NCBI GenBank assembly: GCA_903642235.1
Contig: CAHJWL010000010.1
Coordinates: forward strand, 1-64,000
Direction: 5' to 3'
DNA length: 64,000 nucleotides
Source of the DNA: Acidobacteriaceae bacterium
GTDB lineage: Bacteria > Acidobacteriota > Terriglobia > Terriglobales > Acidobacteriaceae
In this document: positions 1 through 64,000 of the stretch, in pieces
Position numbering within the stretch: the stretch's first letter is position 1
How the letters are laid out: the number at the start of each line of letters is the position of its first letter
Notes under the pieces: model-generated
What the model was told of the DNA's origin: nothing
Seen by the model: only the letters and a program-made list of their open reading frames with translations
Database searches by the model: none
Translations under genes and position numbers: made by a program

Positions 1-965
1 GCACCCGCCGCCCCTCCTTTGGTTGTCATCCCGTAGGGATCTGCTTCTCCCTCCGCATCCCCCGCACCCGACAGCCCCCCTTTGGTTGTCATCCCGTAGG
101 GATCTGCTTCTCCCTCCGCATCCCCCGCACTCGCCGCCGTACCCGCCGCATCCGGGAACACCTCACTCACCTCAAGGAACTCACCGCCCGCCACCCTCTT
201 CTTTCTCGGCTTCTTCGCCGCCACCACCTTCGGCGGCTTCACCGTAAACCGCTCCACCGCCTCCTCCGGCGATTCCACCGGGCTCGCCAGCATGAATCCC
301 AGCGGATGAAACAGCCGCATCCGCGCCGCATCCAGCGTCCCCGCAAACGCCCGCCGCACCGCCCCCGCCAGGTCCGCTTCGAGCATCACCGCATGCCGTA
401 CCCCCACCACCTCCGCGCCGGCTGCCACCGCTATCGCCTCCTCCACCAGCGATTCCTTCACCCCGATCCGCATATCGCCCAGCATCAGCTTCAGCAGGTA
501 CTTCGCCTCAAGCGCGGTCGCGCGCCCCAGCAGCTCCTGTACCAGCCCCGCCCGGATCGCCGTCGTCTTCGCCGTTGCCATGCCGTCGAACGCCGCCTCG
601 ACCTCCACCAGCGTCACCACCGCCGTCTTCGCCGCGTCCGTCGCCGCCAGCAGATCGAACGCCGCGGCCCCCATATCGCCATGCCGCCGGTACGCCGCTG
701 TCATCTGCGCGTCCGTCGCCCCACTCACCGCCAGCACCGCCCTGCTCAGCAGCGCGCCGCCCGCATTCAGCTTGCGCGGATCCGCCTCCGGGAACGGCAG
801 CCCCGCCAGATACAGCGCAAACCGCCCCGCATCCGCAAGCGCAGCCTCGCCCCGGTCGCCGGCAGTCCGGCCAATTGCCCCCGCAATCGCCGCCCGCTTC
901 GCCAGCCGGCTCGCCGTCCCGGCCATCTCCTCAGCCAGCGCCGCCACAGCAGAAAAATATGCCAT
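1..965 (-). CDS. ATP-dependent DNA ligase, N-terminal part (runs off the left edge)
   Basis: An open frame starts at ATG 965 (GAGAGG lies about 8 nt upstream) and continues without a stop to base 1, at least 321 codons. The N-terminal 190 or so residues match the DNA-binding domain of archaeal-type ATP-dependent ligases, with the signature EAKYLLKLMLGDMRIG followed by VKESLVEEAIA. The sequence FHPLGFMLASPVESPEE then marks the beginning of the adenylation domain; the catalytic lysine motif lies beyond the window. The enzyme would seal DNA nicks with ATP, as a repair ligase additional to the NAD-dependent LigA. Between the start of the adenylation domain and the expected lysine motif sits a basic linker, then two copies of a repeat-encoded peptide, GDAEGEADPYGMTTKGG. 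The plus strand is rich in shadow frames here; the minus frame is chosen on the family match. Confidence 0.85.
   Translation of the reverse strand, partial: MAYFSAVAALAEEMAGTASRLAKRAAIAGAIGRTAGDRGEAALADAGRFALYLAGLPFPEADPRKLNAGGALLSRAVLAVSGATDAQMTAAYRRHGDMGAAAFDLLAATDAAKTAVVTLVEVEAAFDGMATAKTTAIRAGLVQELLGRATALEAKYLLKLMLGDMRIGVKESLVEEAIAVAAGAEVVGVRHAVMLEADLAGAVRRAFAGTLDAARMRLFHPLGFMLASPVESPEEAVERFTVKPPKVVAAKKPRKKRVAGGEFLEVSEVFPDAAGTAASAGDAEGEADPYGMTTKGGLSGAGDAEGEADPYGMTTKGGAAG
16..130 (+). repeat. Two tandem in-frame copies of a palindromic repeat inside the ligase gene
   Basis: Bases 16-67 and 79-130 are two near-identical 52-base copies with a 63-base period (21 codons). Each contains TCATCCCGTAGGGATCTGC, whose centre ATCCC-GTA-GGGAT is an inverted repeat. 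Relatives lie near 13.88, 16.74, 16.82 and 24.43 kb in the same orientation. On the minus strand both copies are read in the ligase frame and add 42 residues with no stop codon. Confidence 0.9.
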
Positions 966-1220
966 CCCAACCTCTCTCCGGCGGCCGCACGCAGCTGCCG
1001 TCTCCATGCGATGCGAGGGAGCCGGCGGGGTTGGACCGATCCCTTCTCCTGGTGCCCTCTCGCGCTCCCGCGTCGAATCAGTCGACATCTCCGTCCATCC
1101 GCCACCCCCTCCGCATCGGGAATGCTGCAAGCGATCCATTTCTCCATTGACAAACCTTCCGCCAGCATATGGGATGAAGGTGGAAGCGCCGTCTCTACTC
1201 TTCAGACCGCCCTTGCTACA

Positions 1221-1255
1221 ATAAAAACTGCCAAGCGGGTGGCTCCGCCTGGCAG
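1221..1255 (-). terminator. Rho-independent terminator of the small-ORF unit
   Basis: Read on the minus strand, CTGCCAGGCGG (1255-1245) pairs with CCGCTTGGCAG (1238-1228): 11 pairs including one G-U, loop of 6. It is followed directly by TTTTTA. It lies 28 bases after the stop codon of the small ORF. There is no T-run on the plus side, so it serves the minus strand only. Confidence 0.85.
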
Positions 1256-1283
1256 GGTGAGTGACACAAAGCGATGACCCCGG

Positions 1284-1394
1284 TTAAGAGATCAGCGCTG
1301 TAACGAGCTTCACCAGCACCAGAAGAACAAATTCTTCTGGAATCTCCAGCGAAACGTTGCCCCATGTAAACCGAATCGGTCCCATGGACGGCAT
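1284..1394 (-). CDS. Small protein, 36 aa, behind a structured leader
   Basis: This 37-codon ORF begins ATG CCG TCC ATG and ends TCT TAA. The sequence AAGGAGGTGAT immediately before it is an 11-base match to the complement of the 16S rRNA 3' end, an unusually strong ribosome binding site. Spacing is 2 nt to the first ATG and 11 nt to the in-frame ATG at 1385, so the second may be the true start (33 aa). The product begins MPSMGPIRFTW and has a hydrophobic C-terminal half (EEFVLLVLVKLVTALIS) that could be a short membrane helix. I do not recognise the family. Flanking promoter, leader and terminator argue that it is a real gene. It could instead be a leader peptide of a regulatory RNA. Confidence 0.6.
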   Translation of the reverse strand: MPSMGPIRFTWGNVSLEIPEEFVLLVLVKLVTALIS

Positions 1395-1499
1395 CACCTC
1401 CTTCACAGACCTCGGGGCTGCAACCCCGAGGTATTCGCTTTAGGGCGAATCTTTGTCCCTCGGTCTTGACCCCAGCGCGAGCCACGCCTGTGAAAGGTG
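1395..1499 (-). promoter_or_regulatory. Structured 5' leader that can sequester the Shine-Dalgarno site
   Basis: Three helices can be drawn on the minus-strand RNA. P1: CACCTTTCACAG (1499-1488) pairs with CTGTGAAGGAGGTG (1408-1395), 12 pairs with a two-G bulge, and it buries the Shine-Dalgarno sequence. P2: ATTCGC (1450-1445) with GCGAAT (1438-1433). P3: ACCTCGGGG (1432-1424) with CCCCGAGGT (1417-1409), nine perfect pairs. P2, P3 and the 3' strand of P1 abut with no unpaired bases between them, as in a compact junction. About 37 bases between the 5' strand of P1 and P2 are not assigned. The layout resembles a translational riboswitch, but no known class was recognised. Confidence 0.6.
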
Positions 1500-1504
1500 C
1501 CTTC

Positions 1505-1534
1505 AGTATCCAGGCCCGTAGCTGCGTCCGACAA
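1505..1534 (-). promoter_or_regulatory. Putative sigma-70 promoter for the leader and small ORF
   Basis: TTGTCG (1534-1529), an 18-base spacer and GATACT (1510-1505) are read on the minus strand. Transcription would begin near 1498-1500, exactly at the 5' strand of helix P1. The match to consensus is moderate; the position relative to the leader is the main support. Confidence 0.4.
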
Positions 1535-1592
1535 GCGCTTTAGTTCACCTGCCGCTACCCCTTAGTGGCAGAGGCTCCCAAATGAATCAGGC

Positions 1593-2213
1593 ATGACCAC
1601 CCACACCCGCCGCCGCTTCACCTCGCTTGCCGCCGCCGCCGGCCTCTCCCCCGCTCTCCGCGGCCTGGACACCGTGGCCCAATCCGTCGCCCCGCCCACC
1701 ACCGAACCCATCCTGCTCCATCCGAACGGCTGGATGCCCAACAACACCCGCCTGCCCGTCCTGCTCTACCGCGCCGCCATGCCAACCGCAGGTGACACCG
1801 CCACCCGCATGGAATCCCTCTTCACCGCCAATGGCTGGCCGCCGCAGTGGCGAAACGGCGTCTACACCTTTCACCACTTCCACTCCACCGCCCACGAAGT
1901 CCTCGGCTTTGCCCGCGGCGAAGCCCGCCTCATCCTCGGCGGCCCCAGGGAAGGCCCGTCTCCCGGCCGCGAGCTCACCCTCCGCGCCGGCGACGTCCTC
2001 CTTCTCCCCACCGGCACCGGCCACTGCGAGCTCTCCTGCTCCGCCGACCTCCTCGTTATCGGCGCCTATCCACCCGGCCAGCACTGGGACATCTGCCGCT
2101 CCGCCCCCGACCTCGCCGCCCAGACCCGCATGGCCACCCTTCCCTTCCCACCCTCCGATCCCGTCCACGGCCCCGAAGGCCCGCTCCGCCGCCTCTGGCC
2201 CGACCCCGCCTAA
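1593..2213 (+). CDS. Cupin-domain protein, YjlB-like, with Tat-like leader
   Basis: A 206-residue protein that begins MTTHTRRRFTSLAAAAGL, a twin-arginine-like export signal followed by a hydrophobic stretch. The body is a single cupin barrel: HHFHSTAHEVLGFARG gives the first metal-binding motif (His, His, Glu), LRAGDVLLLPTGTGH the second half with its His. The C-terminal DPVHGPEGPLRRLW is characteristic of the YjlB-type cupins. The metal and substrate are unknown. The start ATG is preceded only by a weak CAGG. The gene diverges from the small-ORF unit on the minus strand, about 60 bases from its putative -35 box. Confidence 0.75.
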   Translation: MTTHTRRRFTSLAAAAGLSPALRGLDTVAQSVAPPTTEPILLHPNGWMPNNTRLPVLLYRAAMPTAGDTATRMESLFTANGWPPQWRNGVYTFHHFHSTAHEVLGFARGEARLILGGPREGPSPGRELTLRAGDVLLLPTGTGHCELSCSADLLVIGAYPPGQHWDICRSAPDLAAQTRMATLPFPPSDPVHGPEGPLRRLWPDPA

Positions 2214-2409
2214 CCCCCACGAACAGCACGTCTGCCTCAACTGCCGCACGAGCCCTCCGCCATCTGACCTGCCGGATCTGCCCGCTCCACCCATGGCCCC
2301 ACACCTCCCGGAACATCTGCACCAGGGCTGGTACGACTCGCTGACCGGGTGTCGCCAGGAGTGCTTCCCGGACTGCGACATGCCATCAAAGTCACCGCAA
2401 ACCTTGCGG

Positions 2410-4992
2410 CTAGAAGGAGTAGCGAATCATCGCGGTGACCGATCTGGGTGTCAGGAAATGTGTCCCCGAGAATGTGGAGAGGAAGTTATACAGGCCATCA
2501 TTCTTCGTGAGATTCACGACGTCCACTTGAACGCCGATCTGCTGACGCTCGTGGTGGTACAGATCGTCTTCTCCCAGCGATAGATCAAAGACGCTTCTCG
2601 GAACAATGCGCGCCGGATTCTTGTCATCGTTCTCCGTTCCTGCCGCGGGTATCCGCACGCGTGTCGTTTCCAGGCTGGCCAGAGGGCATGCATGAAGCGG
2701 CTGCGCCGCAGTCGCAAAGGTGGAGCCGCAATGTAGACCTAACTGAGCCTGCTCGTCTCCCGTCAGGCGAAGCACTGCGCTGAAGTCTGGCGTGGCCACA
2801 GAAACCAGTCCTCCGTCGTACCTCCAGGCGAAGCCTGCCCAGGGCCCCTTGCGGCCAACCTGATAGCGGCCGTACGTGTTGGTGGCCAGCCCCTCATCGT
2901 GATCCGGCCGGGCGACAGTGCTGTAGGGCGCGCTGAAGCTCACGCCACCGGTCTCCGGCCCAAACAGTCGCGAGCGGACATGGCTCGCCGTGACATACCC
3001 CGTCACTCCATGGGTCGGTGCGAGAGCGAGGCGGAGCAGACCGCCGTCGATCTTGGACTTGCGAAACTGCGTCGGAAACGTCAGCGGGCTGTTGAGGAGA
3101 ACATCAAAATCATAGGCCCCATACGTAAACTTCCAGAAGTACTCGCCGCTGACGGTAACAAGCTTCGAAAGCTGCGACTCTGCCCCAACGTTGAACTGGT
3201 TGCGGAGTCCCGTGCCGAGCGGCGAGGACTCCGCTGCACCCAGCGCCGCAGCTGTAGAGCCGGGACCCGCCGAACTCGCGACGATCAGGTTCTCGTTATA
3301 CGGCGTAAAAAACACACGCGAGTACGCACCCCGGAAAACGGTGTGAAGGGGCGCCGGGGAGTAGGCCAGTCCGACGCGCGGCTGCACCCCGCTTGAGCTG
3401 GTGATCCCGTTGTAAGCATCAAAGCGGAGACCGAGATTCGCCGTAAAATCACCAAGCTTTACGCTGTCCTGACCGAAAAGCGCCTCCTGCTTGATGTCTG
3501 TCGCGCCGTCGAAGCTGAAGAGTCTGCCTCCGCGAGTAAGATCGATGGAAACAAGCTTTGGCAGGAAGTCGGGATTCCGCACTAGGCCCGCGCCGGCACA
3601 CTCGGCCGCTGTAAGCAGCGCAGCATCAGCAGATGGACTTCCATCCACATCAAGGCAGGGGCTGTTGTACGCGGGGTCAGTCAGACCGGTCGCAAAGCGT
3701 TCAGCCAGAAAGGTGTGCTTCCACTCCACACCTGCCGTAACGTTGTGTCTTCCGTGCACAGAGGTGTACTCAGAGCGTGTCCCCGCGTTCGTCAGGCGGC
3801 GAGACTGTGCAAGAGTCGCCGGAGTGTCCGCCAGGCTATCGGCGGATGGCCGGTATCGAACCTTGTCCTGCCGGACCCACAGATTCGTTCGAAAGAAGGA
3901 CCACGCATTCAAGGTGTGGAGAACCGACGGAGCGATGTTGAAGCTCTGAATTGTTTGCCGTTGGTTCTGGCCGAGCGCCTGCTGATCGTAGGTGTTGGGC
4001 GTCTGAAACCACGAATGGCTGAGACTGCCGTTGAGCTGCACGGAGGTCTGTCCGTTAACGCGGAAATCCAGTCGCTCGATAAGGTTCTCTGCATTGCCAT
4101 TGGCATGGAGCGCAACCAGTTCCGGCGCATCAAGAAAACGCTCGCTGTTGAGCGCATTGAGAGCTGTGAAGGTTCCAAAGCGGCTCGTACCATAGCCAAG
4201 ATGCGCGCTGGCCTGGCTCGTCGCAAAGCCGCCACGGCTCAGAGAGAACTCGCCTGTGGGCCGTTTCTGCTCCAGTCCGGAGCGTGTCTGCGCCACAATC
4301 ACCATGCTGGTCTTATCGCCGACATCAGCCTGCGGCGCGCCATCACGCACCTCGAGCGATTGCAGAGCGTTCAGAGACACCTGCGATGAAAAGGTCCGGC
4401 TCTGCTGATCGGTGATGGGCTGCCCGTCAAGAACAAACGACGCTTCCGCGTGATCTCCCAGCGGGTGAAACGAGCCATTCGAATCAGCCGAGACACCAGG
4501 CGTCGTGCTCGTGATGAGCGAGCTCAGCGGGGAACTGATGCTCATGCTGGGAATGCGCTGCATCTCTTCGAGGGTCACGGCAACACGGGCAGGCGCCGCT
4601 GGATCGAGCGTGTCGGCAGCCGCGGTCACGTCCACGCTGTTGTCCGTACCGCGCACTGTTAAGTGCAATGCAAGGCGGAGCGGTGTGCCGCTATAAGTGA
4701 CGTCCACGGACGCAGCGGCGAAGCCGTCGGCCTGCGCTTTGACGCGGTACTCACCAAACGCGAGCCCGGGAAACGAGAACCGGCCTTCTTCGTCTGTAAA
4801 GACCGTGCGTACCGATCGCGTCTGTTTAGAAACCAGCGTTACCGTTGCCTTTGGGAGCACGCCGCCAGTGCTCTCTGTCACCGCTCCGGAGACTTCAACA
4901 TCGCTTCCGCTTTGCGCGGCAGCCGCTGCGCCCTGCAGCAAACCACAGAGAACCATCCACAGCAGAACCGAAGAAAATCGAATTGCAGGCAT
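2410..4992 (-). CDS. TonB-dependent receptor with CarboxypepD-regulatory-like N-terminus
   Basis: An outer-membrane receptor of 860 residues if it starts at ATG 4992. A GTG at 5004 is in frame but lies inside the operator, whereas AGGTGAGG stands correctly before 4992. The product has a signal peptide (ending near GAAAAAQS), an Ig-like regulatory domain (VEVSGAVTESTGGVLPKATVTL), a plug domain (about residues 120-240) and a long beta-barrel that ends in phenylalanine (MIRYSF), as outer-membrane proteins do. It is divergent from the DtxR/MntR-type regulator with two palindromes between them, so I infer metal-repressed uptake of iron or manganese chelates; the ligand is not shown by the sequence. 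Confidence 0.85.
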   Translation of the reverse strand: MPAIRFSSVLLWMVLCGLLQGAAAAAQSGSDVEVSGAVTESTGGVLPKATVTLVSKQTRSVRTVFTDEEGRFSFPGLAFGEYRVKAQADGFAAASVDVTYSGTPLRLALHLTVRGTDNSVDVTAAADTLDPAAPARVAVTLEEMQRIPSMSISSPLSSLITSTTPGVSADSNGSFHPLGDHAEASFVLDGQPITDQQSRTFSSQVSLNALQSLEVRDGAPQADVGDKTSMVIVAQTRSGLEQKRPTGEFSLSRGGFATSQASAHLGYGTSRFGTFTALNALNSERFLDAPELVALHANGNAENLIERLDFRVNGQTSVQLNGSLSHSWFQTPNTYDQQALGQNQRQTIQSFNIAPSVLHTLNAWSFFRTNLWVRQDKVRYRPSADSLADTPATLAQSRRLTNAGTRSEYTSVHGRHNVTAGVEWKHTFLAERFATGLTDPAYNSPCLDVDGSPSADAALLTAAECAGAGLVRNPDFLPKLVSIDLTRGGRLFSFDGATDIKQEALFGQDSVKLGDFTANLGLRFDAYNGITSSSGVQPRVGLAYSPAPLHTVFRGAYSRVFFTPYNENLIVASSAGPGSTAAALGAAESSPLGTGLRNQFNVGAESQLSKLVTVSGEYFWKFTYGAYDFDVLLNSPLTFPTQFRKSKIDGGLLRLALAPTHGVTGYVTASHVRSRLFGPETGGVSFSAPYSTVARPDHDEGLATNTYGRYQVGRKGPWAGFAWRYDGGLVSVATPDFSAVLRLTGDEQAQLGLHCGSTFATAAQPLHACPLASLETTRVRIPAAGTENDDKNPARIVPRSVFDLSLGEDDLYHHERQQIGVQVDVVNLTKNDGLYNFLSTFSGTHFLTPRSVTAMIRYSF

Positions 4993-5032
4993 GTTTAGCC
5001 TCACCTAAACTTCTGTTTTAGGCTAGGCTAAA
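4993..5032. promoter_or_regulatory. Two DtxR/MntR-type operator palindromes
   Basis: Box 1 (4993-5010) is GTTTAGCCTCACCTAAAC, an inverted repeat GTTTAG/CTAAAC just upstream of the receptor ATG. Box 2 (5016-5032) is TTTTAGGCTAGGCTAAA, with TTAGGCTAGGCTAA very close to the TTAGG-TTAGCCTAA style of DtxR/IdeR boxes. They lie back to back in the gap between the receptor and the regulator, so one protein could repress both genes. Confidence 0.75.
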
Positions 5033-5062
5033 GGAGTAGGGGAGTCAAACGCTGGGACTGGT

Positions 5063-5551
5063 ATGGCAAAGGTTTTGGAACAAGCCGCAAGCACGCAATC
5101 GATCGACGACTACCTGAAGGCACTGTTCCATCTCGGCCTGGACGGCACAGAGAGTGTCAGCGGCAGAGCCATCGCTCAAAGACTTCACGTTACGTCGGCC
5201 TCCGTCACAAACATGATGCAGAAGCTAGCAGCTGGAGAGACACCGCTCGTGCTCTATGAGAGGCATGGAGGTGCACGCCTCTCGCGCCGCGGGCGCTTAC
5301 GAGCGCTTGAAGTCATTCGCCACCACCGCCTGCTTGAAACCTTCCTTCACCAGGAGCTCAGCTACCCGGTAAACGAGCTTCATGAGGAAGCGGAGCGATT
5401 GGAGCATTTCATCTCGGAAAGCTTTGAGCGCCGCGTAGCTGAAAAACTGGGCGACCCGCAGCGTGATCCCCATGGTCAATGCATTCCGGCGATCGACGGA
5501 TCCATGCCAGCCTCGCATGGCCTGACCTGTTGCTGTAAACGGTCGGTCTAA
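5063..5551 (+). CDS. DtxR/MntR-family metal-dependent transcriptional repressor
   Basis: A 162-residue protein with the DtxR winged-helix N-terminus (DDYLKALFHL, then VSGRAIAQRLHVTSASVTNMM as the recognition helix) followed by the dimerisation region (HRLLETFLHQEL, LHEEAERLEHFIS) and the typical DPHGQCIP turn. The C-terminal SH3/FeoA-like domain of longer DtxR proteins is absent; the chain stops shortly after in GLTCCCKRSV, a Cys-rich tail. The length is close to MntR (about 140). Family members bind Fe2+ or Mn2+ and then DNA. The two palindromes upstream are the likely target, controlling the divergent TonB receptor and the gene itself. Confidence 0.85.
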   Translation: MAKVLEQAASTQSIDDYLKALFHLGLDGTESVSGRAIAQRLHVTSASVTNMMQKLAAGETPLVLYERHGGARLSRRGRLRALEVIRHHRLLETFLHQELSYPVNELHEEAERLEHFISESFERRVAEKLGDPQRDPHGQCIPAIDGSMPASHGLTCCCKRSV

Positions 5552-6000
5552 TGAGCAGAGTCACACCCTCGCGTGCCGCGCGACAAGTGCGGAAGCAGCC
5601 GGTGCTCTCACCACGTCCCACGCCCTTCTACAACGGCGTGCCTCCGTGCTCTGGCGCGATCCACTCCTTCCGCCTTGTACTCTTCTCCTGTACTCCTCTC
5701 CCTGGGGCCGCGTCGTCCGAACCATGTCTCCAGCGTCGCTTCAACTACTTAAGATCCGGACCTAAGTCACGCCGATCGAAGATTTTGCGCTTAAAACCAG
5801 TGAGGGTGCGGGCTTCGCATCTTGACGCCCGCTGTACCATCTAAGAAGTATGCGTGCCTTCTCCGCACAGATCGTCTCCGCCATCGTGACGCCGCCCGCG
5901 CGCCACGACTTTGCCTAGCTGCGCCCACGCCGGCATCTCTCCCCGTTCCGACATCCCGATAGACGAACCTGCACACACCTACCCGCAGGAGGAGCACCCC
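5552..6000 (+). other. Intergenic region before prfA; weak promoter only
   Basis: 449 bases without a convincing gene. The 97-codon plus frame at 5551-5844 has no recognisable family and atypical composition. TTGACG at 5822-5827 is followed 18 bases later by AAGTAT, a possible but weak promoter for prfA. The prfA ribosome binding site CAGGAGGAG is at the right end. Confidence 0.4.
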
Positions 6001-7074
6001 ATGTTTGACCGCCTCGCCCAGATGGACACCCGCTACGAAGACCTCGGAACGCAGCTCTCCGACCCCACCCTCGTCTCGGACCAGAAGAAGTTCCAGGCCA
6101 CCGCCAAGCAGCACCGCGATCTCGAGCCCACCGTCGAGAAGTATCGCCAGTACCGCTCCGTCCAGCAGGCCGTCGCCGACGCTAAAGCCATGCTTGCCGA
6201 GTCAGATCCCGAGATCCGCGAGATGGCCGCCGAAGAGCTCTCCACCCTCGAGCCGCGCCTCGCCGAAATTGAAGCGGAGCTCCGCGTGCTGCTTCTCCCC
6301 AAAGACCCAAACGATGACAAGAACATCGTCATTGAGCTCCGCGCCGGCACCGGCGGCGACGAGGCCTCGCTCTTCGTCGCGGAGGTCTTCCGCATGTACC
6401 TCCGCTTCGCCGAGCAGCATCGCTGGAAGGTCGAGGTCATGTCCGAGACTGCGTCCGACGTCGGCGGCCTCAAGGACGTCACCGCCATCTTCGAAGGCGA
6501 CAAGGTCTACTCGCAGATGAAGTACGAGTCAGGCGTGCACCGCGTCCAGCGCGTTCCCGCGACCGAGACCCAGGGCCGCGTCCACACCTCCGCGATTACA
6601 GTGGCGGTCCTTCCCGAGGCCGAAGAGGTCGACGTCAAGATCGAGCAGAAAGACCTCCGCATCGACACCTTCTGCTCCTCAGGGCCCGGCGGTCAGTCGG
6701 TCAACACCACCTACTCCGCTATCCGCATCACCCATCTCCCCACCCAGACCGTCGTCAGCTGCCAGGACGAGAAGTCGCAGATCAAGAATCGCGAAAAAGC
6801 CATGCGGGTCCTCCGCTCGCGCCTCTATGAGGTCGAGCAGGAGCGCCTCCACCAACTCCAGGCCTCCGCCCGCAAGGCCCAAATCGGCTCCGGCGACCGC
6901 TCCGAGAAGATCCGCACCTATAACTTCCCGCAGAACCGCCTCACCGACCACCGCATCGGCCTCACCAATCATCAGCTCGCCATGGTCATGGAGGGCCAGC
7001 TCCAACCCACCATCGACGCCCTCATCGCCTTTGATATCGCCGAAAAGATGAAGGGCGAGCCCGCCGTCGCCTGA
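6001..7074 (+). CDS. prfA: Peptide chain release factor 1
   Basis: A 357-residue class I release factor, the usual length. The start at 6001 ([16 protein letters not shown]) has CAGGAGGAG eight bases upstream; the open frame extends 30 codons further up but that part is not conserved in the family. The GGQ motif that triggers peptidyl-tRNA hydrolysis is seen in [14 protein letters not shown], and the PXT-type anticodon-mimic region lies near [10 protein letters not shown]1 reads UAA and UAG in the ribosomal A site. The next gene encodes the methyltransferase PrmC that modifies the GGQ glutamine, the standard bacterial arrangement. Confidence 0.97.
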
Positions 7075-7236
7075 CTCGGAACCTCCCGCTGCTCACCGCC
7101 GCCTTTCAACACCGTCTGGTGACTCCTGCACTTCGCAACCCTCGCAGGAACTTGCGCATTGCGCCCCGCTCCCTTATCTAACCTCGCGGTTCCTGCGGCC
7201 CTCGAACATGGTCCTGTGATTGCATCCGAACCAGAC

Positions 7237-8088
7237 ATGACCCTTCGCCAGGCCGTCTGCGCTGCGCGCGATCAGCTCGCCGGCATCGACGATCTTCAGC
7301 CGACGGCGGCGCAGGATGCCGAGCTTCTGCTCCTGCACACGCTCTCGCTGCCCCGAACCATCCTCTACGCCTACCCCGGTCGCCTGCTGAATCCACGCGA
7401 GCAGGCCGCCTTCGCCGCCGCCGTCGCCCGCCGCCTCACGCGCGAGCCCATCCAATACATCACCGGCGTGCAGGAGTTCTTCGGCCTGCCGCTCGCCGTC
7501 TCGCCCGCCGTTCTCATCCCCCGGCCCGAGACCGAGCTGCTCGTCGAAGCCGCGCTCGACCGGCTTCCACAACACCGCCCCGTCCGCATCGCGGACGTCG
7601 GCACCGGCTCCGGAGCCATCGCCATCGCCATCGCCTCCCGCATGCCGCACGCCGACCTCACCGCCATCGACCTCTCTGCCGCCGCCATCGCCATCGCGCG
7701 CCGCAACGCGGAAGCCAACCACGTCGGCGCCCGCATCCACTTCCTCGAAGGCGATCTCCTCGCCGCCCTGCCCCCTGACGCACCGCCGTTCGACGCCATC
7801 CTCTCAAACCCGCCCTACGTCCCGGACGCCGACCGCGCCTCACTCCACCCGCAGGTCCGCGACTTCGAGCCTGCCGGCGCGCTCTTCGCCGGCTCGGACG
7901 GCCTCAGCATCTACGAGCGCCTGATCCCCCAAGCCCGGCAGCACCTCACCCCCGCCGGCCTGCTCGCCATGGAGCTCGGCGCCGGCCAGCAGCCCGCCCT
8001 CGCCCAACTCCTCCGCGACTGGCACGCCGTACAGTTCCTCAACGATCTCCAGGGCATCCCACGCATCGTCCTCGCTCGCCGCCCCTGA
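7237..8088 (+). CDS. prmC: Release factor glutamine N5-methyltransferase
   Basis: A class I SAM-dependent methyltransferase of 283 residues when started at ATG 7237 (MTLRQAVCAARDQL). A longer start at 7159 adds 26 unconserved residues; neither has a strong ribosome binding site. The N-terminal helical domain binds RF1/RF2. IADVGTGSGAIAIAIA is the SAM-binding motif I and LSNPPYVPD contains the NPPY motif that positions the target glutamine. It methylates the GGQ glutamine of release factors and follows prfA by 162 bases. Confidence 0.95.
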   Translation: MTLRQAVCAARDQLAGIDDLQPTAAQDAELLLLHTLSLPRTILYAYPGRLLNPREQAAFAAAVARRLTREPIQYITGVQEFFGLPLAVSPAVLIPRPETELLVEAALDRLPQHRPVRIADVGTGSGAIAIAIASRMPHADLTAIDLSAAAIAIARRNAEANHVGARIHFLEGDLLAALPPDAPPFDAILSNPPYVPDADRASLHPQVRDFEPAGALFAGSDGLSIYERLIPQARQHLTPAGLLAMELGAGQQPALAQLLRDWHAVQFLNDLQGIPRIVLARRP

Positions 8089-8271
8089 CAAGGAACGGTT
8101 TGGGCCTCCTCGCGAAGCCACTCAAGACAAACCGTCCTCTGCTTCACCGTTCTGCCTCTCCCTCCTGTTTCGCTATTCTGTTTTGACTTCCTCTCCACTC
8201 GTCCTGCTCTGCTGTTCTGTCTTGCTCTTCCTGCTTTGCTGTTCCAACGTTCTCCCAACAAGCCCTCAACC
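8089..8271. repeat. Convergent intergenic region: inverted repeat and pyrimidine-rich imperfect repeats
   Basis: Just after prmC, ACGGTTTG (8095-8102) and CAAACCGT (8128-8135) form an 8-pair stem without a T-run. From about 8150 to 8250 the plus strand is strongly pyrimidine-rich and holds imperfect repeats of 26-27 bases: TCCTGTTTCGCTATTCTG at 8163, TCCTGCTCTGCTGTTCTG at 8202 and TCCTGCTTTGCTGTTC at 8229. Confidence 0.6.
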
Positions 8272-10287
8272 TCACGGCGTAAACCCCACACTCCGCCACA
8301 GCGGCGCCGGCTCATACACCGCCCCGGCCGCCACCGTCCGCCACACTCGCCGCGTCGCGCTGATGTCCGCCAGCGGATCCGCATCGAGCAACACCAGATC
8401 CGCCCGCTGCCCCGCCCGCACCGTGCCTACCCGGTCACCCAGCCCCATCGCTCGCGCCGGCACCGACGTCGCACTCTCGATCGCCTCCATCGGCGTCATC
8501 CCCGCCGCCACATACAGCTCCAGCTCGCGATGCAGGCTGTACCCCGGCACCGCCTGGTCCGTTCCCGCCACAATCGGCAGACCCGCCGCATGCAAAGCCC
8601 GCACTGTCGCCACCATAGCCCGGAACCACGCCGTGGCGGCCGCCTCATCCTTCGCCCCCACGCCGCCGTGCGAGAGCCCATACCGCAGCTGCGGCGCCAC
8701 CTTCTCCACCCCCGGCTCAAAGCGCGCCACCGCCATCCGCTCCGGGTGATACTCCAGCTCGAACAGCGCCAGCGTCGGATCAAACACCGTGCCATGGCTG
8801 CGGAAGACCTCCATCAGCCGGCGCGATCGCTCGCCTTCGAAGTCAATCCGCAGATCCGCCGGCACCGGCTTGCGTTCGCTTAGGCTCGCGAACTCCGTCG
8901 TCGGGTAGCTTGCATGACTAATCTGATCCATCCCCGCCAGCACCGCCTCAGTCGCCGTCATCCCCATTGGCACATGCCCCGTCACCGTCATCCCCGCGCG
9001 ATGCGCCTCCTCTGCGAACACCGGCACCAGTGCGGGTTTGATCGAGCTGTACAACTTGATCTGCAGCGCACCCGCCGCCTTGTACCGCGCCACCACCGCC
9101 CGCGCCTGCTCCGGCGTATCCGCGATCACCGCGCCCAGCGAGCGCGGCCCGCTGCCGTCCACAAGGCCCGCCATCAGGATCTCCGGCCCAATCCCTCGCC
9201 CCTCGCGCAGCGCGTCCCGCACCGTCGTGATGAAGTCGAACTCATTGCCGCAGTCGCGGACAGTGGTCACCCCGCTCGCCAGATAGATCGGCCCCCACTC
9301 CACCTGTTCGAAGTGCGCGTGCATATCCCACAGCCCCGGCAGAATCCACTTGCCATGCGCATCGATCGTCTGTGTGCCGGGCGGAATCAGAATGTCTTTC
9401 CGCACTCCGGCCGCAGTGATCCGGTCTTTCTCAATCACCACGACGGCATCCTCTACCGGCGCTCCGCCGCCGCCATCGATCAGCGTTGCACCCACGATCG
9501 CAAGGCGCTTCACAGGCACCTGTCGGCCCGTTACCGCCATCGTCTTCAGGATCTCCAGACTGGTCGTCGCAGCGGTCTTGATGAAGACCGGCAGCGATTC
9601 TACGTAGCCCTCGCGTACCGCCTCGAAGTGATCGAGCTCTGCATCCACCGTCACCAGTGCAACCAGCTGCCCGGCCTGGTTCAACCATAGGCTCTCTCCA
9701 CCCCAGATCAGGCCACCCACCGTGAAGCCGGACAGCTCCTCCGCCACCCCGTTCCTGTTCCGAACCGAGATCGTCGCCGCCGCTCGAATCGTCACCGTGC
9801 CCGTCGGCAGAATCGGCACTGCCGCCGGCCGCCCATGCATGGCCCAGAAGCGCAGCAGCAGCTCCTGCATCGCAACCGGCGCGTAGCCGTCGATGAAGAA
9901 CACGTCCTTCGCTGCGGGCACATCGCTGCTTCGCTGATCGCGCGTCAGGCGCACACGATCGCCGGAGACCTGGAGCGTGTCATGCAGCTCACTCGTTCGC
10001 GACGAGCTTCCGTCCGTGCTGAAGCGAAGGGGCCGCAACATCGCGTCCGCCAGCAAGGTGGTCCTGAGCGAAACCCGGCTTCCACGATCCACAAACAGAA
10101 ACGTATCCCGCAGGGCAATGCGATCAGCGCCGCCAGCCTGGAGCGCGTACGTCTCGCGTCCCAGCGCCTTCTCGAACTTGTACAGCCGGAACGTGCCATG
10201 CTCCTCTGCGAGACTGGCACCAAAGACGTTACAGGTTCCAACCAGAAGCAGTTCGGCGCAGAGAAGCGTGTAGCGCAGCCATCTCAT
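8272..10287 (-). CDS. Secreted amidohydrolase-superfamily protein
   Basis: A 671-residue protein with an N-terminal signal peptide (MRWLRYTLLCAELLLVGTCN). Residues 25-260 form an extra beta-rich region of unknown role. The metal-dependent amidohydrolase domain begins near LAIVGATLIDGGG. DMHAHFE supplies the HxH metal ligands of strand 1, IKLYSS the bridging lysine, GHVP a metal-binding His and AGTDQAVPG the catalytic Asp. The end (GTVRAGQRADLVLLDADPL) is typical of imidazolonepropionase/prolidase-like periplasmic hydrolases. The substrate is not predictable. It converges on prmC and diverges from the GH38 gene. Confidence 0.85.
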   Translation of the reverse strand: MRWLRYTLLCAELLLVGTCNVFGASLAEEHGTFRLYKFEKALGRETYALQAGGADRIALRDTFLFVDRGSRVSLRTTLLADAMLRPLRFSTDGSSSRTSELHDTLQVSGDRVRLTRDQRSSDVPAAKDVFFIDGYAPVAMQELLLRFWAMHGRPAAVPILPTGTVTIRAAATISVRNRNGVAEELSGFTVGGLIWGGESLWLNQAGQLVALVTVDAELDHFEAVREGYVESLPVFIKTAATTSLEILKTMAVTGRQVPVKRLAIVGATLIDGGGGAPVEDAVVVIEKDRITAAGVRKDILIPPGTQTIDAHGKWILPGLWDMHAHFEQVEWGPIYLASGVTTVRDCGNEFDFITTVRDALREGRGIGPEILMAGLVDGSGPRSLGAVIADTPEQARAVVARYKAAGALQIKLYSSIKPALVPVFAEEAHRAGMTVTGHVPMGMTATEAVLAGMDQISHASYPTTEFASLSERKPVPADLRIDFEGERSRRLMEVFRSHGTVFDPTLALFELEYHPERMAVARFEPGVEKVAPQLRYGLSHGGVGAKDEAAATAWFRAMVATVRALHAAGLPIVAGTDQAVPGYSLHRELELYVAAGMTPMEAIESATSVPARAMGLGDRVGTVRAGQRADLVLLDADPLADISATRRVWRTVAAGAVYEPAPLWRSVGFTP

Positions 10288-10389
10288 GCTGACACTCTAC
10301 AGTCACACAGCGCGCTGCCGGCGAGTCACAGCGAGCAAATCCGCGACTCCACTCGCATCAGGCCAGCCTCTCCTGCTACCCTCTCCCCC

Positions 10390-13300
10390 ATGCGTCCTCG
10401 CCGATCTGCTCTCTTCCTCGCAGCCGCCTTCAGCTGCCCGCTCTTTGCCGCCGCCGTCCACGCGCAAACCCATACCATTCAGCGCAATGAGGTTAACCTC
10501 TCCGAGGCAAGCCGCACAAAGCTCCATACGCTTGAAAGCCTTACCTCCCTTCCCGCGGAAGACTGGCGCATGCACGTCGGCGATCTTCCCCACGGCGAAG
10601 CCGCCACCCTCGACGACTCCTCCTGGCAGCAGATCGAGGCCCCCTTCGAAGGCACCAAAGAAGCCACATGGTTCCGCCGCAGGGTCACTGTTCCCAAGGC
10701 CCTGCACGGCTACGACATCTCCGGCTCGCGCGTCTGGTTCCAGTTCCGCGCCGACGCCAACGGCCCCATGCCGCAGATCATCTACTTCAACGGCCGCCGC
10801 GTCGCTCTCGGCGATGATCTCGAGCCCATCGTCCTCTTCGAGCCCGCCCGGGCCGGCGACACCGTCGAGATCGCCGTCAAGCTCCTGCAGACCGCCGATA
10901 CGAAGCGCTTCCGCGGCGCCTCCCTGCGCATCGAGCCCATCGCCCCCGCCACCGGCAAGGCTACGCGCCCCGGCCCGCAGCGCCCGGATCCTGAAGACTT
11001 CCGCATCCAGGCCATCGCCGCCGCCAACATCCTTCCCTCTCTCACGCCCTCGCGTCAGGACCTGCTGCCGAAGCTCGAAGCCGCCATCGCCGACATCAAC
11101 ACCACCGCGCTCGCCGCTTCCAATCAGGTTGCCTTTGACGCCTCCCTGCGCAAAGCCCAGGGCATCCTCGATACCCTCCGGCCCGAGCTCGAGAAGGCCA
11201 ACATCACCCTCACCGGCAACTCGCACATCGATGCCGCCTGGCTGTGGCCGCAGAGTGAAACCATCGATGTCGTCAAGCGTACCTTCTCGACCGCCCTGCA
11301 GCTCATGAATGAGTACCCCGACTACACCTACACCCAATCCGCCGCACAGTACTTCGAGTGGATGGCCGACAAGTACCCCAAGCTCAATGAGCAGATCAAG
11401 CAGCGCATCAAGGAAGGCCGGTGGGAGATCGTGGGCGGCATGTGGGTCGAGCCTGACCTCAACCTGCCCGGCGGTGAGTCCACCGTGCGCCAGCTGCTGC
11501 TCGGCCAGCGCTTCTTCCAGAAGGAATACGGCGTCACCGCCCGCATCGGCTGGAACCCGGACTCGTTTGGTTACAATTGGCAGCTCCCGCAGATCTACAA
11601 GCGCTCCGGTGTGGACTACTTCGTCACCCAGAAGATGCACTGGAACGACACCAACCAGCTGCCGCTCCGGCTCTTCTGGTGGCAGTCTCCCGATGGCTCA
11701 AAAGTCCTCACCTATTTCCCCACGGACTACGTGCACGACAACGTAAGCCCGGCCCGCATCGGCGCGGACTTCAAGGAATCCGCCCAGCGCAACCCCGGAA
11801 CCGCCGACATGATGGACCTCTACGGCATCGGCGATCATGGCGGCGGCCCCACCCGCAACATGCTCGATCAGGCTGACCACTACATCGCCGCCAGCACCCC
11901 TGGCAGCAGCTCCGCCCAGCAGCTCGCCGTTCCCACCATGCGCTACGGCACCGCGCAGCATTACTTTTCAGGCGTTGAAACCAAGATCGCATCCGAGTCA
12001 CCCGAGTGGAACTACGACAGAATCGGCAAAGGCTGGCAGGCGCCACCCACCCCCTCCGCCGGACAGATCAGCATCCCCACCTGGAAGGATGAGCTCTACT
12101 TCGAGTTCCACCGCGGCGTCTTCACCACCCAGGCCAATCACAAACACAACCTGCGCGCCAGCGAAGCCGCTACCCTCGACGCCGAGAAACTCGCCTCGCT
12201 TGCCTGGCTCAACGGCGTCCCCTACCCCAATGACGTCCTCACCGATAACTGGCGCAAGATCACCTTCAACGGCTTCCATGATCTCGCCGCCGGCTCCGGC
12301 ATCGCCGTTATCTATCGCGACGCCCAGAAAGAGTTCGATAAGGTCTTCTCCACTGACCGCATCATCGCCGAAGACTCAATGGACAACCTGGCCGCAAGAA
12401 TCGACACCCGCGTGAAGGGCGCGACGCCGATCCTGCTCTTCAATCCGCTCGCCTGGCAGCGCTCTGAAACCGTCAAGCTCACCGTTCAACTTCCCGAGCG
12501 CGCCGACGGCATTCATCTCCTTGATGAAAGCAACAAGCCCGTCCTTACGCAGGTACTCAACCACGATGCTGCCACTAGCACCTTCACCCTTCTCGCGCAC
12601 GTCGACGATCTGCCCTCACTTGGTTACAAACTCCTCCATGCCCAGGGCCACGACGCCTCCGATGACGAAAAGAAGCTGGTCAAAACCTCCGACAAGACCG
12701 ACGCCATCACGCTTGAGAACGGCGCCCTCCGCGTCTCGGTCAACAAACAGAACGGCTGCATCACCAGCCTCGTTGACCTGAAATCCGGCAGCGAGACCCT
12801 GTCTCCCAACGCCTGCGGCAACCAGCTCCAAACCTTCAAAGACACCCCGCAGGAGTACGACGCGTGGAACATCGATCCCGGCACGCTCGATCACAACACC
12901 CCGATCGACAGCGTCGATTCCGTCACCCTCGTCAACCAGGGAGCCCTTCGCGCTACCGTCGAAATCCAGCGCCACTGGCAGGCCTCGAAATTCACGCAAC
13001 GTATCTCGCTCGACGCCGGTGCCGACATGGTCGAGGTCGGTAACGACGTTGACTGGCACGAGACGCACGTCCTCCTGAAGGCCGCCTTCCCGGTCGCCGC
13101 AAAGAACGACAAGGCCACCTATGAGATCCCCTACGGCACAATTGAACGCACTACCCTGCGCGAAAACTCCTACCAGAAAGCCCAGTTCGAAGTGCCCGCC
13201 CTCAACTGGGCAGACTTCGGCGATACCAGACACGGCCTCTCCATCCTCAACGACTCGAAGTTCGGCTACGACGACGAAGGAAGCGTTCTTCGCCTGACTC

Positions 13301-13785
13301 TTCTCCGTTCCCCCGCCTCGCCTGACCCCGATGCCGATCGCGGCCACCAGAGCTTCCGCTACGCCCTGTACCCGCATGCCGGCGTCTGGAAGCAGGCCCA
13401 GACCATGCATCGCGGCTACGAGTTCAACTACCCCGTCACCGCCGTGCAGGTCGCCGCACACGAAGGCGCGCTCCCCAAGGAGCACTCCTTCGTCTCGGTT
13501 GAAAACCCCAACGTCGTCCTTACCGCCGTCAAGAAAGCTGAAGACTCAAACGCGCTCATCCTCCGCATGTATGAGTGGGCCGGCCAGTCGGGCAACGTCA
13601 AGCTGCATCTGCCCGCCGGCGCCACCTCCGCAACCATCACCAACCTGATGGAGAAGTCCGAGGGCGGGCCACTCCCAGTCTCCGGCGACACCCTCACCGC
13701 TCCCATCAAACCCTTCCAGATCCTCACCCTGCAGGTAAACTACACGCCCGCACCCGCAGCCATGACCACCGCCTCAACCCGCTAA
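10390..13785 (+). CDS. Glycoside hydrolase family 38 alpha-mannosidase, secreted
   Basis: Started at ATG 10390, the protein has 1131 residues and a signal peptide (MRPRRSALFLAAAFSC to VHAQ). The frame is open 185 codons further upstream but that part is the antisense of the neighbouring gene. A beta-sandwich precedes the GH38 catalytic domain. NSHIDAAWLWPQ (His279 and Asp281) gives the zinc ligands and GWNPDSFGYNWQLPQ holds the predicted nucleophile Asp391. The C-terminal beta domains follow. GH38 enzymes are retaining alpha-mannosidases; a periplasmic or surface role in digesting mannose-containing glycans is inferred. A perfect terminator follows, so the gene is probably transcribed alone. 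Confidence 0.9.
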   Translation: MRPRRSALFLAAAFSCPLFAAAVHAQTHTIQRNEVNLSEASRTKLHTLESLTSLPAEDWRMHVGDLPHGEAATLDDSSWQQIEAPFEGTKEATWFRRRVTVPKALHGYDISGSRVWFQFRADANGPMPQIIYFNGRRVALGDDLEPIVLFEPARAGDTVEIAVKLLQTADTKRFRGASLRIEPIAPATGKATRPGPQRPDPEDFRIQAIAAANILPSLTPSRQDLLPKLEAAIADINTTALAASNQVAFDASLRKAQGILDTLRPELEKANITLTGNSHIDAAWLWPQSETIDVVKRTFSTALQLMNEYPDYTYTQSAAQYFEWMADKYPKLNEQIKQRIKEGRWEIVGGMWVEPDLNLPGGESTVRQLLLGQRFFQKEYGVTARIGWNPDSFGYNWQLPQIYKRSGVDYFVTQKMHWNDTNQLPLRLFWWQSPDGSKVLTYFPTDYVHDNVSPARIGADFKESAQRNPGTADMMDLYGIGDHGGGPTRNMLDQADHYIAASTPGSSSAQQLAVPTMRYGTAQHYFSGVETKIASESPEWNYDRIGKGWQAPPTPSAGQISIPTWKDELYFEFHRGVFTTQANHKHNLRASEAATLDAEKLASLAWLNGVPYPNDVLTDNWRKITFNGFHDLAAGSGIAVIYRDAQKEFDKVFSTDRIIAEDSMDNLAARIDTRVKGATPILLFNPLAWQRSETVKLTVQLPERADGIHLLDESNKPVLTQVLNHDAATSTFTLLAHVDDLPSLGYKLLHAQGHDASDDEKKLVKTSDKTDAITLENGALRVSVNKQNGCITSLVDLKSGSETLSPNACGNQLQTFKDTPQEYDAWNIDPGTLDHNTPIDSVDSVTLVNQGALRATVEIQRHWQASKFTQRISLDAGADMVEVGNDVDWHETHVLLKAAFPVAAKNDKATYEIPYGTIERTTLRENSYQKAQFEVPALNWADFGDTRHGLSILNDSKFGYDDEGSVLRLTLLRSPASPDPDADRGHQSFRYALYPHAGVWKQAQTMHRGYEFNYPVTAVQVAAHEGALPKEHSFVSVENPNVVLTAVKKAEDSNALILRMYEWAGQSGNVKLHLPAGATSATITNLMEKSEGGPLPVSGDTLTAPIKPFQILTLQVNYTPAPAAMTTASTR

Positions 13786-13796
13786 GACACAAGTGG

Positions 13797-13834
13797 AAAG
13801 AGCGGTGCAGCCACCCGGCTGCACCGCTCTTTTC
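13797..13834 (+). terminator. Rho-independent terminator after the GH38 gene
   Basis: AAAGAGCGGTGCAGCC (13797-13812) pairs perfectly over 16 bases with GGCTGCACCGCTCTTT (13817-13832), with a four-base loop, and continues into TTCC. The stem runs AAA to TTT, so it could work in both directions. Confidence 0.9.
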
Positions 13835-13874
13835 CTGCCTGAAAGCCCCCCAGCACCGCTGCCGCGACACACCC

Positions 13875-13905
13875 TTTGTTGTCATCCCGTAGCGATCTGC
13901 TTCTC
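13875..13905 (+). repeat. Dispersed palindromic repeat, copy 3
   Basis: TTGTTGTCATCCCGTAGCG followed by ATCTGCTTCTC belongs to the repeat family seen in the ligase gene; one base breaks the palindrome (GGGAT to GCGAT). It abuts the stop codon of the minus-strand gene at 13905, so it sits at that gene's 3' end. Confidence 0.8.
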
Positions 13906-14228
13906 TACCGGGACCCTTGCTCGTTCTCCACTCCAGCAAACCACTCCGCATACTCCGTCGTCCTCGCCATATGCCGGTTCAGATCCGGAGCGCCATCCGT
14001 CCACCACACCGGCCCGCGCTCCCCCAACCCATGCTTCGCCGCATCCACCCGCGCCCGCGCCGCTTCGCGAGCCGCAGCATCCCTAGCCCGCAGTGCCACT
14101 CCCTTCGCCCGCCGCGCCGCCATCAGTTCGCGCGTCAACCGCACCCGCTCGTCGCTCGAAAGCTCCGGATTGCTGCACCGCCACAACCGTCCCCGCACCA
14201 CAAGGTAGCGTCCATCCGGAGTTCGCAT
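13905..14228 (-). CDS. Conserved hypothetical protein, about 107 aa
   Basis: Started at ATG 14228 (MRTPDGRYLVVRGRLWR, GAGGGA nine bases upstream), the product has 107 residues; the frame is open 31 codons further but without sense. It contains an Arg-rich N-terminal motif (GRLWRCSNPELS), a charged helical centre (LTRELMAARRAKGVALRARD) and a conserved end (GERGPVWWTDGAPDLNRHM). Small proteins with this layout are common in proteobacterial and acidobacterial genomes but I know no function. No signal peptide or membrane helix is visible. The last residues run into a dispersed repeat, so the C-terminus may have been altered by it. Confidence 0.7.
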   Translation of the reverse strand: MRTPDGRYLVVRGRLWRCSNPELSSDERVRLTRELMAARRAKGVALRARDAAAREAARARVDAAKHGLGERGPVWWTDGAPDLNRHMARTTEYAEWFAGVENEQGSR

Positions 14229-14307
14229 CCAACCGTCCCTCGCTTCTATCTTTTCGAACGACGAACAGGCACCTACACCACTAACCCGCCACGCGAAGCG
14301 GGTGCCC

Positions 14308-14341
14308 CATGCATCGCACACGCTTCACCATGCGATGCATG
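14308..14341. repeat. Perfect 11-base inverted repeat upstream of the small conserved gene
   Basis: CATGCATCGCA (14308-14318) and TGCGATGCATG (14331-14341) are perfect inverted copies separated by 12 bases. It lies 80-110 bases upstream of the gene starting at 14228 and in the 226-base gap before 14455. The spacing suits either an operator or an RNA hairpin; there is no T-run. Confidence 0.6.
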
Positions 14342-14454
14342 CGCTCCACTCTGCCGAAGGCGAATCATAACGTCTACGACGCGCAGGCAAAGCCGAGCGC
14401 ACCCCTTCCGCCAAGCGCACAGATCTTAGCCTCATAAACAGGGGGGACACCCGT

Positions 14455-14841
14455 TCACCGAATCGTCACCAGCACCTTCGCCCCAGCCGCATCCACAAAC
14501 GACACCGCCCGATCCGTCATCTCCGCCGGTGCATGACCCGTCGAGATCTCTCCCACGTCCATCACCCGGTCCGCCGGCGTCATACACAGCATCCCTTCAA
14601 TGCAGGTCAGCCCCGCCGGCGTCGCCGGCAGCCCATTCCAGTGCTGCACCACGAACATCTCCGTGCCACGCTTCTCGCGCACCAGCACATCGTTCTCGTA
14701 GTTGATGAAGATGCGCGCGTCCTCCTGCACCACACCGTTGCGGGCAATCGTGCCCAGCGGATCCCGCAGGTACAGCCGGTCCCGATACACCACCGCCAAC
14801 GCAATCAAAGCCAGCGTCAGCAACACCAGCACTCGTCGCAT
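14455..14841 (-). CDS. Hypothetical membrane-anchored protein, 128 aa
   Basis: The start ATG at 14841 follows the stop codon of the upstream FAD oxidoreductase directly, with no gap, so the two genes are translationally linked. The product has one N-terminal hydrophobic segment (VLVLLTLALIALAVVY) that acts as a signal anchor, and a soluble domain with RDPLGTIARNG, INYENDVLV and VVQHWNGLPATP. Two cysteines (TCIEGMLC) could form a disulphide in the periplasm. No family was recognised. Its linkage suggests a role with the oxidoreductase in surface-glycan metabolism. Confidence 0.7.
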   Translation of the reverse strand: MRRVLVLLTLALIALAVVYRDRLYLRDPLGTIARNGVVQEDARIFINYENDVLVREKRGTEMFVVQHWNGLPATPAGLTCIEGMLCMTPADRVMDVGEISTGHAPAEMTDRAVSFVDAAGAKVLVTIR

Positions 14842-16614
14842 CTACTTCTTCTCCTCGTGGTACTCCTGCTCGGTGTTGATGCCCCACAGCTTCGCCTTCT
14901 CCACCCGCCCGGTCGCGGCAATCTCGTCCACCGCCGTCATCGCCGTCAGCATGCTGTGATCCTGGTTGTTGTACTTGTGCATCCCGTTCCGCCCTACCAG
15001 AATCAGGTTCTCGAACGAGTCCGTCCACTCCCGCAGTTCGTCAAAGCGCGAGTAGGTCCCAAAGTACGCCGGATAGGTCTTCGGCACCCGCACTACATGC
15101 CCGTCCGTCACCGCATCTGCCTCAAGAATCCCGATCTTCACCACCTCGGCGATCGCAAACCGCTTCAGCGCCTCGTCATCCATCGTCCACAGATCGTCCG
15201 TCTCATAACAGAAGTATTCAAGCCCGATCCACACCTTCTCCGGATCCGCCACCAGGTGCGGACTCCAGTTGTTGAATATCTGTAACCGCCCAAGTTGCAC
15301 ATCTGGCTCCTGCACATAGATCCACGTGTCGCGCAGCAGCCCGCCATCCGCCTCCTTCACGCGCAACCGATCCGCCAGCAGCCCCACCGTGATGAAGTCG
15401 CGATACTCCAACCCCTCACTCACCTCGCGCACACTGCCCGGCACCTCGTAGCCGGTCGCGTCGATCGCCTGCACCAGTTCCCGCATCGGCATGGTCGAAA
15501 AGTAGAAGTCACCCGCAAACTTCTTCCGCTCCCCGGCCTCGTTGATCGTCTCCGCTCCGAGAATCTGGCGCGGCTCCTGCGTTGTTGCATCGCCCGGCCG
15601 GGCGCTCATCGCCACAACCTTCGTCTGCATGTGGATCTCGCCGCCCATCTCCTTGACGAGCTCCGCCACATGCTCCCACAACTGCCCCGGCCCGAACTTC
15701 GGATACATGAAGCGCTCGATCAGGCTCGTGTCCGTGCCCTTCTGTGCCACATCGTCGCCCGCGCCCCGCCGCATCACGCTCTTCCGGATAAAGTGCTTCA
15801 CCGCCGTCGTCAGGCTCAGCCCCTTGATTCGCTGCGCGCCCCACTCGGCCGAGATCGCACTGCACGAGGTCCCCCACACCTTCTCCGTGTAGCTCTTGAA
15901 GAACGTCAGGTAGAGCTCCCGCCCAAACCGGTTGATCAGAAAATCCTCCAGGCTTCGCTCCGGCTCAATCTTCCGCAGGCGCGACCAGAGATAACTCAGT
16001 CCCACGCGAATCGTTCGTTTCATCCCCAGCGCCCGCAGCGTTCCCACCGTCAGCCGGATCGGATAATCGAAGAACTGCCGCAGGTAATAGATCCGGCTCT
16101 TGCGTGGCCGGATCAGCATCACCCGATCGCTCTCCGCCACCGTCGGCGCCACGACGATCGTCTCCGTGTGCCCGTGCTCCGCGGCGCGCGGAGCATCGTC
16201 CGCCTCCGTCTCCTCCGTATCCGTCACAATTCGGATCGGTCCTGCGCCGCGCAGCACAGGCTCCTGCTTCAGCCGCGCCGGCACCGCGATCACCCGCTGC
16301 TTGCCCTGGTAGCGGATCGCCTGCTCGGTCTCACCCGCGCTCAACTCCGGCGGCATCAGATCCATCCACCACTGCATCACACGGTCGCTCTTTGAAAAGA
16401 AGCGGTGCCCGCCAATGTCCATACGATTGCCCTTGTAGCGAATCGTCCGCGAGATCCCACCAATCTCGTCCGTCGCCTCGAGCACCACCGGCACAATGTC
16501 CGTGCGCCGCAGCAACTCCAGCGCCGCCGTCAGCCCCGCCGGTCCCGCACCAATAATGATCGCGCGCCTGGGCAAACCGCTTGCCCCGTCCATCCCTGTC
16601 TCTATCTGCACCAT
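14842..16614 (-). CDS. FAD/NAD(P)-dependent oxidoreductase, UDP-galactopyranose-mutase/protoporphyrinogen-oxidase-like
   Basis: A 590-residue flavoprotein. [20 protein letters not shown] is the N-terminal dinucleotide-binding motif (GxGxxG) and [10 protein letters not shown] is the conserved block following the first FAD-binding region; both are typical of amine-oxidase/UGM-like proteins found in polysaccharide clusters. The insert at residues 120-175 (around [14 protein letters not shown]) is not conserved. The end, [23 protein letters not shown], is the FAD-binding C-terminal motif. Neither start (16614 or the ATG at 16593) has a clear ribosome binding site. It probably modifies a sugar or lipid-linked intermediate; the exact reaction is unknown. 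Confidence 0.8.
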
Positions 16615-16850
16615 CCCCAGTATACGGAGTCGAACGAGCTTCCCCCGTTCCTGATCCTGGCCTCCTGGTCTCCCCCGGCCTCACCTCTTCGTGCTCTCCG
16701 GCTTTCTCTCAGAAGCACTGCATCGTTTTGCTTGTCATCCCGTAGGGACCTGCGACCGCCTTCGTCCCTCTTCCACTCCAGAGGGACCCGGCGTTACCGT
16801 GTCTCGCTTCCTGGTTGTCATCCCGAAGGGATCTGCTGTCGCCTTCTGCC
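16615..16850 (+). repeat. Intergenic region with two dispersed palindromic repeat copies
   Basis: Copies 4 and 5 of the repeat family: GTCATCCCGTAGGGACCTGC (16734-16753) and TTGTCATCCCGAAGGGATCTG (16815-16835, core ATCCCGAAGGGAT). They are 81 bases apart, in the same orientation as all other copies. Nothing else was seen between the two minus-strand genes. Confidence 0.8.
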
Positions 16851-17456
16851 CTATCGCGAACGAAGGTACCGGAAAGGGCTCTCAAACGCCGAAAAGGAGG
16901 GAAAGCTGTCGTCCCGCGCAGAGACAATCGGCTGTTCGACCGGCCACGCCGCCCCAAACGAGTTCCAATGAACGCCCGTGTCCCGTTCCGGGTCATGCTC
17001 GCTGCTGACGTGATACACCATCACCGCCGGCGCCTCGCGAACGTAAAACCCATGCGCAATGCCGCGCGGCAGATACACCGCATTGCTCGCGCTGCTCGAT
17101 AACTCGTAGATCTCATGCTGCCCATAGGTCGGTGATCCGACCCTCAGGTCAAGCGTCATGTCGTAGATCGATCCCGCCGTGCAATACACCAGCTTGGCAT
17201 GGTCGCTCGGCGGAAGCTGGAAGTGCAGGCCACGCAGAACATCCCTGCTCGACGTGCTGTAAAAACACTCCCTGAAGTCAGCCTCCAGTCCGTGATCCTC
17301 AAAGACCGATCGCTGAATTGTCTTCACAAAATGCCCGCGCTCATCCTGGAAAACTGGAAACTGCACCACAAAGCAGCCCGGCAGCTTGGACTCGGTGAAC
17401 TGAATGGCCTTCGGCGACATCTGGTTCCGTGTTGCGGCATCACGCTCGGCTTGCAT
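16851..17456 (-). CDS. dTDP-4-dehydrorhamnose 3,5-epimerase family protein (RmlC-like)
   Basis: With the start at ATG 17456 (GGAGAC eight bases upstream) the product has 201 residues, close to RmlC (about 180). Recognisable blocks are FQDERGHFVKTIQRSVFEDHGL, of which GHFVKT aligns to the substrate-binding start of the cupin barrel, then FYSTSSRDVLRGLHFQ (the catalytic His lies in RGLHFQ), YCTAGSIYDMTLDLR and YLPRGIAHGFYV. It would epimerise a dTDP- or CDP-4-keto-6-deoxy sugar. It is the last gene of a minus-strand run after GT2 and GT87. RmlA and RmlB are absent here. Confidence 0.85.
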   Translation of the reverse strand: MQAERDAATRNQMSPKAIQFTESKLPGCFVVQFPVFQDERGHFVKTIQRSVFEDHGLEADFRECFYSTSSRDVLRGLHFQLPPSDHAKLVYCTAGSIYDMTLDLRVGSPTYGQHEIYELSSSASNAVYLPRGIAHGFYVREAPAVMVYHVSSEHDPERDTGVHWNSFGAAWPVEQPIVSARDDSFPSFSAFESPFRYLRSR

Positions 17457-17505
17457 AGAAAGTCTCCATTGATTTCGGGAATATCGCGGATTAACCCACA
17501 CTTGG

Positions 17506-18777
17506 TTACGCCCGCGCCTCTGTAGGAGCCTCTACCAGGTCAAACGGTCGCCAGAGCGCGATGGCGAAAAGCACGAGCAGCACGAGGCATTTCACCTGAC
17601 CTCCGAAACTGAGTCCATGATGAATTAACTCGGGAATAAATGCGAGCAGAATGCCAAAACACCCCAGGACTACCTTCAGAACCATTGAAATCTCACCCGT
17701 CCGCGAAGCGTCTATTGCCAGCAGCACGAAAAGAGCGAACGGCAGAAGAAGATGGAGAAGCGTGTATTCGAAGGATGTCGGCGGCAAAAGAATCGAAGCT
17801 ACAGTCAGGCAGAGAATCTGATTCAGCAACGGAAGCCTGATGATTCGGGAAAAGAAGAGTGCTGTTCCGGCCAGGGCGGCAGTCGCTAGGTATATCGGTA
17901 AAAGGTGATCCAGTCGCGCAGTCGTCGGAACAGGTCGTATTAACAATTTGATAAGTGCAAATAAGGAGTGATCGGCTCCGATTTCTGGTCGGATATGAAG
18001 CATATACAAGAATCGAAATAGGTTTAAGCCGGTGCTGATGTTTGTCCACGAGCTATGGACATCAGGGTCTACCAACCAAAGTGACACAAGCGTTGTTGCT
18101 ACAAGAACTAAGAAGGCAAGGCCAATCTGCTTGAATTGCTTTCTGCTCAGGAACAGTCCTAGGTAGACAAAAGGAAATACCTTCATAGCCGCTGCAACGC
18201 CAAAACAAGCTGCTGCAGAGTACCCTTTTCCGCGAAGAAATAATTCCAATCCGGTCGCGACGATGGCCCAGATGACTATCTCCATATTCGCCTGTTTGAG
18301 TGCAAACCACACCGGGTAGGAGCATAGGATGACAATCAACGGGAAGGCTAAAGCATCCCCTATGGGAACGCCTCGCTTCAGAAGGTGACGGGTCAGCCAT
18401 AAGCTTGCCAGAAGGAAAGCTGAGGCCCCCAGGAAGAGAAAGGTGAAGAGAGAATGCGCCGGAAGAAGGTAGAAGGCTTTATAAACGACCGCTACTGGCG
18501 CCGGATACATGAAAGGAAGATTGCTGCTGTAATGAAAGAAGTGATCGGAATGGAAAAACTGAAAGCGTCCTCTAAAGGCGACGAAATCAGGAAAATATTC
18601 TTCAAACAAAGGCTCCCAGTAGGGGGCGTAATGCAACTGGTAAATGCGCCGCGCAATGATTTCGACGAAGAAGCAAATGCTCATCAGTCCCGTCAGGAGT
18701 GCGGCAAATTGATAGAGGAACGGCGGCAATACTCTTTGACTCTCTTCAGAAGTTCGCAACACGCTCATCTCCGTCAA
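17506..18777 (-). CDS. GT87-like integral membrane glycosyltransferase (DUF2029)
   Basis: A polytopic membrane protein of 423 residues with about ten hydrophobic segments. Motifs DFVAFRGRFQFF, MYPAPVAVVYKAFY, LKQANMEIVIWAIV and MKVFPFVYLGLFLSRKQ match the polyprenyl-phosphate-sugar-dependent GT87 (PimE-like) family. It is clearly related to the plus-strand gene at 20880 (SYPAPVALVYNVF, DRGNMEILVWIAL, LKLFPFVYLGLFLS), so the two are paralogues. The DNA is visibly AT-richer than its neighbours (for example 17930-18060), a sign of transfer. It starts 17 bases after the GT2 stop and probably forms one transcript with GT2 and the RmlC-like gene. Confidence 0.8.
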   Translation of the reverse strand: MTEMSVLRTSEESQRVLPPFLYQFAALLTGLMSICFFVEIIARRIYQLHYAPYWEPLFEEYFPDFVAFRGRFQFFHSDHFFHYSSNLPFMYPAPVAVVYKAFYLLPAHSLFTFLFLGASAFLLASLWLTRHLLKRGVPIGDALAFPLIVILCSYPVWFALKQANMEIVIWAIVATGLELFLRGKGYSAAACFGVAAAMKVFPFVYLGLFLSRKQFKQIGLAFLVLVATTLVSLWLVDPDVHSSWTNISTGLNLFRFLYMLHIRPEIGADHSLFALIKLLIRPVPTTARLDHLLPIYLATAALAGTALFFSRIIRLPLLNQILCLTVASILLPPTSFEYTLLHLLLPFALFVLLAIDASRTGEISMVLKVVLGCFGILLAFIPELIHHGLSFGGQVKCLVLLVLFAIALWRPFDLVEAPTEARA

Positions 18778-18794
18778 AGTATTCAGATAGTAAG

Positions 18795-19748
18795 TCAGTC
18801 CAGATCATGCAACTCCCGCTCCACGATACTGAGTGACTTGTTCTTCATCTGCAGGTACATGCGCCCCAGATACTCGCCGATAATGCCAAGCAGCATCGCA
18901 TTAATCCCCAGCGAGGCAAGGATCAGCACCGTCGTCGTCGTAAATCCGGCCGGCGCGCGGAATCCCACCGTAAAGTACGCCAGAATATAGCCCACACTCG
19001 CCAGCACCGTCAGCGCGGAGATCGCCAGCCCAAGGTACGTCGCCATCCGCAGAGGCACCACGGACTGGTTGATAATACCGTCGAGCGCCAGCTTGATATT
19101 GTCGTAAAACGAGAACTTGGACTCCCCCACCGCCCGCGCCCGTCGCGCATAATCAAGACCCGTCTGCTGAAATCCGAGTGTGGCGATCGTCCCGCGCAGA
19201 TACGGGCTGGGCTCACCGATGCGCCGCAGCTCCTCGATCACCCGCCGGCTGATCAGCCGAAAGTCCCCCGCGTCCCGCGGAATTGGATCCTCCGATAGAA
19301 AATCAACCAGCCAGTAGAACACCTTCCGGGCCAGCGTCCACCGCGTCGACTCCAGCCGCGACTTCCGCACTCCGTACACCACATCCGACCCGGCCTGCCA
19401 GCGCGCCAGAAACTCCGGAATCATCTCCGGCGGGTCCTGAAGATCGCAATCCAGCTGGATCGCCGCATCCCCCTTCGCCCGCAGATACGCCGTCAAAATC
19501 GACCGCTGGTAGCCGAAGTTCCGCGAAAACCGGAACGCCCGTACCCGCGCATCCTGTCGCGCCAGCTCCCGCAACAGCTGCGGCGTCCCGTCGCCCGAAT
19601 GGTTGTCGGTAAACACAAACTCGAAATCATACTGCTCGGCAAGCGGATCGATCACGGCTCGGACAGCAGGATAAAAAAGCGGAATATTGTCGGCCTCGTT
19701 GTAAACAGGAACGACGAGAGAGACCAGGGGTTTACGGTTAGTTGTCAC
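18795..19748 (-). CDS. GT2 family glycosyltransferase, polyprenyl-phosphate sugar synthase type (GtrB/DPM1-like)
   Basis: The GTG at 19748 is the best start: AGGA lies seven bases upstream and the product then begins MTTNRKPLVSLVVPVYNEAD as in the family (317 aa). GT-A motifs visible are VVPVYNEADNIP, FTDNHSGDGT, LDCDLQDPPEMIPEF (the DxD metal site) and RDAGDFRLISRRV. Two C-terminal membrane helices (LGLAISALTVLASVGYILAY and TTVLILASLGINAMLLGIIG) anchor it, as in GtrB. It would load a sugar onto undecaprenyl phosphate, the donor used by GT87-type enzymes, which fits the next gene. It is divergent from the epimerase gene at 19925. Confidence 0.88.
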   Translation of the reverse strand: MTTNRKPLVSLVVPVYNEADNIPLFYPAVRAVIDPLAEQYDFEFVFTDNHSGDGTPQLLRELARQDARVRAFRFSRNFGYQRSILTAYLRAKGDAAIQLDCDLQDPPEMIPEFLARWQAGSDVVYGVRKSRLESTRWTLARKVFYWLVDFLSEDPIPRDAGDFRLISRRVIEELRRIGEPSPYLRGTIATLGFQQTGLDYARRARAVGESKFSFYDNIKLALDGIINQSVVPLRMATYLGLAISALTVLASVGYILAYFTVGFRAPAGFTTTTVLILASLGINAMLLGIIGEYLGRMYLQMKNKSLSIVERELHDLD

Positions 19749-19924
19749 CAGAGAATCCTGCTTTCTACGACCGCTCTGCCAGATTGTCGCAGAAATCGCC
19801 GCTACTCCCACGCAGAAACCCGAAGCCCGAAGCCATGTCTGAACCCGGCCGCTTCCCTCCAGGCCGCCGTCCCGCCCTGCGCCTGACCGCGGCCTCACGG
19901 GTACACTCTCAACCAGACCTCACC

Positions 19925-20824
19925 ATGCAGCGTGTCATCCTCACAGGCGGCAACGGATTCGTCGGCTCGCACCTCGTCAGGACACTCGTCGCCGGCGGCG
20001 TCGAGGTCCACGCCGTCGCCAACGAGGACCACCAGAAGCTCAGGACGATCCTTCCCGCGGAGCACATCCACGCCGTTCGCCAGAGCCCCTATGCCGCCGC
20101 CGAACTCGTCACCCGGCTTGAGCCCGACGCCATCTTCCATCTCGCCGCCGTCTACGAAGAACCGCTCAGCATCGAGTGCGTACAGGAGATGGTGGACGGC
20201 AATCTGGCGCTCGGCACGGCTCTGCTCTTCGGCGCCTCCCGCTGCCCCAAGCCAGCCGTCTTCATCAACACCGGCACGTATTGGCAGTTCGACACCGACG
20301 GCCAGTACGCGCCGAACACCGTCTACGCCGCCACCAAACAGGCCTTCCAGGACCTGCTCCTCTTCTATGAACGCAAGGGCTTCGTCTCGGCCGTCACGCT
20401 CATCCTCTACGACACCTTTGGCCGCGGCGACACTCGCTCCAAGCTCTGGGCCTATCTGCTCTCGCTCCCTCCGGGTACGCCGGTCGATCTCTCGGACGGT
20501 CAGCAGTCAATCGAACTCGTCGCCATCGAGGATGTCGTCGAGGCCTTTCTGCAGGCCGCGCGCCTGCTCGCCTCCGGCACACCGCTCGCGCCCCTCTACA
20601 GCGTGCAGGCCGCGTCGCGTGGAAACCTCCGGCAAATGGTCGAAGAGTTGAACCGCCGCGCAGATCTCAGGCTCGATCTCCGCTGGGGCGCGAAACCCTA
20701 CTGGGAAGGCCAGGTGCTCGAGCCCTGGAGCGGCCCGCAGCTTCCTGGCTGGTCGCCCCGCATCCCCGTCCTCGACGCTCTCGTCGACCTGGCGCGGGAT
20801 CGCCCGCACGCCCGTCGTCCGTAG
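19925..20824 (+). CDS. NAD-dependent epimerase/dehydratase family protein
   Basis: Extended SDR of 299 residues when started at ATG 19925, where MQRVILTGGNGFVGSHLVRTL gives the Rossmann GxxGxxG motif at the expected distance from the N-terminus. The upstream part of the open frame overlaps the divergent GT2 gene and is not conserved. The catalytic tyrosine and lysine are in YAATKQAF; the serine is replaced by Thr in FINTGTYW. The protein would act on a nucleotide sugar (dehydration, epimerisation or reduction); the substrate is not shown. The GT87-like gene follows 55 bases later across a small tandem repeat. Confidence 0.82.
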   Translation: MQRVILTGGNGFVGSHLVRTLVAGGVEVHAVANEDHQKLRTILPAEHIHAVRQSPYAAAELVTRLEPDAIFHLAAVYEEPLSIECVQEMVDGNLALGTALLFGASRCPKPAVFINTGTYWQFDTDGQYAPNTVYAATKQAFQDLLLFYERKGFVSAVTLILYDTFGRGDTRSKLWAYLLSLPPGTPVDLSDGQQSIELVAIEDVVEAFLQAARLLASGTPLAPLYSVQAASRGNLRQMVEELNRRADLRLDLRWGAKPYWEGQVLEPWSGPQLPGWSPRIPVLDALVDLARDRPHARRP

Positions 20825-20830
20825 AGCGGC

Positions 20831-20872
20831 TGCCGTGTAAGGGCTGCCGTGTAAGGCCTCCCGTGTAAGGAT
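20831..20872. repeat. Three tandem 14-base units between epimerase and GT87-like genes
   Basis: TGCCGTGTAAGGGC, TGCCGTGTAAGGCC and TCCCGTGTAAGGAT follow one another, filling most of the 55-base gap. Each unit holds TAAGG, so the array may set the ribosome binding site (TAAGGATAG) of the next gene; copy number could affect spacing from the preceding stop codon. Confidence 0.7.
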
Positions 20873-20879
20873 AGACCGC

Positions 20880-22223
20880 ATGCAAGATCGCATTCCGCCC
20901 GGAACCCCTGCGGGCGCACACCCCAACCCATCCCCGGGCCTGCCTCCAGAGGTGCGCAACGTCTGGCTCACGATCCTGCTCCTCGGCGGCGGCAGCGTCC
21001 TCTACTGCCTGCTTGGCCAGCTTCTAACTCATCGCTCATTCGGCGATCTCTTTCCGCTCTCGTCAGACCAGCAGCGCTTCGGCGACTTCACGATCTACTG
21101 GCACAAGTTCGACCTCATTCACACCGCCGCCTTCTTCACCACCGGCTTCCCATTCTCGTATCCCGCCCCTGTCGCGCTGGTATACAACGTCTTTCTGCAT
21201 CACGTCGGCCCGCATCCGCTGCTCGCATTCATTCCCTTCAGTGTGCTCGCTCTGCTGGTACCGGCCATCTGGTTCGGCAGGGCGCTCTCGCGTCATGGAC
21301 TCTCCGCCCTCGCAGCCTCTCTCTTTGCCGCCACGCTGTTCCTCTTCGCCTGGCCCGCCATCCTCGTCATCGATCGCGGCAACATGGAGATCCTCGTCTG
21401 GATCGCGCTTCTCGCAGCCACCTGGGCCTACAGCACCGGTAAAGGCTACCTGGCCGCGGCTCTCTTCGGCCTCGCCGCCTCGCTCAAGCTCTTCCCATTC
21501 GTCTACCTGGGCCTCTTTCTCTCCACGCGCGAGTACCGCAAGCTGCTCTTCGGAGCCGCCGTCTTCTTTGTCCTCTCCCTCGCCGCCCTTGCATCACTCG
21601 GGCCGTCCGTTCCCGCCGCCTTCGCCGGTATCGCCAACGGTCTCGCGTTCTTCCGGATGGAGTACATGGCGCAATGGCATCCACAGGAAAATGGCGTCGA
21701 ACACTCCCTGTTCTCGCTGATCAAAGCCGTCATGGTCTGGTTCGGCCACTCCTACCTCTTCCACCGCAGCGTTGCGGTCTATCTTGCCTCGACCGCCATC
21801 CTCGGCCTGCTTCTGTACACCTTTCGCATCCGCCGCCTGCCTCTGATCAATCAGCTTCTCGCGCTATCCATCGCCTCGATCTACTTCACCGCCTTCTCCG
21901 GCGATGGCACCCTGCTGCACCTTTACTACGCCTTTGCGCTTCTGCTGTTTCTCGCCGTCCGCGCCCATCATGACCGCGTCACGATCCCCGGCCTGAACGC
22001 CGCGCTGCTCTCGCTTGCCGTTCTCGTCACTCCCCTCAGCTATCTCGTGGTGCGGCAGCAGCACTTTGAAGGACAGGTACGCTCGCTGCTCCTCGGCTAC
22101 CTTCTAGTTGTCACCCTGCGCTACGGCTTCGGACCATCCCTTGATGAGAGCATCCGCACCCGCGAGCCTCTCTTCAGCGCCATCGCTCTTCCTTCTTCAA
22201 CGCCCGCAGGGGAGCGGCTCTAA
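20880..22223 (+). CDS. GT87-like integral membrane glycosyltransferase (DUF2029), second copy
   Basis: A polytopic protein of 447 residues, paralogue of the gene at 17506. It shares the DFTIYWHKFDLI start, SYPAPVALVYNVF, IDRGNMEILVWIAL and SLKLFPFVYLGLFLSTREY. The acidic and Tyr/Trp residues of the first periplasmic loop are those expected to hold the catalytic base in GT87/GT-C enzymes. Unlike its paralogue, it has the GC-rich codon use of the rest of the window. It probably forms an operon with the epimerase. Its last four bases overlap those of the convergent RmlD-like gene (22220-22223). Confidence 0.8.
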   Translation: MQDRIPPGTPAGAHPNPSPGLPPEVRNVWLTILLLGGGSVLYCLLGQLLTHRSFGDLFPLSSDQQRFGDFTIYWHKFDLIHTAAFFTTGFPFSYPAPVALVYNVFLHHVGPHPLLAFIPFSVLALLVPAIWFGRALSRHGLSALAASLFAATLFLFAWPAILVIDRGNMEILVWIALLAATWAYSTGKGYLAAALFGLAASLKLFPFVYLGLFLSTREYRKLLFGAAVFFVLSLAALASLGPSVPAAFAGIANGLAFFRMEYMAQWHPQENGVEHSLFSLIKAVMVWFGHSYLFHRSVAVYLASTAILGLLLYTFRIRRLPLINQLLALSIASIYFTAFSGDGTLLHLYYAFALLLFLAVRAHHDRVTIPGLNAALLSLAVLVTPLSYLVVRQQHFEGQVRSLLLGYLLVVTLRYGFGPSLDESIRTREPLFSAIALPSSTPAGERL

Positions 22224-23239
22224 GCTCGTACCTCCGCCAGAAACGCCCGCAGTTCGCCCGCGCAGTCTTCAATCGCCTCCGGCACCGTCCGCATCCGCAG
22301 CTGTGGATAGAGCGACCGCAGCTTCGTTGTCGCCAGACCCGCCGCCAGCGGTCGCGCTGCCCGCTGCCCCAGCTCCGCCGTCGAGACGCCCTCAAGCAGC
22401 GTCGGATCCAGCTGCAGAGCCGCTGCAATCCGCTCCGCAAACTCCAGCCGCCCCAGCAGCTCCGGCCCACACACATGAAAGATGCCTGACGCCCCGCACT
22501 CCACCAGGCCGAGCGCCGCCGCAATCAGATCCAGGTTGTAGGTTGGTGTCGACACCTGATCCGCCGGCACCCGCATACGCGTCCCCGTCGCTAGACTTCG
22601 CATCAGGCTGTACAGATAGTTCTTCTGCCGCGCATCCGGGCCGTAGACCACCGTCGTCCGCAGCACCAGTGCTCCCGCGCACGCAGCCAGTACCGCCTCC
22701 TCCCCCGCCAGCTTGCTCCTGCCATATACACTCAGCGGCTGCATCAAAGCCGTCTCCTCATACGGTCCGGAATGATCCGCCGCGCCATCAAAGACATACT
22801 CGGTCGAGAAGTACACGAACGGCAGCGCCCGTCGCTGTGCATACGCCGCCAGCACCCCCGGTCCGCGCGCGTTCGTCCGGAACGCCAGCTCCGGCTGGTC
22901 CTCGCACGCATCGACCGCCGTCATCCCTGCGACACAGTAGATGCTGTCCAGCGCGTAGCCATCAAAGAGAGCCGCCGCCTCTTCAAGAGTTGCCAGCTCG
23001 GCAAAATCCAGATGCACCCATCCCTCGCGTGCGTGCCGTGTCGTCGCAACCGCCGCCTCCGGCCCTCGCGTGTCTCGCAAAACCCGCAGCATCTGTGTCC
23101 CAACCTGCCCCGTAGCCCCTGCCAGAAGTGTTCGTGCCTGCACCGTCGCAACCTCGTCCGATCGAGGCGCCAGGAGATCTCGTCCTTGCATGCCGATCTC
23201 GATCTCGTCCATCCTACCCGCACACCGGCCCCGCGCCAT
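22220..23239 (-). CDS. RmlD-like sugar nucleotide reductase
   Basis: A short-chain dehydrogenase of the RmlD substrate-binding family. The Rossmann motif LLAGATGQVGTQMLRVL starts about 38 residues in, later than usual, so the true start may be the ATG at 23212 or 23191 rather than 23239. VAGMTAVDACEDQPELAF and FVYFSTEYVFDG are the strand-4/5 motifs, and VYGRSKLAGEEAVL carries the catalytic Tyr and Lys. RmlD reduces dTDP-4-keto-rhamnose. Together with the RmlC-like epimerase this suggests deoxyhexose synthesis in the cluster, but the genes are not contiguous and RmlA/RmlB are not here. Confidence 0.82.
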   Translation of the reverse strand: MARGRCAGRMDEIEIGMQGRDLLAPRSDEVATVQARTLLAGATGQVGTQMLRVLRDTRGPEAAVATTRHAREGWVHLDFAELATLEEAAALFDGYALDSIYCVAGMTAVDACEDQPELAFRTNARGPGVLAAYAQRRALPFVYFSTEYVFDGAADHSGPYEETALMQPLSVYGRSKLAGEEAVLAACAGALVLRTTVVYGPDARQKNYLYSLMRSLATGTRMRVPADQVSTPTYNLDLIAAALGLVECGASGIFHVCGPELLGRLEFAERIAAALQLDPTLLEGVSTAELGQRAARPLAAGLATTKLRSLYPQLRMRTVPEAIEDCAGELRAFLAEVRA

Positions 23240-23333
23240 CCCCCACTCGCGCTATGCTCGCCAACTGAAAACGGCCGATCAGGGTGAAGCCTCTCGCTCC
23301 ATCCCTCACCGGCCGCCGTTCCGCATGGAACTT

Positions 23334-26060
<2,727 letters not shown>

Positions 26061-26583
26061 CTCGTCTCCCGCCCTCGCGTCCTGCTCGCCGCTCCTGGTG
26101 CAACGGCACTTGACCTACACGCCGTCTCAGTCGCCACTCCTGCCTGTCGCGGCTTGCCGAATGCCCTGAGGAGTAGATGTAGCCTTATAGCGAAGGTTAC
26201 ATAAAATATGATAGCGCAACACTCACATCTGGAGTGACTGCAATTCCACCGGCGTTCGCGATGCATCGTTCGGGATCGTCGCGGCGCCAGCCCGATCGCC
26301 AGCAGCCCCAACCCGCTCCCGCCGACCCCTACCCGCCGCGTTCCAGCCTCACTCGCATCGCGCGCTCGCGTTCCCGCAAAGTACGCCAGAGCCACCGCCG
26401 GGATGCAGGTCCTTCTCGCTTCAAAGCCTCTTCGGCAGAACGCAGCTGGTAGAGCCGCGACACCAGCGCTCCCTGTGAATCGCCGGCCAACACCAAGGGC
26501 GCAGCCTCCTCTGCCTTCATCAAAGCCAGATCAGGAGAGAGATCGCCGACATCAAACGAGATTCAGCAGCAAGAGGAGGAAGT
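26061..26583. other. Region between clpB and amidohydrolase; no convincing gene
   Basis: 523 bases. An AT-rich patch at 26185-26215 (around ATAAAATATGATAG) is the likely place of the clpB promoter, but no clean -35/-10 pair or HspR-type box could be fixed. A minus-strand frame at 26329-26523 encodes 64 residues (SRLYQLRSAEEALKREG and so on) of protein-like, helical composition but has no ribosome binding site and no recognisable family. On the right, AGAGGAGGAAGT is the ribosome binding site of the next gene. Confidence 0.5.
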
Positions 26584-27636
26584 GTGGCTCTCAAAATCAT
26601 CTGTCTCGAAGAACATGTCATCGATGCCGACCTGTCAAAGGCAGCAAAGCCTGAGGTCGCCCGTCGAGCGCCGTATATGTCTGGTCTGGGATCTGTCTTT
26701 CAGGACAGACCGAACCCCGAAACCGACACCCTGCCTCATCTCCAGGCGCCCGCACAGGCAGCGGAACTTGCAGCCGGACCCATCGCGGATCGTCTTGCCA
26801 CAATGGATGCGAACGGAATCGATATGCAGGTTCTCTCCCACAGCGATCTGGCCCAGGCCGCTCCCCGTGAACAGGCCGCGCAGCTCACCCGGGTGGCCAA
26901 TGACCGGGTCGCCGCGGCAGTCGCAGCCCATCCCGGTCGCTTTGCCGGCTTTTCCACCCTGCCCTGGCAGGATGTGGATGCCGCCGTCCGTGAACTGGAG
27001 CGCAGCTTCCACGACCTGGGAATGACCGCTACCCTGCTCTCTGGGTATCCGGCAGAAGAGGCTCTCCTCGACGACGCCCGGTACGCCCCGGTACTCGCGA
27101 AGTTGGATGAGCTCAAGGTCCCGCTCTACCTCCATCCCGGTCCTCCACTGCCGGCCGTGCAGCAGCCGTACTACAGCGGCTTCAACAAGGATGTGACCGC
27201 TCGCTTGTCACTGTACGGCTGGGGTTGGCACAACGAAGCAGGCATTCAGGTCCTCCGTCTTATCCTCTCCGGTGCTCTCGATCGCTACCCCGACCTTCGC
27301 ATCATCAGCGGTCATTGGGGCGAGATGGTGCCCTTCTTCCTGCAGCGCCTTGACGACGCGCTCCCGCGTGCTGTTACGGGCCTGCAGCGTTCCGTGAGCC
27401 AGACCTATCGCGACCAGGTCTTCGTCACGCCCAGCGGCATGCTCAACCTGCCGCACTTCAAATTCATCTATGAAGTCCTGGGTGCCGAGCGCATCCTGTT
27501 TGCCGTCGACTACCCCTACCTCACAATGACCGGCGCTCGTGCCTGGCTTGAAGCTCTCCCCGTAACGGAAAGCGAGCGGGAGATGATGGCGTACGGCAAC
27601 GCCGAACACCTGCTTCGCCTGAGCAGCGCCCACTAG
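26584..27636 (+). CDS. ACMSD-type amidohydrolase (resorcylate/dihydroxybenzoate decarboxylase-like)
   Basis: A 350-residue protein starting at GTG 26584 with a strong AGAGGAGGAAGT ahead of it. It matches the amidohydrolase_2 family: CLEEHVID is the N-terminal metal-binding stretch (Glu and His where others have HxH), VPLYLHPGPP holds the third ligand, ISGHWGEMVPFFLQRLDDAL the catalytic His-Glu region, and FAVDYPYL the final Asp. Relatives decarboxylate gamma-resorcylate or 2,3-dihydroxybenzoate without oxygen. The cytoplasmic substrate here is unknown. The last codons and stop lie in the first unit of an 18-base tandem repeat. Confidence 0.85.
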   Translation: MALKIICLEEHVIDADLSKAAKPEVARRAPYMSGLGSVFQDRPNPETDTLPHLQAPAQAAELAAGPIADRLATMDANGIDMQVLSHSDLAQAAPREQAAQLTRVANDRVAAAVAAHPGRFAGFSTLPWQDVDAAVRELERSFHDLGMTATLLSGYPAEEALLDDARYAPVLAKLDELKVPLYLHPGPPLPAVQQPYYSGFNKDVTARLSLYGWGWHNEAGIQVLRLILSGALDRYPDLRIISGHWGEMVPFFLQRLDDALPRAVTGLQRSVSQTYRDQVFVTPSGMLNLPHFKFIYEVLGAERILFAVDYPYLTMTGARAWLEALPVTESEREMMAYGNAEHLLRLSSAH

Positions 27637-27708
27637 CCGAGCAGCGCTCAAAAGCTGAGCAGCGTTCGGAAGCTGAGCAGCACCCGACAGCGCACCAGCA
27701 CCCGGTAG
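27619..27708 (+). repeat. Five imperfect 18-base tandem units spanning the stop codon
   Basis: Units CTGAGCAGCGCCCACTAG, CCGAGCAGCGCTCAAAAG, CTGAGCAGCGTTCGGAAG, CTGAGCAGCACCCGACAG and CGCACCAGCACCCGGTAG follow without gaps. The first encodes LSSAH plus the TAG stop of the amidohydrolase. Read past that stop, units 2-5 continue in frame (PSSAQK, LSSVRK, LSSTRQ, RTSTR) to the next TAG at 27708. Confidence 0.85.
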
Positions 27709-27933
27709 ACCATAGCGGTAACCCGGCCAAGAGCCCTGCCGGGAGGGGGACGGCCAGCGGCCGGCTCTCCCCTCTACTCGGTCACCCTGCAGCCGCTGGG
27801 AGTAGCACTACGCCTCCGGCGGCCGCTCCGTCTCCCTCCCACCAAAGTCGCACCCTCCGCACCCGGAAGTGGTCCCGACCGCAGCCCCTGGCTCCTCTAC
27901 GCTATCCAGACTGTCTGTCTGGAGCCAGTTGCC

Positions 27934-29829
27934 GTGATCCCGGTTCGTTATCCCGTTGTTCTCTCCACAGTCATCGCCGGCCTGGCCTGCCTTCTTTCCG
28001 GCTGCGGTTCCAGCTCCACCCCGCCTGCCTCGGCAGACACATCCGGCACAGTCTCTCCCACCCCCGCTCCCGCCCCCTCCGCTCCCGGCACCCTGCAGGG
28101 CCGCGCCCAGGCCGGACCCAGCCAGATCGCCGGTGCCCACATCTATCTCCTCGCCGCAGGCACCTCCGGCTACGGCGGCGCCAGCATCTCGCTCCTCGAT
28201 CCCGCCGCGCCCGGCGTTCTTACTGACGAAATCGGCAGCTACGTCCTCAGCGATGCGAGAGGAAACTTCGGCCTTACCGGTACCTACCAGTGCACCCCTG
28301 GCCAGTTCGTCTACGTGCTGGCGCGTGGCGGTTCGCCCGGTGGCGAGATCCTCAACCCCTACCTCTCTCTGCTCTCCACCTTCGGCGTCTGCCCCTCCTC
28401 CGGTAACTTCACAGATCAGATCAGCTTCGTAAACATCAATCAGGTCTCAACGGCTGTCGGCGTCTATGCACTCGCCGGCTTCATGGCGGATAGCGTGCAC
28501 GTCAGTGCCGGCCCATCGCCCAACGCGCTCAAAGGCCTTGCCAACGCCTTCCTCTCCGTCGGCAATCTCGTAGATATTGGCACCGGTGCAGCAAACCCCT
28601 ACACACCTGCCGGCAACGGATCCATCCCCGTCGCGACCATCAATACTCTCGCCAACATCATCGTGCCCTGCTCCAACTCCTCCGCCGCCTGCGCCGCCCT
28701 CTTTGCGCTGACGCCGGATCTTGCCGGGAACGCACCCGCCGACACCGTTCAGGCTCTCCGCAACATCACGCAGAATCCCGCCGCAAACGTCGCCGCACTC
28801 TTTGCCCTGGCCGGCCCGCAACCCTTTCAGCCGGCGCTCTCCGCCGCCCCGAACGACTGGACCGTTGGCATCACCTACTTCTCCGACACCCTGGCTGGCC
28901 CCTACTTTCCTGCCTTCGACGCCGATGGCAACCTTTGGGTGCCGGCCTACGCCAACAACACCCTCGCCGAGTTCGACCCCTTCGGCAACCCGCTCTCCGG
29001 TGCAAACGGCTTCTCTGGCGGCGGTCTCGCCCAGCCCTTCTCCGTCGCCATCGACTCCTCCGGCGACGCCTGGGTCTCCAGCTACGGCGCCATCTCCCCC
29101 GGCGCGCCGGTCGTCTCCGAGTTCGCCCCGAACGGCACAGCCATCACCTCAAATGGCTTCTCCTGCGGCAAAAGCTGCTCCTTCCTTGCCATGGATTCGG
29201 CTCAGAACCTCTGGGTCTCGGGCTCCCCCCAGATCTCCGTCCTGCGTAACTCCGGCACCATGCTTACTGCCTTTACCCCCAACAGCTTCGCATCCGGCTT
29301 AGCCGTGGATAGGGAGGGCCGCGGCTGGGCCATCGGCTCCGGTCGCAATCTCTCGCGGCTCACCGTTCCGGCGACCATCGCCCAGTTCGCAGAAGGCGTA
29401 ACCGCCGTCGCCGGAAACGAGACCAACGCGCTCGCTATCGACGCCGACGACAGCATCTGGTTCACCAGCCCGAAGAACAACGCGCTCGGCAAATTCTCTG
29501 CCGCCGGCTCAGCCCTCTCGCCTGCCGCGGGCTTCACCGGCGGCGGGCTGAACGGCCCCACCGGTGTCGCCGTCGACGGTGCCGGCCGTGTCTGGGTCGC
29601 CAATCGTGACGGCAACTCCATCTCGGCCTTCGACGCCACGGGCAAGCCGATCTCCGCTTCCACTGGTTTTCAGGCCGCCGGTGTCTCGAACCCCCGCGGC
29701 ATCGCCGTTGATCCCAGTGGCAACGTCTGGGTCACTGACTTCACCGGCAACGCAGTCACGGAGTTCCTCGGAGCCGCCTCACCCACCGCTACGCCGTTGA
29801 CCTCCGCCAATCACGGCCGGAAGCCGTGA
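27934..29829 (+). CDS. Lipoprotein with NHL/Vgb-like beta-propeller repeats
   Basis: A 631-residue protein that begins at GTG 27934 (GGAG nine bases upstream). The signal peptide ends in a lipobox, LACLLSGCGS, so the protein is probably lipid-anchored outside the inner membrane. A Pro/Ser/Ala-rich linker follows, then an acidobacterial-type domain (about 50-290) with two disulphide-ready Cys pairs, and at least five NHL-like repeats, of which GIAVDPSGNVWVTDFTGNAV and GVAVDGAGRVWVANRDGNSI are the clearest. Such propellers bind ligands or act as lyases (Vgb); the role here is unknown. It is flanked by an 18-base repeat array and a convergent peptidase gene. Confidence 0.8.
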   Translation: MIPVRYPVVLSTVIAGLACLLSGCGSSSTPPASADTSGTVSPTPAPAPSAPGTLQGRAQAGPSQIAGAHIYLLAAGTSGYGGASISLLDPAAPGVLTDEIGSYVLSDARGNFGLTGTYQCTPGQFVYVLARGGSPGGEILNPYLSLLSTFGVCPSSGNFTDQISFVNINQVSTAVGVYALAGFMADSVHVSAGPSPNALKGLANAFLSVGNLVDIGTGAANPYTPAGNGSIPVATINTLANIIVPCSNSSAACAALFALTPDLAGNAPADTVQALRNITQNPAANVAALFALAGPQPFQPALSAAPNDWTVGITYFSDTLAGPYFPAFDADGNLWVPAYANNTLAEFDPFGNPLSGANGFSGGGLAQPFSVAIDSSGDAWVSSYGAISPGAPVVSEFAPNGTAITSNGFSCGKSCSFLAMDSAQNLWVSGSPQISVLRNSGTMLTAFTPNSFASGLAVDREGRGWAIGSGRNLSRLTVPATIAQFAEGVTAVAGNETNALAIDADDSIWFTSPKNNALGKFSAAGSALSPAAGFTGGGLNGPTGVAVDGAGRVWVANRDGNSISAFDATGKPISASTGFQAAGVSNPRGIAVDPSGNVWVTDFTGNAVTEFLGAASPTATPLTSANHGRKP

Positions 29830-29883
29830 TTTAGGTGTACATTTCCTGCAGAAATGGTGCAGCGAAGGCCTTTTAGAGCCACG

Positions 29884-31548
29884 CTAACGACCATTTTGCG
29901 TCGATCGGATAAAGGCAGAGGCATACTCGTGCATCCCCTTCAGCCCCTCTTCGTTGATGTACACCATGTGCCCGGTCGGAAAGAAATGGTAGCTGATGTT
30001 GTCCTCGAGCGAGGCCGGCATAGGCAGGTGCTTCATCTCGTAAACTGAACCAAAATAAAGGGTTCCGAGATCGAAGTATCCACCCATCAGCATCACTTTC
30101 AAGCGCGGATTGTGCTTCATCGCGCTCGCCAGATCGCTCATCACGTTGACGCTCGCATCCGGTCGTCCGCCGCCCGGCGCTGCATGCCGCAGCTCCCAGT
30201 CAAACCCCGGCAAAGCATACGCACTCGGCATGTACGTCGCTTGCTCACCGTACTTCAAGTCATTGCGAACATAGGAGTTAATGGCCGCGTTGAAGGCCGA
30301 GCTGATGCTGTTTGTGAACGGATCGTACTCCGCCTCCGAGCTCAGAGGATCTATCGCCGGCCCCTGGTAGCGCGAGTCCAGCCGGCCAACGGTAAGGTTT
30401 TCAGCGCCAAGCAGCTGTTGCGAAAACTGCGCGCCGCTCATTCGAAGGTTTGCCTTGGTCCAGTAGGCCGCCGGTATCCCTGTGAAAGCATTGAGCTTTT
30501 CCGCCACGGCCTGCTTCCGCGCGGGCGGCAGATCAGACCCTTGCAGAAGGGCGGACGCATACTCGCCCAACGTGTACTCCTCAACCTGCTTGAGGAAAGG
30601 CAGGAGCTCCGCCGGCTGGTTCGGCACCTTCTTGTGGTACCAGGCAGTAGCCGCAAAGCTAGGCAGAGCAGCAACATACGCGATGTCAGTACCAGGGTTG
30701 GCGCCAGGACCGTCCGCTGTGATGTCGAAGTTGAAGATCTGGCTCAGCAGCATGACACCGTTTAGATCCAGATGATCTTCCAGAATGTTCGACAGAACTG
30801 CGGAGCGGGTCGTACCGTAACTCTCGCCAAACAGATACTTGGGAGAGTTCCAGCGGTTGTACTTCGTCAGGAAGCGCCGAACAAAACGATCAAAGGCATG
30901 GGCGTCCTGATCTGTCCCCCAGAAGGCCTTCGCCGCATCCTTGCCCATGATGCGGCTAAAGCCGGTGCCGGGCGCGTCGATGAAGACCAGGTCGGTCGCA
31001 TCGAGCAGGCTGTACTGGTTTTCGACCATCCGGTAGGGTGCGGCCGTATCGTGCTGAGCGTCTGTCGTCACAACGCGCCGGGGTCCGAAGCTGCCCATAT
31101 GCAGCCACATAGTGCTGGACCCCGGGCCGCCGTTATAGAGGAACGTGACAGGACGAACCTCTCCGGGTGCTGTCTTCGTAAAGTACGCGGCGTAAAAGAT
31201 ACGAGCGGTGGGCGGAGCCTCTTCGGGCTTTTCGCGATCAGGCTGGCGGACGCCAGCCTCTGGCAGGAGCTTGCCGTCAAAGGCCAGCGTCGCATCCTGC
31301 GCGTCCGTGGCGCCAACGGTCAGTGTGCCGGCAATCGCGCGGTAATTCACAAGCTGCCCGCCTACGTGGACCACGCCGTCCGTTGTGGAATCGGCCGGAG
31401 CCGCGGGCGGCGGAACCGCCGCGGGGGAGCCCTGTACAACTACCTTCTCACCGGATTTTGCGCCGGAAGCAAGATCGGCGGGTGCCTGAGCGTTGGTCAG
31501 CAGGGACGAGGTGCAAAGAGTCGCGGCGAAAGCGAGACGACGGAGCAA
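29884..31548 (-). CDS. Secreted S10 serine carboxypeptidase-like protein
   Basis: A 554-residue protein with a signal peptide (MLRRLAFAATLCTSSLLTNAQ). It has the alpha/beta-hydrolase fold of peptidase family S10: FLYNGGPGSSTMW forms the oxyanion hole, FGESYGTTR carries the nucleophile Ser243, GGYFDLGT the Asp and TGHMVY the His, so the triad is complete. Family members remove C-terminal residues, mainly at acid pH, which suits an acidophilic soil bacterium. It diverges from the large TonB receptor at 31812 across 263 bases with no other gene; shared regulation for peptide scavenging is possible but not shown. Confidence 0.87.
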   Translation of the reverse strand: MLRRLAFAATLCTSSLLTNAQAPADLASGAKSGEKVVVQGSPAAVPPPAAPADSTTDGVVHVGGQLVNYRAIAGTLTVGATDAQDATLAFDGKLLPEAGVRQPDREKPEEAPPTARIFYAAYFTKTAPGEVRPVTFLYNGGPGSSTMWLHMGSFGPRRVVTTDAQHDTAAPYRMVENQYSLLDATDLVFIDAPGTGFSRIMGKDAAKAFWGTDQDAHAFDRFVRRFLTKYNRWNSPKYLFGESYGTTRSAVLSNILEDHLDLNGVMLLSQIFNFDITADGPGANPGTDIAYVAALPSFAATAWYHKKVPNQPAELLPFLKQVEEYTLGEYASALLQGSDLPPARKQAVAEKLNAFTGIPAAYWTKANLRMSGAQFSQQLLGAENLTVGRLDSRYQGPAIDPLSSEAEYDPFTNSISSAFNAAINSYVRNDLKYGEQATYMPSAYALPGFDWELRHAAPGGGRPDASVNVMSDLASAMKHNPRLKVMLMGGYFDLGTLYFGSVYEMKHLPMPASLEDNISYHFFPTGHMVYINEEGLKGMHEYASAFIRSTQNGR

Positions 31549-31811
31549 GCGCGGAGTACCTCAGGCTGAAGTTGAAGGCGGGTCTGTGGCGATTGTAGAG
31601 CCTGATCCGGTTTTCAGGGATGCAGCTTCCCTTGCCTTTTCTTCCGTCTCGTGAAGCCGCTGCTCGCTTGCAGGCAGGAGAACGTGCATTTTAAAGAATG
31701 CGGTGACGGCGGCTCCGCTCGCGGGCAGGCTGCCGAAAGCAGGTTCGCAGGGCGTGCACACGTCGTTTGCAGACATCGTACAGAGCTCAACAACCTACCA
31801 CGAGGCCACTC

Positions 31812-34800
31812 ATGTTCCTTGTTCCTAGAAAATTCTTGTTTCTGCTTTTCATCTTCGGTGCCGGCATTCTTGCCGATGCACAATCAACGCTCGGTTCTAT
31901 CAACGGAACGGTTCATGATGGAAGCGGGGCCATCGTTCCGGGAGCGACGGTCACCCTGCATAGAAACGAGACCAACACAGATCGAAGTGTGACAGCCGGG
32001 GTGGACGGCACGTACACGGCACTGAACCTTGAGGCGGGAACGTACTCGGTTCGTGCAGAGCGCGACGGATTTGCCCCCAATACCAGCACAAATATTCACC
32101 TTGACTCACGCCAGCAACTACGTCTGGATGTGAACCTGTCGGTTGCAGCCGTGAGCCAGACGGTGCAGGTGGACGCCTCGGACGCGGGAACTATCACGAC
32201 GGACAACGCATCGATCTCCGCGGCGCTCAGCCCGCGCGATGTGCTGAATCTGCCGGCCAACTACCGGGGCGCGGGTTCGACCTCGCCACTGAACGTCATC
32301 CAGACGTTACCGGGCGTGCAGCCGGACTCCGGCAGCTATCCTCCGACTGCCTCCACCTCACCGAATCCGACAATCAAGTTCTCCATTCAGGGCGGTCTCC
32401 CGTCGCAGTCGGAGACCACGGTCGACGGCATCTCCGCGCAGAACCAAACGAACAACAACATACAGGCCGATGCGTTCCCCTCAGCCGAATCGATTGCCGA
32501 GATTCGTGTAGACGGTGTAAGCAACAACGCCGAGTACGGCCAACCCGGTGAGATCACGACCATCACCAAATCCGGCAGCAACCAGGTACACGGCAGCGCC
32601 TTCTGGTATTTCCAGAACCGCGCCTTTGACGCGATCCCGTATGGGACAGATGCGGCAAACAAGCCCCAGAAAGTCGCAAATGATTTTGGCGGGTCCTTTG
32701 GTGGGCCGCTTGTGCTCCCGCACCTCTACAACGGCCGAAACAGAACCTTCATCTTCGGCACCTACGAAGGTCTGCGATTCCCGCAGGCGGTCGTCCGGCA
32801 GTTGCTGGTGCCGACCGTGCGGATGAAGCAGGGCGACTTCTCGCAGGAGACCGCCACGCTGACCAACCCGATCACTGGACAGCCCTTTGCCGGGGCGCGT
32901 CTGCCTTCCATCAACGCAAGCTCGGCGGCGTTTCTGCCGATCTTCCCGGACCCCAATGTTGGTGTCGGGGAGTCCGTTCAGACAGCTCTCACAGCTCGCG
33001 GGTACAACTACCTGACGACACGGCGCAACGATATCGATTCCAATCAGTTTGATCTGCGCGGCGACCAGAACTTTGGGCAGCGGTTGACGATGTTTGCGCG
33101 CTATACCTACAAGAACATCGACCAGACACAGCCGGCGGATCTGGCGCTGCCGAACGGTACATCGTTTGCGCGCTACCGTATCTTCGCAACCGCGGCCAAC
33201 TACTCCATCACGCCGCATCTGGTGGATGAGTTCCGCTTCGGCTTCACGCTTGAGGAGGATGGCAGCACGAATAACTTCAACGGGAAAGGTCTCGTGGCGG
33301 GTGCAAACTTCTCCGGGCTCAGTGCAGCGCCGCCCTTCAACGGACTAAGCCATCTTGGATTTACGCAGCTGAGCTCCGGAGGAACGCGACTGAACTCCAG
33401 CGAACGCTCCCGCATCTTTCAATACGTTGATAACCTGACGTGGCAGAAGGGTCAGCATACGCTGCGCTTCGGCGCGGACCTGCGGCACCTGGGCGCCTAC
33501 ACGCCGCTCAGCTTCTACCCCGGCGACAATTATGGCACGTTCTACTTTCAGCAGAACGGGAGCTATACCGGCCAGGAGTTCGCCGACTTTCTGATCGGTG
33601 CGCCGTACCTGAGCCAGCAGGACAATGTGCAGAGCGACAACAGCGGCACGGCGAATGCCTATGCCGTGTATGCGCAGGATAGCTGGAGGGCGACACCGAA
33701 CCTGAGCCTGACCTTCGGCCTGCGATACGAGTTTCACCCGGCCTTTGCGACCACGAGTGAGGTGATCGGCAACTTCGATCCGTCAACAGCAAAGTCCGGT
33801 CGCATCATCTACAACGCGGGGCACGCAAGCCAACTGGATCCCCAGGAGCTCGCAAACGTGAACGCCTGCCCCACAGCCGGTGTGACCAACCCCTACGCGA
33901 CAGGGCAGACGGTCAATGGTGCGCCCTGCACCCCAGTGGTTACAAATACAGAAGCAGGTCTGCCGGCGGGCCTGCGCACGTCACCCAAGCTGCGGTTTGC
34001 GCCGCGCTTTGGTTTTGCCTATCGGCCGTTCGGGAACGACAAGACGGCCCTTCGCGGGGGCGTAGGCTACTACAACATCACCACTACCGGAGCGCTCTTC
34101 TACGCGTTGACGGGTACGGTCAGCAGCAACCTGCGCAGCTACTACAACGCACAGACGCCGGGTGGCGGGCTGGCCTTTACCTTCCCTGACGTCTCCCCAC
34201 AGAGCGCGGTCTTCGTGCCTACGCCGGGCAGTGTGGTCTTTTACTCGGCGATTGACACGCAATGGCACGATCCCTACTCCCTCCAGACAAACCTTTCGAT
34301 CGACCATGACTTCGGTCGTGGATTCGGGCTGCGCGCTTCGTACATTGGCCTGAAGACGTGGCATCTGATCTGGCAGCCAGAGCTGAACATGCTGCCGTAC
34401 TCCTCGACGACGATCGCGCGCAACCAGCCTCGGTCGGCCTTTCCGTTTCCTAACTTTCTGAGCATTCCTACACGGTCGACCTCCGCGCAGGCTGACTACA
34501 ACGCGGGTCAGGTGGAGTTGTCGCATCGCTTTGCGCGCGGACTCTCGTTCAATTCGTCCTACACCTACGCAAAGAATCTCTCGGATAATCAGGGAACGTT
34601 CGGCGCGGGCGGCGGTGGAGCCACCTTCGTTGACGAGCAGGGCGGCTATAACGCGACCTACAGCTACGACCGGCACATCGATTATGGCAATGTGAACGGA
34701 ACGCGGCGCCACCGCTTTCTCTCAAGCGGCGTGGCCCAACTGCCGATCGGGCGTGGACAGCATTTCGGTGGCGGCATGAACCGGTTTGCGGATGCGGCCG

Positions 34801-35369
34801 TGGGCGGCTGGCAGGTCTCGGGCATCTTCCTGATGCAGACAGGAAGCTTTCTCACGCCAGTTCTCTCCAGCAGCAACGTTGATCCCTCCGGCACAGGCTC
34901 AGGCACAATTTACACCGGCGCACAGCGGCCGGATCGCGTCGCGAACGGAAACAGCTCGCGGCATAACCGAAACGGCTGGTTCAACAACGCTGCCTTTGCA
35001 TGCCCGGGCCGTGTCGGCTACAGCTCGCTGCTGACGAATGCAAGTGGCGCAAGCCCATGCAATGTAGGCGGGTTCGACGCGCAGGGCAATGCGGTGGCGC
35101 CCATCGGACGCTTCGGCACTTCCTCGGTCGGCGACGTCAACGGGCCGGGCACGATCAGTCTCTCAACCGGACTAAGCAAGTCGTTCGTGCTCGTTGAAGG
35201 CGTGCGGCTCCGGGCAGAGGGAACCTTCACCAATGTGCTGAACCACACCAACCTTGCGGACCCGAATCTCGATGTGACAAGCCCGGCCTTCGGCACCATC
35301 ACGCAGTCGCGAGGCTCTGACTTCGGCGGAAACCGGACCGGGCAGGTGTCCATGAAGCTTGAGTTCTAG
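31812..35369 (+). CDS. Oar-type TonB-dependent receptor
   Basis: Large outer-membrane protein of 1185 residues when started at ATG 31812, preceded by GAGG. The signal peptide is MFLVPRKFLFLLFIFGAGIL to ADAQ. A CarboxypepD-regulatory domain follows (STLGSINGTVHDGSGAIVPG and AGTYSVRAERDGF), then the plug (VDGISAQNQTNNNIQADAF, EYGQPGEITTITKSGSN), and a long beta-barrel ending in LEF. This is the architecture of the many Oar-like receptors of Terriglobia, thought to import oligosaccharide or peptide ligands. The divergent S10 peptidase may provide peptides; that is inference. Confidence 0.88.
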   Translation: MFLVPRKFLFLLFIFGAGILADAQSTLGSINGTVHDGSGAIVPGATVTLHRNETNTDRSVTAGVDGTYTALNLEAGTYSVRAERDGFAPNTSTNIHLDSRQQLRLDVNLSVAAVSQTVQVDASDAGTITTDNASISAALSPRDVLNLPANYRGAGSTSPLNVIQTLPGVQPDSGSYPPTASTSPNPTIKFSIQGGLPSQSETTVDGISAQNQTNNNIQADAFPSAESIAEIRVDGVSNNAEYGQPGEITTITKSGSNQVHGSAFWYFQNRAFDAIPYGTDAANKPQKVANDFGGSFGGPLVLPHLYNGRNRTFIFGTYEGLRFPQAVVRQLLVPTVRMKQGDFSQETATLTNPITGQPFAGARLPSINASSAAFLPIFPDPNVGVGESVQTALTARGYNYLTTRRNDIDSNQFDLRGDQNFGQRLTMFARYTYKNIDQTQPADLALPNGTSFARYRIFATAANYSITPHLVDEFRFGFTLEEDGSTNNFNGKGLVAGANFSGLSAAPPFNGLSHLGFTQLSSGGTRLNSSERSRIFQYVDNLTWQKGQHTLRFGADLRHLGAYTPLSFYPGDNYGTFYFQQNGSYTGQEFADFLIGAPYLSQQDNVQSDNSGTANAYAVYAQDSWRATPNLSLTFGLRYEFHPAFATTSEVIGNFDPSTAKSGRIIYNAGHASQLDPQELANVNACPTAGVTNPYATGQTVNGAPCTPVVTNTEAGLPAGLRTSPKLRFAPRFGFAYRPFGNDKTALRGGVGYYNITTTGALFYALTGTVSSNLRSYYNAQTPGGGLAFTFPDVSPQSAVFVPTPGSVVFYSAIDTQWHDPYSLQTNLSIDHDFGRGFGLRASYIGLKTWHLIWQPELNMLPYSSTTIARNQPRSAFPFPNFLSIPTRSTSAQADYNAGQVELSHRFARGLSFNSSYTYAKNLSDNQGTFGAGGGGATFVDEQGGYNATYSYDRHIDYGNVNGTRRHRFLSSGVAQLPIGRGQHFGGGMNRFADAAVGGWQVSGIFLMQTGSFLTPVLSSSNVDPSGTGSGTIYTGAQRPDRVANGNSSRHNRNGWFNNAAFACPGRVGYSSLLTNASGASPCNVGGFDAQGNAVAPIGRFGTSSVGDVNGPGTISLSTGLSKSFVLVEGVRLRAEGTFTNVLNHTNLADPNLDVTSPAFGTITQSRGSDFGGNRTGQVSMKLEF

Positions 35370-35412
35370 CGGCGGTGCATCAGATGGAGAAGAGAGACGA
35401 TGAGGGTGAGTG

Positions 35413-36075
35413 ATGGTTGAGGCGCTGCTGTGTGATATCGACGGAACCCTGGTGGAAAGTAATTGGCTCCACGCGGAGGCGTGGCAGCGATCCTTTGCGG
35501 TGTTAGGGATCCAGCTCGAGCTGGACACGCTGCGACGACAGATCGGCAAAGGCGGTGACGAACTGATTCCGGTCTTTGTATCCTGGTGGCGGCAGCATGC
35601 CGTCAGCGAGCCACTAAAGGCCTACCGCAAATTCCTGTTCGAGAGCGAGTACCTCTCGCAGGTAAAGCCACTGCCAAAGGCAAAGGAGTTCCTGGAGCGG
35701 GTGCAGGCAGCGGGCATCCGGCCGGCGCTGGCAACCTCCGCAAGCACAAAGGATCTTGAGATGTACAAGAGGCTTGTGGGAATGGAGGATCTGATTCAGG
35801 AGCAATCAAGCGCGGATGATACCGAGCGGGCGAAACCGCATCCGGATATCTTCCAGGCCACGCTCAAGAAGCTGAAGCTGCCCTGCGAGAAGGTACTGGC
35901 GCTCGGAGACACGCCCTACGACGCAGAGGCTGCGGGCAAGGCAGGCATCGCAACGATTGGTGTGGAGAGCGGCGGCTGGAGCCGTCCAGACCTGCTGGAG
36001 GCCGGATGCATCGAGGTCTACAAGGATGTAGCCGAGTTGCTGGAGCGCTTTGAAGAGAGTGCGCTGATGCGTTAG
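35413..36075 (+). CDS. HAD-superfamily hydrolase, phosphoglycolate phosphatase/beta-phosphoglucomutase-like
   Basis: A 220-residue HAD phosphatase (start ATG 35413 after GAGGGTGAG; a GTG directly before it at 35410 is also possible). Motif I is LLCDIDGTLVESNWLH with both catalytic Asp residues, motif II LATSASTKDLE, motif III the lysine in ERAKPHPDIF, motif IV LALGDTPYDAEAA. The helical cap lies between residues 20 and 90. It probably removes phosphate from a small sugar phosphate. The final four bases overlap the end of the convergent endonuclease III-like gene. Confidence 0.87.
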   Translation: MVEALLCDIDGTLVESNWLHAEAWQRSFAVLGIQLELDTLRRQIGKGGDELIPVFVSWWRQHAVSEPLKAYRKFLFESEYLSQVKPLPKAKEFLERVQAAGIRPALATSASTKDLEMYKRLVGMEDLIQEQSSADDTERAKPHPDIFQATLKKLKLPCEKVLALGDTPYDAEAAGKAGIATIGVESGGWSRPDLLEAGCIEVYKDVAELLERFEESALMR

Positions 36076-36815
36076 GTCTGCGGATCGGCAACCACGTGGC
36101 TCTGACCGTAGCGGCAGAGCTTGAGCAGGGGGCATTTGCGGCAGTGTGGCTCGGTAAAGAGGCACAGCGTCTGACCGTGAATCTTAAAAAGCGCATGGTC
36201 CTGCTGGAGTATCTCAGGTGTCCAGGTCTCAGGAACGAGGCGCATCAGCAGCTCTTCCGTACGCTCGGCATCGCCTCGCGGCGTGAGTCCAATGCGATGT
36301 GCGACACGCATATGGTGCGAGTTCATCACCAGCGCGGGGCGGCGCAGAGTGGAGAAGTTCACTACTTCTGCTGAGACCATGGGCCCGGCACCAGGGAATT
36401 GTTCAATCCAGGCGCGGACCTTCTCCGTCCGGTACTTCGCGAGGAAGTCAAGGGAGAGCTCGCCAGTGCGCGCGGTGATCTGCTGCAGTGCCAGCTTGAG
36501 ATGAGGCGCCTTCTGCTCAGGGTAGGTGACGTCCGCGATTGTCTCCTGGATGGCATCGACCGGGGCCTCACGCAAGTTCTCCCATGTACCAAAGCGGGTG
36601 CGAAGCTTTGCCAGCGCGGCATACGTTATCTTCGTGCGTGTACGTGCCGCAAGCACGGAGTAGATAAACTGCGTGAGCGGATCCCAACGCTCGCGTTCTG
36701 CTGGCTCGCCATAGTAGCCGAGCAGAAGCCGATGGATGTAGGGCAGCCGATCAGGGTCTGCCGGCTGCGTTTTGGGGGGAGGAACGTGCGCGTCTGGAAA
36801 GAGGCTTTCAGTCAT
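36072..36815 (-). CDS. Endonuclease III-like FeS protein lacking the catalytic Lys and Asp
   Basis: A 247-residue HhH-GPD protein. The helix-hairpin-helix region (EQFPGAGPMVSAEVVNFS) and the four-cysteine cluster loop (Cys218, 225, 228, 234; spacing 6-2-5 as in E. coli Nth) are intact. However, the position of the catalytic lysine (GRKTA in Nth, K120) is Met146 and that of the catalytic aspartate (VDTH in Nth, D138) is Asn165 (VMNSHHMR). The protein should therefore bind DNA and an iron-sulfur cluster but not act as a normal base-excision glycosylase/AP lyase. It may be a DNA sensor, or use other residues. Confidence 0.8.
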   Translation of the reverse strand: MTESLFPDAHVPPPKTQPADPDRLPYIHRLLLGYYGEPAERERWDPLTQFIYSVLAARTRTKITYAALAKLRTRFGTWENLREAPVDAIQETIADVTYPEQKAPHLKLALQQITARTGELSLDFLAKYRTEKVRAWIEQFPGAGPMVSAEVVNFSTLRRPALVMNSHHMRVAHRIGLTPRGDAERTEELLMRLVPETWTPEILQQDHALFKIHGQTLCLFTEPHCRKCPLLKLCRYGQSHVVADPQT

Positions 36816-36930
36816 CTGCTACTGGAACAGTCACATTCAAGTTGTACCTGAAGGGGTAGAAGCTGTTGTTCCCTGAAGGCTGGAAACGCTTGAAGTATGC
36901 CCGGAATGCTTCATCACAACGAAGAGACAG

Positions 36931-37080
36931 CTAGCCCTTCTTCATCTCGTTGAAGAGAGATCCGAATGGATCCTTGATCACGGTCGCGGCGATGTCGTCG
37001 ACCGACTTGCCCTGTTTGTACATGAGGTAGGCAGCGATGGCGCCTGAGGCAATCGTGATCCAGAAAAAAGCTTTGCGCAT
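36931..37080 (-). CDS. Small single-helix membrane protein, 49 aa
   Basis: A 50-codon frame from ATG 37080 to TAG 36931, with AGGAGA seven bases upstream of the start. It begins MRKAFFWITIASGAIAAYLM, one membrane helix, then a short hydrophilic tail (YKQGKSVDDIAATVIKDPFG, LFNEMKKG). The helix and the charged tail recall YtxH-type stress proteins but the match is loose. The ribosome binding site, the codon use and the position in an otherwise empty 346-base gap support a real gene. Confidence 0.65.
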   Translation of the reverse strand: MRKAFFWITIASGAIAAYLMYKQGKSVDDIAATVIKDPFGSLFNEMKKG

Positions 37081-37161
37081 AATAAATCTCCTGTGCAGCG
37101 GGATTCGCTGTCGGACGTCTTTGCGTTGAGATGCAGGAACCTCCGCGCGAGAGGCAGCGCC

Positions 37162-38265
37162 TCAGCGAAGGTCAACGCCGATCTTTGCGCCATCGCTATC
37201 CTGCATCGCCCAAGCCATGCGCGGCGTGTTGTGCGCAAGTCCAACGCGGCCATCGGGTCCGAGCAGGATGATGCCGCCATGACCGCCAAGACGCGTAAAC
37301 AGGTGATCAATGGCGGCGGTCGCAGCCAGCTGCGGAGAGGTGCCGGCAGCAACACGATCCACAGCCCACTTGCCCAGCACGAGCTTCATAATCGGCTCGC
37401 CCCAGCCGGTGAGCGAGACGGCGGCGGAGAGATTGTCGGCATAGCAGCCGCAACCGATGAGCGAAGAGTCGCCGACACGGCCCGGCGCTTTGGACAGGGT
37501 GCCGCCGGTCGAGGTAGCAGCGGCCAGATTGCCCCGCGCATCGATCGCAACGGCACCGACGGTATCGTGAGAGTCGAGAGTCGGGTCGATACTCTGGAAG
37601 GCGTCCGGAAGAGCGCGTTCCGCCTCGGCGGCGAGGTCCGCTTGCGCACGTGTCGAGTCGGTCGTCGACGGCGTATCCGTGGGTGACGCGGCCAAAGCAG
37701 CCGGCTGCTGCGAAGCAAGGGTGAGGGCACCGGAGTTCTGCTGGGCGCCTGTGTTCGCCGCGCCCGAGAAAGTGGTATCGGAAGAGCCGCGGAGTTCAGC
37801 TTGTTGGAACCGCATCAGGCGCTCCCGCTCGCGAGGGACAATAAGCTCCGCATTGTCGATCAAAGCCATGCCATGCTGGCGCGCGAAGCGTTCCGCGCCG
37901 GTGCCGACCAGATAGACATGCGGACTATGGTCGAGGACAAGGCGGGCGGCGTGGATGGGGTTGTGCAGACGCTCTACACAGGCGACGCCGCCCGTACGAA
38001 GGTTTGCGCCATTCATCAGCAGAGCATCCAGCTGAACGCGGCCATCCCGCGTTAGGAAGGAGCCGCGACCGGCGTCAAATGTATCATCGTCCTCCATACT
38101 CGCGACGGCCGCTTCCACAGCGTCAAGTGCGCTGCCGCCGTCGCTCCTCAGCTGTGCCCACCCTGCCGCGAGAGCGTTTGCAAGCCCGCGTTTATGCGAG
38201 GCGACGGCCTCGTCGGGCATGTCCCAGGCACCGCCATGAAGAACGAGAATCGGAGCGATTGGCAT
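37162..38265 (-). CDS. Isoaspartyl peptidase/L-asparaginase (Ntn-hydrolase, type 2)
   Basis: With the start at ATG 38265 the protein has 367 residues; the frame is open 118 codons further upstream but without family resemblance. ILVLHGGAWDMPDE is the family N-terminus, DAGRGSFLTRDGRVQLDAL the next block, and HDTVGAVAID contains the autocatalytic nucleophile Thr235, where the precursor cleaves into two subunits. GGHGGIILLG near the end is part of the active site. Before the nucleophile the chain has about 60 residues of Ala/Ser/Thr/Gln-rich linker (160-220), longer than usual. It would hydrolyse isoaspartyl dipeptides or asparagine. Confidence 0.9.
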   Translation of the reverse strand: MPIAPILVLHGGAWDMPDEAVASHKRGLANALAAGWAQLRSDGGSALDAVEAAVASMEDDDTFDAGRGSFLTRDGRVQLDALLMNGANLRTGGVACVERLHNPIHAARLVLDHSPHVYLVGTGAERFARQHGMALIDNAELIVPRERERLMRFQQAELRGSSDTTFSGAANTGAQQNSGALTLASQQPAALAASPTDTPSTTDSTRAQADLAAEAERALPDAFQSIDPTLDSHDTVGAVAIDARGNLAAATSTGGTLSKAPGRVGDSSLIGCGCYADNLSAAVSLTGWGEPIMKLVLGKWAVDRVAAGTSPQLAATAAIDHLFTRLGGHGGIILLGPDGRVGLAHNTPRMAWAMQDSDGAKIGVDLR

Positions 38266-38388
38266 CTGTCCTGAGTCTACGGGAGCGAAGCTGTCGCCGG
38301 GGCAAGCGGCACAGGCCGGGCAAACGCCCCGCGACTGGAATCTGGCATCCCTCCCCGCCAGAGCATCCGACCAAAGGAGGTAAACGCT

Positions 38389-38595
38389 ACGCCCTCCAGC
38401 GTCATTGCCGCGATGCACTACAACGCACGGACCTCTGTGCTGACGATCATCTATCGAGAAAACCGCGGCGTCTACCGCTACTTCGACGTGCCGCCCGATG
38501 TGTGGAAAGCTTTCCAGAACGCACCCTCGAAAGGCACATACCTGAACACCGTCTTTAAGGAACAGAAGTACCGGTACAAGCGGAACACACGGTGA
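38389..38595 (+). CDS. KTSC-domain protein with a probable ACG start
   Basis: KTSC domains begin with a conserved Ser-Ser block, then GVYRYFDVPPDVW and the signature APSKGTYLN. Here the Ser-Ser block (SSVIAAMHYN) lies before the first ATG (38413), so that ATG would cut the domain. A perfect AAAGGAGG stands at 38373-38380, and eight bases later the in-frame codon is ACG (38389). No ATG, GTG or TTG is available in frame between that site and the preceding stop. Either ACG is used as a start or the start codon has been lost. From ACG the product has 68 residues. Function of the family (single-domain proteins, possibly RNA-binding) is not established. Confidence 0.65.
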   Translation, partial: TPSSVIAAMHYNARTSVLTIIYRENRGVYRYFDVPPDVWKAFQNAPSKGTYLNTVFKEQKYRYKRNTR

Positions 38596-38748
38596 AACCG
38601 GACAGTCTCGTAAGCACAATTCACGAAGGGCTGATAAGGAAGCAACACCTTACAGGCAGCACTCATGAAGAGCTCGGCGCCGTTTAGTGCAGCTCACAAG
38701 TTGAGCGCTACAGGACCGTACCTTTGATGACGGTGTTCGAGGCGTGCT

Positions 38749-39540
38749 TTATTTGTCAGCCGGTTGCATCATCTTCTTTTGTAGGGCAGCCTGTACAGAA
38801 TCTGGAGTCAGACCAATGACCGCACCTGCGACCTTGGTCATCCAATCGGAGGCATAGACACTTTCCTCGCCTTTGAAGAGGGCGTCGAGCCCGCTTTTGG
38901 CTACAGCATCGGGTTCATTGGCTTTTTTGCCTTCGGCACCGAACTTGGTACCTGTCATATGTGCCACTTCGAAGAAATTAGTGTCTACCGGGCCGGGCTG
39001 CAGGGCAGTAACGTTCACACCGCGGTCCTTCAGTTCGTACCGGATGGACTTCGCAAGCGAGAGCACGAAGGCCTTGGACGCCGAGTAGACGGCCATGTAA
39101 GGTGAAACCGTTTCGGACGCTAGTGAGGCAGTAAAGAGAATATTGCCGCTTCCGCGTGCAGCCATCTGCCTTGCCGCATATTTGCCAAACTGGACGGTAG
39201 AAGCGCAGTTAAGTTGAACAATAGCGAGTTCCTGATCAAGATCGCTTTCGTCAGCAAATTGACCGAACTCACCGATACCTGCATTGATGCATGCGACCGT
39301 GACTGGCCGCCCAAGAGCTTCGACCCCCTGCCAGACTCTGGCGATCTCGTCGTGGTTGGTTGCGTCTGCTTGGAATGTAACTACCTGTGCGCCCAGTCTC
39401 TCAAGCTCCGGTACAACTTCAGACAGGCGATCACTATGAGCCGTGAGGGCGAGATCATAACCCCGCTCCGCAAGCTGGTAAGCCAGCTGATAGCCGATGC
39501 CAGATGACGCCCCGGTGACGAATGCGAGTTCCCTTGCCAT
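38749..39540 (-). CDS. Short-chain dehydrogenase/reductase
   Basis: A classical SDR of 263 residues: FVTGASSGIGYQLAYQL is the TGxxxGIG cofactor motif, ACINAGIG the NAG motif, ILFTASLAS the catalytic Ser and YSASKAF the YxxxK pair. ALQPGPVDTNFF is the PG motif. The basic patch expected for NADP is not obvious. It is the only intact SDR of three in the accessory segment. The substrate is unknown; neighbouring alcohol dehydrogenase and tautomerase genes suggest carbonyl compounds. Confidence 0.88.
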   Translation of the reverse strand: MARELAFVTGASSGIGYQLAYQLAERGYDLALTAHSDRLSEVVPELERLGAQVVTFQADATNHDEIARVWQGVEALGRPVTVACINAGIGEFGQFADESDLDQELAIVQLNCASTVQFGKYAARQMAARGSGNILFTASLASETVSPYMAVYSASKAFVLSLAKSIRYELKDRGVNVTALQPGPVDTNFFEVAHMTGTKFGAEGKKANEPDAVAKSGLDALFKGEESVYASDWMTKVAGAVIGLTPDSVQAALQKKMMQPADK

Positions 39541-39639
39541 TGCTCTGCTCCCGACCTTTTATCTGCTTGTAGTCAGATGCATTCGTCAATGCAAGGTTTT
39601 GGAATACCACTGCTGTCTTGCGCCACGGCAAAATCGTTT

Positions 39640-39946
39640 GATCAAGCGAATAAGCTTGAGCCTTGCTGTTCCAGGAGTCATCAGCAACACAGTCAGTCCC
39701 GGGCCGATCCGCACTCCGGAAATTCAGGATGCGGCTCGGAAGCAGATGGAAGCTCAGGAGCAAACCCGTAACTTCGGGTCATGTGAGGCTCATGTGGTTG
39801 AGGGAGCAAAACTTCCAGCCGTAGAACTCGGTTCGCCCCTTGAAGATCGCATATGCGGTAGCCTTCCTCGCAAGTCCCCGTTGCTGCTTTCATCACGGGG
39901 ACTACTCTTCGCGTCGATGGCGGGCTTGGTGCCGACCATCAATTGA
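39640..39946 (+). pseudogene. Remnant of an SDR gene (C-terminal half, frameshifted)
   Basis: Frame 2 (starting 39686) reads NTVSPGPIRTPEIQDAARKQ, the PG motif of a classical SDR, then drifts into nonsense. Another frame near 39843 reads IAYAVAFLASPR, and a third reads FITGTTLRVDGGL, the standard SDR C-terminus (the family has VAFLASD...ITGTTLRVDGG), before a last shift gives GLVPTIN and a stop at 39946. The N-terminal Rossmann part is missing. At least three frame changes are needed. It lies directly before the MFS gene. Confidence 0.8.
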
Positions 39947-40015
39947 CCAGGCTTGATGATGGGCGGTATCTCTGAAGAGATCGGCAGGAGAGCGGGCCTG
40001 CGAATGAGGTGAGAC

Positions 40016-41590
40016 ATGGCAGAACAGGCGTACACTCCGCCCCGGTTCAACATCTGGTTGATTGCTGTTTCCGTCGCCCTTGCCGCATTCATGGAGGTTC
40101 TGGATACTTCCATTGCGTCCGTTGCTCTGCCGTACATCTCGGGCAGCCTTGGAGCCAGCACGGATGAAGGCAACTGGGTCATCACCAGCTACCTTGTAGC
40201 GAATGCCGTTGTCCTGCCCATTGGCAGCTGGGCGTCCAGCGTGCTTGGTCGCAAACGCTTCTTTCTTCTCTGTATTGCTACTTTTACCGTCAGTTCCTTC
40301 CTGTGCGGCATTGCTCCCAGTCTGCCTCTTCTTCTACTCTTCCGTATCCTGCAGGGTGCGGGTGGTGGTGGTCTCGTTCCAGTGGCTCAGGCTATTCTTT
40401 CCGACACCTTTCCCCCCGAAAAGAAAGCTTTGGCGTTTGCCTTCTTCGGCGTTGTTGCGGTGCTGGCCCCCTCCGTCGGACCGTCGCTGGGTGGATGGAT
40501 TACTGACAACTTTTCATGGAGATGGATCTTCTTTATCAACATTCCAATCGGCATCATCGCGTTGTTTACAAACACACAACTTGTTGATGATCCGCCTGCC
40601 AGCCGAGGCAATCCTGACAACCTGCGTCGCGTCGACGGTGTTGGCTTTGGCCTGCTGGCACTCTCCATGAGTACGCTGCAGATCGCACTTGACAAGGGTC
40701 AGGAGAAAGACTGGTTCAGTTCCTCCTTCATCTCCTCCTTTGCCTTCATCTTCGTTGTGTCTTTTACTGCGCTTATCGTTTGGGAGTGGAACCATCCCGC
40801 TCCCTTGATCAAGGTTCGGCTGGCTGCGCATCGCAACTTTGCCATCACGTGCGTTTTGATCTTCCTTGTGGGCGTGGCGCTCAATACCGGCATCAACCTC
40901 TTACCGTTGCTCCAGCAGAGCTTCTACGGGTACACAGCCACTCTAGCCGGCGAAAGCGTGACACCGGCGGGTATCTGTCTCATCTTTCTCTTCGTGTTGG
41001 CAGGCAATCTGACGAGTTTAGTCCGTCTTAAATGGATGGCAAGCGCGGGTTTCCTCATAACAGCGTTTGGGTACTACATCACCGCCGTCCGGCTTACGCC
41101 TGATATAGGGCTGCACGCCTTTGTCTGGCTTCGAATCGCTCAGGTTGCGGGACTAGCCTTCCTGTTTACCAGCATCACGACGGCGGCCTATTCCGGCCTA
41201 CCGACGGAGGACAGCAATCAGATCTCCGGCATTACTAACCTGCTCCGCAACCTGGGCGGAAGCATAGCGATCTCCCTTGCGAACGCGGCCGTAATCCAAC
41301 GTGCGCAGTTCCACACCAGCCGCATTGGCGACAACCTTGCCGCAAGCGGCGAAATACTTCGGCGGACCCTTAGCGCGCAAACCTCCTATCTGGAAAACGG
41401 AGGTGCCAATCACGTCCAAGCCATGGCCATGTCACTTGGCAATATCGTGCAGCAGGTGAGCGTACAGGCGAATCTGCTGGCGTACTCAGACGTCTACCTC
41501 GGCATCGGAGCGATCGCGATCCTCGCCTGCCTCCTGGCGGTGTTTCTCGATACCAATAACCCGCGCGAAACGCAGTCTCAAGGAGAGTAA
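40016..41590 (+). CDS. MFS drug:proton antiporter of the DHA2 family (EmrB/QacA-like)
   Basis: A 524-residue transporter with about 14 hydrophobic segments. FMEVLDTSIASVALPYISGS is the D1 motif of the first helix, GRKRFFLLC belongs to motif A, and FRILQGAGGGGLVPVAQAIL, motif B/C in helices 4-5, is typical of EmrB. GAGGTGAG lies ahead of the ATG. No EmrA-type membrane fusion protein is adjacent. It probably expels lipophilic drugs or toxic aromatic compounds. It ends 50 bases from the convergent AraC-type gene, in the same accessory segment. Confidence 0.88.
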   Translation: MAEQAYTPPRFNIWLIAVSVALAAFMEVLDTSIASVALPYISGSLGASTDEGNWVITSYLVANAVVLPIGSWASSVLGRKRFFLLCIATFTVSSFLCGIAPSLPLLLLFRILQGAGGGGLVPVAQAILSDTFPPEKKALAFAFFGVVAVLAPSVGPSLGGWITDNFSWRWIFFINIPIGIIALFTNTQLVDDPPASRGNPDNLRRVDGVGFGLLALSMSTLQIALDKGQEKDWFSSSFISSFAFIFVVSFTALIVWEWNHPAPLIKVRLAAHRNFAITCVLIFLVGVALNTGINLLPLLQQSFYGYTATLAGESVTPAGICLIFLFVLAGNLTSLVRLKWMASAGFLITAFGYYITAVRLTPDIGLHAFVWLRIAQVAGLAFLFTSITTAAYSGLPTEDSNQISGITNLLRNLGGSIAISLANAAVIQRAQFHTSRIGDNLAASGEILRRTLSAQTSYLENGGANHVQAMAMSLGNIVQQVSVQANLLAYSDVYLGIGAIAILACLLAVFLDTNNPRETQSQGE

Positions 41591-41640
41591 GCAGAAGCAG
41601 GTTCTGGTCTTTGCTTAAGCTTTTCGCCAAGACGAAAGAT

Positions 41641-42555
41641 TCACATGGCCCGATCGGCTCGAGGAGACTTGCCGAACATGCGTGTGTATTCGCGGCTGAA
41701 CTGCGACGCGCTCGCATACCCGACCTGATACGCGGTCTCGCCGACAGTAGGATTGTTCGTCAAAATCATCCTTCTTGCCTCGAGCAGCCGCAATTGTTTC
41801 TGGTACTGAACAGGAGAGAGCGAGGTCACCGAGCGGAACTGGCGATGAAAGGTGGCAACGCTCATCCCGGCAGCAGTCGCAAGATCGGTTACGCGGATAG
41901 GATCCCGGAACCTGGCTCGTAGTTGCCGAATCGCTCGAAGGGTGCGTCGATCCTGACCGTGAGCCATGGCGATGTTCATCGCCTGCGGTCCATAGGCTCC
42001 ACTGAGGAGCCAGTAGCTCATCTCCCGGAGCATGCTCGGGTAAAGAATCGGAACAGCAGCGGGAGTGTCCAAGAGCCGAACGGAACGCAAGACGCAATCC
42101 AGCAGCTGTCGATTCAGGGTGATACCTATAGCGCTGCGCACCTGCTCCGTTGCAATCCGATCTGGTTTCCTGTTGAGTGCCTCACCGATCTCCTGAAACG
42201 AGGTTCGGTTCAATTCGATGACCAAACCCAAAAAGGGTTCTCTGGGCGTAGCTTTAGGGATCGTGCAACGACATGGAATCTCAACGGTGATGAGAAGCGC
42301 GTCACCGGCGCTGTAGTCGAAGCGCTGCCTGCCAACGATTGCCCACTTCAGACCCTGTACCGAAATCCAGAGCGCCGGCTTCGAGATGCGATGAATCGGC
42401 TCGAGCGTGCGATCGGATCTCAGAACAATCAGACCTTCCGCAGGTGTGTCGTAATAGCCGTCAAGGGGCCGCACTTGTGCTCTGTCTGTGAATGTACGTA
42501 AAGCGCCTGTAAGGTCCCGCAGCAATCGCTGTCTTTCCACTTCGTCCGGAGTCAT
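41641..42555 (-). CDS. AraC-family transcriptional regulator
   Basis: A 304-residue protein. The N-terminal AraC-type effector domain (AraC_N) contains PALWISVQGLKWAIVGRQRF and VEIPCRCTIPKATPREPFLG. The C-terminal DNA-binding domain has two helix-turn-helix units (IRVTDLATAAGMSVATFHRQ and PTVGETAYQVGYASASQFSR) and ends FGKSPRADR. This AraC_N subfamily commonly sits beside oxidoreductase genes. The gene diverges from the alcohol dehydrogenase gene over a 143-base gap, so it most likely activates the ADH-tautomerase-DJ-1 operon in response to an aldehyde or related electrophile. Confidence 0.88.
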   Translation of the reverse strand: MTPDEVERQRLLRDLTGALRTFTDRAQVRPLDGYYDTPAEGLIVLRSDRTLEPIHRISKPALWISVQGLKWAIVGRQRFDYSAGDALLITVEIPCRCTIPKATPREPFLGLVIELNRTSFQEIGEALNRKPDRIATEQVRSAIGITLNRQLLDCVLRSVRLLDTPAAVPILYPSMLREMSYWLLSGAYGPQAMNIAMAHGQDRRTLRAIRQLRARFRDPIRVTDLATAAGMSVATFHRQFRSVTSLSPVQYQKQLRLLEARRMILTNNPTVGETAYQVGYASASQFSREYTRMFGKSPRADRAM

Positions 42556-42698
42556 GAGGACTATTCTCCATCTTTGATCGCTTTAGGCAAATCCTTGCGA
42601 CGAAGTCGCGTGCGTGGAGAACGAGCACTCCATCCTATTTGCAATGGCTTGATTTGCTTCCTGTGAACGGGACGTGAACACCTCAAGGAGGAACCGCG

Positions 42699-43778
42699 GT
42701 GAAAAGAATGCGTGCAGTGCAGGTCGATACGGTTCGTAAACCAATGAATATACGAGAAATTCCCATTCCTGAAATTGGTGACAACGACGCGCTCCTTCGT
42801 GTGACAGCTTCTGGAATCTGCCGGACCGATTGGCATCTCTGGAATGGAGATTGGACCTGGATTGATGTCACTTTGGATCTGCCTCTTGTTCTAGGCCACG
42901 AGATTTGCGGCGTGGTCGACAAGGTCGGCCCGAGCGTAGAAGGACTTTCCGTTGGCACGCGTGTTTGCGTACCGTTCAACATGGCTTGCGGTCACTGTCC
43001 TTACTGCCTCAGGGGTTTGCAGAATGTCTGCGACAACTATGAATGGCCGATGCTGACGCAAGGCTCCGGCGGGTTTGCTCAATATGTTCGAGTGCCCAAC
43101 GCTCGTCTTAATTGTGTCCCGCTTCCGCCAGAAGTGAGCGACATCGACGCATCCGCACTTGGCTGCAGGTACATGACCGCATATCGCGCGGTTGCAACCC
43201 GCGCGGACGTGCGTGCCGGCGAGACTGTAGTCGTTGCGGGAATCGGGGGTGTCGGCCGCTCCTGTGTTGAACTCGCGGCTGCCCTCGGAGCGCAGGTAAT
43301 TGCAGTTGACACCAAGGTGGAGGCCCTGGAGGCGGCGAAGAAGATCGGTGCATCGGAGGTGCTCTTGTCGGACGGGCTCACCCCGAAACAGATCGGCGAG
43401 CGCGTCAAGGCTCTGACCGGTGGCGTGGGCGTGGATGTCGGCTTCGATGCAGTCGGCGGGCACGATGCCACTTTGCTTACCCTTGCCTCGCTTGCGAAGG
43501 GCGGCCGCATGGTTCAGGTGGGGCTCACCACGCAGGACGATCAGGGCGAGATCAAGGTGCCGATCGACCTGATAGTTGCAAAGGAACTGTCGATCATCGG
43601 CAGCCTCGGAAACCCTCATGCAGACTACCCGGATCTCCTTCGGCTGATCTCAAGCGGAAGAGTTAACCCGAGCCGTCATCTTGAGGCAGAGGTCAAACTC
43701 GAGGATGTGCAGAAGGTCTTCGATCGTATGCCGAAGTTTAGTACCAACGGATTTTCCGTAATCACTCACTTTGATTAG
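42699..43778 (+). CDS. Zinc-dependent alcohol dehydrogenase, MDR family
   Basis: A 359-residue medium-chain dehydrogenase. Catalytic zinc ligands are Cys41 (SGICRTDWHLW) and His67-Glu68 (LGHEICGVV). The structural zinc site is complete: Cys97, 100, 103 and 111 in CGHCPYCLRGLQNVC. The Rossmann motif VVVAGIGGVGRSCVELAAAL is present, and the Asp in VIAVDTK suggests NAD rather than NADP. Start is GTG at 42699 after AAGGAGG; the ATG three codons later is an alternative. It is first of a three-gene operon (gaps of 55 and 86 bases) and divergent from the AraC-type gene. It would interconvert alcohols and aldehydes. Confidence 0.9.
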   Translation: MKRMRAVQVDTVRKPMNIREIPIPEIGDNDALLRVTASGICRTDWHLWNGDWTWIDVTLDLPLVLGHEICGVVDKVGPSVEGLSVGTRVCVPFNMACGHCPYCLRGLQNVCDNYEWPMLTQGSGGFAQYVRVPNARLNCVPLPPEVSDIDASALGCRYMTAYRAVATRADVRAGETVVVAGIGGVGRSCVELAAALGAQVIAVDTKVEALEAAKKIGASEVLLSDGLTPKQIGERVKALTGGVGVDVGFDAVGGHDATLLTLASLAKGGRMVQVGLTTQDDQGEIKVPIDLIVAKELSIIGSLGNPHADYPDLLRLISSGRVNPSRHLEAEVKLEDVQKVFDRMPKFSTNGFSVITHFD

Positions 43779-43833
43779 TCGCAGTTACAAGCGACCCAAG
43801 TTTCTTCCCCTTCAGCCCGTTAGGAGACAAGAG

Positions 43834-44265
43834 ATGCCACTCATCAAAATGCATTTTCCGGAAGGCACCTTCACGCCGAAGGCGCTCGACACGCTCGCAG
43901 CACAAATCAGCAAGGACGGCGGCGACCTCGAAAAGCTGGCGGACGACCCGTTCGTTCGGAGCACGACCTGGGTCTACGCGGTCGAGTACGATCCCGCAAA
44001 GGTCTATCACGGTGGCACGCCCGGCGGCACCAAGGTCATAACGATCGAACTCAGTGCCCTTCAAGGCGGATTCGACGCGGCGACAAAGGCGGAGCTCATC
44101 AAGCGCGTGACTGAAGCGGTCGCCAAGGCGGCAGAACTCACGGGCGACATCCTGCCGGTATATGTCTTGCTGCATGAGGTGCCGCCGCAGAGTTGGGGGT
44201 TCAGTGGCAAGCCGCTGTCCTTCGAACAGCTTCAGAACCCCCCTGTTGGCGCTAAGCCGCTCTAG
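43834..44265 (+). CDS. Tautomerase-superfamily protein
   Basis: 143 residues, starting at ATG 43834 with AGGAGA upstream. The start MPLIKMHFPEG exposes Pro at position 2, which after methionine removal is the catalytic base of the 4-oxalocrotonate tautomerase family; this decides the start against the upstream frame. The length corresponds to the tandem or MIF-like members rather than the 62-residue enzyme. The region LIKRVTEAVAKAAELTG followed by VYVLLHEVPPQSWGFSG contains the conserved VLLHEVP segment. It lies in operon with ADH and DJ-1/PfpI genes; a role in handling unsaturated carbonyl compounds is inferred. Confidence 0.85.
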   Translation: MPLIKMHFPEGTFTPKALDTLAAQISKDGGDLEKLADDPFVRSTTWVYAVEYDPAKVYHGGTPGGTKVITIELSALQGGFDAATKAELIKRVTEAVAKAAELTGDILPVYVLLHEVPPQSWGFSGKPLSFEQLQNPPVGAKPL

Positions 44266-44351
44266 TCGCTGGTGCGTTGGTCAGACTGGATCCCATCCGG
44301 CGCACAGCGAAATCACGTCCGCATACCATTCCACAGATAAAGGACATCTCC

Positions 44352-45110
44352 ATGCTCAAGACTCTTCCCCGCAAAGCGCTCATCTCCGTCAGCAGCTTCC
44401 AAGGCGCCATCTTTCCTGACGGCTCTAAAACAGGCGTATTTTTTACCGAGGCTCTACACCCCTTCGAGGTTTTAACCGCGGCAGGTTTCGAGGTGGATTT
44501 TGCCTCTGAAACCGGCTCCTTTGGTTTCGATGAGTTCTCCCTTACGCCTCCCTTTCTGGCAGGTAGCGACAAGGCTGTACATGACAATGCGAACAGCCCG
44601 TTCATGGCCAAGCTCACGTCACACTGCATGAAGGCGTCCGACGTAAACAGCGGGCAGTACGGACTGTTCTTCGCATCCGCTGGTCATGCCGCTCTCTACG
44701 ATTACCCGCAGGCGAAGGGACTGCAGGCCATTGCCCTGGACATTTGGAACCGCGGCGGCGTTCTTGCCGCCGTTTGCCACGGGCCGGTGCTGCTGCCGGG
44801 GATCATCGATCCAAAGACCGGCAAATCTGTAATCGCAGGTAAGACGGTGACTGGCTTCACGACGGAAGGAGAGATGGTCCTGAACGTTCTTGACAGATTG
44901 AAATCGGATGGCGTGCGGACGGTTCTCGACGCCGTCAGCGAAGCTGGAGCAGAGTACAGTTCGCCCATGTCTGCCTTTGACGACTACTCTGTGACTGCCG
45001 GTCGCATCATCACTGGCACCAATCCAGCCAGCGCTCGCAGTGCTGCGGAAAGAACTGTGCGAGCGTTCGATACACCAGCCGAGAGCCTGCTGAAGAAGCT
45101 CCTGTCGTAG
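44352..45110 (+). CDS. DJ-1/PfpI family protein, Hsp31-like glutamine-amidotransferase fold
   Basis: A 252-residue protein with start ATG 44352 (AGGACA upstream). The nucleophile elbow is VLAAVCHGPVLLPG with Cys142, followed by the family motif GKTVTGFTTEGEMV. The N-terminal Glu/Asp partner lies in ALHPFEVLTAAGFEVDFAS. This is the subtype related to Hsp31/YDR533C, some of which are glyoxalase III enzymes converting methylglyoxal to lactate without glutathione. It is the last gene of the operon with ADH and tautomerase, consistent with electrophile detoxification. Confidence 0.87.
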   Translation: MLKTLPRKALISVSSFQGAIFPDGSKTGVFFTEALHPFEVLTAAGFEVDFASETGSFGFDEFSLTPPFLAGSDKAVHDNANSPFMAKLTSHCMKASDVNSGQYGLFFASAGHAALYDYPQAKGLQAIALDIWNRGGVLAAVCHGPVLLPGIIDPKTGKSVIAGKTVTGFTTEGEMVLNVLDRLKSDGVRTVLDAVSEAGAEYSSPMSAFDDYSVTAGRIITGTNPASARSAAERTVRAFDTPAESLLKKLLS

Positions 45111-45129
45111 TCCACCAGAGTGCATGAGT

Positions 45130-45175
45130 TGCATGCAGGCCGGGAGCGTTGTTTTGCTTGTCCGGCCTGCATGCA
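45130..45175. repeat. Perfect 14-base inverted repeat between DJ-1 gene and SDR remnant
   Basis: TGCATGCAGGCCGG (45130-45143) and CCGGCCTGCATGCA (45162-45175) are perfect inverted copies with an 18-base loop. It lies 20 bases after the DJ-1 stop and 7 bases from the end of the minus-strand SDR remnant. It may end both transcripts, although no T-run follows on either strand. Confidence 0.7.
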
Positions 45176-45181
45176 TCAGGT

Positions 45182-45595
45182 CTAGAACGTTTGCACGGTG
45201 GGGCGAACCACGATCTCGTTTACTCCCACATCGGCGGGCTGTCCGATTTGCAAACGCGATTGCGTCCGCGATGTACTGCGCCGGAACAGCAGCTCCGATC
45301 AGGCCTGCGAGCGCATCGGCAGTCTCCTGGTGCTTGATCGATGCACCAGCTTTATCTTGATGGCACCTGGAAGAACAACTGTCGTGCAAATAGGGGGTCC
45401 CACCTCCTGCCGCAGGACATGGTGATCGCGCTCACGGCAAACTTGGACCCGCAGAATGCCGCCGTGGACGGGAGGGGACGTGAAGTGTCCGCTGCCCTGC
45501 CTCTGGAAGCCGGGCAGTGCTGCCGCAACGCCGTAGAGTACGCCCTCCACATTTATGTCGATCGTCTGCTCCCACTTCCTCGAAAACTCCTGTGC
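45182..45595 (-). pseudogene. Remnant of an SDR gene (multiple frameshifts, N-terminus missing)
   Basis: Successive frames give a recognisable SDR: EFSRKWEQTIDINVEGVLYG then VAAALPGFQRQGSGHF; a changed frame gives TAAFCGSKFAVSAI (YxxxK region, Tyr now Cys); another gives LRQEVGPPICTTVVLPGAI (PG motif); the next reads ASIKHQETADALAGLIGAAV and QYIADAIAFA; the last gives QPADVGVNEIVVRPTVQTF with a stop at 45182. At least four frame changes and an internal deletion are needed, and the TGxxxGIG part is absent. Confidence 0.85.
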
Positions 45596-45646
45596 CGATG
45601 ATCGACCTTCTTTGTCGCCGTAGGTGCGAGATGTTTCAATAGGGTA

Positions 45647-46036
45647 TTGCGTCGACTCATCTCCATTCTGTTCCTGGTTATTTTTAGCCTTCCCTTTGTT
45701 CTTCCCCTTCTCGCTCTGGGACAGGACGCGGAGGCTGGGCTGCCGGCGTGTTGCCGCCGCAATGGCAAGCACCACTGCAGTATGAGCATGGAGAGACGAG
45801 CTACGCTGGTTAGCCACGATCCTCAGCTCAGGGCTCCTGCCGAAAAATGTCCGTATAGTCCCGGCTTCATCGCTCCGGCACAGTTTGATTCGCTTTCAGC
45901 TCCCGTCGCGGCTGAGGCACTCTGTAGCCACCCGGTCAGCCATCCGACCGGTGTGGCACAGACTGAATCCAAGCGGCGCATCTCGCGCGACAGATCCCGG
46001 CAAAAGCGCGGACCTCCCACACTGACGATCCTCTGA
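45647..46036 (+). CDS. Small secreted Cys/His/Met-rich protein, DUF2946-like
   Basis: A 129-residue protein read from TTG 45647 (AGGG two bases upstream, so the start is uncertain). It has a signal peptide (LISILFLVIFSLPFVLPLLALG), then PACCRRNGKHHCSMSM, a cluster of Cys, His and Met typical of soft-metal binding, and a conserved end SKRRISRDRSRQKRGPP. Small proteins of this type precede TonB receptors and PepSY proteins in several bacteria; DUF2946 members there are linked to copper. The next gene starts about 100 bases downstream in the same direction. Metal binding is inferred. Confidence 0.65.
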   Translation: MRRLISILFLVIFSLPFVLPLLALGQDAEAGLPACCRRNGKHHCSMSMERRATLVSHDPQLRAPAEKCPYSPGFIAPAQFDSLSAPVAAEALCSHPVSHPTGVAQTESKRRISRDRSRQKRGPPTLTIL

Positions 46037-46137
46037 TCCCCTGCAGGCGTTCTCGCCTGCTCAGCTTCAGCTTGGCGAGTACGCCGTTCTGCCTTTGTGC
46101 AGCCGGTCATCTCCGCCCCATGTCTTGTGAGGACTAC

Positions 46138-48441
46138 GTGCGTCAACTCAGCCCCATGCTCACCGTGCTTTGCGCGGCGGCATCCCTCTCTCTTTCGACC
46201 TCCGGACACTCGCAACCAGCGTTGACTTCCCTCTCGGGAACGGTTGTAGATACCCAGGGCAGCAGCATCGTCGGAGCGCAGATCACGCTCACTCCACTTT
46301 TCGGCGCGCCGCCCTTCCATGCGATCTCCGATGCTTCTGGTCACTTTAGGTTCTCCGGGCCGCCGAGCGGTGAATACAGTCTGCGCATCGCCGCGAATGG
46401 CTTTGAGAGCTTGTCCAACCCCGTTACCTTGACTCAGGACGCGAAGCCGTATGCCACATACATGCTGCGAGTAGCCTCTGCGAACACAACCGTAGTGGTC
46501 ACGGCAACACGCTCTGAGCGATCTATTGCAGATGTGCCGGCCAGCGTGAGCGTCGTCGGCCGCGAAGAGATTGAGGGTACGCCCGCAAGAACCATCGACG
46601 ATGTACTTCGACGTATCCCCTCGGTTGATCTGCCTCTCGCCAGCACAAACGAGCAGCACCCGACTGACACTATCGTCTCCATGCGCGGACTGAGTGGCAT
46701 CCGGTCGCTCGTGCTTCTGAATGGCATTCCTCTGAACGATTCGTTCTTCGGCTTCATCCAGTGGAGCGAAGTTCCAGTTGAGACCGTGGATCGGGTAGAG
46801 GTGGTGCGAGGCGGCGGCTCCGCGCTCTGGGGCAATTACGCCATGGGCGGCGTCATCAACACCATCACACGGCCGGACGACCGCACAGAGCTGGTGGTGG
46901 AATCGGCCGGAGGGAGCCGGGGAACGTACCGCACAGACGCTCACGCGGCCTTCGCCGGAGCAAAGTACGGCATCGGGGTCGACGCCGGCAACAATCACAG
47001 CAACGGATACATCGAGCAGGCGGACGGCTACCGGGGACCGATCGATGTACGGAATTCCTACACTTCCGATACCGCTGCGCTCTCTGCTGATGCGGATCTT
47101 GCGTCCACTTTGAGCGCTCGCGGGCGGATCAGCTATTACAGCAACGCCATGAACTACTTGACCAATCTTCAAACCAACGGAGAAGGGACATGGCGGTACA
47201 CCGGAGCACTGAACTGGAAGCCCGGCGAGCGGAATGCGCTGGACCTGAACGTCTTCCATGACGACGAGCGCTTTTCCACGAACAACACGGGTGCTCCTGA
47301 GGGAGCCGACCCGACCGGGTTCGAGTACATCCAGAACATCCACCGTACGCTGGTCAGCGACACCGGCGCTTCACTCATCTGGACAAAGACTCACACGGGT
47401 GTGCTTCGCTCGCTCGCCGTCGGCACGGACTACCACGGCATACGCGGCAGCGATACAGCCAACATCCACGATGAGACGAATGCCTACATTCGCACGGACC
47501 TCGGGTCCGGCAACGAGCAGTTCGTCGGAGCGTTTCTCCAGACCGACCTGCGCCCGCTGGAGCGTCTGCAAGTCCTTTTCAGTCTTCGTTACCAGAACTT
47601 CTACAGCTTCAACGGCCTGGACGACACGCCGGGCGGTCTCGGAAGCGCCGTGCCCACCCGGACCAGCAACACGGTTGATCCGCGCCTGTCCGTGCGCTAC
47701 CAGCTTCCGCAAGGCTTTGCGCTGCGTGGGGCGTTCTACAGTGCATTCCGCGCGCCGACACTCGACAACCTGTATCGGTCAGCCTCCGTTCCCGGCTTCA
47801 TCCTCTACAGCGATGCTTCGCTCTCCCCGGAAACCTTGAACGGCGGTGAAGTCGGTTTCGATTTCGACAAAGGAGGCATTCGGCTCCAGGCGACGGCGTA
47901 CGACAGCCACATCTCCAACCTGCTCACCTATCGATACCTCGACCCCGCTACCTTGCCGGCAGGCTTTCAGATAGGAGCCCGGCTTATCAACGCAGGCAGC
48001 GCCTTCAGCAGGGGCCTCGAAGGCGAGCTGGACTGGCGGCTACGATCCAATCTGAAGACCGTGCTGGGCTACACCTTTGCGGACTCCGTCGTGACCGCAA
48101 ATGTGGAAGACACTGCCAGCATCGGGGTGCAACAACCTGGCATCCCCAAGAATAAGGCGACTGTCGGGGTCGACTGGACGGTGTACCGCCACATGCAGAT
48201 CTCCCCGCACTTTCGCTACCTTTCGCGCACAAGCGGCGATCCAGACAACATCTACCACACCGATCCGCACTTCATTGCCGATCTCGCGATCACCGCGCCG
48301 ATCAGAAAGGGCATCGAGGCTTTGGTTCAGATCGAGAACCTGTTCAATCGGACATACCTCGGGACGAATGACGGCTTCACCGCTCCGCTTTATGGCAAGC
48401 CGTTCACCGCTGTCGCAGGTATCCGGCTGAAGCTTCGCTGA
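46138..48441 (+). CDS. TonB-dependent receptor, siderophore/cobalamin/metal type
   Basis: About 767 residues from GTG 46138 (AGGA six bases upstream), giving a proper signal peptide (MLTVLCAAASLSLSTSGHSQ); an ATG at 46120 is possible. An Ig-like CarboxypepD-regulatory domain (SLSGTVVDTQGSSIVGAQIT) precedes the plug (TTVVVTATRSERSIADVPAS, EGTPARTIDDVLRRIPSVDL, VEVVRGGGSALWGNYAMGGV) and a 22-strand-type barrel ending in IRLKLR. This is the FepA/BtuB-like class, unlike the Oar-type receptors elsewhere in the window. It lies between the DUF2946-like and PepSY genes, so it probably imports a metal or metal chelate. Confidence 0.85.
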   Translation: MRQLSPMLTVLCAAASLSLSTSGHSQPALTSLSGTVVDTQGSSIVGAQITLTPLFGAPPFHAISDASGHFRFSGPPSGEYSLRIAANGFESLSNPVTLTQDAKPYATYMLRVASANTTVVVTATRSERSIADVPASVSVVGREEIEGTPARTIDDVLRRIPSVDLPLASTNEQHPTDTIVSMRGLSGIRSLVLLNGIPLNDSFFGFIQWSEVPVETVDRVEVVRGGGSALWGNYAMGGVINTITRPDDRTELVVESAGGSRGTYRTDAHAAFAGAKYGIGVDAGNNHSNGYIEQADGYRGPIDVRNSYTSDTAALSADADLASTLSARGRISYYSNAMNYLTNLQTNGEGTWRYTGALNWKPGERNALDLNVFHDDERFSTNNTGAPEGADPTGFEYIQNIHRTLVSDTGASLIWTKTHTGVLRSLAVGTDYHGIRGSDTANIHDETNAYIRTDLGSGNEQFVGAFLQTDLRPLERLQVLFSLRYQNFYSFNGLDDTPGGLGSAVPTRTSNTVDPRLSVRYQLPQGFALRGAFYSAFRAPTLDNLYRSASVPGFILYSDASLSPETLNGGEVGFDFDKGGIRLQATAYDSHISNLLTYRYLDPATLPAGFQIGARLINAGSAFSRGLEGELDWRLRSNLKTVLGYTFADSVVTANVEDTASIGVQQPGIPKNKATVGVDWTVYRHMQISPHFRYLSRTSGDPDNIYHTDPHFIADLAITAPIRKGIEALVQIENLFNRTYLGTNDGFTAPLYGKPFTAVAGIRLKLR

Positions 48442-48597
48442 ATGTGCACCTGCTCGTCCGATGAGGTACGTGACCAGTCCCCGTGCGTTCAGCTCACGGT
48501 TAGCCTACCGGTTCTAAACAAAGCAGTGCAAAGCCGACGAATCAGCAGTCCAACGAGGGAAGCTGGGGCGGCTCTGCACTTAGATAGGAGCATTCAA

Positions 48598-49998
48598 ATG
48601 AGCAGCCACGCAGTTCAAGCAAATGCCGCGGAGCAGGACCGGCGTCTTTACCGGGCCATCTGGCGCTGGCACTTCTATGCAGGCCTTTTCTCCATCCCAT
48701 TCATTCTGTGGCTTTCATGCACAGGCGCTGTTTACCTCTTCCGGCCGCAGATCGAACACTGGCTCGACCGGCCCTACGATCACCTGCACCTGAGTGGTGA
48801 AAGATCGTCGCCGGAGCAGATCGCGCTTGCGGCCGCCGCAGCGATGCCCCGATCCAGCGTGCATTTTTACGAGCTGCCGCCGAGGAGCGATGCTGCAGTG
48901 CGCGTTGTTGTCGGACTCGGAACAGAGGAATACCGCGTGTATGTGCATCCCGTCAGCCGAGCCGTACTCCATGTCGTCAACGAGGACAAGCGGCCAATGA
49001 CGCTGCTCGCTCACCTGCACGGCCAGCTGCTGGCAGGACGGTGGGGCTCTTCCCTGATCGAGCTGGCTGCATCGTGGGCTGTCGTGCTGCTCCTGACCGG
49101 GCTGTATCTCTGGTGGCCGCGCCAGACCGAGAAGCTTGCAGGAGTTCTTTGGGTGCGTAGGAGCAAGGGCCGGCGCATCTTCTGGCGTGATCTTCATGCC
49201 GTCACTGGGGTATGGATCTCCGCATTCGCGCTATTTCTTATTCTGACCGGACTCCCGTGGGCAGATGGATGGGGCGCATATTTCAAGCAGTGGCGCGCAG
49301 TGACGCACACTGCGGTATCGAAGCAGGACTGGTCGACGAGCCGTGCGGAGGTCCTTGCGGATCGCAATGCGCTCAACAAGCCAGGTCTTCAGTCACCGGG
49401 AGCCATGCCGGACATGGATCATTCCCCTTACATCATGCCAGCAATCGCTTCGCCGCTGGCGTACAAGCCTTACGATCGGCTCGTTCCCGTCGCAGCCAGT
49501 CTTGGTCTGGCGGCTCCGGTCGAGATTGTGCCAGCCACGCAGACCGGTGGCGCCTGGACGATCAGATCGAACGCTCCGAACAGGACTCTGCGGGACGTGG
49601 TTCAAGTGGACCCGCACACGGGCGCGGTGGTCAGCCGCAAGAACTTCAGTCAGGGCATGATGCTCGACCGCTTGGTTGGCGTGGGTATCACCACACATGA
49701 GGGCCAGCTGTTCGGATGGGTGAACCAGTTGCTCGGTCTGACTGCCGCAATGGGACTGAATCTGCTGAGCGTCAGCGCCGTCGTGCTCTGGTGGCGGCGT
49801 CGGCATCGAGGTGTACTGGGAGCGCCGGTTCCAACCGCAAAACCACGCTGGACGGCACCACTTCTTGCAGCCGTCCTGGCGCTCGCGCTCTATTTTCCTG
49901 AAATGGCGTACTCTCTGGCGTTTGTATTTCTGCTGGAGCGGTTTGTTCTTTCTCGCATCGCACCAGTACGTGACTGGTTGGGTCTGGTACCTGCTTAG
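48598..49998 (+). CDS. PepSY-TM membrane protein
   Basis: A 466-residue inner-membrane protein from ATG 48598 (TAGGAG seven bases upstream; the frame is open further up without family match). WRWHFYAGLFSIPFILWLSC is the first of four or five helices and starts the PepSY_TM family. Conserved His residues in LLAHLHGQLLAG, WRDLHAVTGVW and GITTHEGQLFGW are the likely haem or metal ligands of the family. A periplasmic loop holds AMPDMDHSPYIM, a Met/His-rich stretch. Such proteins accompany TonB receptors and are thought to reduce or release the metal after import. Here the partner is the receptor ending 157 bases upstream. Confidence 0.85.
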   Translation: MSSHAVQANAAEQDRRLYRAIWRWHFYAGLFSIPFILWLSCTGAVYLFRPQIEHWLDRPYDHLHLSGERSSPEQIALAAAAAMPRSSVHFYELPPRSDAAVRVVVGLGTEEYRVYVHPVSRAVLHVVNEDKRPMTLLAHLHGQLLAGRWGSSLIELAASWAVVLLLTGLYLWWPRQTEKLAGVLWVRRSKGRRIFWRDLHAVTGVWISAFALFLILTGLPWADGWGAYFKQWRAVTHTAVSKQDWSTSRAEVLADRNALNKPGLQSPGAMPDMDHSPYIMPAIASPLAYKPYDRLVPVAASLGLAAPVEIVPATQTGGAWTIRSNAPNRTLRDVVQVDPHTGAVVSRKNFSQGMMLDRLVGVGITTHEGQLFGWVNQLLGLTAAMGLNLLSVSAVVLWWRRRHRGVLGAPVPTAKPRWTAPLLAAVLALALYFPEMAYSLAFVFLLERFVLSRIAPVRDWLGLVPA

Positions 49999-50059
49999 GA
50001 TCATCCGCAGGTTCGTCTGCGCAAGCGCGCCTCTCCAACCTACGCAGCCGCAGGTATCC

Positions 50060-50725
50060 CTATCGCTCTCGTCGGGCTGCCAGGACTCGGTGCTGCGCGC
50101 TGCTCTCGAGCTTCTGTTGCTCGGTCTGTACATAGGTATAGCGAATGCGATGGATCACAGTGATGGTTGAGAACACAGCCAGCACCCACAGCGCCGGAGC
50201 CATCACTCCCCAATGATTGAAGAGCGCTCCCAGGATGATGAGCACCACGCGCTCCGGCCGCTCCATAAAGCCGACCTTGCATGAGCCGATCAGGGCTTCA
50301 GCACGGGCCCGCGTGTAGCTAACCATAAGCGACGCGGTCATGACAAAGGCGACCAGGACAACATAGAAGAAGCGGTTGCCGCGGGCGTAGTACACCAGCA
50401 GGCCAAAGAAGAGCGCCACGTCCGAGTAGCGATCCATAACCGAGTCAAAGAAGGCGCCGAAGACCGAGACCTGGTTCGTGAGGCGGGCGACGCGGCCATC
50501 CACCATGTCAAACAGCCCAGCGCCAATCACAACCACACCGGCATACACAAACATGCGATCGGCGTGCTCGCCACGGGCGTATCCAAAGAGAACCGCGGCC
50601 ACGATGTTGATGAGCAGGCCGATGAACGTCAGCGTATTGGGCGAGATGCGGGAAAGCGCCAGGCCGTTGACAATCTTCTGCAGCAGCCAACCGCTGCCCC
50701 TCCCGAATTCACTCGTCCACGTCAT
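50060..50725 (-). CDS. CDP-alcohol phosphatidyltransferase
   Basis: A 221-residue integral membrane enzyme. The signature of the family, D-x2-D-G-x2-A-R followed by G-x3-D-x3-D, is complete: DMVDGRVAR, then GAFFDSVMD. Five to six hydrophobic helices are visible. It transfers a phosphatidyl group from CDP-diacylglycerol to an alcohol; PgsA, phosphatidylinositol-phosphate synthase and archaetidyl-type enzymes are possible. It starts 23 bases after greA and is likely co-transcribed with it. Confidence 0.88.
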   Translation of the reverse strand: MTWTSEFGRGSGWLLQKIVNGLALSRISPNTLTFIGLLINIVAAVLFGYARGEHADRMFVYAGVVVIGAGLFDMVDGRVARLTNQVSVFGAFFDSVMDRYSDVALFFGLLVYYARGNRFFYVVLVAFVMTASLMVSYTRARAEALIGSCKVGFMERPERVVLIILGALFNHWGVMAPALWVLAVFSTITVIHRIRYTYVQTEQQKLESSAQHRVLAARRER

Positions 50726-50748
50726 GACTGGTCGATCCTCCGAAGCTG

Positions 50749-51243
50749 CTACTCGGCGGCTGTGTCGTGGATCGTCGTAAGTTTCAGAACTTCAAGCTCG
50801 CGCTTGCCGTTGGGAGTCACAACAGTGGCGATATCCCCAAGCTCTTTCCCAACGAGCGAGCGGCCAATGGGCGACGTGGTCGAGATCAGTCCGTGCGCCA
50901 CATCAGACTCTTCGCTGGTGACCAGCTTGTAGGTCAGCTCTTCGTTCTTGGTCGAATCGAACACGACGATCGTCGAGCCGAAACCGACCTTGTTCCGCGG
51001 GATGTTAGCCAGGTTCACCATGGCAAGCTCGCCCATGCGCTTCTTCAATTGACCCAGGCGCGCGTTTACAAACTCCTGCCGCTGCTTGGCGGAGTGGTAC
51101 TCGGCATTCTCAGAGAGATCCCCCAGCGCGACAGCCTTCTTGATCTCGGCAGGGAGCTCTGTCGTCAATTCGTACTCCAGCTGCGTGATCTCCTCCTGCA
51201 GCTTTTTCATGACGTGACTCGGCATGTTGATCTGTTCAGCCAT
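50749..51243 (-). CDS. greA: Transcription elongation factor GreA/GreB family
   Basis: With the start at ATG 51243 (MAEQINMPSHVMKKL) the protein has 164 residues, the usual GreA length (158). The N-terminal coiled coil contains the acidic tip (LGDLSENAEYHSAKQRQEF), whose Asp and Glu reach into the RNA polymerase secondary channel to activate cleavage of backtracked RNA. The C-terminal FKBP-like domain ends SPIGRSLVGKELGDIATVVT. The upstream part of the frame is not conserved. The minus-strand CDP-alcohol gene follows closely. Confidence 0.93.
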   Translation of the reverse strand: MAEQINMPSHVMKKLQEEITQLEYELTTELPAEIKKAVALGDLSENAEYHSAKQRQEFVNARLGQLKKRMGELAMVNLANIPRNKVGFGSTIVVFDSTKNEELTYKLVTSEESDVAHGLISTTSPIGRSLVGKELGDIATVVTPNGKRELEVLKLTTIHDTAAE

Positions 51244-51345
51244 TGAGAACCTTTCGGGATGAGAGCGAGCGCGACCCCTGCACCAGGAAGGCACTGCCTC
51301 CTGCCATGCGGGCGCGAAGGTTAGATTATACCCAGACGAGGCCAG

Positions 51346-51843
51346 CTAAGGCTCCTTGGAACTCTCAAGGCGGGTGCGCGCTACCGCAAAGGCGCGGGCG
51401 GCCAGAAAGCCTTCAAGGATAAGCACCGCGGCAATCTGGTCAACCAGTCCCTGATGCTCCTGGCGCGGCTTCCCCATGGCGTGCAGATGACGATGGGCTT
51501 CACTTGTGGTCAGGCGCTCATCGGAAAGGTGAACGGGTAGGCCAAAGGTCGCATGAAGTTCGGCGGCGAAGCTCTGCGTCTTGATGGCCTGAGGGCTGAG
51601 CTCGCCGGACATGTGAAGCGGGTTGCCAACGACAATTTCGTTGACAGTGTGTTTCCGCAGCACGCGCCCGATGGATTTCACGTCAGCGCGCGGGCTCGAG
51701 CGATACAGCGTGAACAAGGGCTGAACGGTAAAGCCGAGAGGATCGGTGATCGCAAGGCCGATGCGTTTGCGGCCGACATCAAGAGCAAGAATGCGAGGAG
51801 GCAGGGCTGACGGCGGAACTTCTGTCTGCAGCACTTCATCCAC
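51346..51843 (-). CDS. ruvX: Putative pre-16S rRNA nuclease YqgF/RuvX
   Basis: RNase H-fold protein of 165 residues when started at GTG 51843, which has GGAGG seven bases upstream; a longer frame to 51906 lacks conservation. ILALDVGRKRIGLAITDPLG holds the first catalytic Asp (in ALDVGxxRxGLA), VVGNPLHMSGE is the second motif and LSDERLTTSEAHRHL the third, with LVDQIAAVLILEGFL at the end. It trims the 5' end of 16S rRNA in E. coli. It diverges from mltG, which in many bacteria is a co-directional partner. Confidence 0.92.
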   Translation of the reverse strand: MDEVLQTEVPPSALPPRILALDVGRKRIGLAITDPLGFTVQPLFTLYRSSPRADVKSIGRVLRKHTVNEIVVGNPLHMSGELSPQAIKTQSFAAELHATFGLPVHLSDERLTTSEAHRHLHAMGKPRQEHQGLVDQIAAVLILEGFLAARAFAVARTRLESSKEP

Positions 51844-51935
51844 GAGTACGCCTCCATCCCCGGATGCAGTGTAGCCGGAAGGCCCTCTCATCCGCGGGGG
51901 GTGCACGCCAGGATGGGTCTCTTTAGAATAGTCGC

Positions 51936-52961
51936 GTGGGCGGGTGTCGCCCGCGCAAGAGACTGTGGCGTGAGGTGTGGAGTCTGAAGAAGCTGGGTGG
52001 AGTTACGGTGCTGTTCCTGGCGCTCGCGTGTGCGGCCGCGTGGCTGGTCTTCGTGCCTTTCGGTCCTTCGACGGAGACCTTTGTCGACATACCGAGCGGC
52101 AGCGGAACACCGCGGATGGCAGCTTTGCTCGAGACACAGGGTATTGTCCGAAGCCGCTATGTGTTTGATCTGCTGCGCCTGATAAAGGGCGGCAGGCTGC
52201 GTGCGGGGGAGTACCGCTTCGATCATCCAGCGTCCGTCCTTACCGTCTACGCTCGGCTGGTGCAGGGCGATGTCTACACGCGCACGCTGGTCATTCCGGA
52301 GGGGTACAACATCTTCGATATCGCTCATGCGGTGGAGGCGGCGGGGCTGGGATCTGCGGAAGACTTCCTAGCGGCTGAGCGCGGCAATACCGCCCTCATC
52401 GCAGATCTCGCACCCGGCAGCAAGCCGATTTCACTTGAAGGCTTTCTCTATCCGGACACCTATCGGTTCTCCCGCCACAGTACGCCCGCGGCGATGCTGG
52501 CCGTTATGGTGCGGCGCTTCCGGCAGCAAACGGCCGGGCTGGGACTTGGCGGCAGCGCCATACGTACCGTCACACTGGCTTCCATTGTGGAGAAGGAGGT
52601 CGGGCAGAGCGCCGAGCGGCCGCTGGTAGCGAGTGTCTTCGAGAACCGCCTCGCGAAGGCCATGCCGCTGCAGACGGATCCCACCGTCATTTATGCGGCG
52701 CTCCTCGATGGACGCTACCGCGGCACGATCTACGCCTCGGACCTGAAGGCAGATTCGGTGTACAACACCTATCGCCATGCAGGATTGCCGCCGGGTCCGA
52801 TCGCGAGCCCAGGTCTGGCATCCTTGCGCGCGGTGCTGCATCCACCGCGATCGGAGTATCTCTACTTTGTCAGCGATGGAGCCGGGCACACAAAGTTCTC
52901 GGCGACGTTGAGCGAACATACGGCTCATGTAGCGGAGCTGCGTCGGCAGGGGACTCCCTGA
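51936..52961 (+). CDS. mltG: Endolytic transglycosylase MltG
   Basis: A 341-residue inner-membrane protein read from GTG 51936. One membrane helix (GGVTVLFLALACAAAWLVFV) is followed by a LysM-like region (SGSGTPRMAALLETQGIVRS) and the YceG domain (YNIFDIAHAVEAAGL, SLEGFLYPDTYRF). ASIVEKEVGQ holds the catalytic Glu, and LQTDPTVIYA and NTYRHAGLPPGPIASPG are the remaining signatures. MltG cuts nascent glycan strands to set their length. The upstream start is uncertain; a later TTG or GTG close to the helix would also suit. It diverges from ruvX. Confidence 0.92.
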   Translation: MGGCRPRKRLWREVWSLKKLGGVTVLFLALACAAAWLVFVPFGPSTETFVDIPSGSGTPRMAALLETQGIVRSRYVFDLLRLIKGGRLRAGEYRFDHPASVLTVYARLVQGDVYTRTLVIPEGYNIFDIAHAVEAAGLGSAEDFLAAERGNTALIADLAPGSKPISLEGFLYPDTYRFSRHSTPAAMLAVMVRRFRQQTAGLGLGGSAIRTVTLASIVEKEVGQSAERPLVASVFENRLAKAMPLQTDPTVIYAALLDGRYRGTIYASDLKADSVYNTYRHAGLPPGPIASPGLASLRAVLHPPRSEYLYFVSDGAGHTKFSATLSEHTAHVAELRRQGTP

Positions 52962-53099
52962 CGATACGGGGCGCATGGAGCAGGTTTCGAATCGTTCGGT
53001 GCAAATCCTGGATCAAATGCCGGTCGGATAGGATTGCCCTTCGCAGAGGCGGGGCCACTCTCTGCCATCTTCTGAAAGCTATACTTCGAGACTGTGCTG

Positions 53100-53984
53100 A
53101 TGTTTGGACGATCCCCTGCTCTTTTAGCGATGCTCTGCCTGGCACTCCCCTTGACCGGCTGCGTCTCGCGAACGCGCATGGTGCGGAAGGTTCGCCGTGC
53201 CCCGGTCGTCCAGAGCACATCGCTGGACGATCTGGTAAAAGGCATCGATCGCCGCTACAGCGAGATCCAGACGATGAACCTGATCGTCGAAATATCCGCC
53301 GCGACAGGTGGCGGACAGACGGGTGAGGTTAAGGAGTACCCGGCGTTCTCCGGCTATATCTTCATGCGCAAGCCGGCCGACCTTCGAGTGCTGCTGCTCG
53401 TGCCTGTGCTGCGATCGAAGGCCATGGACATGGTCAGTGACGGCAGATCCTTTAAGCTGCTGATCCCACCGCGCAACAAAGCCATCGTAGGCACCAACGA
53501 GGTACGAACGCCGTCGAAGAACGGTCTGGAAAACCTGCGTCCCTCTGTCTTTCTCGAATCAATGCTGATTCAGGGACCGAAAACCAATGAGATCGTCTCG
53601 CGCACGCAGGACACGCGTGTGATCGAGACCACCGACAGGGACAAAGCTCTTATCGAGCTGCCGGACTATGATCTGCAGATCCTGAGCAAGCCGGAGGGAC
53701 AGATCGCGCACACCGATCGCGTGCTGCACATCAGCCGCGACAACCTCCTTCCGTACCAGCAGGAGATCTACGACGCCACCGGACAGATCGTGACACGGGC
53801 GAACTACAGCAACTACCAAAGCTACGGACCGGTGCAATTTCCATCAAAGATTGTGATCGAGCGGCCGCTCGACCAATACTCGTTGACGCTGACCATTACC
53901 AAAGGGACCTTCAACGAGAAGCTTGAAGAGGATCAGTTCGAGCTGAAGATTCCGGACACAGTACCTGTGCAGCAGATGAAGTAG
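53100..53984 (+). CDS. Lipoprotein with LolA/DUF4292-like domain
   Basis: About 294 residues from ATG 53100; a GTG two codons earlier is also possible. The signal peptide ends in LALPLTGC, a lipobox. The mature part shows the LolA/LolB-type start (LDDLVKGIDRRYSEIQTMNL), then repeated beta strands (YPAFSGYIFMRKPADLRVLL, KAMDMVSDGRSFKLLIPP, HTDRVLHISRDNLLPYQQEI). Such folds bind lipid in outer-membrane biogenesis, so a LolB-like or lipid-carrying role is likely but not shown. No operon partner is evident; the next gene is convergent. Confidence 0.75.
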   Translation: MFGRSPALLAMLCLALPLTGCVSRTRMVRKVRRAPVVQSTSLDDLVKGIDRRYSEIQTMNLIVEISAATGGGQTGEVKEYPAFSGYIFMRKPADLRVLLLVPVLRSKAMDMVSDGRSFKLLIPPRNKAIVGTNEVRTPSKNGLENLRPSVFLESMLIQGPKTNEIVSRTQDTRVIETTDRDKALIELPDYDLQILSKPEGQIAHTDRVLHISRDNLLPYQQEIYDATGQIVTRANYSNYQSYGPVQFPSKIVIERPLDQYSLTLTITKGTFNEKLEEDQFELKIPDTVPVQQMK

Positions 53985-54110
53985 CGGCCGGACAGATGTC
54001 CGTTGTCGCCGAATTCAACGGGCTCAGGAGGCGAGTGGCATTCCCTCTTTCTATATTCTTCCGCAGCATCTGCTGTTTGCTTCTCTCTTGTCGCCTGAGA
54101 GCGTCGCTCC

Positions 54111-55151
54111 CTACGTAAGCAGGCCCGTCCGCTCGGCGTGACCGGCGATCGCCGCCGTGATCTCAAGCGCGAGCGCGAGCGCGCGGCGGCCTTCCTCTCC
54201 GCTCACCGCAGGAGGAGTGCCACTCCGAACACTCTCCAGGAACGACTCGATTTCGAGGCGAAGCGGCTCGCCAGGACTGACGGAAACTTTGCTGAGCGAG
54301 AGCCCCGGCGACGGGTGACCTCCTGAGTTCACAGCCATCGCCGCGGCCAGTCCGGCAAGCTGTGCGGCGTCCATGCCGGCGACGGCGCGAACGTCGATCA
54401 GCAGCAGATCCTGACGGGCGAAGTCGAGTGAGAGATACTGCTGCGGTTGAAAGAAACGAAGTTTTCTGACGCGCTCCGTGCTGACGCGGCTCGCGGTAAA
54501 GTTAGCCACGCAGCCACTCTCAAACTCGACGCGGACGTTGGCGATATCGACCTTGCGCGAGAGCACCGGCAGACCAACCGCGCGAAGCTCGCGCACGGGC
54601 GAGTCCACCAGGCTCAGGACGATGTCGAGATCGTGGATCATCAGATCGAGCACAACATCGACATCAAGCGATCGCGGCGTGAAGATGCTCAGGCGATGCG
54701 CCTCAAAGAACATGGGCCGATGCAGGTGCGCGCGCGCGGCGGTCACGGCCGGGTTGAAGCGTTCGAGATGGCCGACCTGAACCAGAGCTCCATGCTCTCG
54801 TGCCATGCTTAGAAGTGCGTCCGCCTGCTCGAGCGTTGCCGCGATCGGCTTCTCAATCAGGCAAGGCACACCCGCCTGCAGCAAGGGCATCGCGACAGCC
54901 GCGTGCTGCGCTGTTGGAACACAGATCGAGGCAGCGGCCGGCGGTCCAAGAGCATCGATCGCCGCCTGAACCGACGCGTACGCGGGAAGCCCGAAGTCGC
55001 GCGCGGCCTGCGCGGCAGCGACCGGATCAGGATCGACCACGGCCAGCAGATGGATGGCGTGACCTGCCTGCTCGAGTTCACGATAGACACGCAGGTGATG
55101 GCGTCCGAAGACGCCGGCACCGGCTACAAGAATGCGAAGGGGCGTTGGCAA
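54111..55151 (-). CDS. Gfo/Idh/MocA-family oxidoreductase
   Basis: A 346-residue NAD(P)-dependent oxidoreductase. The Rossmann motif is ILVAGAGVFGRHHLRVY; CLIEKPIAAT holds the EKP catalytic lysine and LMIHDLDIVLSL the HxxD-type dimerisation/active-site helix. The family acts on sugars or nucleotide sugars; the neighbourhood gives no further clue, though similar genes occur beside lipid A genes. It starts five bases after the stop of the 74-residue upstream gene, so the two form an operon. Confidence 0.88.
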   Translation of the reverse strand: MPTPLRILVAGAGVFGRHHLRVYRELEQAGHAIHLLAVVDPDPVAAAQAARDFGLPAYASVQAAIDALGPPAAASICVPTAQHAAVAMPLLQAGVPCLIEKPIAATLEQADALLSMAREHGALVQVGHLERFNPAVTAARAHLHRPMFFEAHRLSIFTPRSLDVDVVLDLMIHDLDIVLSLVDSPVRELRAVGLPVLSRKVDIANVRVEFESGCVANFTASRVSTERVRKLRFFQPQQYLSLDFARQDLLLIDVRAVAGMDAAQLAGLAAAMAVNSGGHPSPGLSLSKVSVSPGEPLRLEIESFLESVRSGTPPAVSGEEGRRALALALEITAAIAGHAERTGLLT

Positions 55152-55156
55152 CGAGC

Positions 55157-55381
55157 TTACTTGGTGAGGGGCGTGGAGCCAACAGGGTTTTCGACGGCCT
55201 GGCGGCAGCGTCCATAGAGCTCCAGCAGCTGCGAGACCTGATCATCCGGCTTACTGCTGGAGGCAGCGCCAAAGCCGGTCGAACCGGCCGCCTTGCTCCC
55301 GACATGCGCGGCGGCGGCGATAAACTTGAGTAAATCAAGCGCGACATCTTCTTTGCTGCGCGCGGTTGCGATGGATTCCAT
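55157..55381 (-). CDS. Conserved hypothetical protein, 74 aa
   Basis: A 74-residue protein starting at ATG 55381 with AAGGAG five bases upstream. It begins MESIATARSKEDVALDLLKF, then an Ala-rich stretch with IAAAAHVGSKAAGSTGFG, and ends DDQVSQLLELYGRCRQAVEN. No membrane helix or known family is seen. The strong ribosome binding site and the five-base gap to the Gfo/Idh/MocA gene support a real gene in one transcript with it. It may be a small partner or regulator. Confidence 0.7.
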   Translation of the reverse strand: MESIATARSKEDVALDLLKFIAAAAHVGSKAAGSTGFGAASSSKPDDQVSQLLELYGRCRQAVENPVGSTPLTK

Positions 55382-55447
55382 GCACTCTCCTTAGGTCTTA
55401 TTCCGATGGTAGCGGTCGACGCGGATACCGCGCAAACCGCATATGCG

Positions 55448-56659
55448 TCATGCAACCAGGACCGAGCGAGCGCGCAGGCCGCACAGGATCTCGTAGGGGA
55501 TTGTTCCGGCAAGACGGGCGTGGTCATCCGCCGTGATCCCCGCACCCAGCAGCGTGGCGACATCGCCGAGAGCAGCCTGAGCGATCTGCGTCACGTCCAC
55601 CGTCGTCAGGTTCATCGAGATGCGGCCAAGGATTGGAGCGCGCTGTCCGTGCAGCATCACCCAGCCGCCCGGGCGGGCATCGCTGCCGGAGAGCTCGCGC
55701 CGCAGGCCATCCGCGTAGCCAACGGGAAGCAGAGCGAGGCGCATAGGTTCAGGAGCCGTGAACGTAGCGTTGTACCCGACCGTCTCGCCAGGCGCGAGAT
55801 CCCGCACGGCAACGACACGCGCCTTCCAGGTGCCGGCCGGCAGCAGTGATGGTGCGAGTTGCGGCACGTCGCCTTCAAGCGGCAGAGCATAGCCATAGAG
55901 CGCAAGTCCCGTACGAGCGAGCAGGCGAGCACCCACCGCCTCAGCCTGTGCCGCGAGCCACGGCAGCAGCCGCGCTTCATCAATCGTGGAGGTGTTTCCG
56001 GCATGCAGCCACGCCGGAGTGAGTCGTGCGGCCTCTATCTGCGAGAGAGCTTGTTTGAAGAGCTGCTGCTGCGAGCGCGTGAGAGCCGAGCCAGCAATCT
56101 CAGACGATGCAAAATGAGTCAGAACGCCCGCCAGGGTAAGCTGCGGGTAGCCGGAGATCTCGGCGAGCAGCTGCGTAAGGTCCTCGCCAGGCCGGACGCC
56201 CTGCCGGGCCATGCCCGTGTCGATTTCCAGATGAAACGGCAGCGGCTGCCGCGAGTCTGCATGTGCGGCGAGCCACTCCAGCTGCTCACTGAACCAGACA
56301 ACAGGCGTAAGGTGATGCTGCACGGCCGCAGGAACGTCAGACGCTTCGAGTCCGCACATGAGGAGGATCTCTGGCTGGTCGACCGGAGCGATACCGGCAG
56401 CCTGCAGAGACTCGCGGACGGCTCCACCTTCAAGTGCATCCGTCACGCCAAGCCACTCCGCACCAGAGTGAGCCAGAACAGGAGCGCAGAGGGCGGCGCC
56501 ATGGCCGTAGCCGTTCGCCTTGATCACCGCAAGCAGGGCTGGACGTGGCTGGTTCCCCGAAGGTCCGGATCCCGCAACACGACCCAGAGCGGAAAGATTG
56601 GACTCCAGCGCAGTCCGCGACACTTCAAACCAGCTCTTCCCATACGGCATCTTTCCCAT
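55448..56659 (-). CDS. alr: Alanine racemase
   Basis: A 403-residue PLP enzyme (start ATG 56659; MPYGKSWFEV at 56650 is an alternative). AVIKANGYGHG holds the PLP lysine (Lys47) and GYNATFTAPEP the catalytic tyrosine of the second domain. HLEIDTGMARQGVRP and HAGNTSTI are other conserved blocks, and ISMNLTTVDVT the C-terminal one. It makes D-alanine for peptidoglycan. It follows dnaB by 14 bases, probably in one transcript, as in many bacteria. Confidence 0.95.
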   Translation of the reverse strand: MGKMPYGKSWFEVSRTALESNLSALGRVAGSGPSGNQPRPALLAVIKANGYGHGAALCAPVLAHSGAEWLGVTDALEGGAVRESLQAAGIAPVDQPEILLMCGLEASDVPAAVQHHLTPVVWFSEQLEWLAAHADSRQPLPFHLEIDTGMARQGVRPGEDLTQLLAEISGYPQLTLAGVLTHFASSEIAGSALTRSQQQLFKQALSQIEAARLTPAWLHAGNTSTIDEARLLPWLAAQAEAVGARLLARTGLALYGYALPLEGDVPQLAPSLLPAGTWKARVVAVRDLAPGETVGYNATFTAPEPMRLALLPVGYADGLRRELSGSDARPGGWVMLHGQRAPILGRISMNLTTVDVTQIAQAALGDVATLLGAGITADDHARLAGTIPYEILCGLRARSVLVA

Positions 56660-56673
56660 GGTATCGAACAGCC

Positions 56674-58056
56674 CTAGTACTCGCCGCCGCCGCCACCGCC
56701 TTCAGCAAGGTTTTCAAAGCGCGTGTAATCGGCAAGGTAGGCGAGCATCACGCTGCCGGTTGGGCCGTTCCGCTGCTTGGCGACGATGATCTCGGCCTTG
56801 CCCTTCAGGTCTTCGTTCTCGCGGTCGTAGTACTCCTCGCGATGGATGAAGCAGACGACGTCGGCATCCTGCTCGATCGATCCGGATTCGCGGAGGTCAG
56901 AGAGCATCGGCTTCTTGTCGCCGCCGCGCTGCTCGCTCGATCGGGAAAGCTGGGAAAGGGCGATGACGGGAACGCGCATCTCCTTGGCGAGCGCCTTCAG
57001 GCCGCGGGAGATGGAGGAGACCTCCTGGTTGCGGTTCTCAAAACCTTTTTTGCCGCCGCCGGAGCCGGACATCAGCTGCAGGTAGTCGATGACGATGAGA
57101 TCAAGGGCGCCGCCCTGCTGGCGGAGACGGCGGGCCTTCGCGCGCATCTCGGCGAGCGTGATGCCGGGCGTGTCGTCAATAAAGAGCTTGGATTCCATCA
57201 GGCGTTCGAGCGCGCTGAGCAGCTTGCCCTTGTCTTCGCGCGGCAGAAAACCCGTTTGGATCTTGCGCGAGTTCACCATGGCCTCGCTCGCCAGCATGCG
57301 CCGCAGCAGGCTCTCCTTGGACATTTCGAGTGAAAAGACAGCCACAATCTTGCCATCGCGCACGGCAGCATTCTGCGCGATGTTGATGGCCCAGGCGGTC
57401 TTGCCCATCGAGGGGCGCGCGGCGATGATGACCAGTTCGCTATCCTGAAGCCCGCTGGTCATACGGTCAAACTCGATGTAGTGGGTGGCGAGGCCGGTGA
57501 CCTCGCGGCCCTGCTCGTAGAGGGCATCAATCGAGCCAAAAGAGTTGGCGACGATCTCGCCGATGCCCGCAAAGCCGCGCTGAATGCCCTTCTCAGAGAC
57601 CTCCATCAACTGCTGCTCGGTCGCATTCAGGACGTCAAGGGCGTCCTCGCTCTGATCCGCGGCACGCGCCATAGAGGTCTGACAGATGCTCATAAGCTGC
57701 CGCAGCAGGCTCTTGTCCTTGACGATGCGAACGTATTCCTCGACGTTCAGCCGATGGGGAAGATCCTCGGTAAGCGAAAAGAGATAAGGCCGGTCGCCGA
57801 TGGCCTGGAGCTCTTTGCGCTTGTCGAGCTCCTCGATGACGGTGATGAGATCGATAGCGCGGCCGATGTCCACCAGACCGGTGATGCAGGCGTAGATACG
57901 GCGGTGTGAGTCGAGTGAAAAATCATCGGCGAGCAGCTTCGAGGTGGCGTCGTTGAAGGCCACGGCGTCGAGCATCATGGCGCCGAGGATGGTTCGTTCG
58001 GCCTGGACGGAGGCGGGGAGGCCGCGGTCTGTGAGGATGTCTGCGAAGGCTGCCAT
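56674..58056 (-). CDS. dnaB: Replicative DNA helicase DnaB
   Basis: With the start at ATG 58056 (MAAFADILTDRGLPASVQAE) the product has 460 residues, matching DnaB (about 470); the ATG at 58104 adds 16 unconserved residues. The N-terminal primase-interacting domain (RTILGAMMLDAVAFND) is followed by the RecA fold: Walker A ARPSMGKTAWA, Walker B LIVIDYLQLM, and SQLSRSSEQR. The product forms a hexamer that unwinds DNA at the fork. A Gly-rich tail (EGGGGGGEY) ends it. alr lies 14 bases downstream. Confidence 0.97.
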   Translation of the reverse strand: MAAFADILTDRGLPASVQAERTILGAMMLDAVAFNDATSKLLADDFSLDSHRRIYACITGLVDIGRAIDLITVIEELDKRKELQAIGDRPYLFSLTEDLPHRLNVEEYVRIVKDKSLLRQLMSICQTSMARAADQSEDALDVLNATEQQLMEVSEKGIQRGFAGIGEIVANSFGSIDALYEQGREVTGLATHYIEFDRMTSGLQDSELVIIAARPSMGKTAWAINIAQNAAVRDGKIVAVFSLEMSKESLLRRMLASEAMVNSRKIQTGFLPREDKGKLLSALERLMESKLFIDDTPGITLAEMRAKARRLRQQGGALDLIVIDYLQLMSGSGGGKKGFENRNQEVSSISRGLKALAKEMRVPVIALSQLSRSSEQRGGDKKPMLSDLRESGSIEQDADVVCFIHREEYYDRENEDLKGKAEIIVAKQRNGPTGSVMLAYLADYTRFENLAEGGGGGGEY

Positions 58057-58373
58057 GGATCTGCTTTCGTGGAGTGGTGTTCCTCCATGATATCCGAAGC
58101 CCACCTGTGCACATAAGCGGAAATCTTGAAAAGAGGGCTAAGCGCTTTGTTGATTGAAGTTAGAGCTTTGTTCTGGAGGGTCGTGTGGTTTGCGGATGCC
58201 TGCGGACTCCTCCTCTGCCATGCACCTTGCTGGGGATCACGGGCAGAGATACGCCCATCGCTTCGCTCCGCGGCGAAAAGCAAAGGCGGGGTTCGTCGCT
58301 GCTCTCAGAAGGACAACCAACAGTAATGGCAACAGCGACGACCTAAGCGTTGCTGTTTGACGAATGTACGGGT
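58057..58373. other. Intergenic region upstream of dnaB
   Basis: 317 bases between msrA and dnaB, both on the minus strand. The short frames on either strand lack ribosome binding sites and family resemblance. AACAAAGC occurs twice on the minus strand (near 58143 and 58167). No promoter or terminator could be fixed with confidence. Confidence 0.5.
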
Positions 58374-59063
58374 TCAGCCTTTGGCGTGGTAGGCCTTGAA
58401 CAGCTCCGGAAACTGCTTCTTGAGAGCAGCTGTCTTCGGCACGTCGCAGATCTGGATATATGGATTGTTGGGGTTCTTTTCGGCGTAGTCCTGGTGGTAT
58501 GCCTCGCCGTCGTAAAAGGCCTTGAGCGGAACGATCTGCGTCACAATGGGCTTGGCAAAGGCGTGAATGCCGTCCAGTTGCTGGACGTATGCTTTCGCGA
58601 CCTTCTCCTGCTCAGGTGAGGTGTAGAAGATCACCGATCGATAGGAGTTCCCCACGTCCGGACCCTGACGGTCAAGCTGCGTAGGATCATGGACGACGGA
58701 GAAGAAGAGGCGCAGCAGGGTACCGTAGCTGATCTGCGCAGGATCAAAGACGACCTTCACTGATTCGGCATGGCCGGTGGTCTCGGTCGTGACCTGGTCG
58801 TAGGTCGCTGTACTCGCCGATCCACCCGAGTAGCCCGCAGTTGTAGCCGTTACACCCTTCACCTGCTGGAAGACGGTCTGCACACCCCAGAAGCAGCCAC
58901 CCGCGAAGACCGCGGTCTCAGTGTGCTTGCTTGAGGGTTCATCGAGCACGGGTGCGGGAAGCCGCTCCTTCAACACTGCCTGACCGATTGCCATGTGTCT
59001 CCATCCTGCAAAAACAGCTCCGAAGAGGAGAACGATGATGAGAGGGCGAATGAACCTGTCCAC
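58374..59063 (-). CDS. msrA: Peptide methionine sulfoxide reductase MsrA, membrane-anchored
   Basis: A 229-residue protein. The MsrA fold begins at ETAVFAGGCFWGVQ, in which Cys57 is the catalytic residue; GYSGGSASTATYDQVTTETT and YHQDYAEKNPNNPYI are further signatures. The first 25 residues (FIRPLIIVLLFGAVFAGW) form a hydrophobic signal or anchor, so it works outside the cytoplasm, repairing oxidised methionines of envelope proteins. The C-terminal recycling cysteine is in IQICDVPK. Confidence 0.92.
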   Translation of the reverse strand: MDRFIRPLIIVLLFGAVFAGWRHMAIGQAVLKERLPAPVLDEPSSKHTETAVFAGGCFWGVQTVFQQVKGVTATTAGYSGGSASTATYDQVTTETTGHAESVKVVFDPAQISYGTLLRLFFSVVHDPTQLDRQGPDVGNSYRSVIFYTSPEQEKVAKAYVQQLDGIHAFAKPIVTQIVPLKAFYDGEAYHQDYAEKNPNNPYIQICDVPKTAALKKQFPELFKAYHAKG

Positions 59064-59167
59064 TGCGGAGCTCCTGCGGCCATACCGTGCCGGCCTGTCA
59101 GCTATTAGACGCAGGCAAGCGGAAGACAGATTCCGAACGGAGCTGATGCTGGAGTGCGCTGCCCGGC

Positions 59168-59680
59168 TTATGCGCGGAAGACGAGTCGCTTCTCATAGCA
59201 GAGGATGCGCAGACCGGGCCGGAGCTGGAGAGTGGTCTCGCCGGAGAGCGTGTAACCGAGTTTGGGAAAGAGACGCTGGGTCGCCACATTGTCCGCGCTG
59301 GTGTCGACGCGAACAACATCCACATGGCGAGCCTTCGCAAGGGCTTCAGCCTGGACCATCAGCGCCGCTGCCAAGCCCTGACCGCGGAAGGTGGGATCGA
59401 CAGCCAGGCGATGAACCACGACGGACGGCTCGGCAACGTCCCAGCCGACGTGCGCGTACTCAGGCTCCTGCTCCGTGGTGAGAGCGGCGACGCCGGCGAG
59501 CACACCGCCGATCTCTGCAAGCCAAAGCTGCTCGAGCGCGACGTCTCGCTCAAAGACAGTGGCATTTGGGTAGGACTCGTCCCACTGCAGATTGCCCCCG
59601 GCGAGCATGGCGGGAACGACACGGCGGATCAGACCCAGAACAGCGGGAACGTCCTCGAGCGTAGCGGGGCGAATCTGCAT
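59168..59680 (-). CDS. GNAT-family N-acetyltransferase
   Basis: 170 residues with the start at ATG 59680 (MQIRPATLEDVPAVLGLIRR, the typical GNAT first strand and helix); a GTG-type or ATG start 13 codons up would overlap mnmG. The acetyl-CoA pyrophosphate-binding motif is LAVDPTFRGQGLAAALM (R/Q-x-x-G-x-A variant), followed by VDTSADNVATQRLFPKLGY. The substrate is unknown. It follows mnmG by 28 bases on the same strand. Confidence 0.85.
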   Translation of the reverse strand: MQIRPATLEDVPAVLGLIRRVVPAMLAGGNLQWDESYPNATVFERDVALEQLWLAEIGGVLAGVAALTTEQEPEYAHVGWDVAEPSVVVHRLAVDPTFRGQGLAAALMVQAEALAKARHVDVVRVDTSADNVATQRLFPKLGYTLSGETTLQLRPGLRILCYEKRLVFRA

Positions 59681-59708
59681 GGAATCTCTGTTGACGTGGA
59701 CGGCAGAG

Positions 59709-61679
59709 TCAGGAGGCAAGCTTCCTGCCCTGTAGCTCGATAAAGACGTGGATGAGGCTGACGGCAGCAGGTGTCACGCCCGAAATGCCGCTGGCCTGGC
59801 CGAGCGTGCCTGGTCGGATGTCAGACAGCTTCTCCTTCATCTCGCGAGAAAGGCCGCTGACGGCGCTGTAGTCAAACCACGCCGGAATCACCTTGCCTTC
59901 GGCGGTCTTCATCTTCTCAATAGCGCGGCGCTGCTGGTCAAGGTAGCCGCCGTATTTGACCTCCGTCTCGACAGCACGCCACTCGTTGCGCAGCCAGGAC
60001 GGGAGCATCTTTGCTGCAGACGCAAGAGCAGCGAGCCAGGGCTCTGCCAGAGCGGCCCGTGCGGGTGTCTCGAATGCACGCTCGAGGATTGGCTGCAGGT
60101 CTTCAATACGCAGCTCTGGACGGCGCAAAACCTGCGCGAGCGGCTGACCAATAAGCCTGGTGTGGTCCCCGGGCAGCTTTGCCTCAAGCTCCGCAGGCAG
60201 CTCTCCCGCTTGTAGACGTACAGCCTCCAAAAGATCGCGGAGCATCACGGCGCGTGCCTGGCGCGCCTCATAGTCCTGCCACGTCGAGTCATCAATCAAG
60301 CCGAGCCGCCGCGCATGCGGTGTAAGCCGTTGGTCCGCATTGTCCAGTCGCAGATGCAGCCGGAACTCCGCACGCGAGGTGAACATACGATATGGCTCGT
60401 CCGTCCCCTTGCTGATCAGGTCGTCAATCATGATGCCGATGTACGCCTCGGTACGGTCAAGCGTAAAGGCTGGCTCGCCTCTGACGGCTAGAGCGGCGTT
60501 AATGCCGGCCATGATGCCCTGTCCCGCCGCCTCCTCATAGCCGCTGGTGCCGTTGATCTGTCCGGCAAGGTAGAGCCCGACAATTGACTTCACCCGCAGC
60601 GTCCGGTCGAGCTCGCGGGCATCAATGGCATCGTACTCGATCGCGTAGCCGGGCCGTAGCATCTCGGCGTTCTCCAGGCCCGGGATGGAGTGAACCATTG
60701 CAGCCTGTACCTCCATCGGCAGACTGGTACTCATGCCGTTGATGTAGACCTCGTGTGTGTTCAGGCCCTCAGGCTCAAGAAAGAACTGATGCTGGCTCTT
60801 GTCCGGAAAGCGAACGATCTTGTCTTCGATCGAAGGGCAATAGCGCGGGCCGATCGCCTCGATCTGCCCCGTATACATAGGGGAGCGATGGACATTGTCG
60901 CGGATAAGCTGCAGTGTCTCGGGCGTTGTTGTCGCGATAAAACAGGAGATCTGCCGCAGCGGCAGATCGCGCGTGCGCAGGCTGAAGAACGTCGGATCCA
61001 CATCGCCCGGCTGCTCCTCAAACCTCGACCAGTCGATCGTCCGGCCGTCCAGCCGCGGCGGCGTCCCCGTCTTCAACCGGCAGCCGCGCAGGCCGAGACG
61101 CTTCAGGCTCTCGCCCAGCAACACGCTGGCGGGCTCACCCGAGCGGCCGGCCGTGTACTGCTGCTCGCCACAGTGGATAAGACCATTAAGAAACGTACCG
61201 GTCGTGAGGATCGTCGCCTTGGCCAGCACCGTACGGCCATCCCGCAGAAGCAGTCCGCGCAGCGTGCGCGTGCCATCTTCGTTGCCCTCGAGAACGAGAT
61301 CAATGACCTCCGCCTGCTTGATAAAGAGATTTGGCTGGCCTTCAAGAACCTCGCGCATCTTGACTCTGTAGAGGGCCTTGTCGCACTGCGCGCGCGGGCT
61401 CCAGACAGCGGGGCCGCGGCTGGTATTGAGCAGGCGGAACTGGATGCCGGTCGCATCAGCCACCTCGCCCATTACACCGCCAAGCGCGTCAACCTCCCGG
61501 ACCAGATGGCCCTTGGCAATCCCGCCAATTGCAGGATTACAGCTCATCTGCGCGATCAGATCCAGGTTGAGCGTGAAAAGGGCAGTCCGCAGACCCATAC
61601 GCGCGGCAGCCATGGCGGCCTCGCATCCGGCATGCCCGGCGCCGACAACTGCAACGTCGTATTGTTCCGTAAATCCCAC
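59709..61679 (-). CDS. mnmG: tRNA uridine-5-carboxymethylaminomethyl modification enzyme MnmG (GidA)
   Basis: FAD-dependent enzyme that with MnmE modifies the wobble uridine of several tRNAs. I prefer GTG 61679 (656 aa; [20 protein letters not shown]) because family members start about seven residues before the FAD motif. The ATG at 61748 adds 23 residues and overlaps the start of the divergent VOC gene. Visible motifs are [54 protein letters not shown] (with the nearby LKTGTPPR) and [20 protein letters not shown]. There is a TACAAT seven bases before the GTG, which may mean a leaderless start. Confidence 0.93.
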
Positions 61680-61746
61680 AAGCTCTATTGTAAAGTCGCG
61701 GTGGTAGTTCTGCAGGAGTCCAGGGCTCTGCAGCAGCGAGGGATCC

Positions 61747-62130
61747 ATGTTAAGTGAGTCTTCCTTGATCGGCTTCATCCCGACACGCGATGCCGACGCG
61801 GCACGTCCGTTCTTTGAGCAGGTACTCGGCCTTGTGTTTGTGTCGGATGTCGCCTTCGCGCTGGTCTTCCGCACGGCTCACGGCTCCATGCTTCGCCTGG
61901 TGCGCGTGGAAGAGTTCACACCGGCACCCTTCACCATCCTGGGGTGGGAAGTCACCGAGATCGAGCAGAAGGCGCGTGATCTGGCCGGGCACGGTGTCGC
62001 TTGTCTCCGCTTTCCCTTCCTCGATCAGGATGAAGCCGGCATCTGGACCGCACCCAGCGGCGACAAGGTGCTGTGGTTCAAAGATCCGGACGGCAATACG
62101 CTGTCGTTCTCACAGCACCTGCAGCTCTGA
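61747..62130 (+). CDS. VOC-superfamily (glyoxalase-like) protein
   Basis: 127 residues, started at ATG 61747 with GAGGG four bases upstream. A single vicinal-oxygen-chelate domain: [20 protein letters not shown] is the first beta-alpha module, [20 protein letters not shown] the second, and [17 protein letters not shown] the ending common to the family. Metal ligands are not certain: the His of the first strand is replaced and only the C-terminal acidic residue context is usual. The enzyme activity is unknown. It diverges from mnmG. Confidence 0.85.
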
Positions 62131-62144
62131 CTCCAGTGCTGAAG

Positions 62145-63128
62145 TCAATCGAATCGCGGAAGGTGATGGATCTCGTGGTCCGGCACAGGCTCCAGTTCGC
62201 CGCCCGCCTTGACCCAGCCGCGCAGCCCGCCATTGATGACCTTTGTCTGGCAGTTCTGCTGATTCAGCATATAGGCCACCCGCACGCTGGTTGCCTCTCG
62301 AATGCAGGAGCAGTACAGATAAATCTCACACTCGGGCGCCATGAACTCACGCAGCGCAACCAGTTCCTCCTCCAGGCGGTGCGGCTCCACGCGGATGGAG
62401 TTCTTAATTCGCTGCATACCTGGGTCATAGTAGCCATGGCTGCGCACGTCCGCGATGACGACGAGGCGGTCGGGGTCCATCTCCTGCAGACGCTCGTACA
62501 GGGCTGATGCGTCGATGCGGTCGATCTTATTGAACCGGCGAGCTTTCAGTGTGAACAGAATCCAGCTGGTCGCGTATCCGGCGGCAAGCAGGAAAACGGC
62601 CCAGAGAACGACGTGTCCGGCGCGGGCGAGCCAGCCCTCAATCGCGTGAATAAAGCCACTGAAGAGGTATCCCGTGAGCACCCAGACACTGGAGTAAATC
62701 GCGGCACCGCCGATCGTGAGCCGAAGAAAGCGGAAGAGCCGCATGTTCAGGCTGCCGGCCAAGGGAGACGCCATCGCACCGAGTCCGGGGACGAATTTGG
62801 CGAAGAGGAGCGTCTTGGGGCCGCGACGATAGAAATAGTCAGCCGAGCGAAAGATGCATTGCTCCGGATTTGTCGTAAGCCGGCACAGCAGCGCCAGAAG
62901 CCACCAACCGGTATAACGGCCTCCGAGATACAGCAGCGTATCCCCCGCGGCGGCGGCCAGCCAGATCGTCGGCAAGACCAGCAGCAGGTTGAACTTCCCA
63001 AAGTGGGCGGCGGCCCCCAGAGCCAGCAATGCGACCGAAGCCGGCGTCGGCACACCAAGGCTGCCCAGAAAGACAACCAGCAGCGTCAACAGATAAACGT
63101 GTTCTGCAATCAGCCGCTCCAGGTACAT
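62145..63128 (-). CDS. DedA-type (VTT) membrane protein fused to a rhodanese domain
   Basis: A 327-residue protein. Residues 1-200 have the SNARE-associated/DedA layout: helices LLTLLVVFLGSLGVPTPASV, the FGKFNLLLVLPTIW and LLYLGGRYTGWW segments, the FAKFVPGLGAMASPLAGSL re-entrant motif and later helices. Residues 210-320 form a rhodanese domain: VVIADVRSHGYYD, then IYLYCSCIREATSVRVA with the loop Cys, and VINGGLRGWVKAG. DedA proteins transport undecaprenyl phosphate or other lipids; rhodanese domains carry sulphur or sense sulphur species. The fusion suggests coupling of envelope transport to sulphur or redox signals. Confidence 0.85.
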   Translation of the reverse strand: MYLERLIAEHVYLLTLLVVFLGSLGVPTPASVALLALGAAAHFGKFNLLLVLPTIWLAAAAGDTLLYLGGRYTGWWLLALLCRLTTNPEQCIFRSADYFYRRGPKTLLFAKFVPGLGAMASPLAGSLNMRLFRFLRLTIGGAAIYSSVWVLTGYLFSGFIHAIEGWLARAGHVVLWAVFLLAAGYATSWILFTLKARRFNKIDRIDASALYERLQEMDPDRLVVIADVRSHGYYDPGMQRIKNSIRVEPHRLEEELVALREFMAPECEIYLYCSCIREATSVRVAYMLNQQNCQTKVINGGLRGWVKAGGELEPVPDHEIHHLPRFD

Positions 63129-63273
63129 CGTGTCGTGCCCGACCCTTCTATGGAGCGTTCCCGTGCCTGCTTCAACGTCTAAGATGCTGGCGTATGTGAT
63201 CCGGTTCTATCTCTCTTGTCTCGCTAACAGCTTAGACAAACTCCACATCCATGCGGGCGAGAAGACGGGAAAT

Positions 63274-63303
63274 AGAACCGGAGGTACTGTCGAGAGCGGT
63301 TCT
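63274..63303 (-). terminator. Possible terminator after the TonB receptor gene
   Basis: AGAACCG (63274-63280) and CGGTTCT (63297-63303) form a 7-pair stem with a 16-base loop, 15 bases after the receptor stop on the minus strand. Only a short ATTT follows, so it is a weak candidate. Confidence 0.35.
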
Positions 63304-63317
63304 CTTGCCGCTGCCCG

Positions 63318-64000
63318 CTAAAACTCAAGCCGCGCCCCAAGCTGCATCTGCCGCTCGCGCGCCTGCCCCTGGCTCGTCCCATTGAAGCTGCCGAAAGGCC
63401 GCGTGTTCAGGCCCTCAGCAGCGATGGTTGCGGCGTCCTGAAACAGAAGCGGCGTCGTGCCCGGCGTTCCGGTCACGGCCGTGCCCGGCGTCCCCACCAG
63501 AAAGGCGCGTTCGGTCACGGCGGACACATTCCGGTAGTTCGGCAGATTGAAAATATCAGCGGTAACGCGGAGGCGAACACGCTCGTTTACCGTCACCTCG
63601 CGGCTCACCCGCAGATTGAGATCGACCTGCTCCGGCAGACGCAGCACGTTGCGGCCAACCGTCGGCAGATAGACAGCGCCGCCCGAGCCGTTCAGGCTCT
63701 CGTGCCCGCCGGTCAGCCGCGTTCCACCAAAGATGTTGTAGCTGTACGGTCGTCCGCTGCTCTCCACCAGCACCGGAGCCGCCGTCCAACCCGAGACAAG
63801 CACCCGCAACCATCGCTCGGCTGGCTTTGTCTGCGGAGCAAGCGTCCCGCTGACAACGATCTTGTGCGGTACATTGAGCTGCGACAGACCTTTGTCATAG
63901 CGGATGTTCTCGGGGTCCAGCTGGCCGTTTGTCCGCGGTGTGGATCCATCGCTCTCGCCGAAGTCAATGCTCTTCGACCAGGTCCAGCTGGCGTTCAACT
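63318..64000 (-). CDS. TonB-dependent receptor, C-terminal part (runs off the right edge)
   Basis: The open frame ends at 63318 and continues to the right edge; the Met at 63998 is internal. About 226 residues of an Oar-type beta-barrel are seen: ASWTWSKSIDFGESDGSTPR, FNLPNYRNVSAVTERAF and the end LGARLEF with a terminal Phe. The strand patterns (alternating aromatic and charged residues) are those of outer-membrane receptors with CarboxypepD domains, as in the gene at 31812. N-terminus, plug and ligand are outside the window. Confidence 0.85.
   Translation of the reverse strand, partial: LNASWTWSKSIDFGESDGSTPRTNGQLDPENIRYDKGLSQLNVPHKIVVSGTLAPQTKPAERWLRVLVSGWTAAPVLVESSGRPYSYNIFGGTRLTGGHESLNGSGGAVYLPTVGRNVLRLPEQVDLNLRVSREVTVNERVRLRVTADIFNLPNYRNVSAVTERAFLVGTPGTAVTGTPGTTPLLFQDAATIAAEGLNTRPFGSFNGTSQGQARERQMQLGARLEF

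Follow-up and report, generated by a model that had tools for sequence, protein, structure and literature searches.

A family of covarying leaders preceding small hydrophobic peptide genes in Acidobacteriaceae: a candidate type I toxin-antitoxin module

The window analysed here, the whole 64,000-nucleotide stretch from an Acidobacteriaceae bacterium, carries near its beginning a very small gene preceded by a leader that can pair with its own Shine-Dalgarno region, and this raises the question of what kind of control such a leader exerts, and over what kind of product. A preliminary description of the locus had read the arrangement as a translational riboswitch or thermometer. The structured small-gene element is real and represents one copy of a gene family. 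Comparison of its members leads us to a different reading, namely a putative type I toxin-antitoxin locus whose toxin gene would be controlled by a convergent antisense RNA, to which we assign a probability of roughly two in three; we infer both the toxicity of the peptide and the antisense transcript.

The features of the copy in the window are collected in Table 1. The three-helix anatomy described earlier was correct and its coordinates were confirmed, as was the 11-base Shine-Dalgarno match. The predicted transcript of 283 bases folds far more stably than its shuffles (z = −5.1, 0 of 200 equal), and the leader with the start region alone behaves less extremely (z = −2.1, 5 of 200 equal). 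Within 1000-2000, three terminator-like sites were detected against 0.7 ± 0.9 in shuffled sequence; one is the strong terminator already noticed behind the gene, and another is P3 read on the plus strand. A small ORF is indeed conserved, but the 36-codon version proposed for it begins at an ATG (1394) situated inside the Shine-Dalgarno match; ATG 1385 is the likelier start because the homologues begin there. Rfam contains no match to the window at gathering scores, and when six loci were compared at E ≤ 1 the sole match (E 0.61) fell outside the element, in keeping with the earlier remark that no known class was recognised. A search for Acido-1 RNA found none in 21 genomes and is uninformative, since its controls also gave no match.

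Table 1. Features of the element in the window, with positions in the direction of reading
Feature	Position	Strand	Basis or remark
Weak −35-like box TTGTCG, putative sense promoter	1534-1529	−	18-base spacer to −10
−10-like box GATACT, putative sense promoter, a short distance 5' of P1	1510-1505	−	Family-conserved box
P1 5' strand (anti-Shine-Dalgarno), first bases of predicted transcript	1496-1488	−	Fold and covariation
Pseudoknot strand a, TGGGG, between P1 and P2	1474-1470	−	Covariation
P2 hairpin	1450-1433 (arms 1450-1445/1438-1433)	−	Fold
Pseudoknot strand b, CCCTA, at P2 loop	1445-1441	−	Covariation
P3 hairpin	1432-1409	−	Fold; on the + strand followed by ATTCGCTTTA
P1 3' strand, overlapping Shine-Dalgarno region	1408-1400	−	Fold and covariation
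Shine-Dalgarno sequence AAGGAGGTGAT	1403-1393	−	Sequence
33-codon ORF, candidate membrane toxin peptide MGPIRFTWGNVSLEIPEEFVLLVLVKLVTALIS	1385-1284	−	Family alignment; 36 codons if ATG 1394
P4 hairpin within ORF, CCAGAAGAA-TTTG-TTCTTCTGG	1340-1319	−	Fold and synonymous shuffles
Intrinsic terminator of sense transcript, 11 pairs and T-run	1255-1222 (hairpin 1255-1228)	−	Terminator scan
TTGACA, −35 of predicted antisense promoter, directed back into gene	1147-1152	+	Family-conserved box
Weak −10 region of predicted antisense promoter, TATGGG (spacer 15) or TGGGAT (spacer 17)	1168-1175	+	Box scan
Predicted antisense RNA over terminator, ORF, Shine-Dalgarno, P3 and P2	1182-1455	+	Start and end inferred

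Within the same genus, BLAST detected the element in 3 of 60 genomes, its own included, and a search with the peptide found it in 3 of 62; the leader of one homologue, used as query against 300 genomes of the same taxonomic family, found 12. The spacing between P1 and the Shine-Dalgarno sequence is variable, so that a structural alignment including P1 was not achieved, and the covariance model built from eleven leaders (R1) therefore holds P2 and P3 only. This model identified 39 places, spread over 18 of the 398 genomes searched in the same taxonomic family and over 6 of 79 genera, with up to five in one genome. The matching records belong to Granulicella, Terriglobus and other Acidobacteria, from whose names we read the taxonomic family as Acidobacteriaceae. 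Samples of the order (377 genomes) and of the phylum (376), which themselves include this family, gave matches in 14 and 5 genomes, none outside the family, under strict filters that may miss weak members elsewhere. A second model (R2), derived from five leaders of another subgroup that had themselves first been found by R1, was searched against 329 genomes and recovered the window element at 35.4 bits (E 8e-5). Six new places taken from this search comprised two intact members (G031c and G000c), a copy with a broken ORF (G359c) and three non-members (G355a, G243b and G040x). One of the two intact members is the third copy in the genome of the window, whose elements thus lie on C10 (the window), C4:383767-383879 and C3:331367-331491.

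For the peptide counts, the 39 places were reduced to 32 elements. The seven dropped have a lost or broken ORF (G003a, G046c, G359a, G291e), a non-conforming ORF (G317d), or are weak and devoid of a clear pseudoknot (G254a, G093a); G003a, G046c and G359a represent decayed copies of the family. Near-identical to G249a, G333a was omitted from the P1 pairing test and the neighbour-gene tally and was retained in the pseudoknot, codon, ORF-hairpin, TTGAC, −10-motif, stop-hairpin and weight-matrix counts. Among the decayed copies, L016 and L074 retain most of the leader without the peptide ORF, and L038 has deteriorated in both P2 and the ORF. In genome G046, a 1.46-Mb contig carries three elements whose peptides are intact, and a decayed element is located on a different contig. 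A pattern search of the genome collection gave 20 matches, nine of which came from other lineages (Chthoniobacter, Anaerofilum, Planctomycetota, two Acidimicrobiia, two sphingomonads, Pseudomonas asuensis and Aminicenantes); these had no R1 match at E ≤ 0.01 and were taken as chance.

The claim that the leader pairs with its own Shine-Dalgarno region is borne out by the homologues, which keep P1 through compensating changes. In 31 elements, the summed pairing of each 5' strand with its own 3' strand was 725, against 490 ± 19 when the 3' strands were exchanged (0 of 5000 permutations); the paired variants include CTCACAGG/CCTGTGAG, CCTCTACAGA/TCTGTAGAGG and TCTGTG/CACAGA, and G329a is an exception, its strands pairing no better than with foreign ones. 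P1 runs over 6-15 positions with at most one mismatch, and by prediction, from sequence and fold model, it would sequester the ribosome-binding site of the peptide mRNA. P2 and P3 form the best conserved DNA of the element; the sequence of P3 varies between elements and its hairpin is retained.

One strand of a covarying pseudoknot lies in the 37-base segment separating P1 from P2, for which a ligand-binding role had been suggested. The preliminary description had overlooked this pseudoknot, as well as the ORF hairpin and the opposite-strand TTGACA site discussed below. The segment usually contributes CAGGGC, or part of it, to a pairing with GCCCUG in the P2 loop. Replacements on both sides were found in G343d (UCACGGC/GCCGUGA), G329a (GUGGAG/CUCCAC), G291d and G291e (GAUCAGG/CCUGAUC), and the second copy of the window's genome (GUCACGGCA/UGCUGUGAC). 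Across 18 elements with variant loops, own pairing reached 268 compared with 209 ± 11 for exchanged partners (0 of 2000); in five of these loops (G223b, G223c, G031b, G254a, G093a), over half of the foreign segments match the pairing achieved by the own segment. The test left out two of the 39 places, in which P2 was not found, and used P2 strings read by hand; like those for P1, its permutation counts are not strict probabilities, as kinship between elements remains. Judged from these paired changes, the structure is an H-type pseudoknot beside the P1 lock. For G249a, G333a and G317c, the energy model favours a longer helix formed from the same strands, so two states of the leader are possible.

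A covarying P1 and a pseudoknot, with direct pairing of the Shine-Dalgarno sequence, constitute a riboswitch-like anatomy, and the earlier reading deserves consideration on that account: a ligand or a temperature change would open P1 and switch on a small stress peptide, the boxes on the opposite strand being incidental. Several observations make this explanation improbable. The P2 loop and its partner vary in several elements with the pairing maintained, and the P1 runs would mostly be stable for a thermometer. Furthermore, a single kind of tiny gene follows the leader in all 32 intact places, among the 39 found, with no other gene type seen, and the copies are sparse among genomes and multiple within them. 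The same explanation leaves the ORF hairpin, and the opposite-strand TTGAC boxes present in 25 of 32 elements, unaccounted for.

The gene itself encodes an in-frame family peptide of 25-44 residues in 32 of the 39 places, starting from ATG in 27 and without an ATG start in 5; in the other seven, the ORF is broken, odd, weak or missing. The peptides fall into subgroups (for example, MRPVRVKWGKLRVKIPAEAILF..., MPKEPGLRLSVSASEKVILALIGL... and MAKLGNAKAQGSISITGNLLLAIV...) whose common design is a basic or polar N-terminus followed by a hydrophobic stretch towards the C-terminus. The best 15-residue Kyte-Doolittle mean lies between 1.57 and 3.32 in 31 of 32 peptides and is 1.19 in G066a, and the net charge is positive in 29 of 32, that of the window peptide being −1. 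Differences at the first, second and third codon positions number 2531, 1598 and 2823 over 4596 codon comparisons between non-independent pairs, with the second position the most conserved. By this pattern, which is the one expected for conserved hydrophobicity, the ORF is coding. No family was matched at E ≤ 1 in Pfam by nine peptides, nor in NCBIfam or PADLOC by five peptides each; a single PHROG match (E 0.15) was disregarded as insignificant.

These data also bear on the notion that the element is a non-coding structured RNA or a mobile repeat, with an ORF that is there by accident. That P2 and P3 surpass the rest of the DNA in conservation, and that G003a and G046c retain the leader alone, would suit it. 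Nevertheless, we regard it as very improbable, given the preservation of the family peptide in frame, the constraint on second codon positions and the strong Shine-Dalgarno sequence ahead of the start. Moreover, the plasmid and phage collections, queried with the DNA of one homologue, yielded no relative, and neither did viral contigs searched by one pattern.

Two further hairpins accompany the coding sequence. Compared with synonymous shuffles based on the pooled codon usage of the family, the ORF hairpin (P4) has a mean z of −1.28, negative in 29 of 32 elements and reaching p ≤ 0.05 singly in 7, with a Stouffer value of −7.2; the best hairpin begins at codons 9-15 in 26 elements and elsewhere in 6. 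Such a conserved hairpin could serve as a pairing site for an antisense RNA. The second hairpin lies within 90 bases 3' of the stop codon (mean z −4.1), and in every one of the 32 elements no more than 2 of 40 shuffles equalled it; a T-run behind it was scored by program for the copy in the window.

As to promoters, a strict sigma70 consensus scan of 1000-2000 on both strands found none, and the sense and antisense promoters therefore rest on boxes conserved across the family. In 14 of 32 elements the motif nATACT stands no more than 25 bases ahead of the leader, 11 times as TGnnATACT, compared with 0 of 32 control stretches; the −10 box of the window lacks the TGn. Of the promoter-like boxes initially proposed, the −10-like box recurs in the family; no conserved counterpart of the −35 was seen there. 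The comparison of homologues for covarying helices, small ORF, promoter and terminator that had been suggested at the outset was carried out in part, and found P1 covarying, the ORF kept, a −10-like box often present and a hairpin after the stop.

On the opposite strand, a TTGAC box directed back into the gene is present within 170 bases after the stop codon in 25 of the 32 elements and absent there in 7. Control counts, in stretches of 170 bases except one of 104, were 2 of 32 for the other strand of the same stretch, 2 and 4 of 32 for the next 170 bases, and 1 and 4 of 32 upstream. At the corresponding −10 position, GC(A/G)TC was found in 14 of the 25 elements with TTGAC, mostly as GC(A/G)TCnAAT or a near variant, and in 0 of 25 controls. 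Both intact members found later (G031c, G000c) carry TTGAC as well. Scored with a weight matrix, this site had a mean of 8.6, where control stretches averaged 5.1, 3.2 and 3.0; the score surpassed that of the element's own shuffles at 0.05 in 20 of 33 cases, in a set that included G317b in a wrong frame and a non-family ORF for G291e; the TTGAC count used corrected frames. In the window, the −35 is perfect and the −10 weak (p = 0.08 against its own shuffles). The presence of this promoter-like site argues for control by an antisense RNA rather than for a riboswitch or thermometer.

The gene upstream of the element, beyond the leader, lies on either strand (16 versus 14 by a rough heuristic), so the opposite-strand site is not simply the promoter of that gene. 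Since the heuristic gave a wrong result for the gene downstream of the element in the window, which is a DNA ligase on the minus strand, the upstream tally alone was used, and as a rough check. For the downstream gene, the same rough heuristic would indicate the opposite strand in 24 of 31 cases, a result that is wrong for the window itself.

Regarding the end of the antisense RNA, the sequence 3' of P3 on that strand is the complement of P2 and is moderately T-rich, by A/T counts that are rough owing to misparsed P3 boundaries in several rows; a classical U-tract after P3 is absent from that strand. The RNA may end at P3/P2, for which the evidence is weak.

The mRNA that P1 would lock, the tiny hydrophobic peptide it encodes and the predicted convergent antisense promoter, along with the scattered occurrence in multiple copies and the presence of copies in decay, combine into the picture of a type I toxin-antitoxin system. 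Such systems call for peptides below 60 amino acids that are hydrophobic and contain a membrane-compatible segment, as found here (25-44 amino acids, n = 32), and for a toxin mRNA with a sequestered ribosome-binding site, which is predicted here from the P1 covariation and the fold. According to this model, a short sense mRNA would start at, or just 5' of, the 5' strand of P1, and its first bases would pair with the Shine-Dalgarno region while P2, P3 and the pseudoknot form alongside, so that the newborn mRNA, whose helices are supported by covariation, would be translationally locked. Its product would be a 33-residue peptide, coding by conservation, whose hydrophobic C-terminal part could insert into the membrane. 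From the conserved boxes just past the terminator, an antisense RNA would run back on the opposite strand over the terminator, ORF and Shine-Dalgarno sequence, probably to near P3/P2, and would pair with the mRNA, perhaps first at the P4 loop, leaving it blocked or destroyed. Loss of this RNA, or opening of P1 by 5' trimming or by a switch involving the pseudoknot, would allow the peptide to be made, whereupon it could damage the membrane or halt growth. The pseudoknot might be a requirement for translation, as it is in tisB and timP, or might keep the lock shut.

The toxic action assumed in this model is precisely what a competing explanation dispenses with: the product could be a small membrane peptide with a housekeeping or signalling role, whose level the locked leader would keep low and the antisense RNA would adjust. 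The sequence features, among them the hydrophobic pattern maintained in the peptides, fit this explanation equally well, toxicity not being readable from sequence. However, divergent copies within a genome (up to five R1 matches), presence in 18 of 398 genomes and the existence of decayed copies are more in line with a selfish or addiction-like module than with a core function, and we consider the non-toxin alternative unlikely. Returning to the toxin-antitoxin reading, a more far-reaching version of it would be a multi-copy superfamily of type I modules, confined to this lineage and without a described predecessor in Acidobacteriota, in which the mRNA 5' end locks the ribosome site, the adjacent pseudoknot acts as a gate and the P3/P2 pair serves both as leader structure and as antisense terminator; this remains tentative, with prospects slightly short of even.

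Among established type I systems, bsrG/SR4, txpA/RatA and fst/RNAII of Firmicutes employ a convergent antisense RNA that overlaps the 3' region of the gene for a small hydrophobic toxin; they are not known to have a leader of the present kind. They belong to another phylum, and the nine acidobacterial peptides tested match no Pfam family. In the passages concerned with tisB/istR-1, a type I system of E. coli, the tisB mRNA has a sequestered ribosome-binding site and an H-type pseudoknot near its 5' end that is essential for translation (PMC7708055), features that resemble those of the acidobacterial element. The system differs in its standby site about 100 bases upstream and its trans-encoded antisense RNA, as outlined in part of PMC12390103; in the element, it is the 5' end that pairs with the Shine-Dalgarno sequence, and the antisense RNA, by prediction, runs convergently across the ORF. 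A further difference is that the acidobacterial peptides tested have no Pfam match. Similarly, the enterobacterial type I pair timP/timR possesses a leader that sequesters the ribosome-binding site and a covarying pseudoknot needed for translation, with mutually exclusive folds proposed in the sections dealing with it (PMC11228461). In that system a separate small RNA, TimR, disrupts the pseudoknot, and host phylum and locus layout both differ from those of the acidobacterial element.

Before a cyanobacterial case, type I systems were known solely from Proteobacteria, Firmicutes and Tenericutes, as stated in the relevant part of PMC12390103 (2025), which attributes the small number of phyla to searches starting from known loci. 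That case, msoT1/msoA1 of Microcystis, likewise lies outside the classical phyla; it is cyanobacterial and was found by a feature search (PMC12390103). Our literature search, with most subscription papers outside its coverage, brought up no description of such a locus in Acidobacteriota, and the pertinent passages of a survey of marine toxin-antitoxin genes count orphan toxins in this phylum and describe none either. If the toxin-antitoxin reading is true, type I systems would extend to Acidobacteriota through a family that covaries, occurs in multiple copies and was discovered by way of its RNA fold, and the pseudoknot of its leader would be an independent case of what is seen in tisB and timP. 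The covariance models of the element can be used for finding more members.

Several genes surround the element in the window. Just beyond the antisense promoter-like site lies the N-terminal part of an ATP-dependent DNA ligase (3-965, minus strand; DNA_ligase_A_N, E 5e-28), which runs off the contig start. On the same strand, 2410-5001 encodes a large protein with an N-terminal CarboxypepD_reg domain, which at a guess is an outer-membrane receptor. A release factor gene with PCRF and RF-1 domains occupies 5911-7071 on the plus strand, about 4.4 kb from the element, and in another genome (L072) a copy stands about 0.4 kb before an ORF that looks similar by eye, which may reflect a shared neighbourhood or chance. 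In Granulicella sapmiensis (L058), two copies of the element are found about 7 kb apart on opposite strands. The ORF between them is presumably alanine-racemase-like, a name we assign from its sequence.
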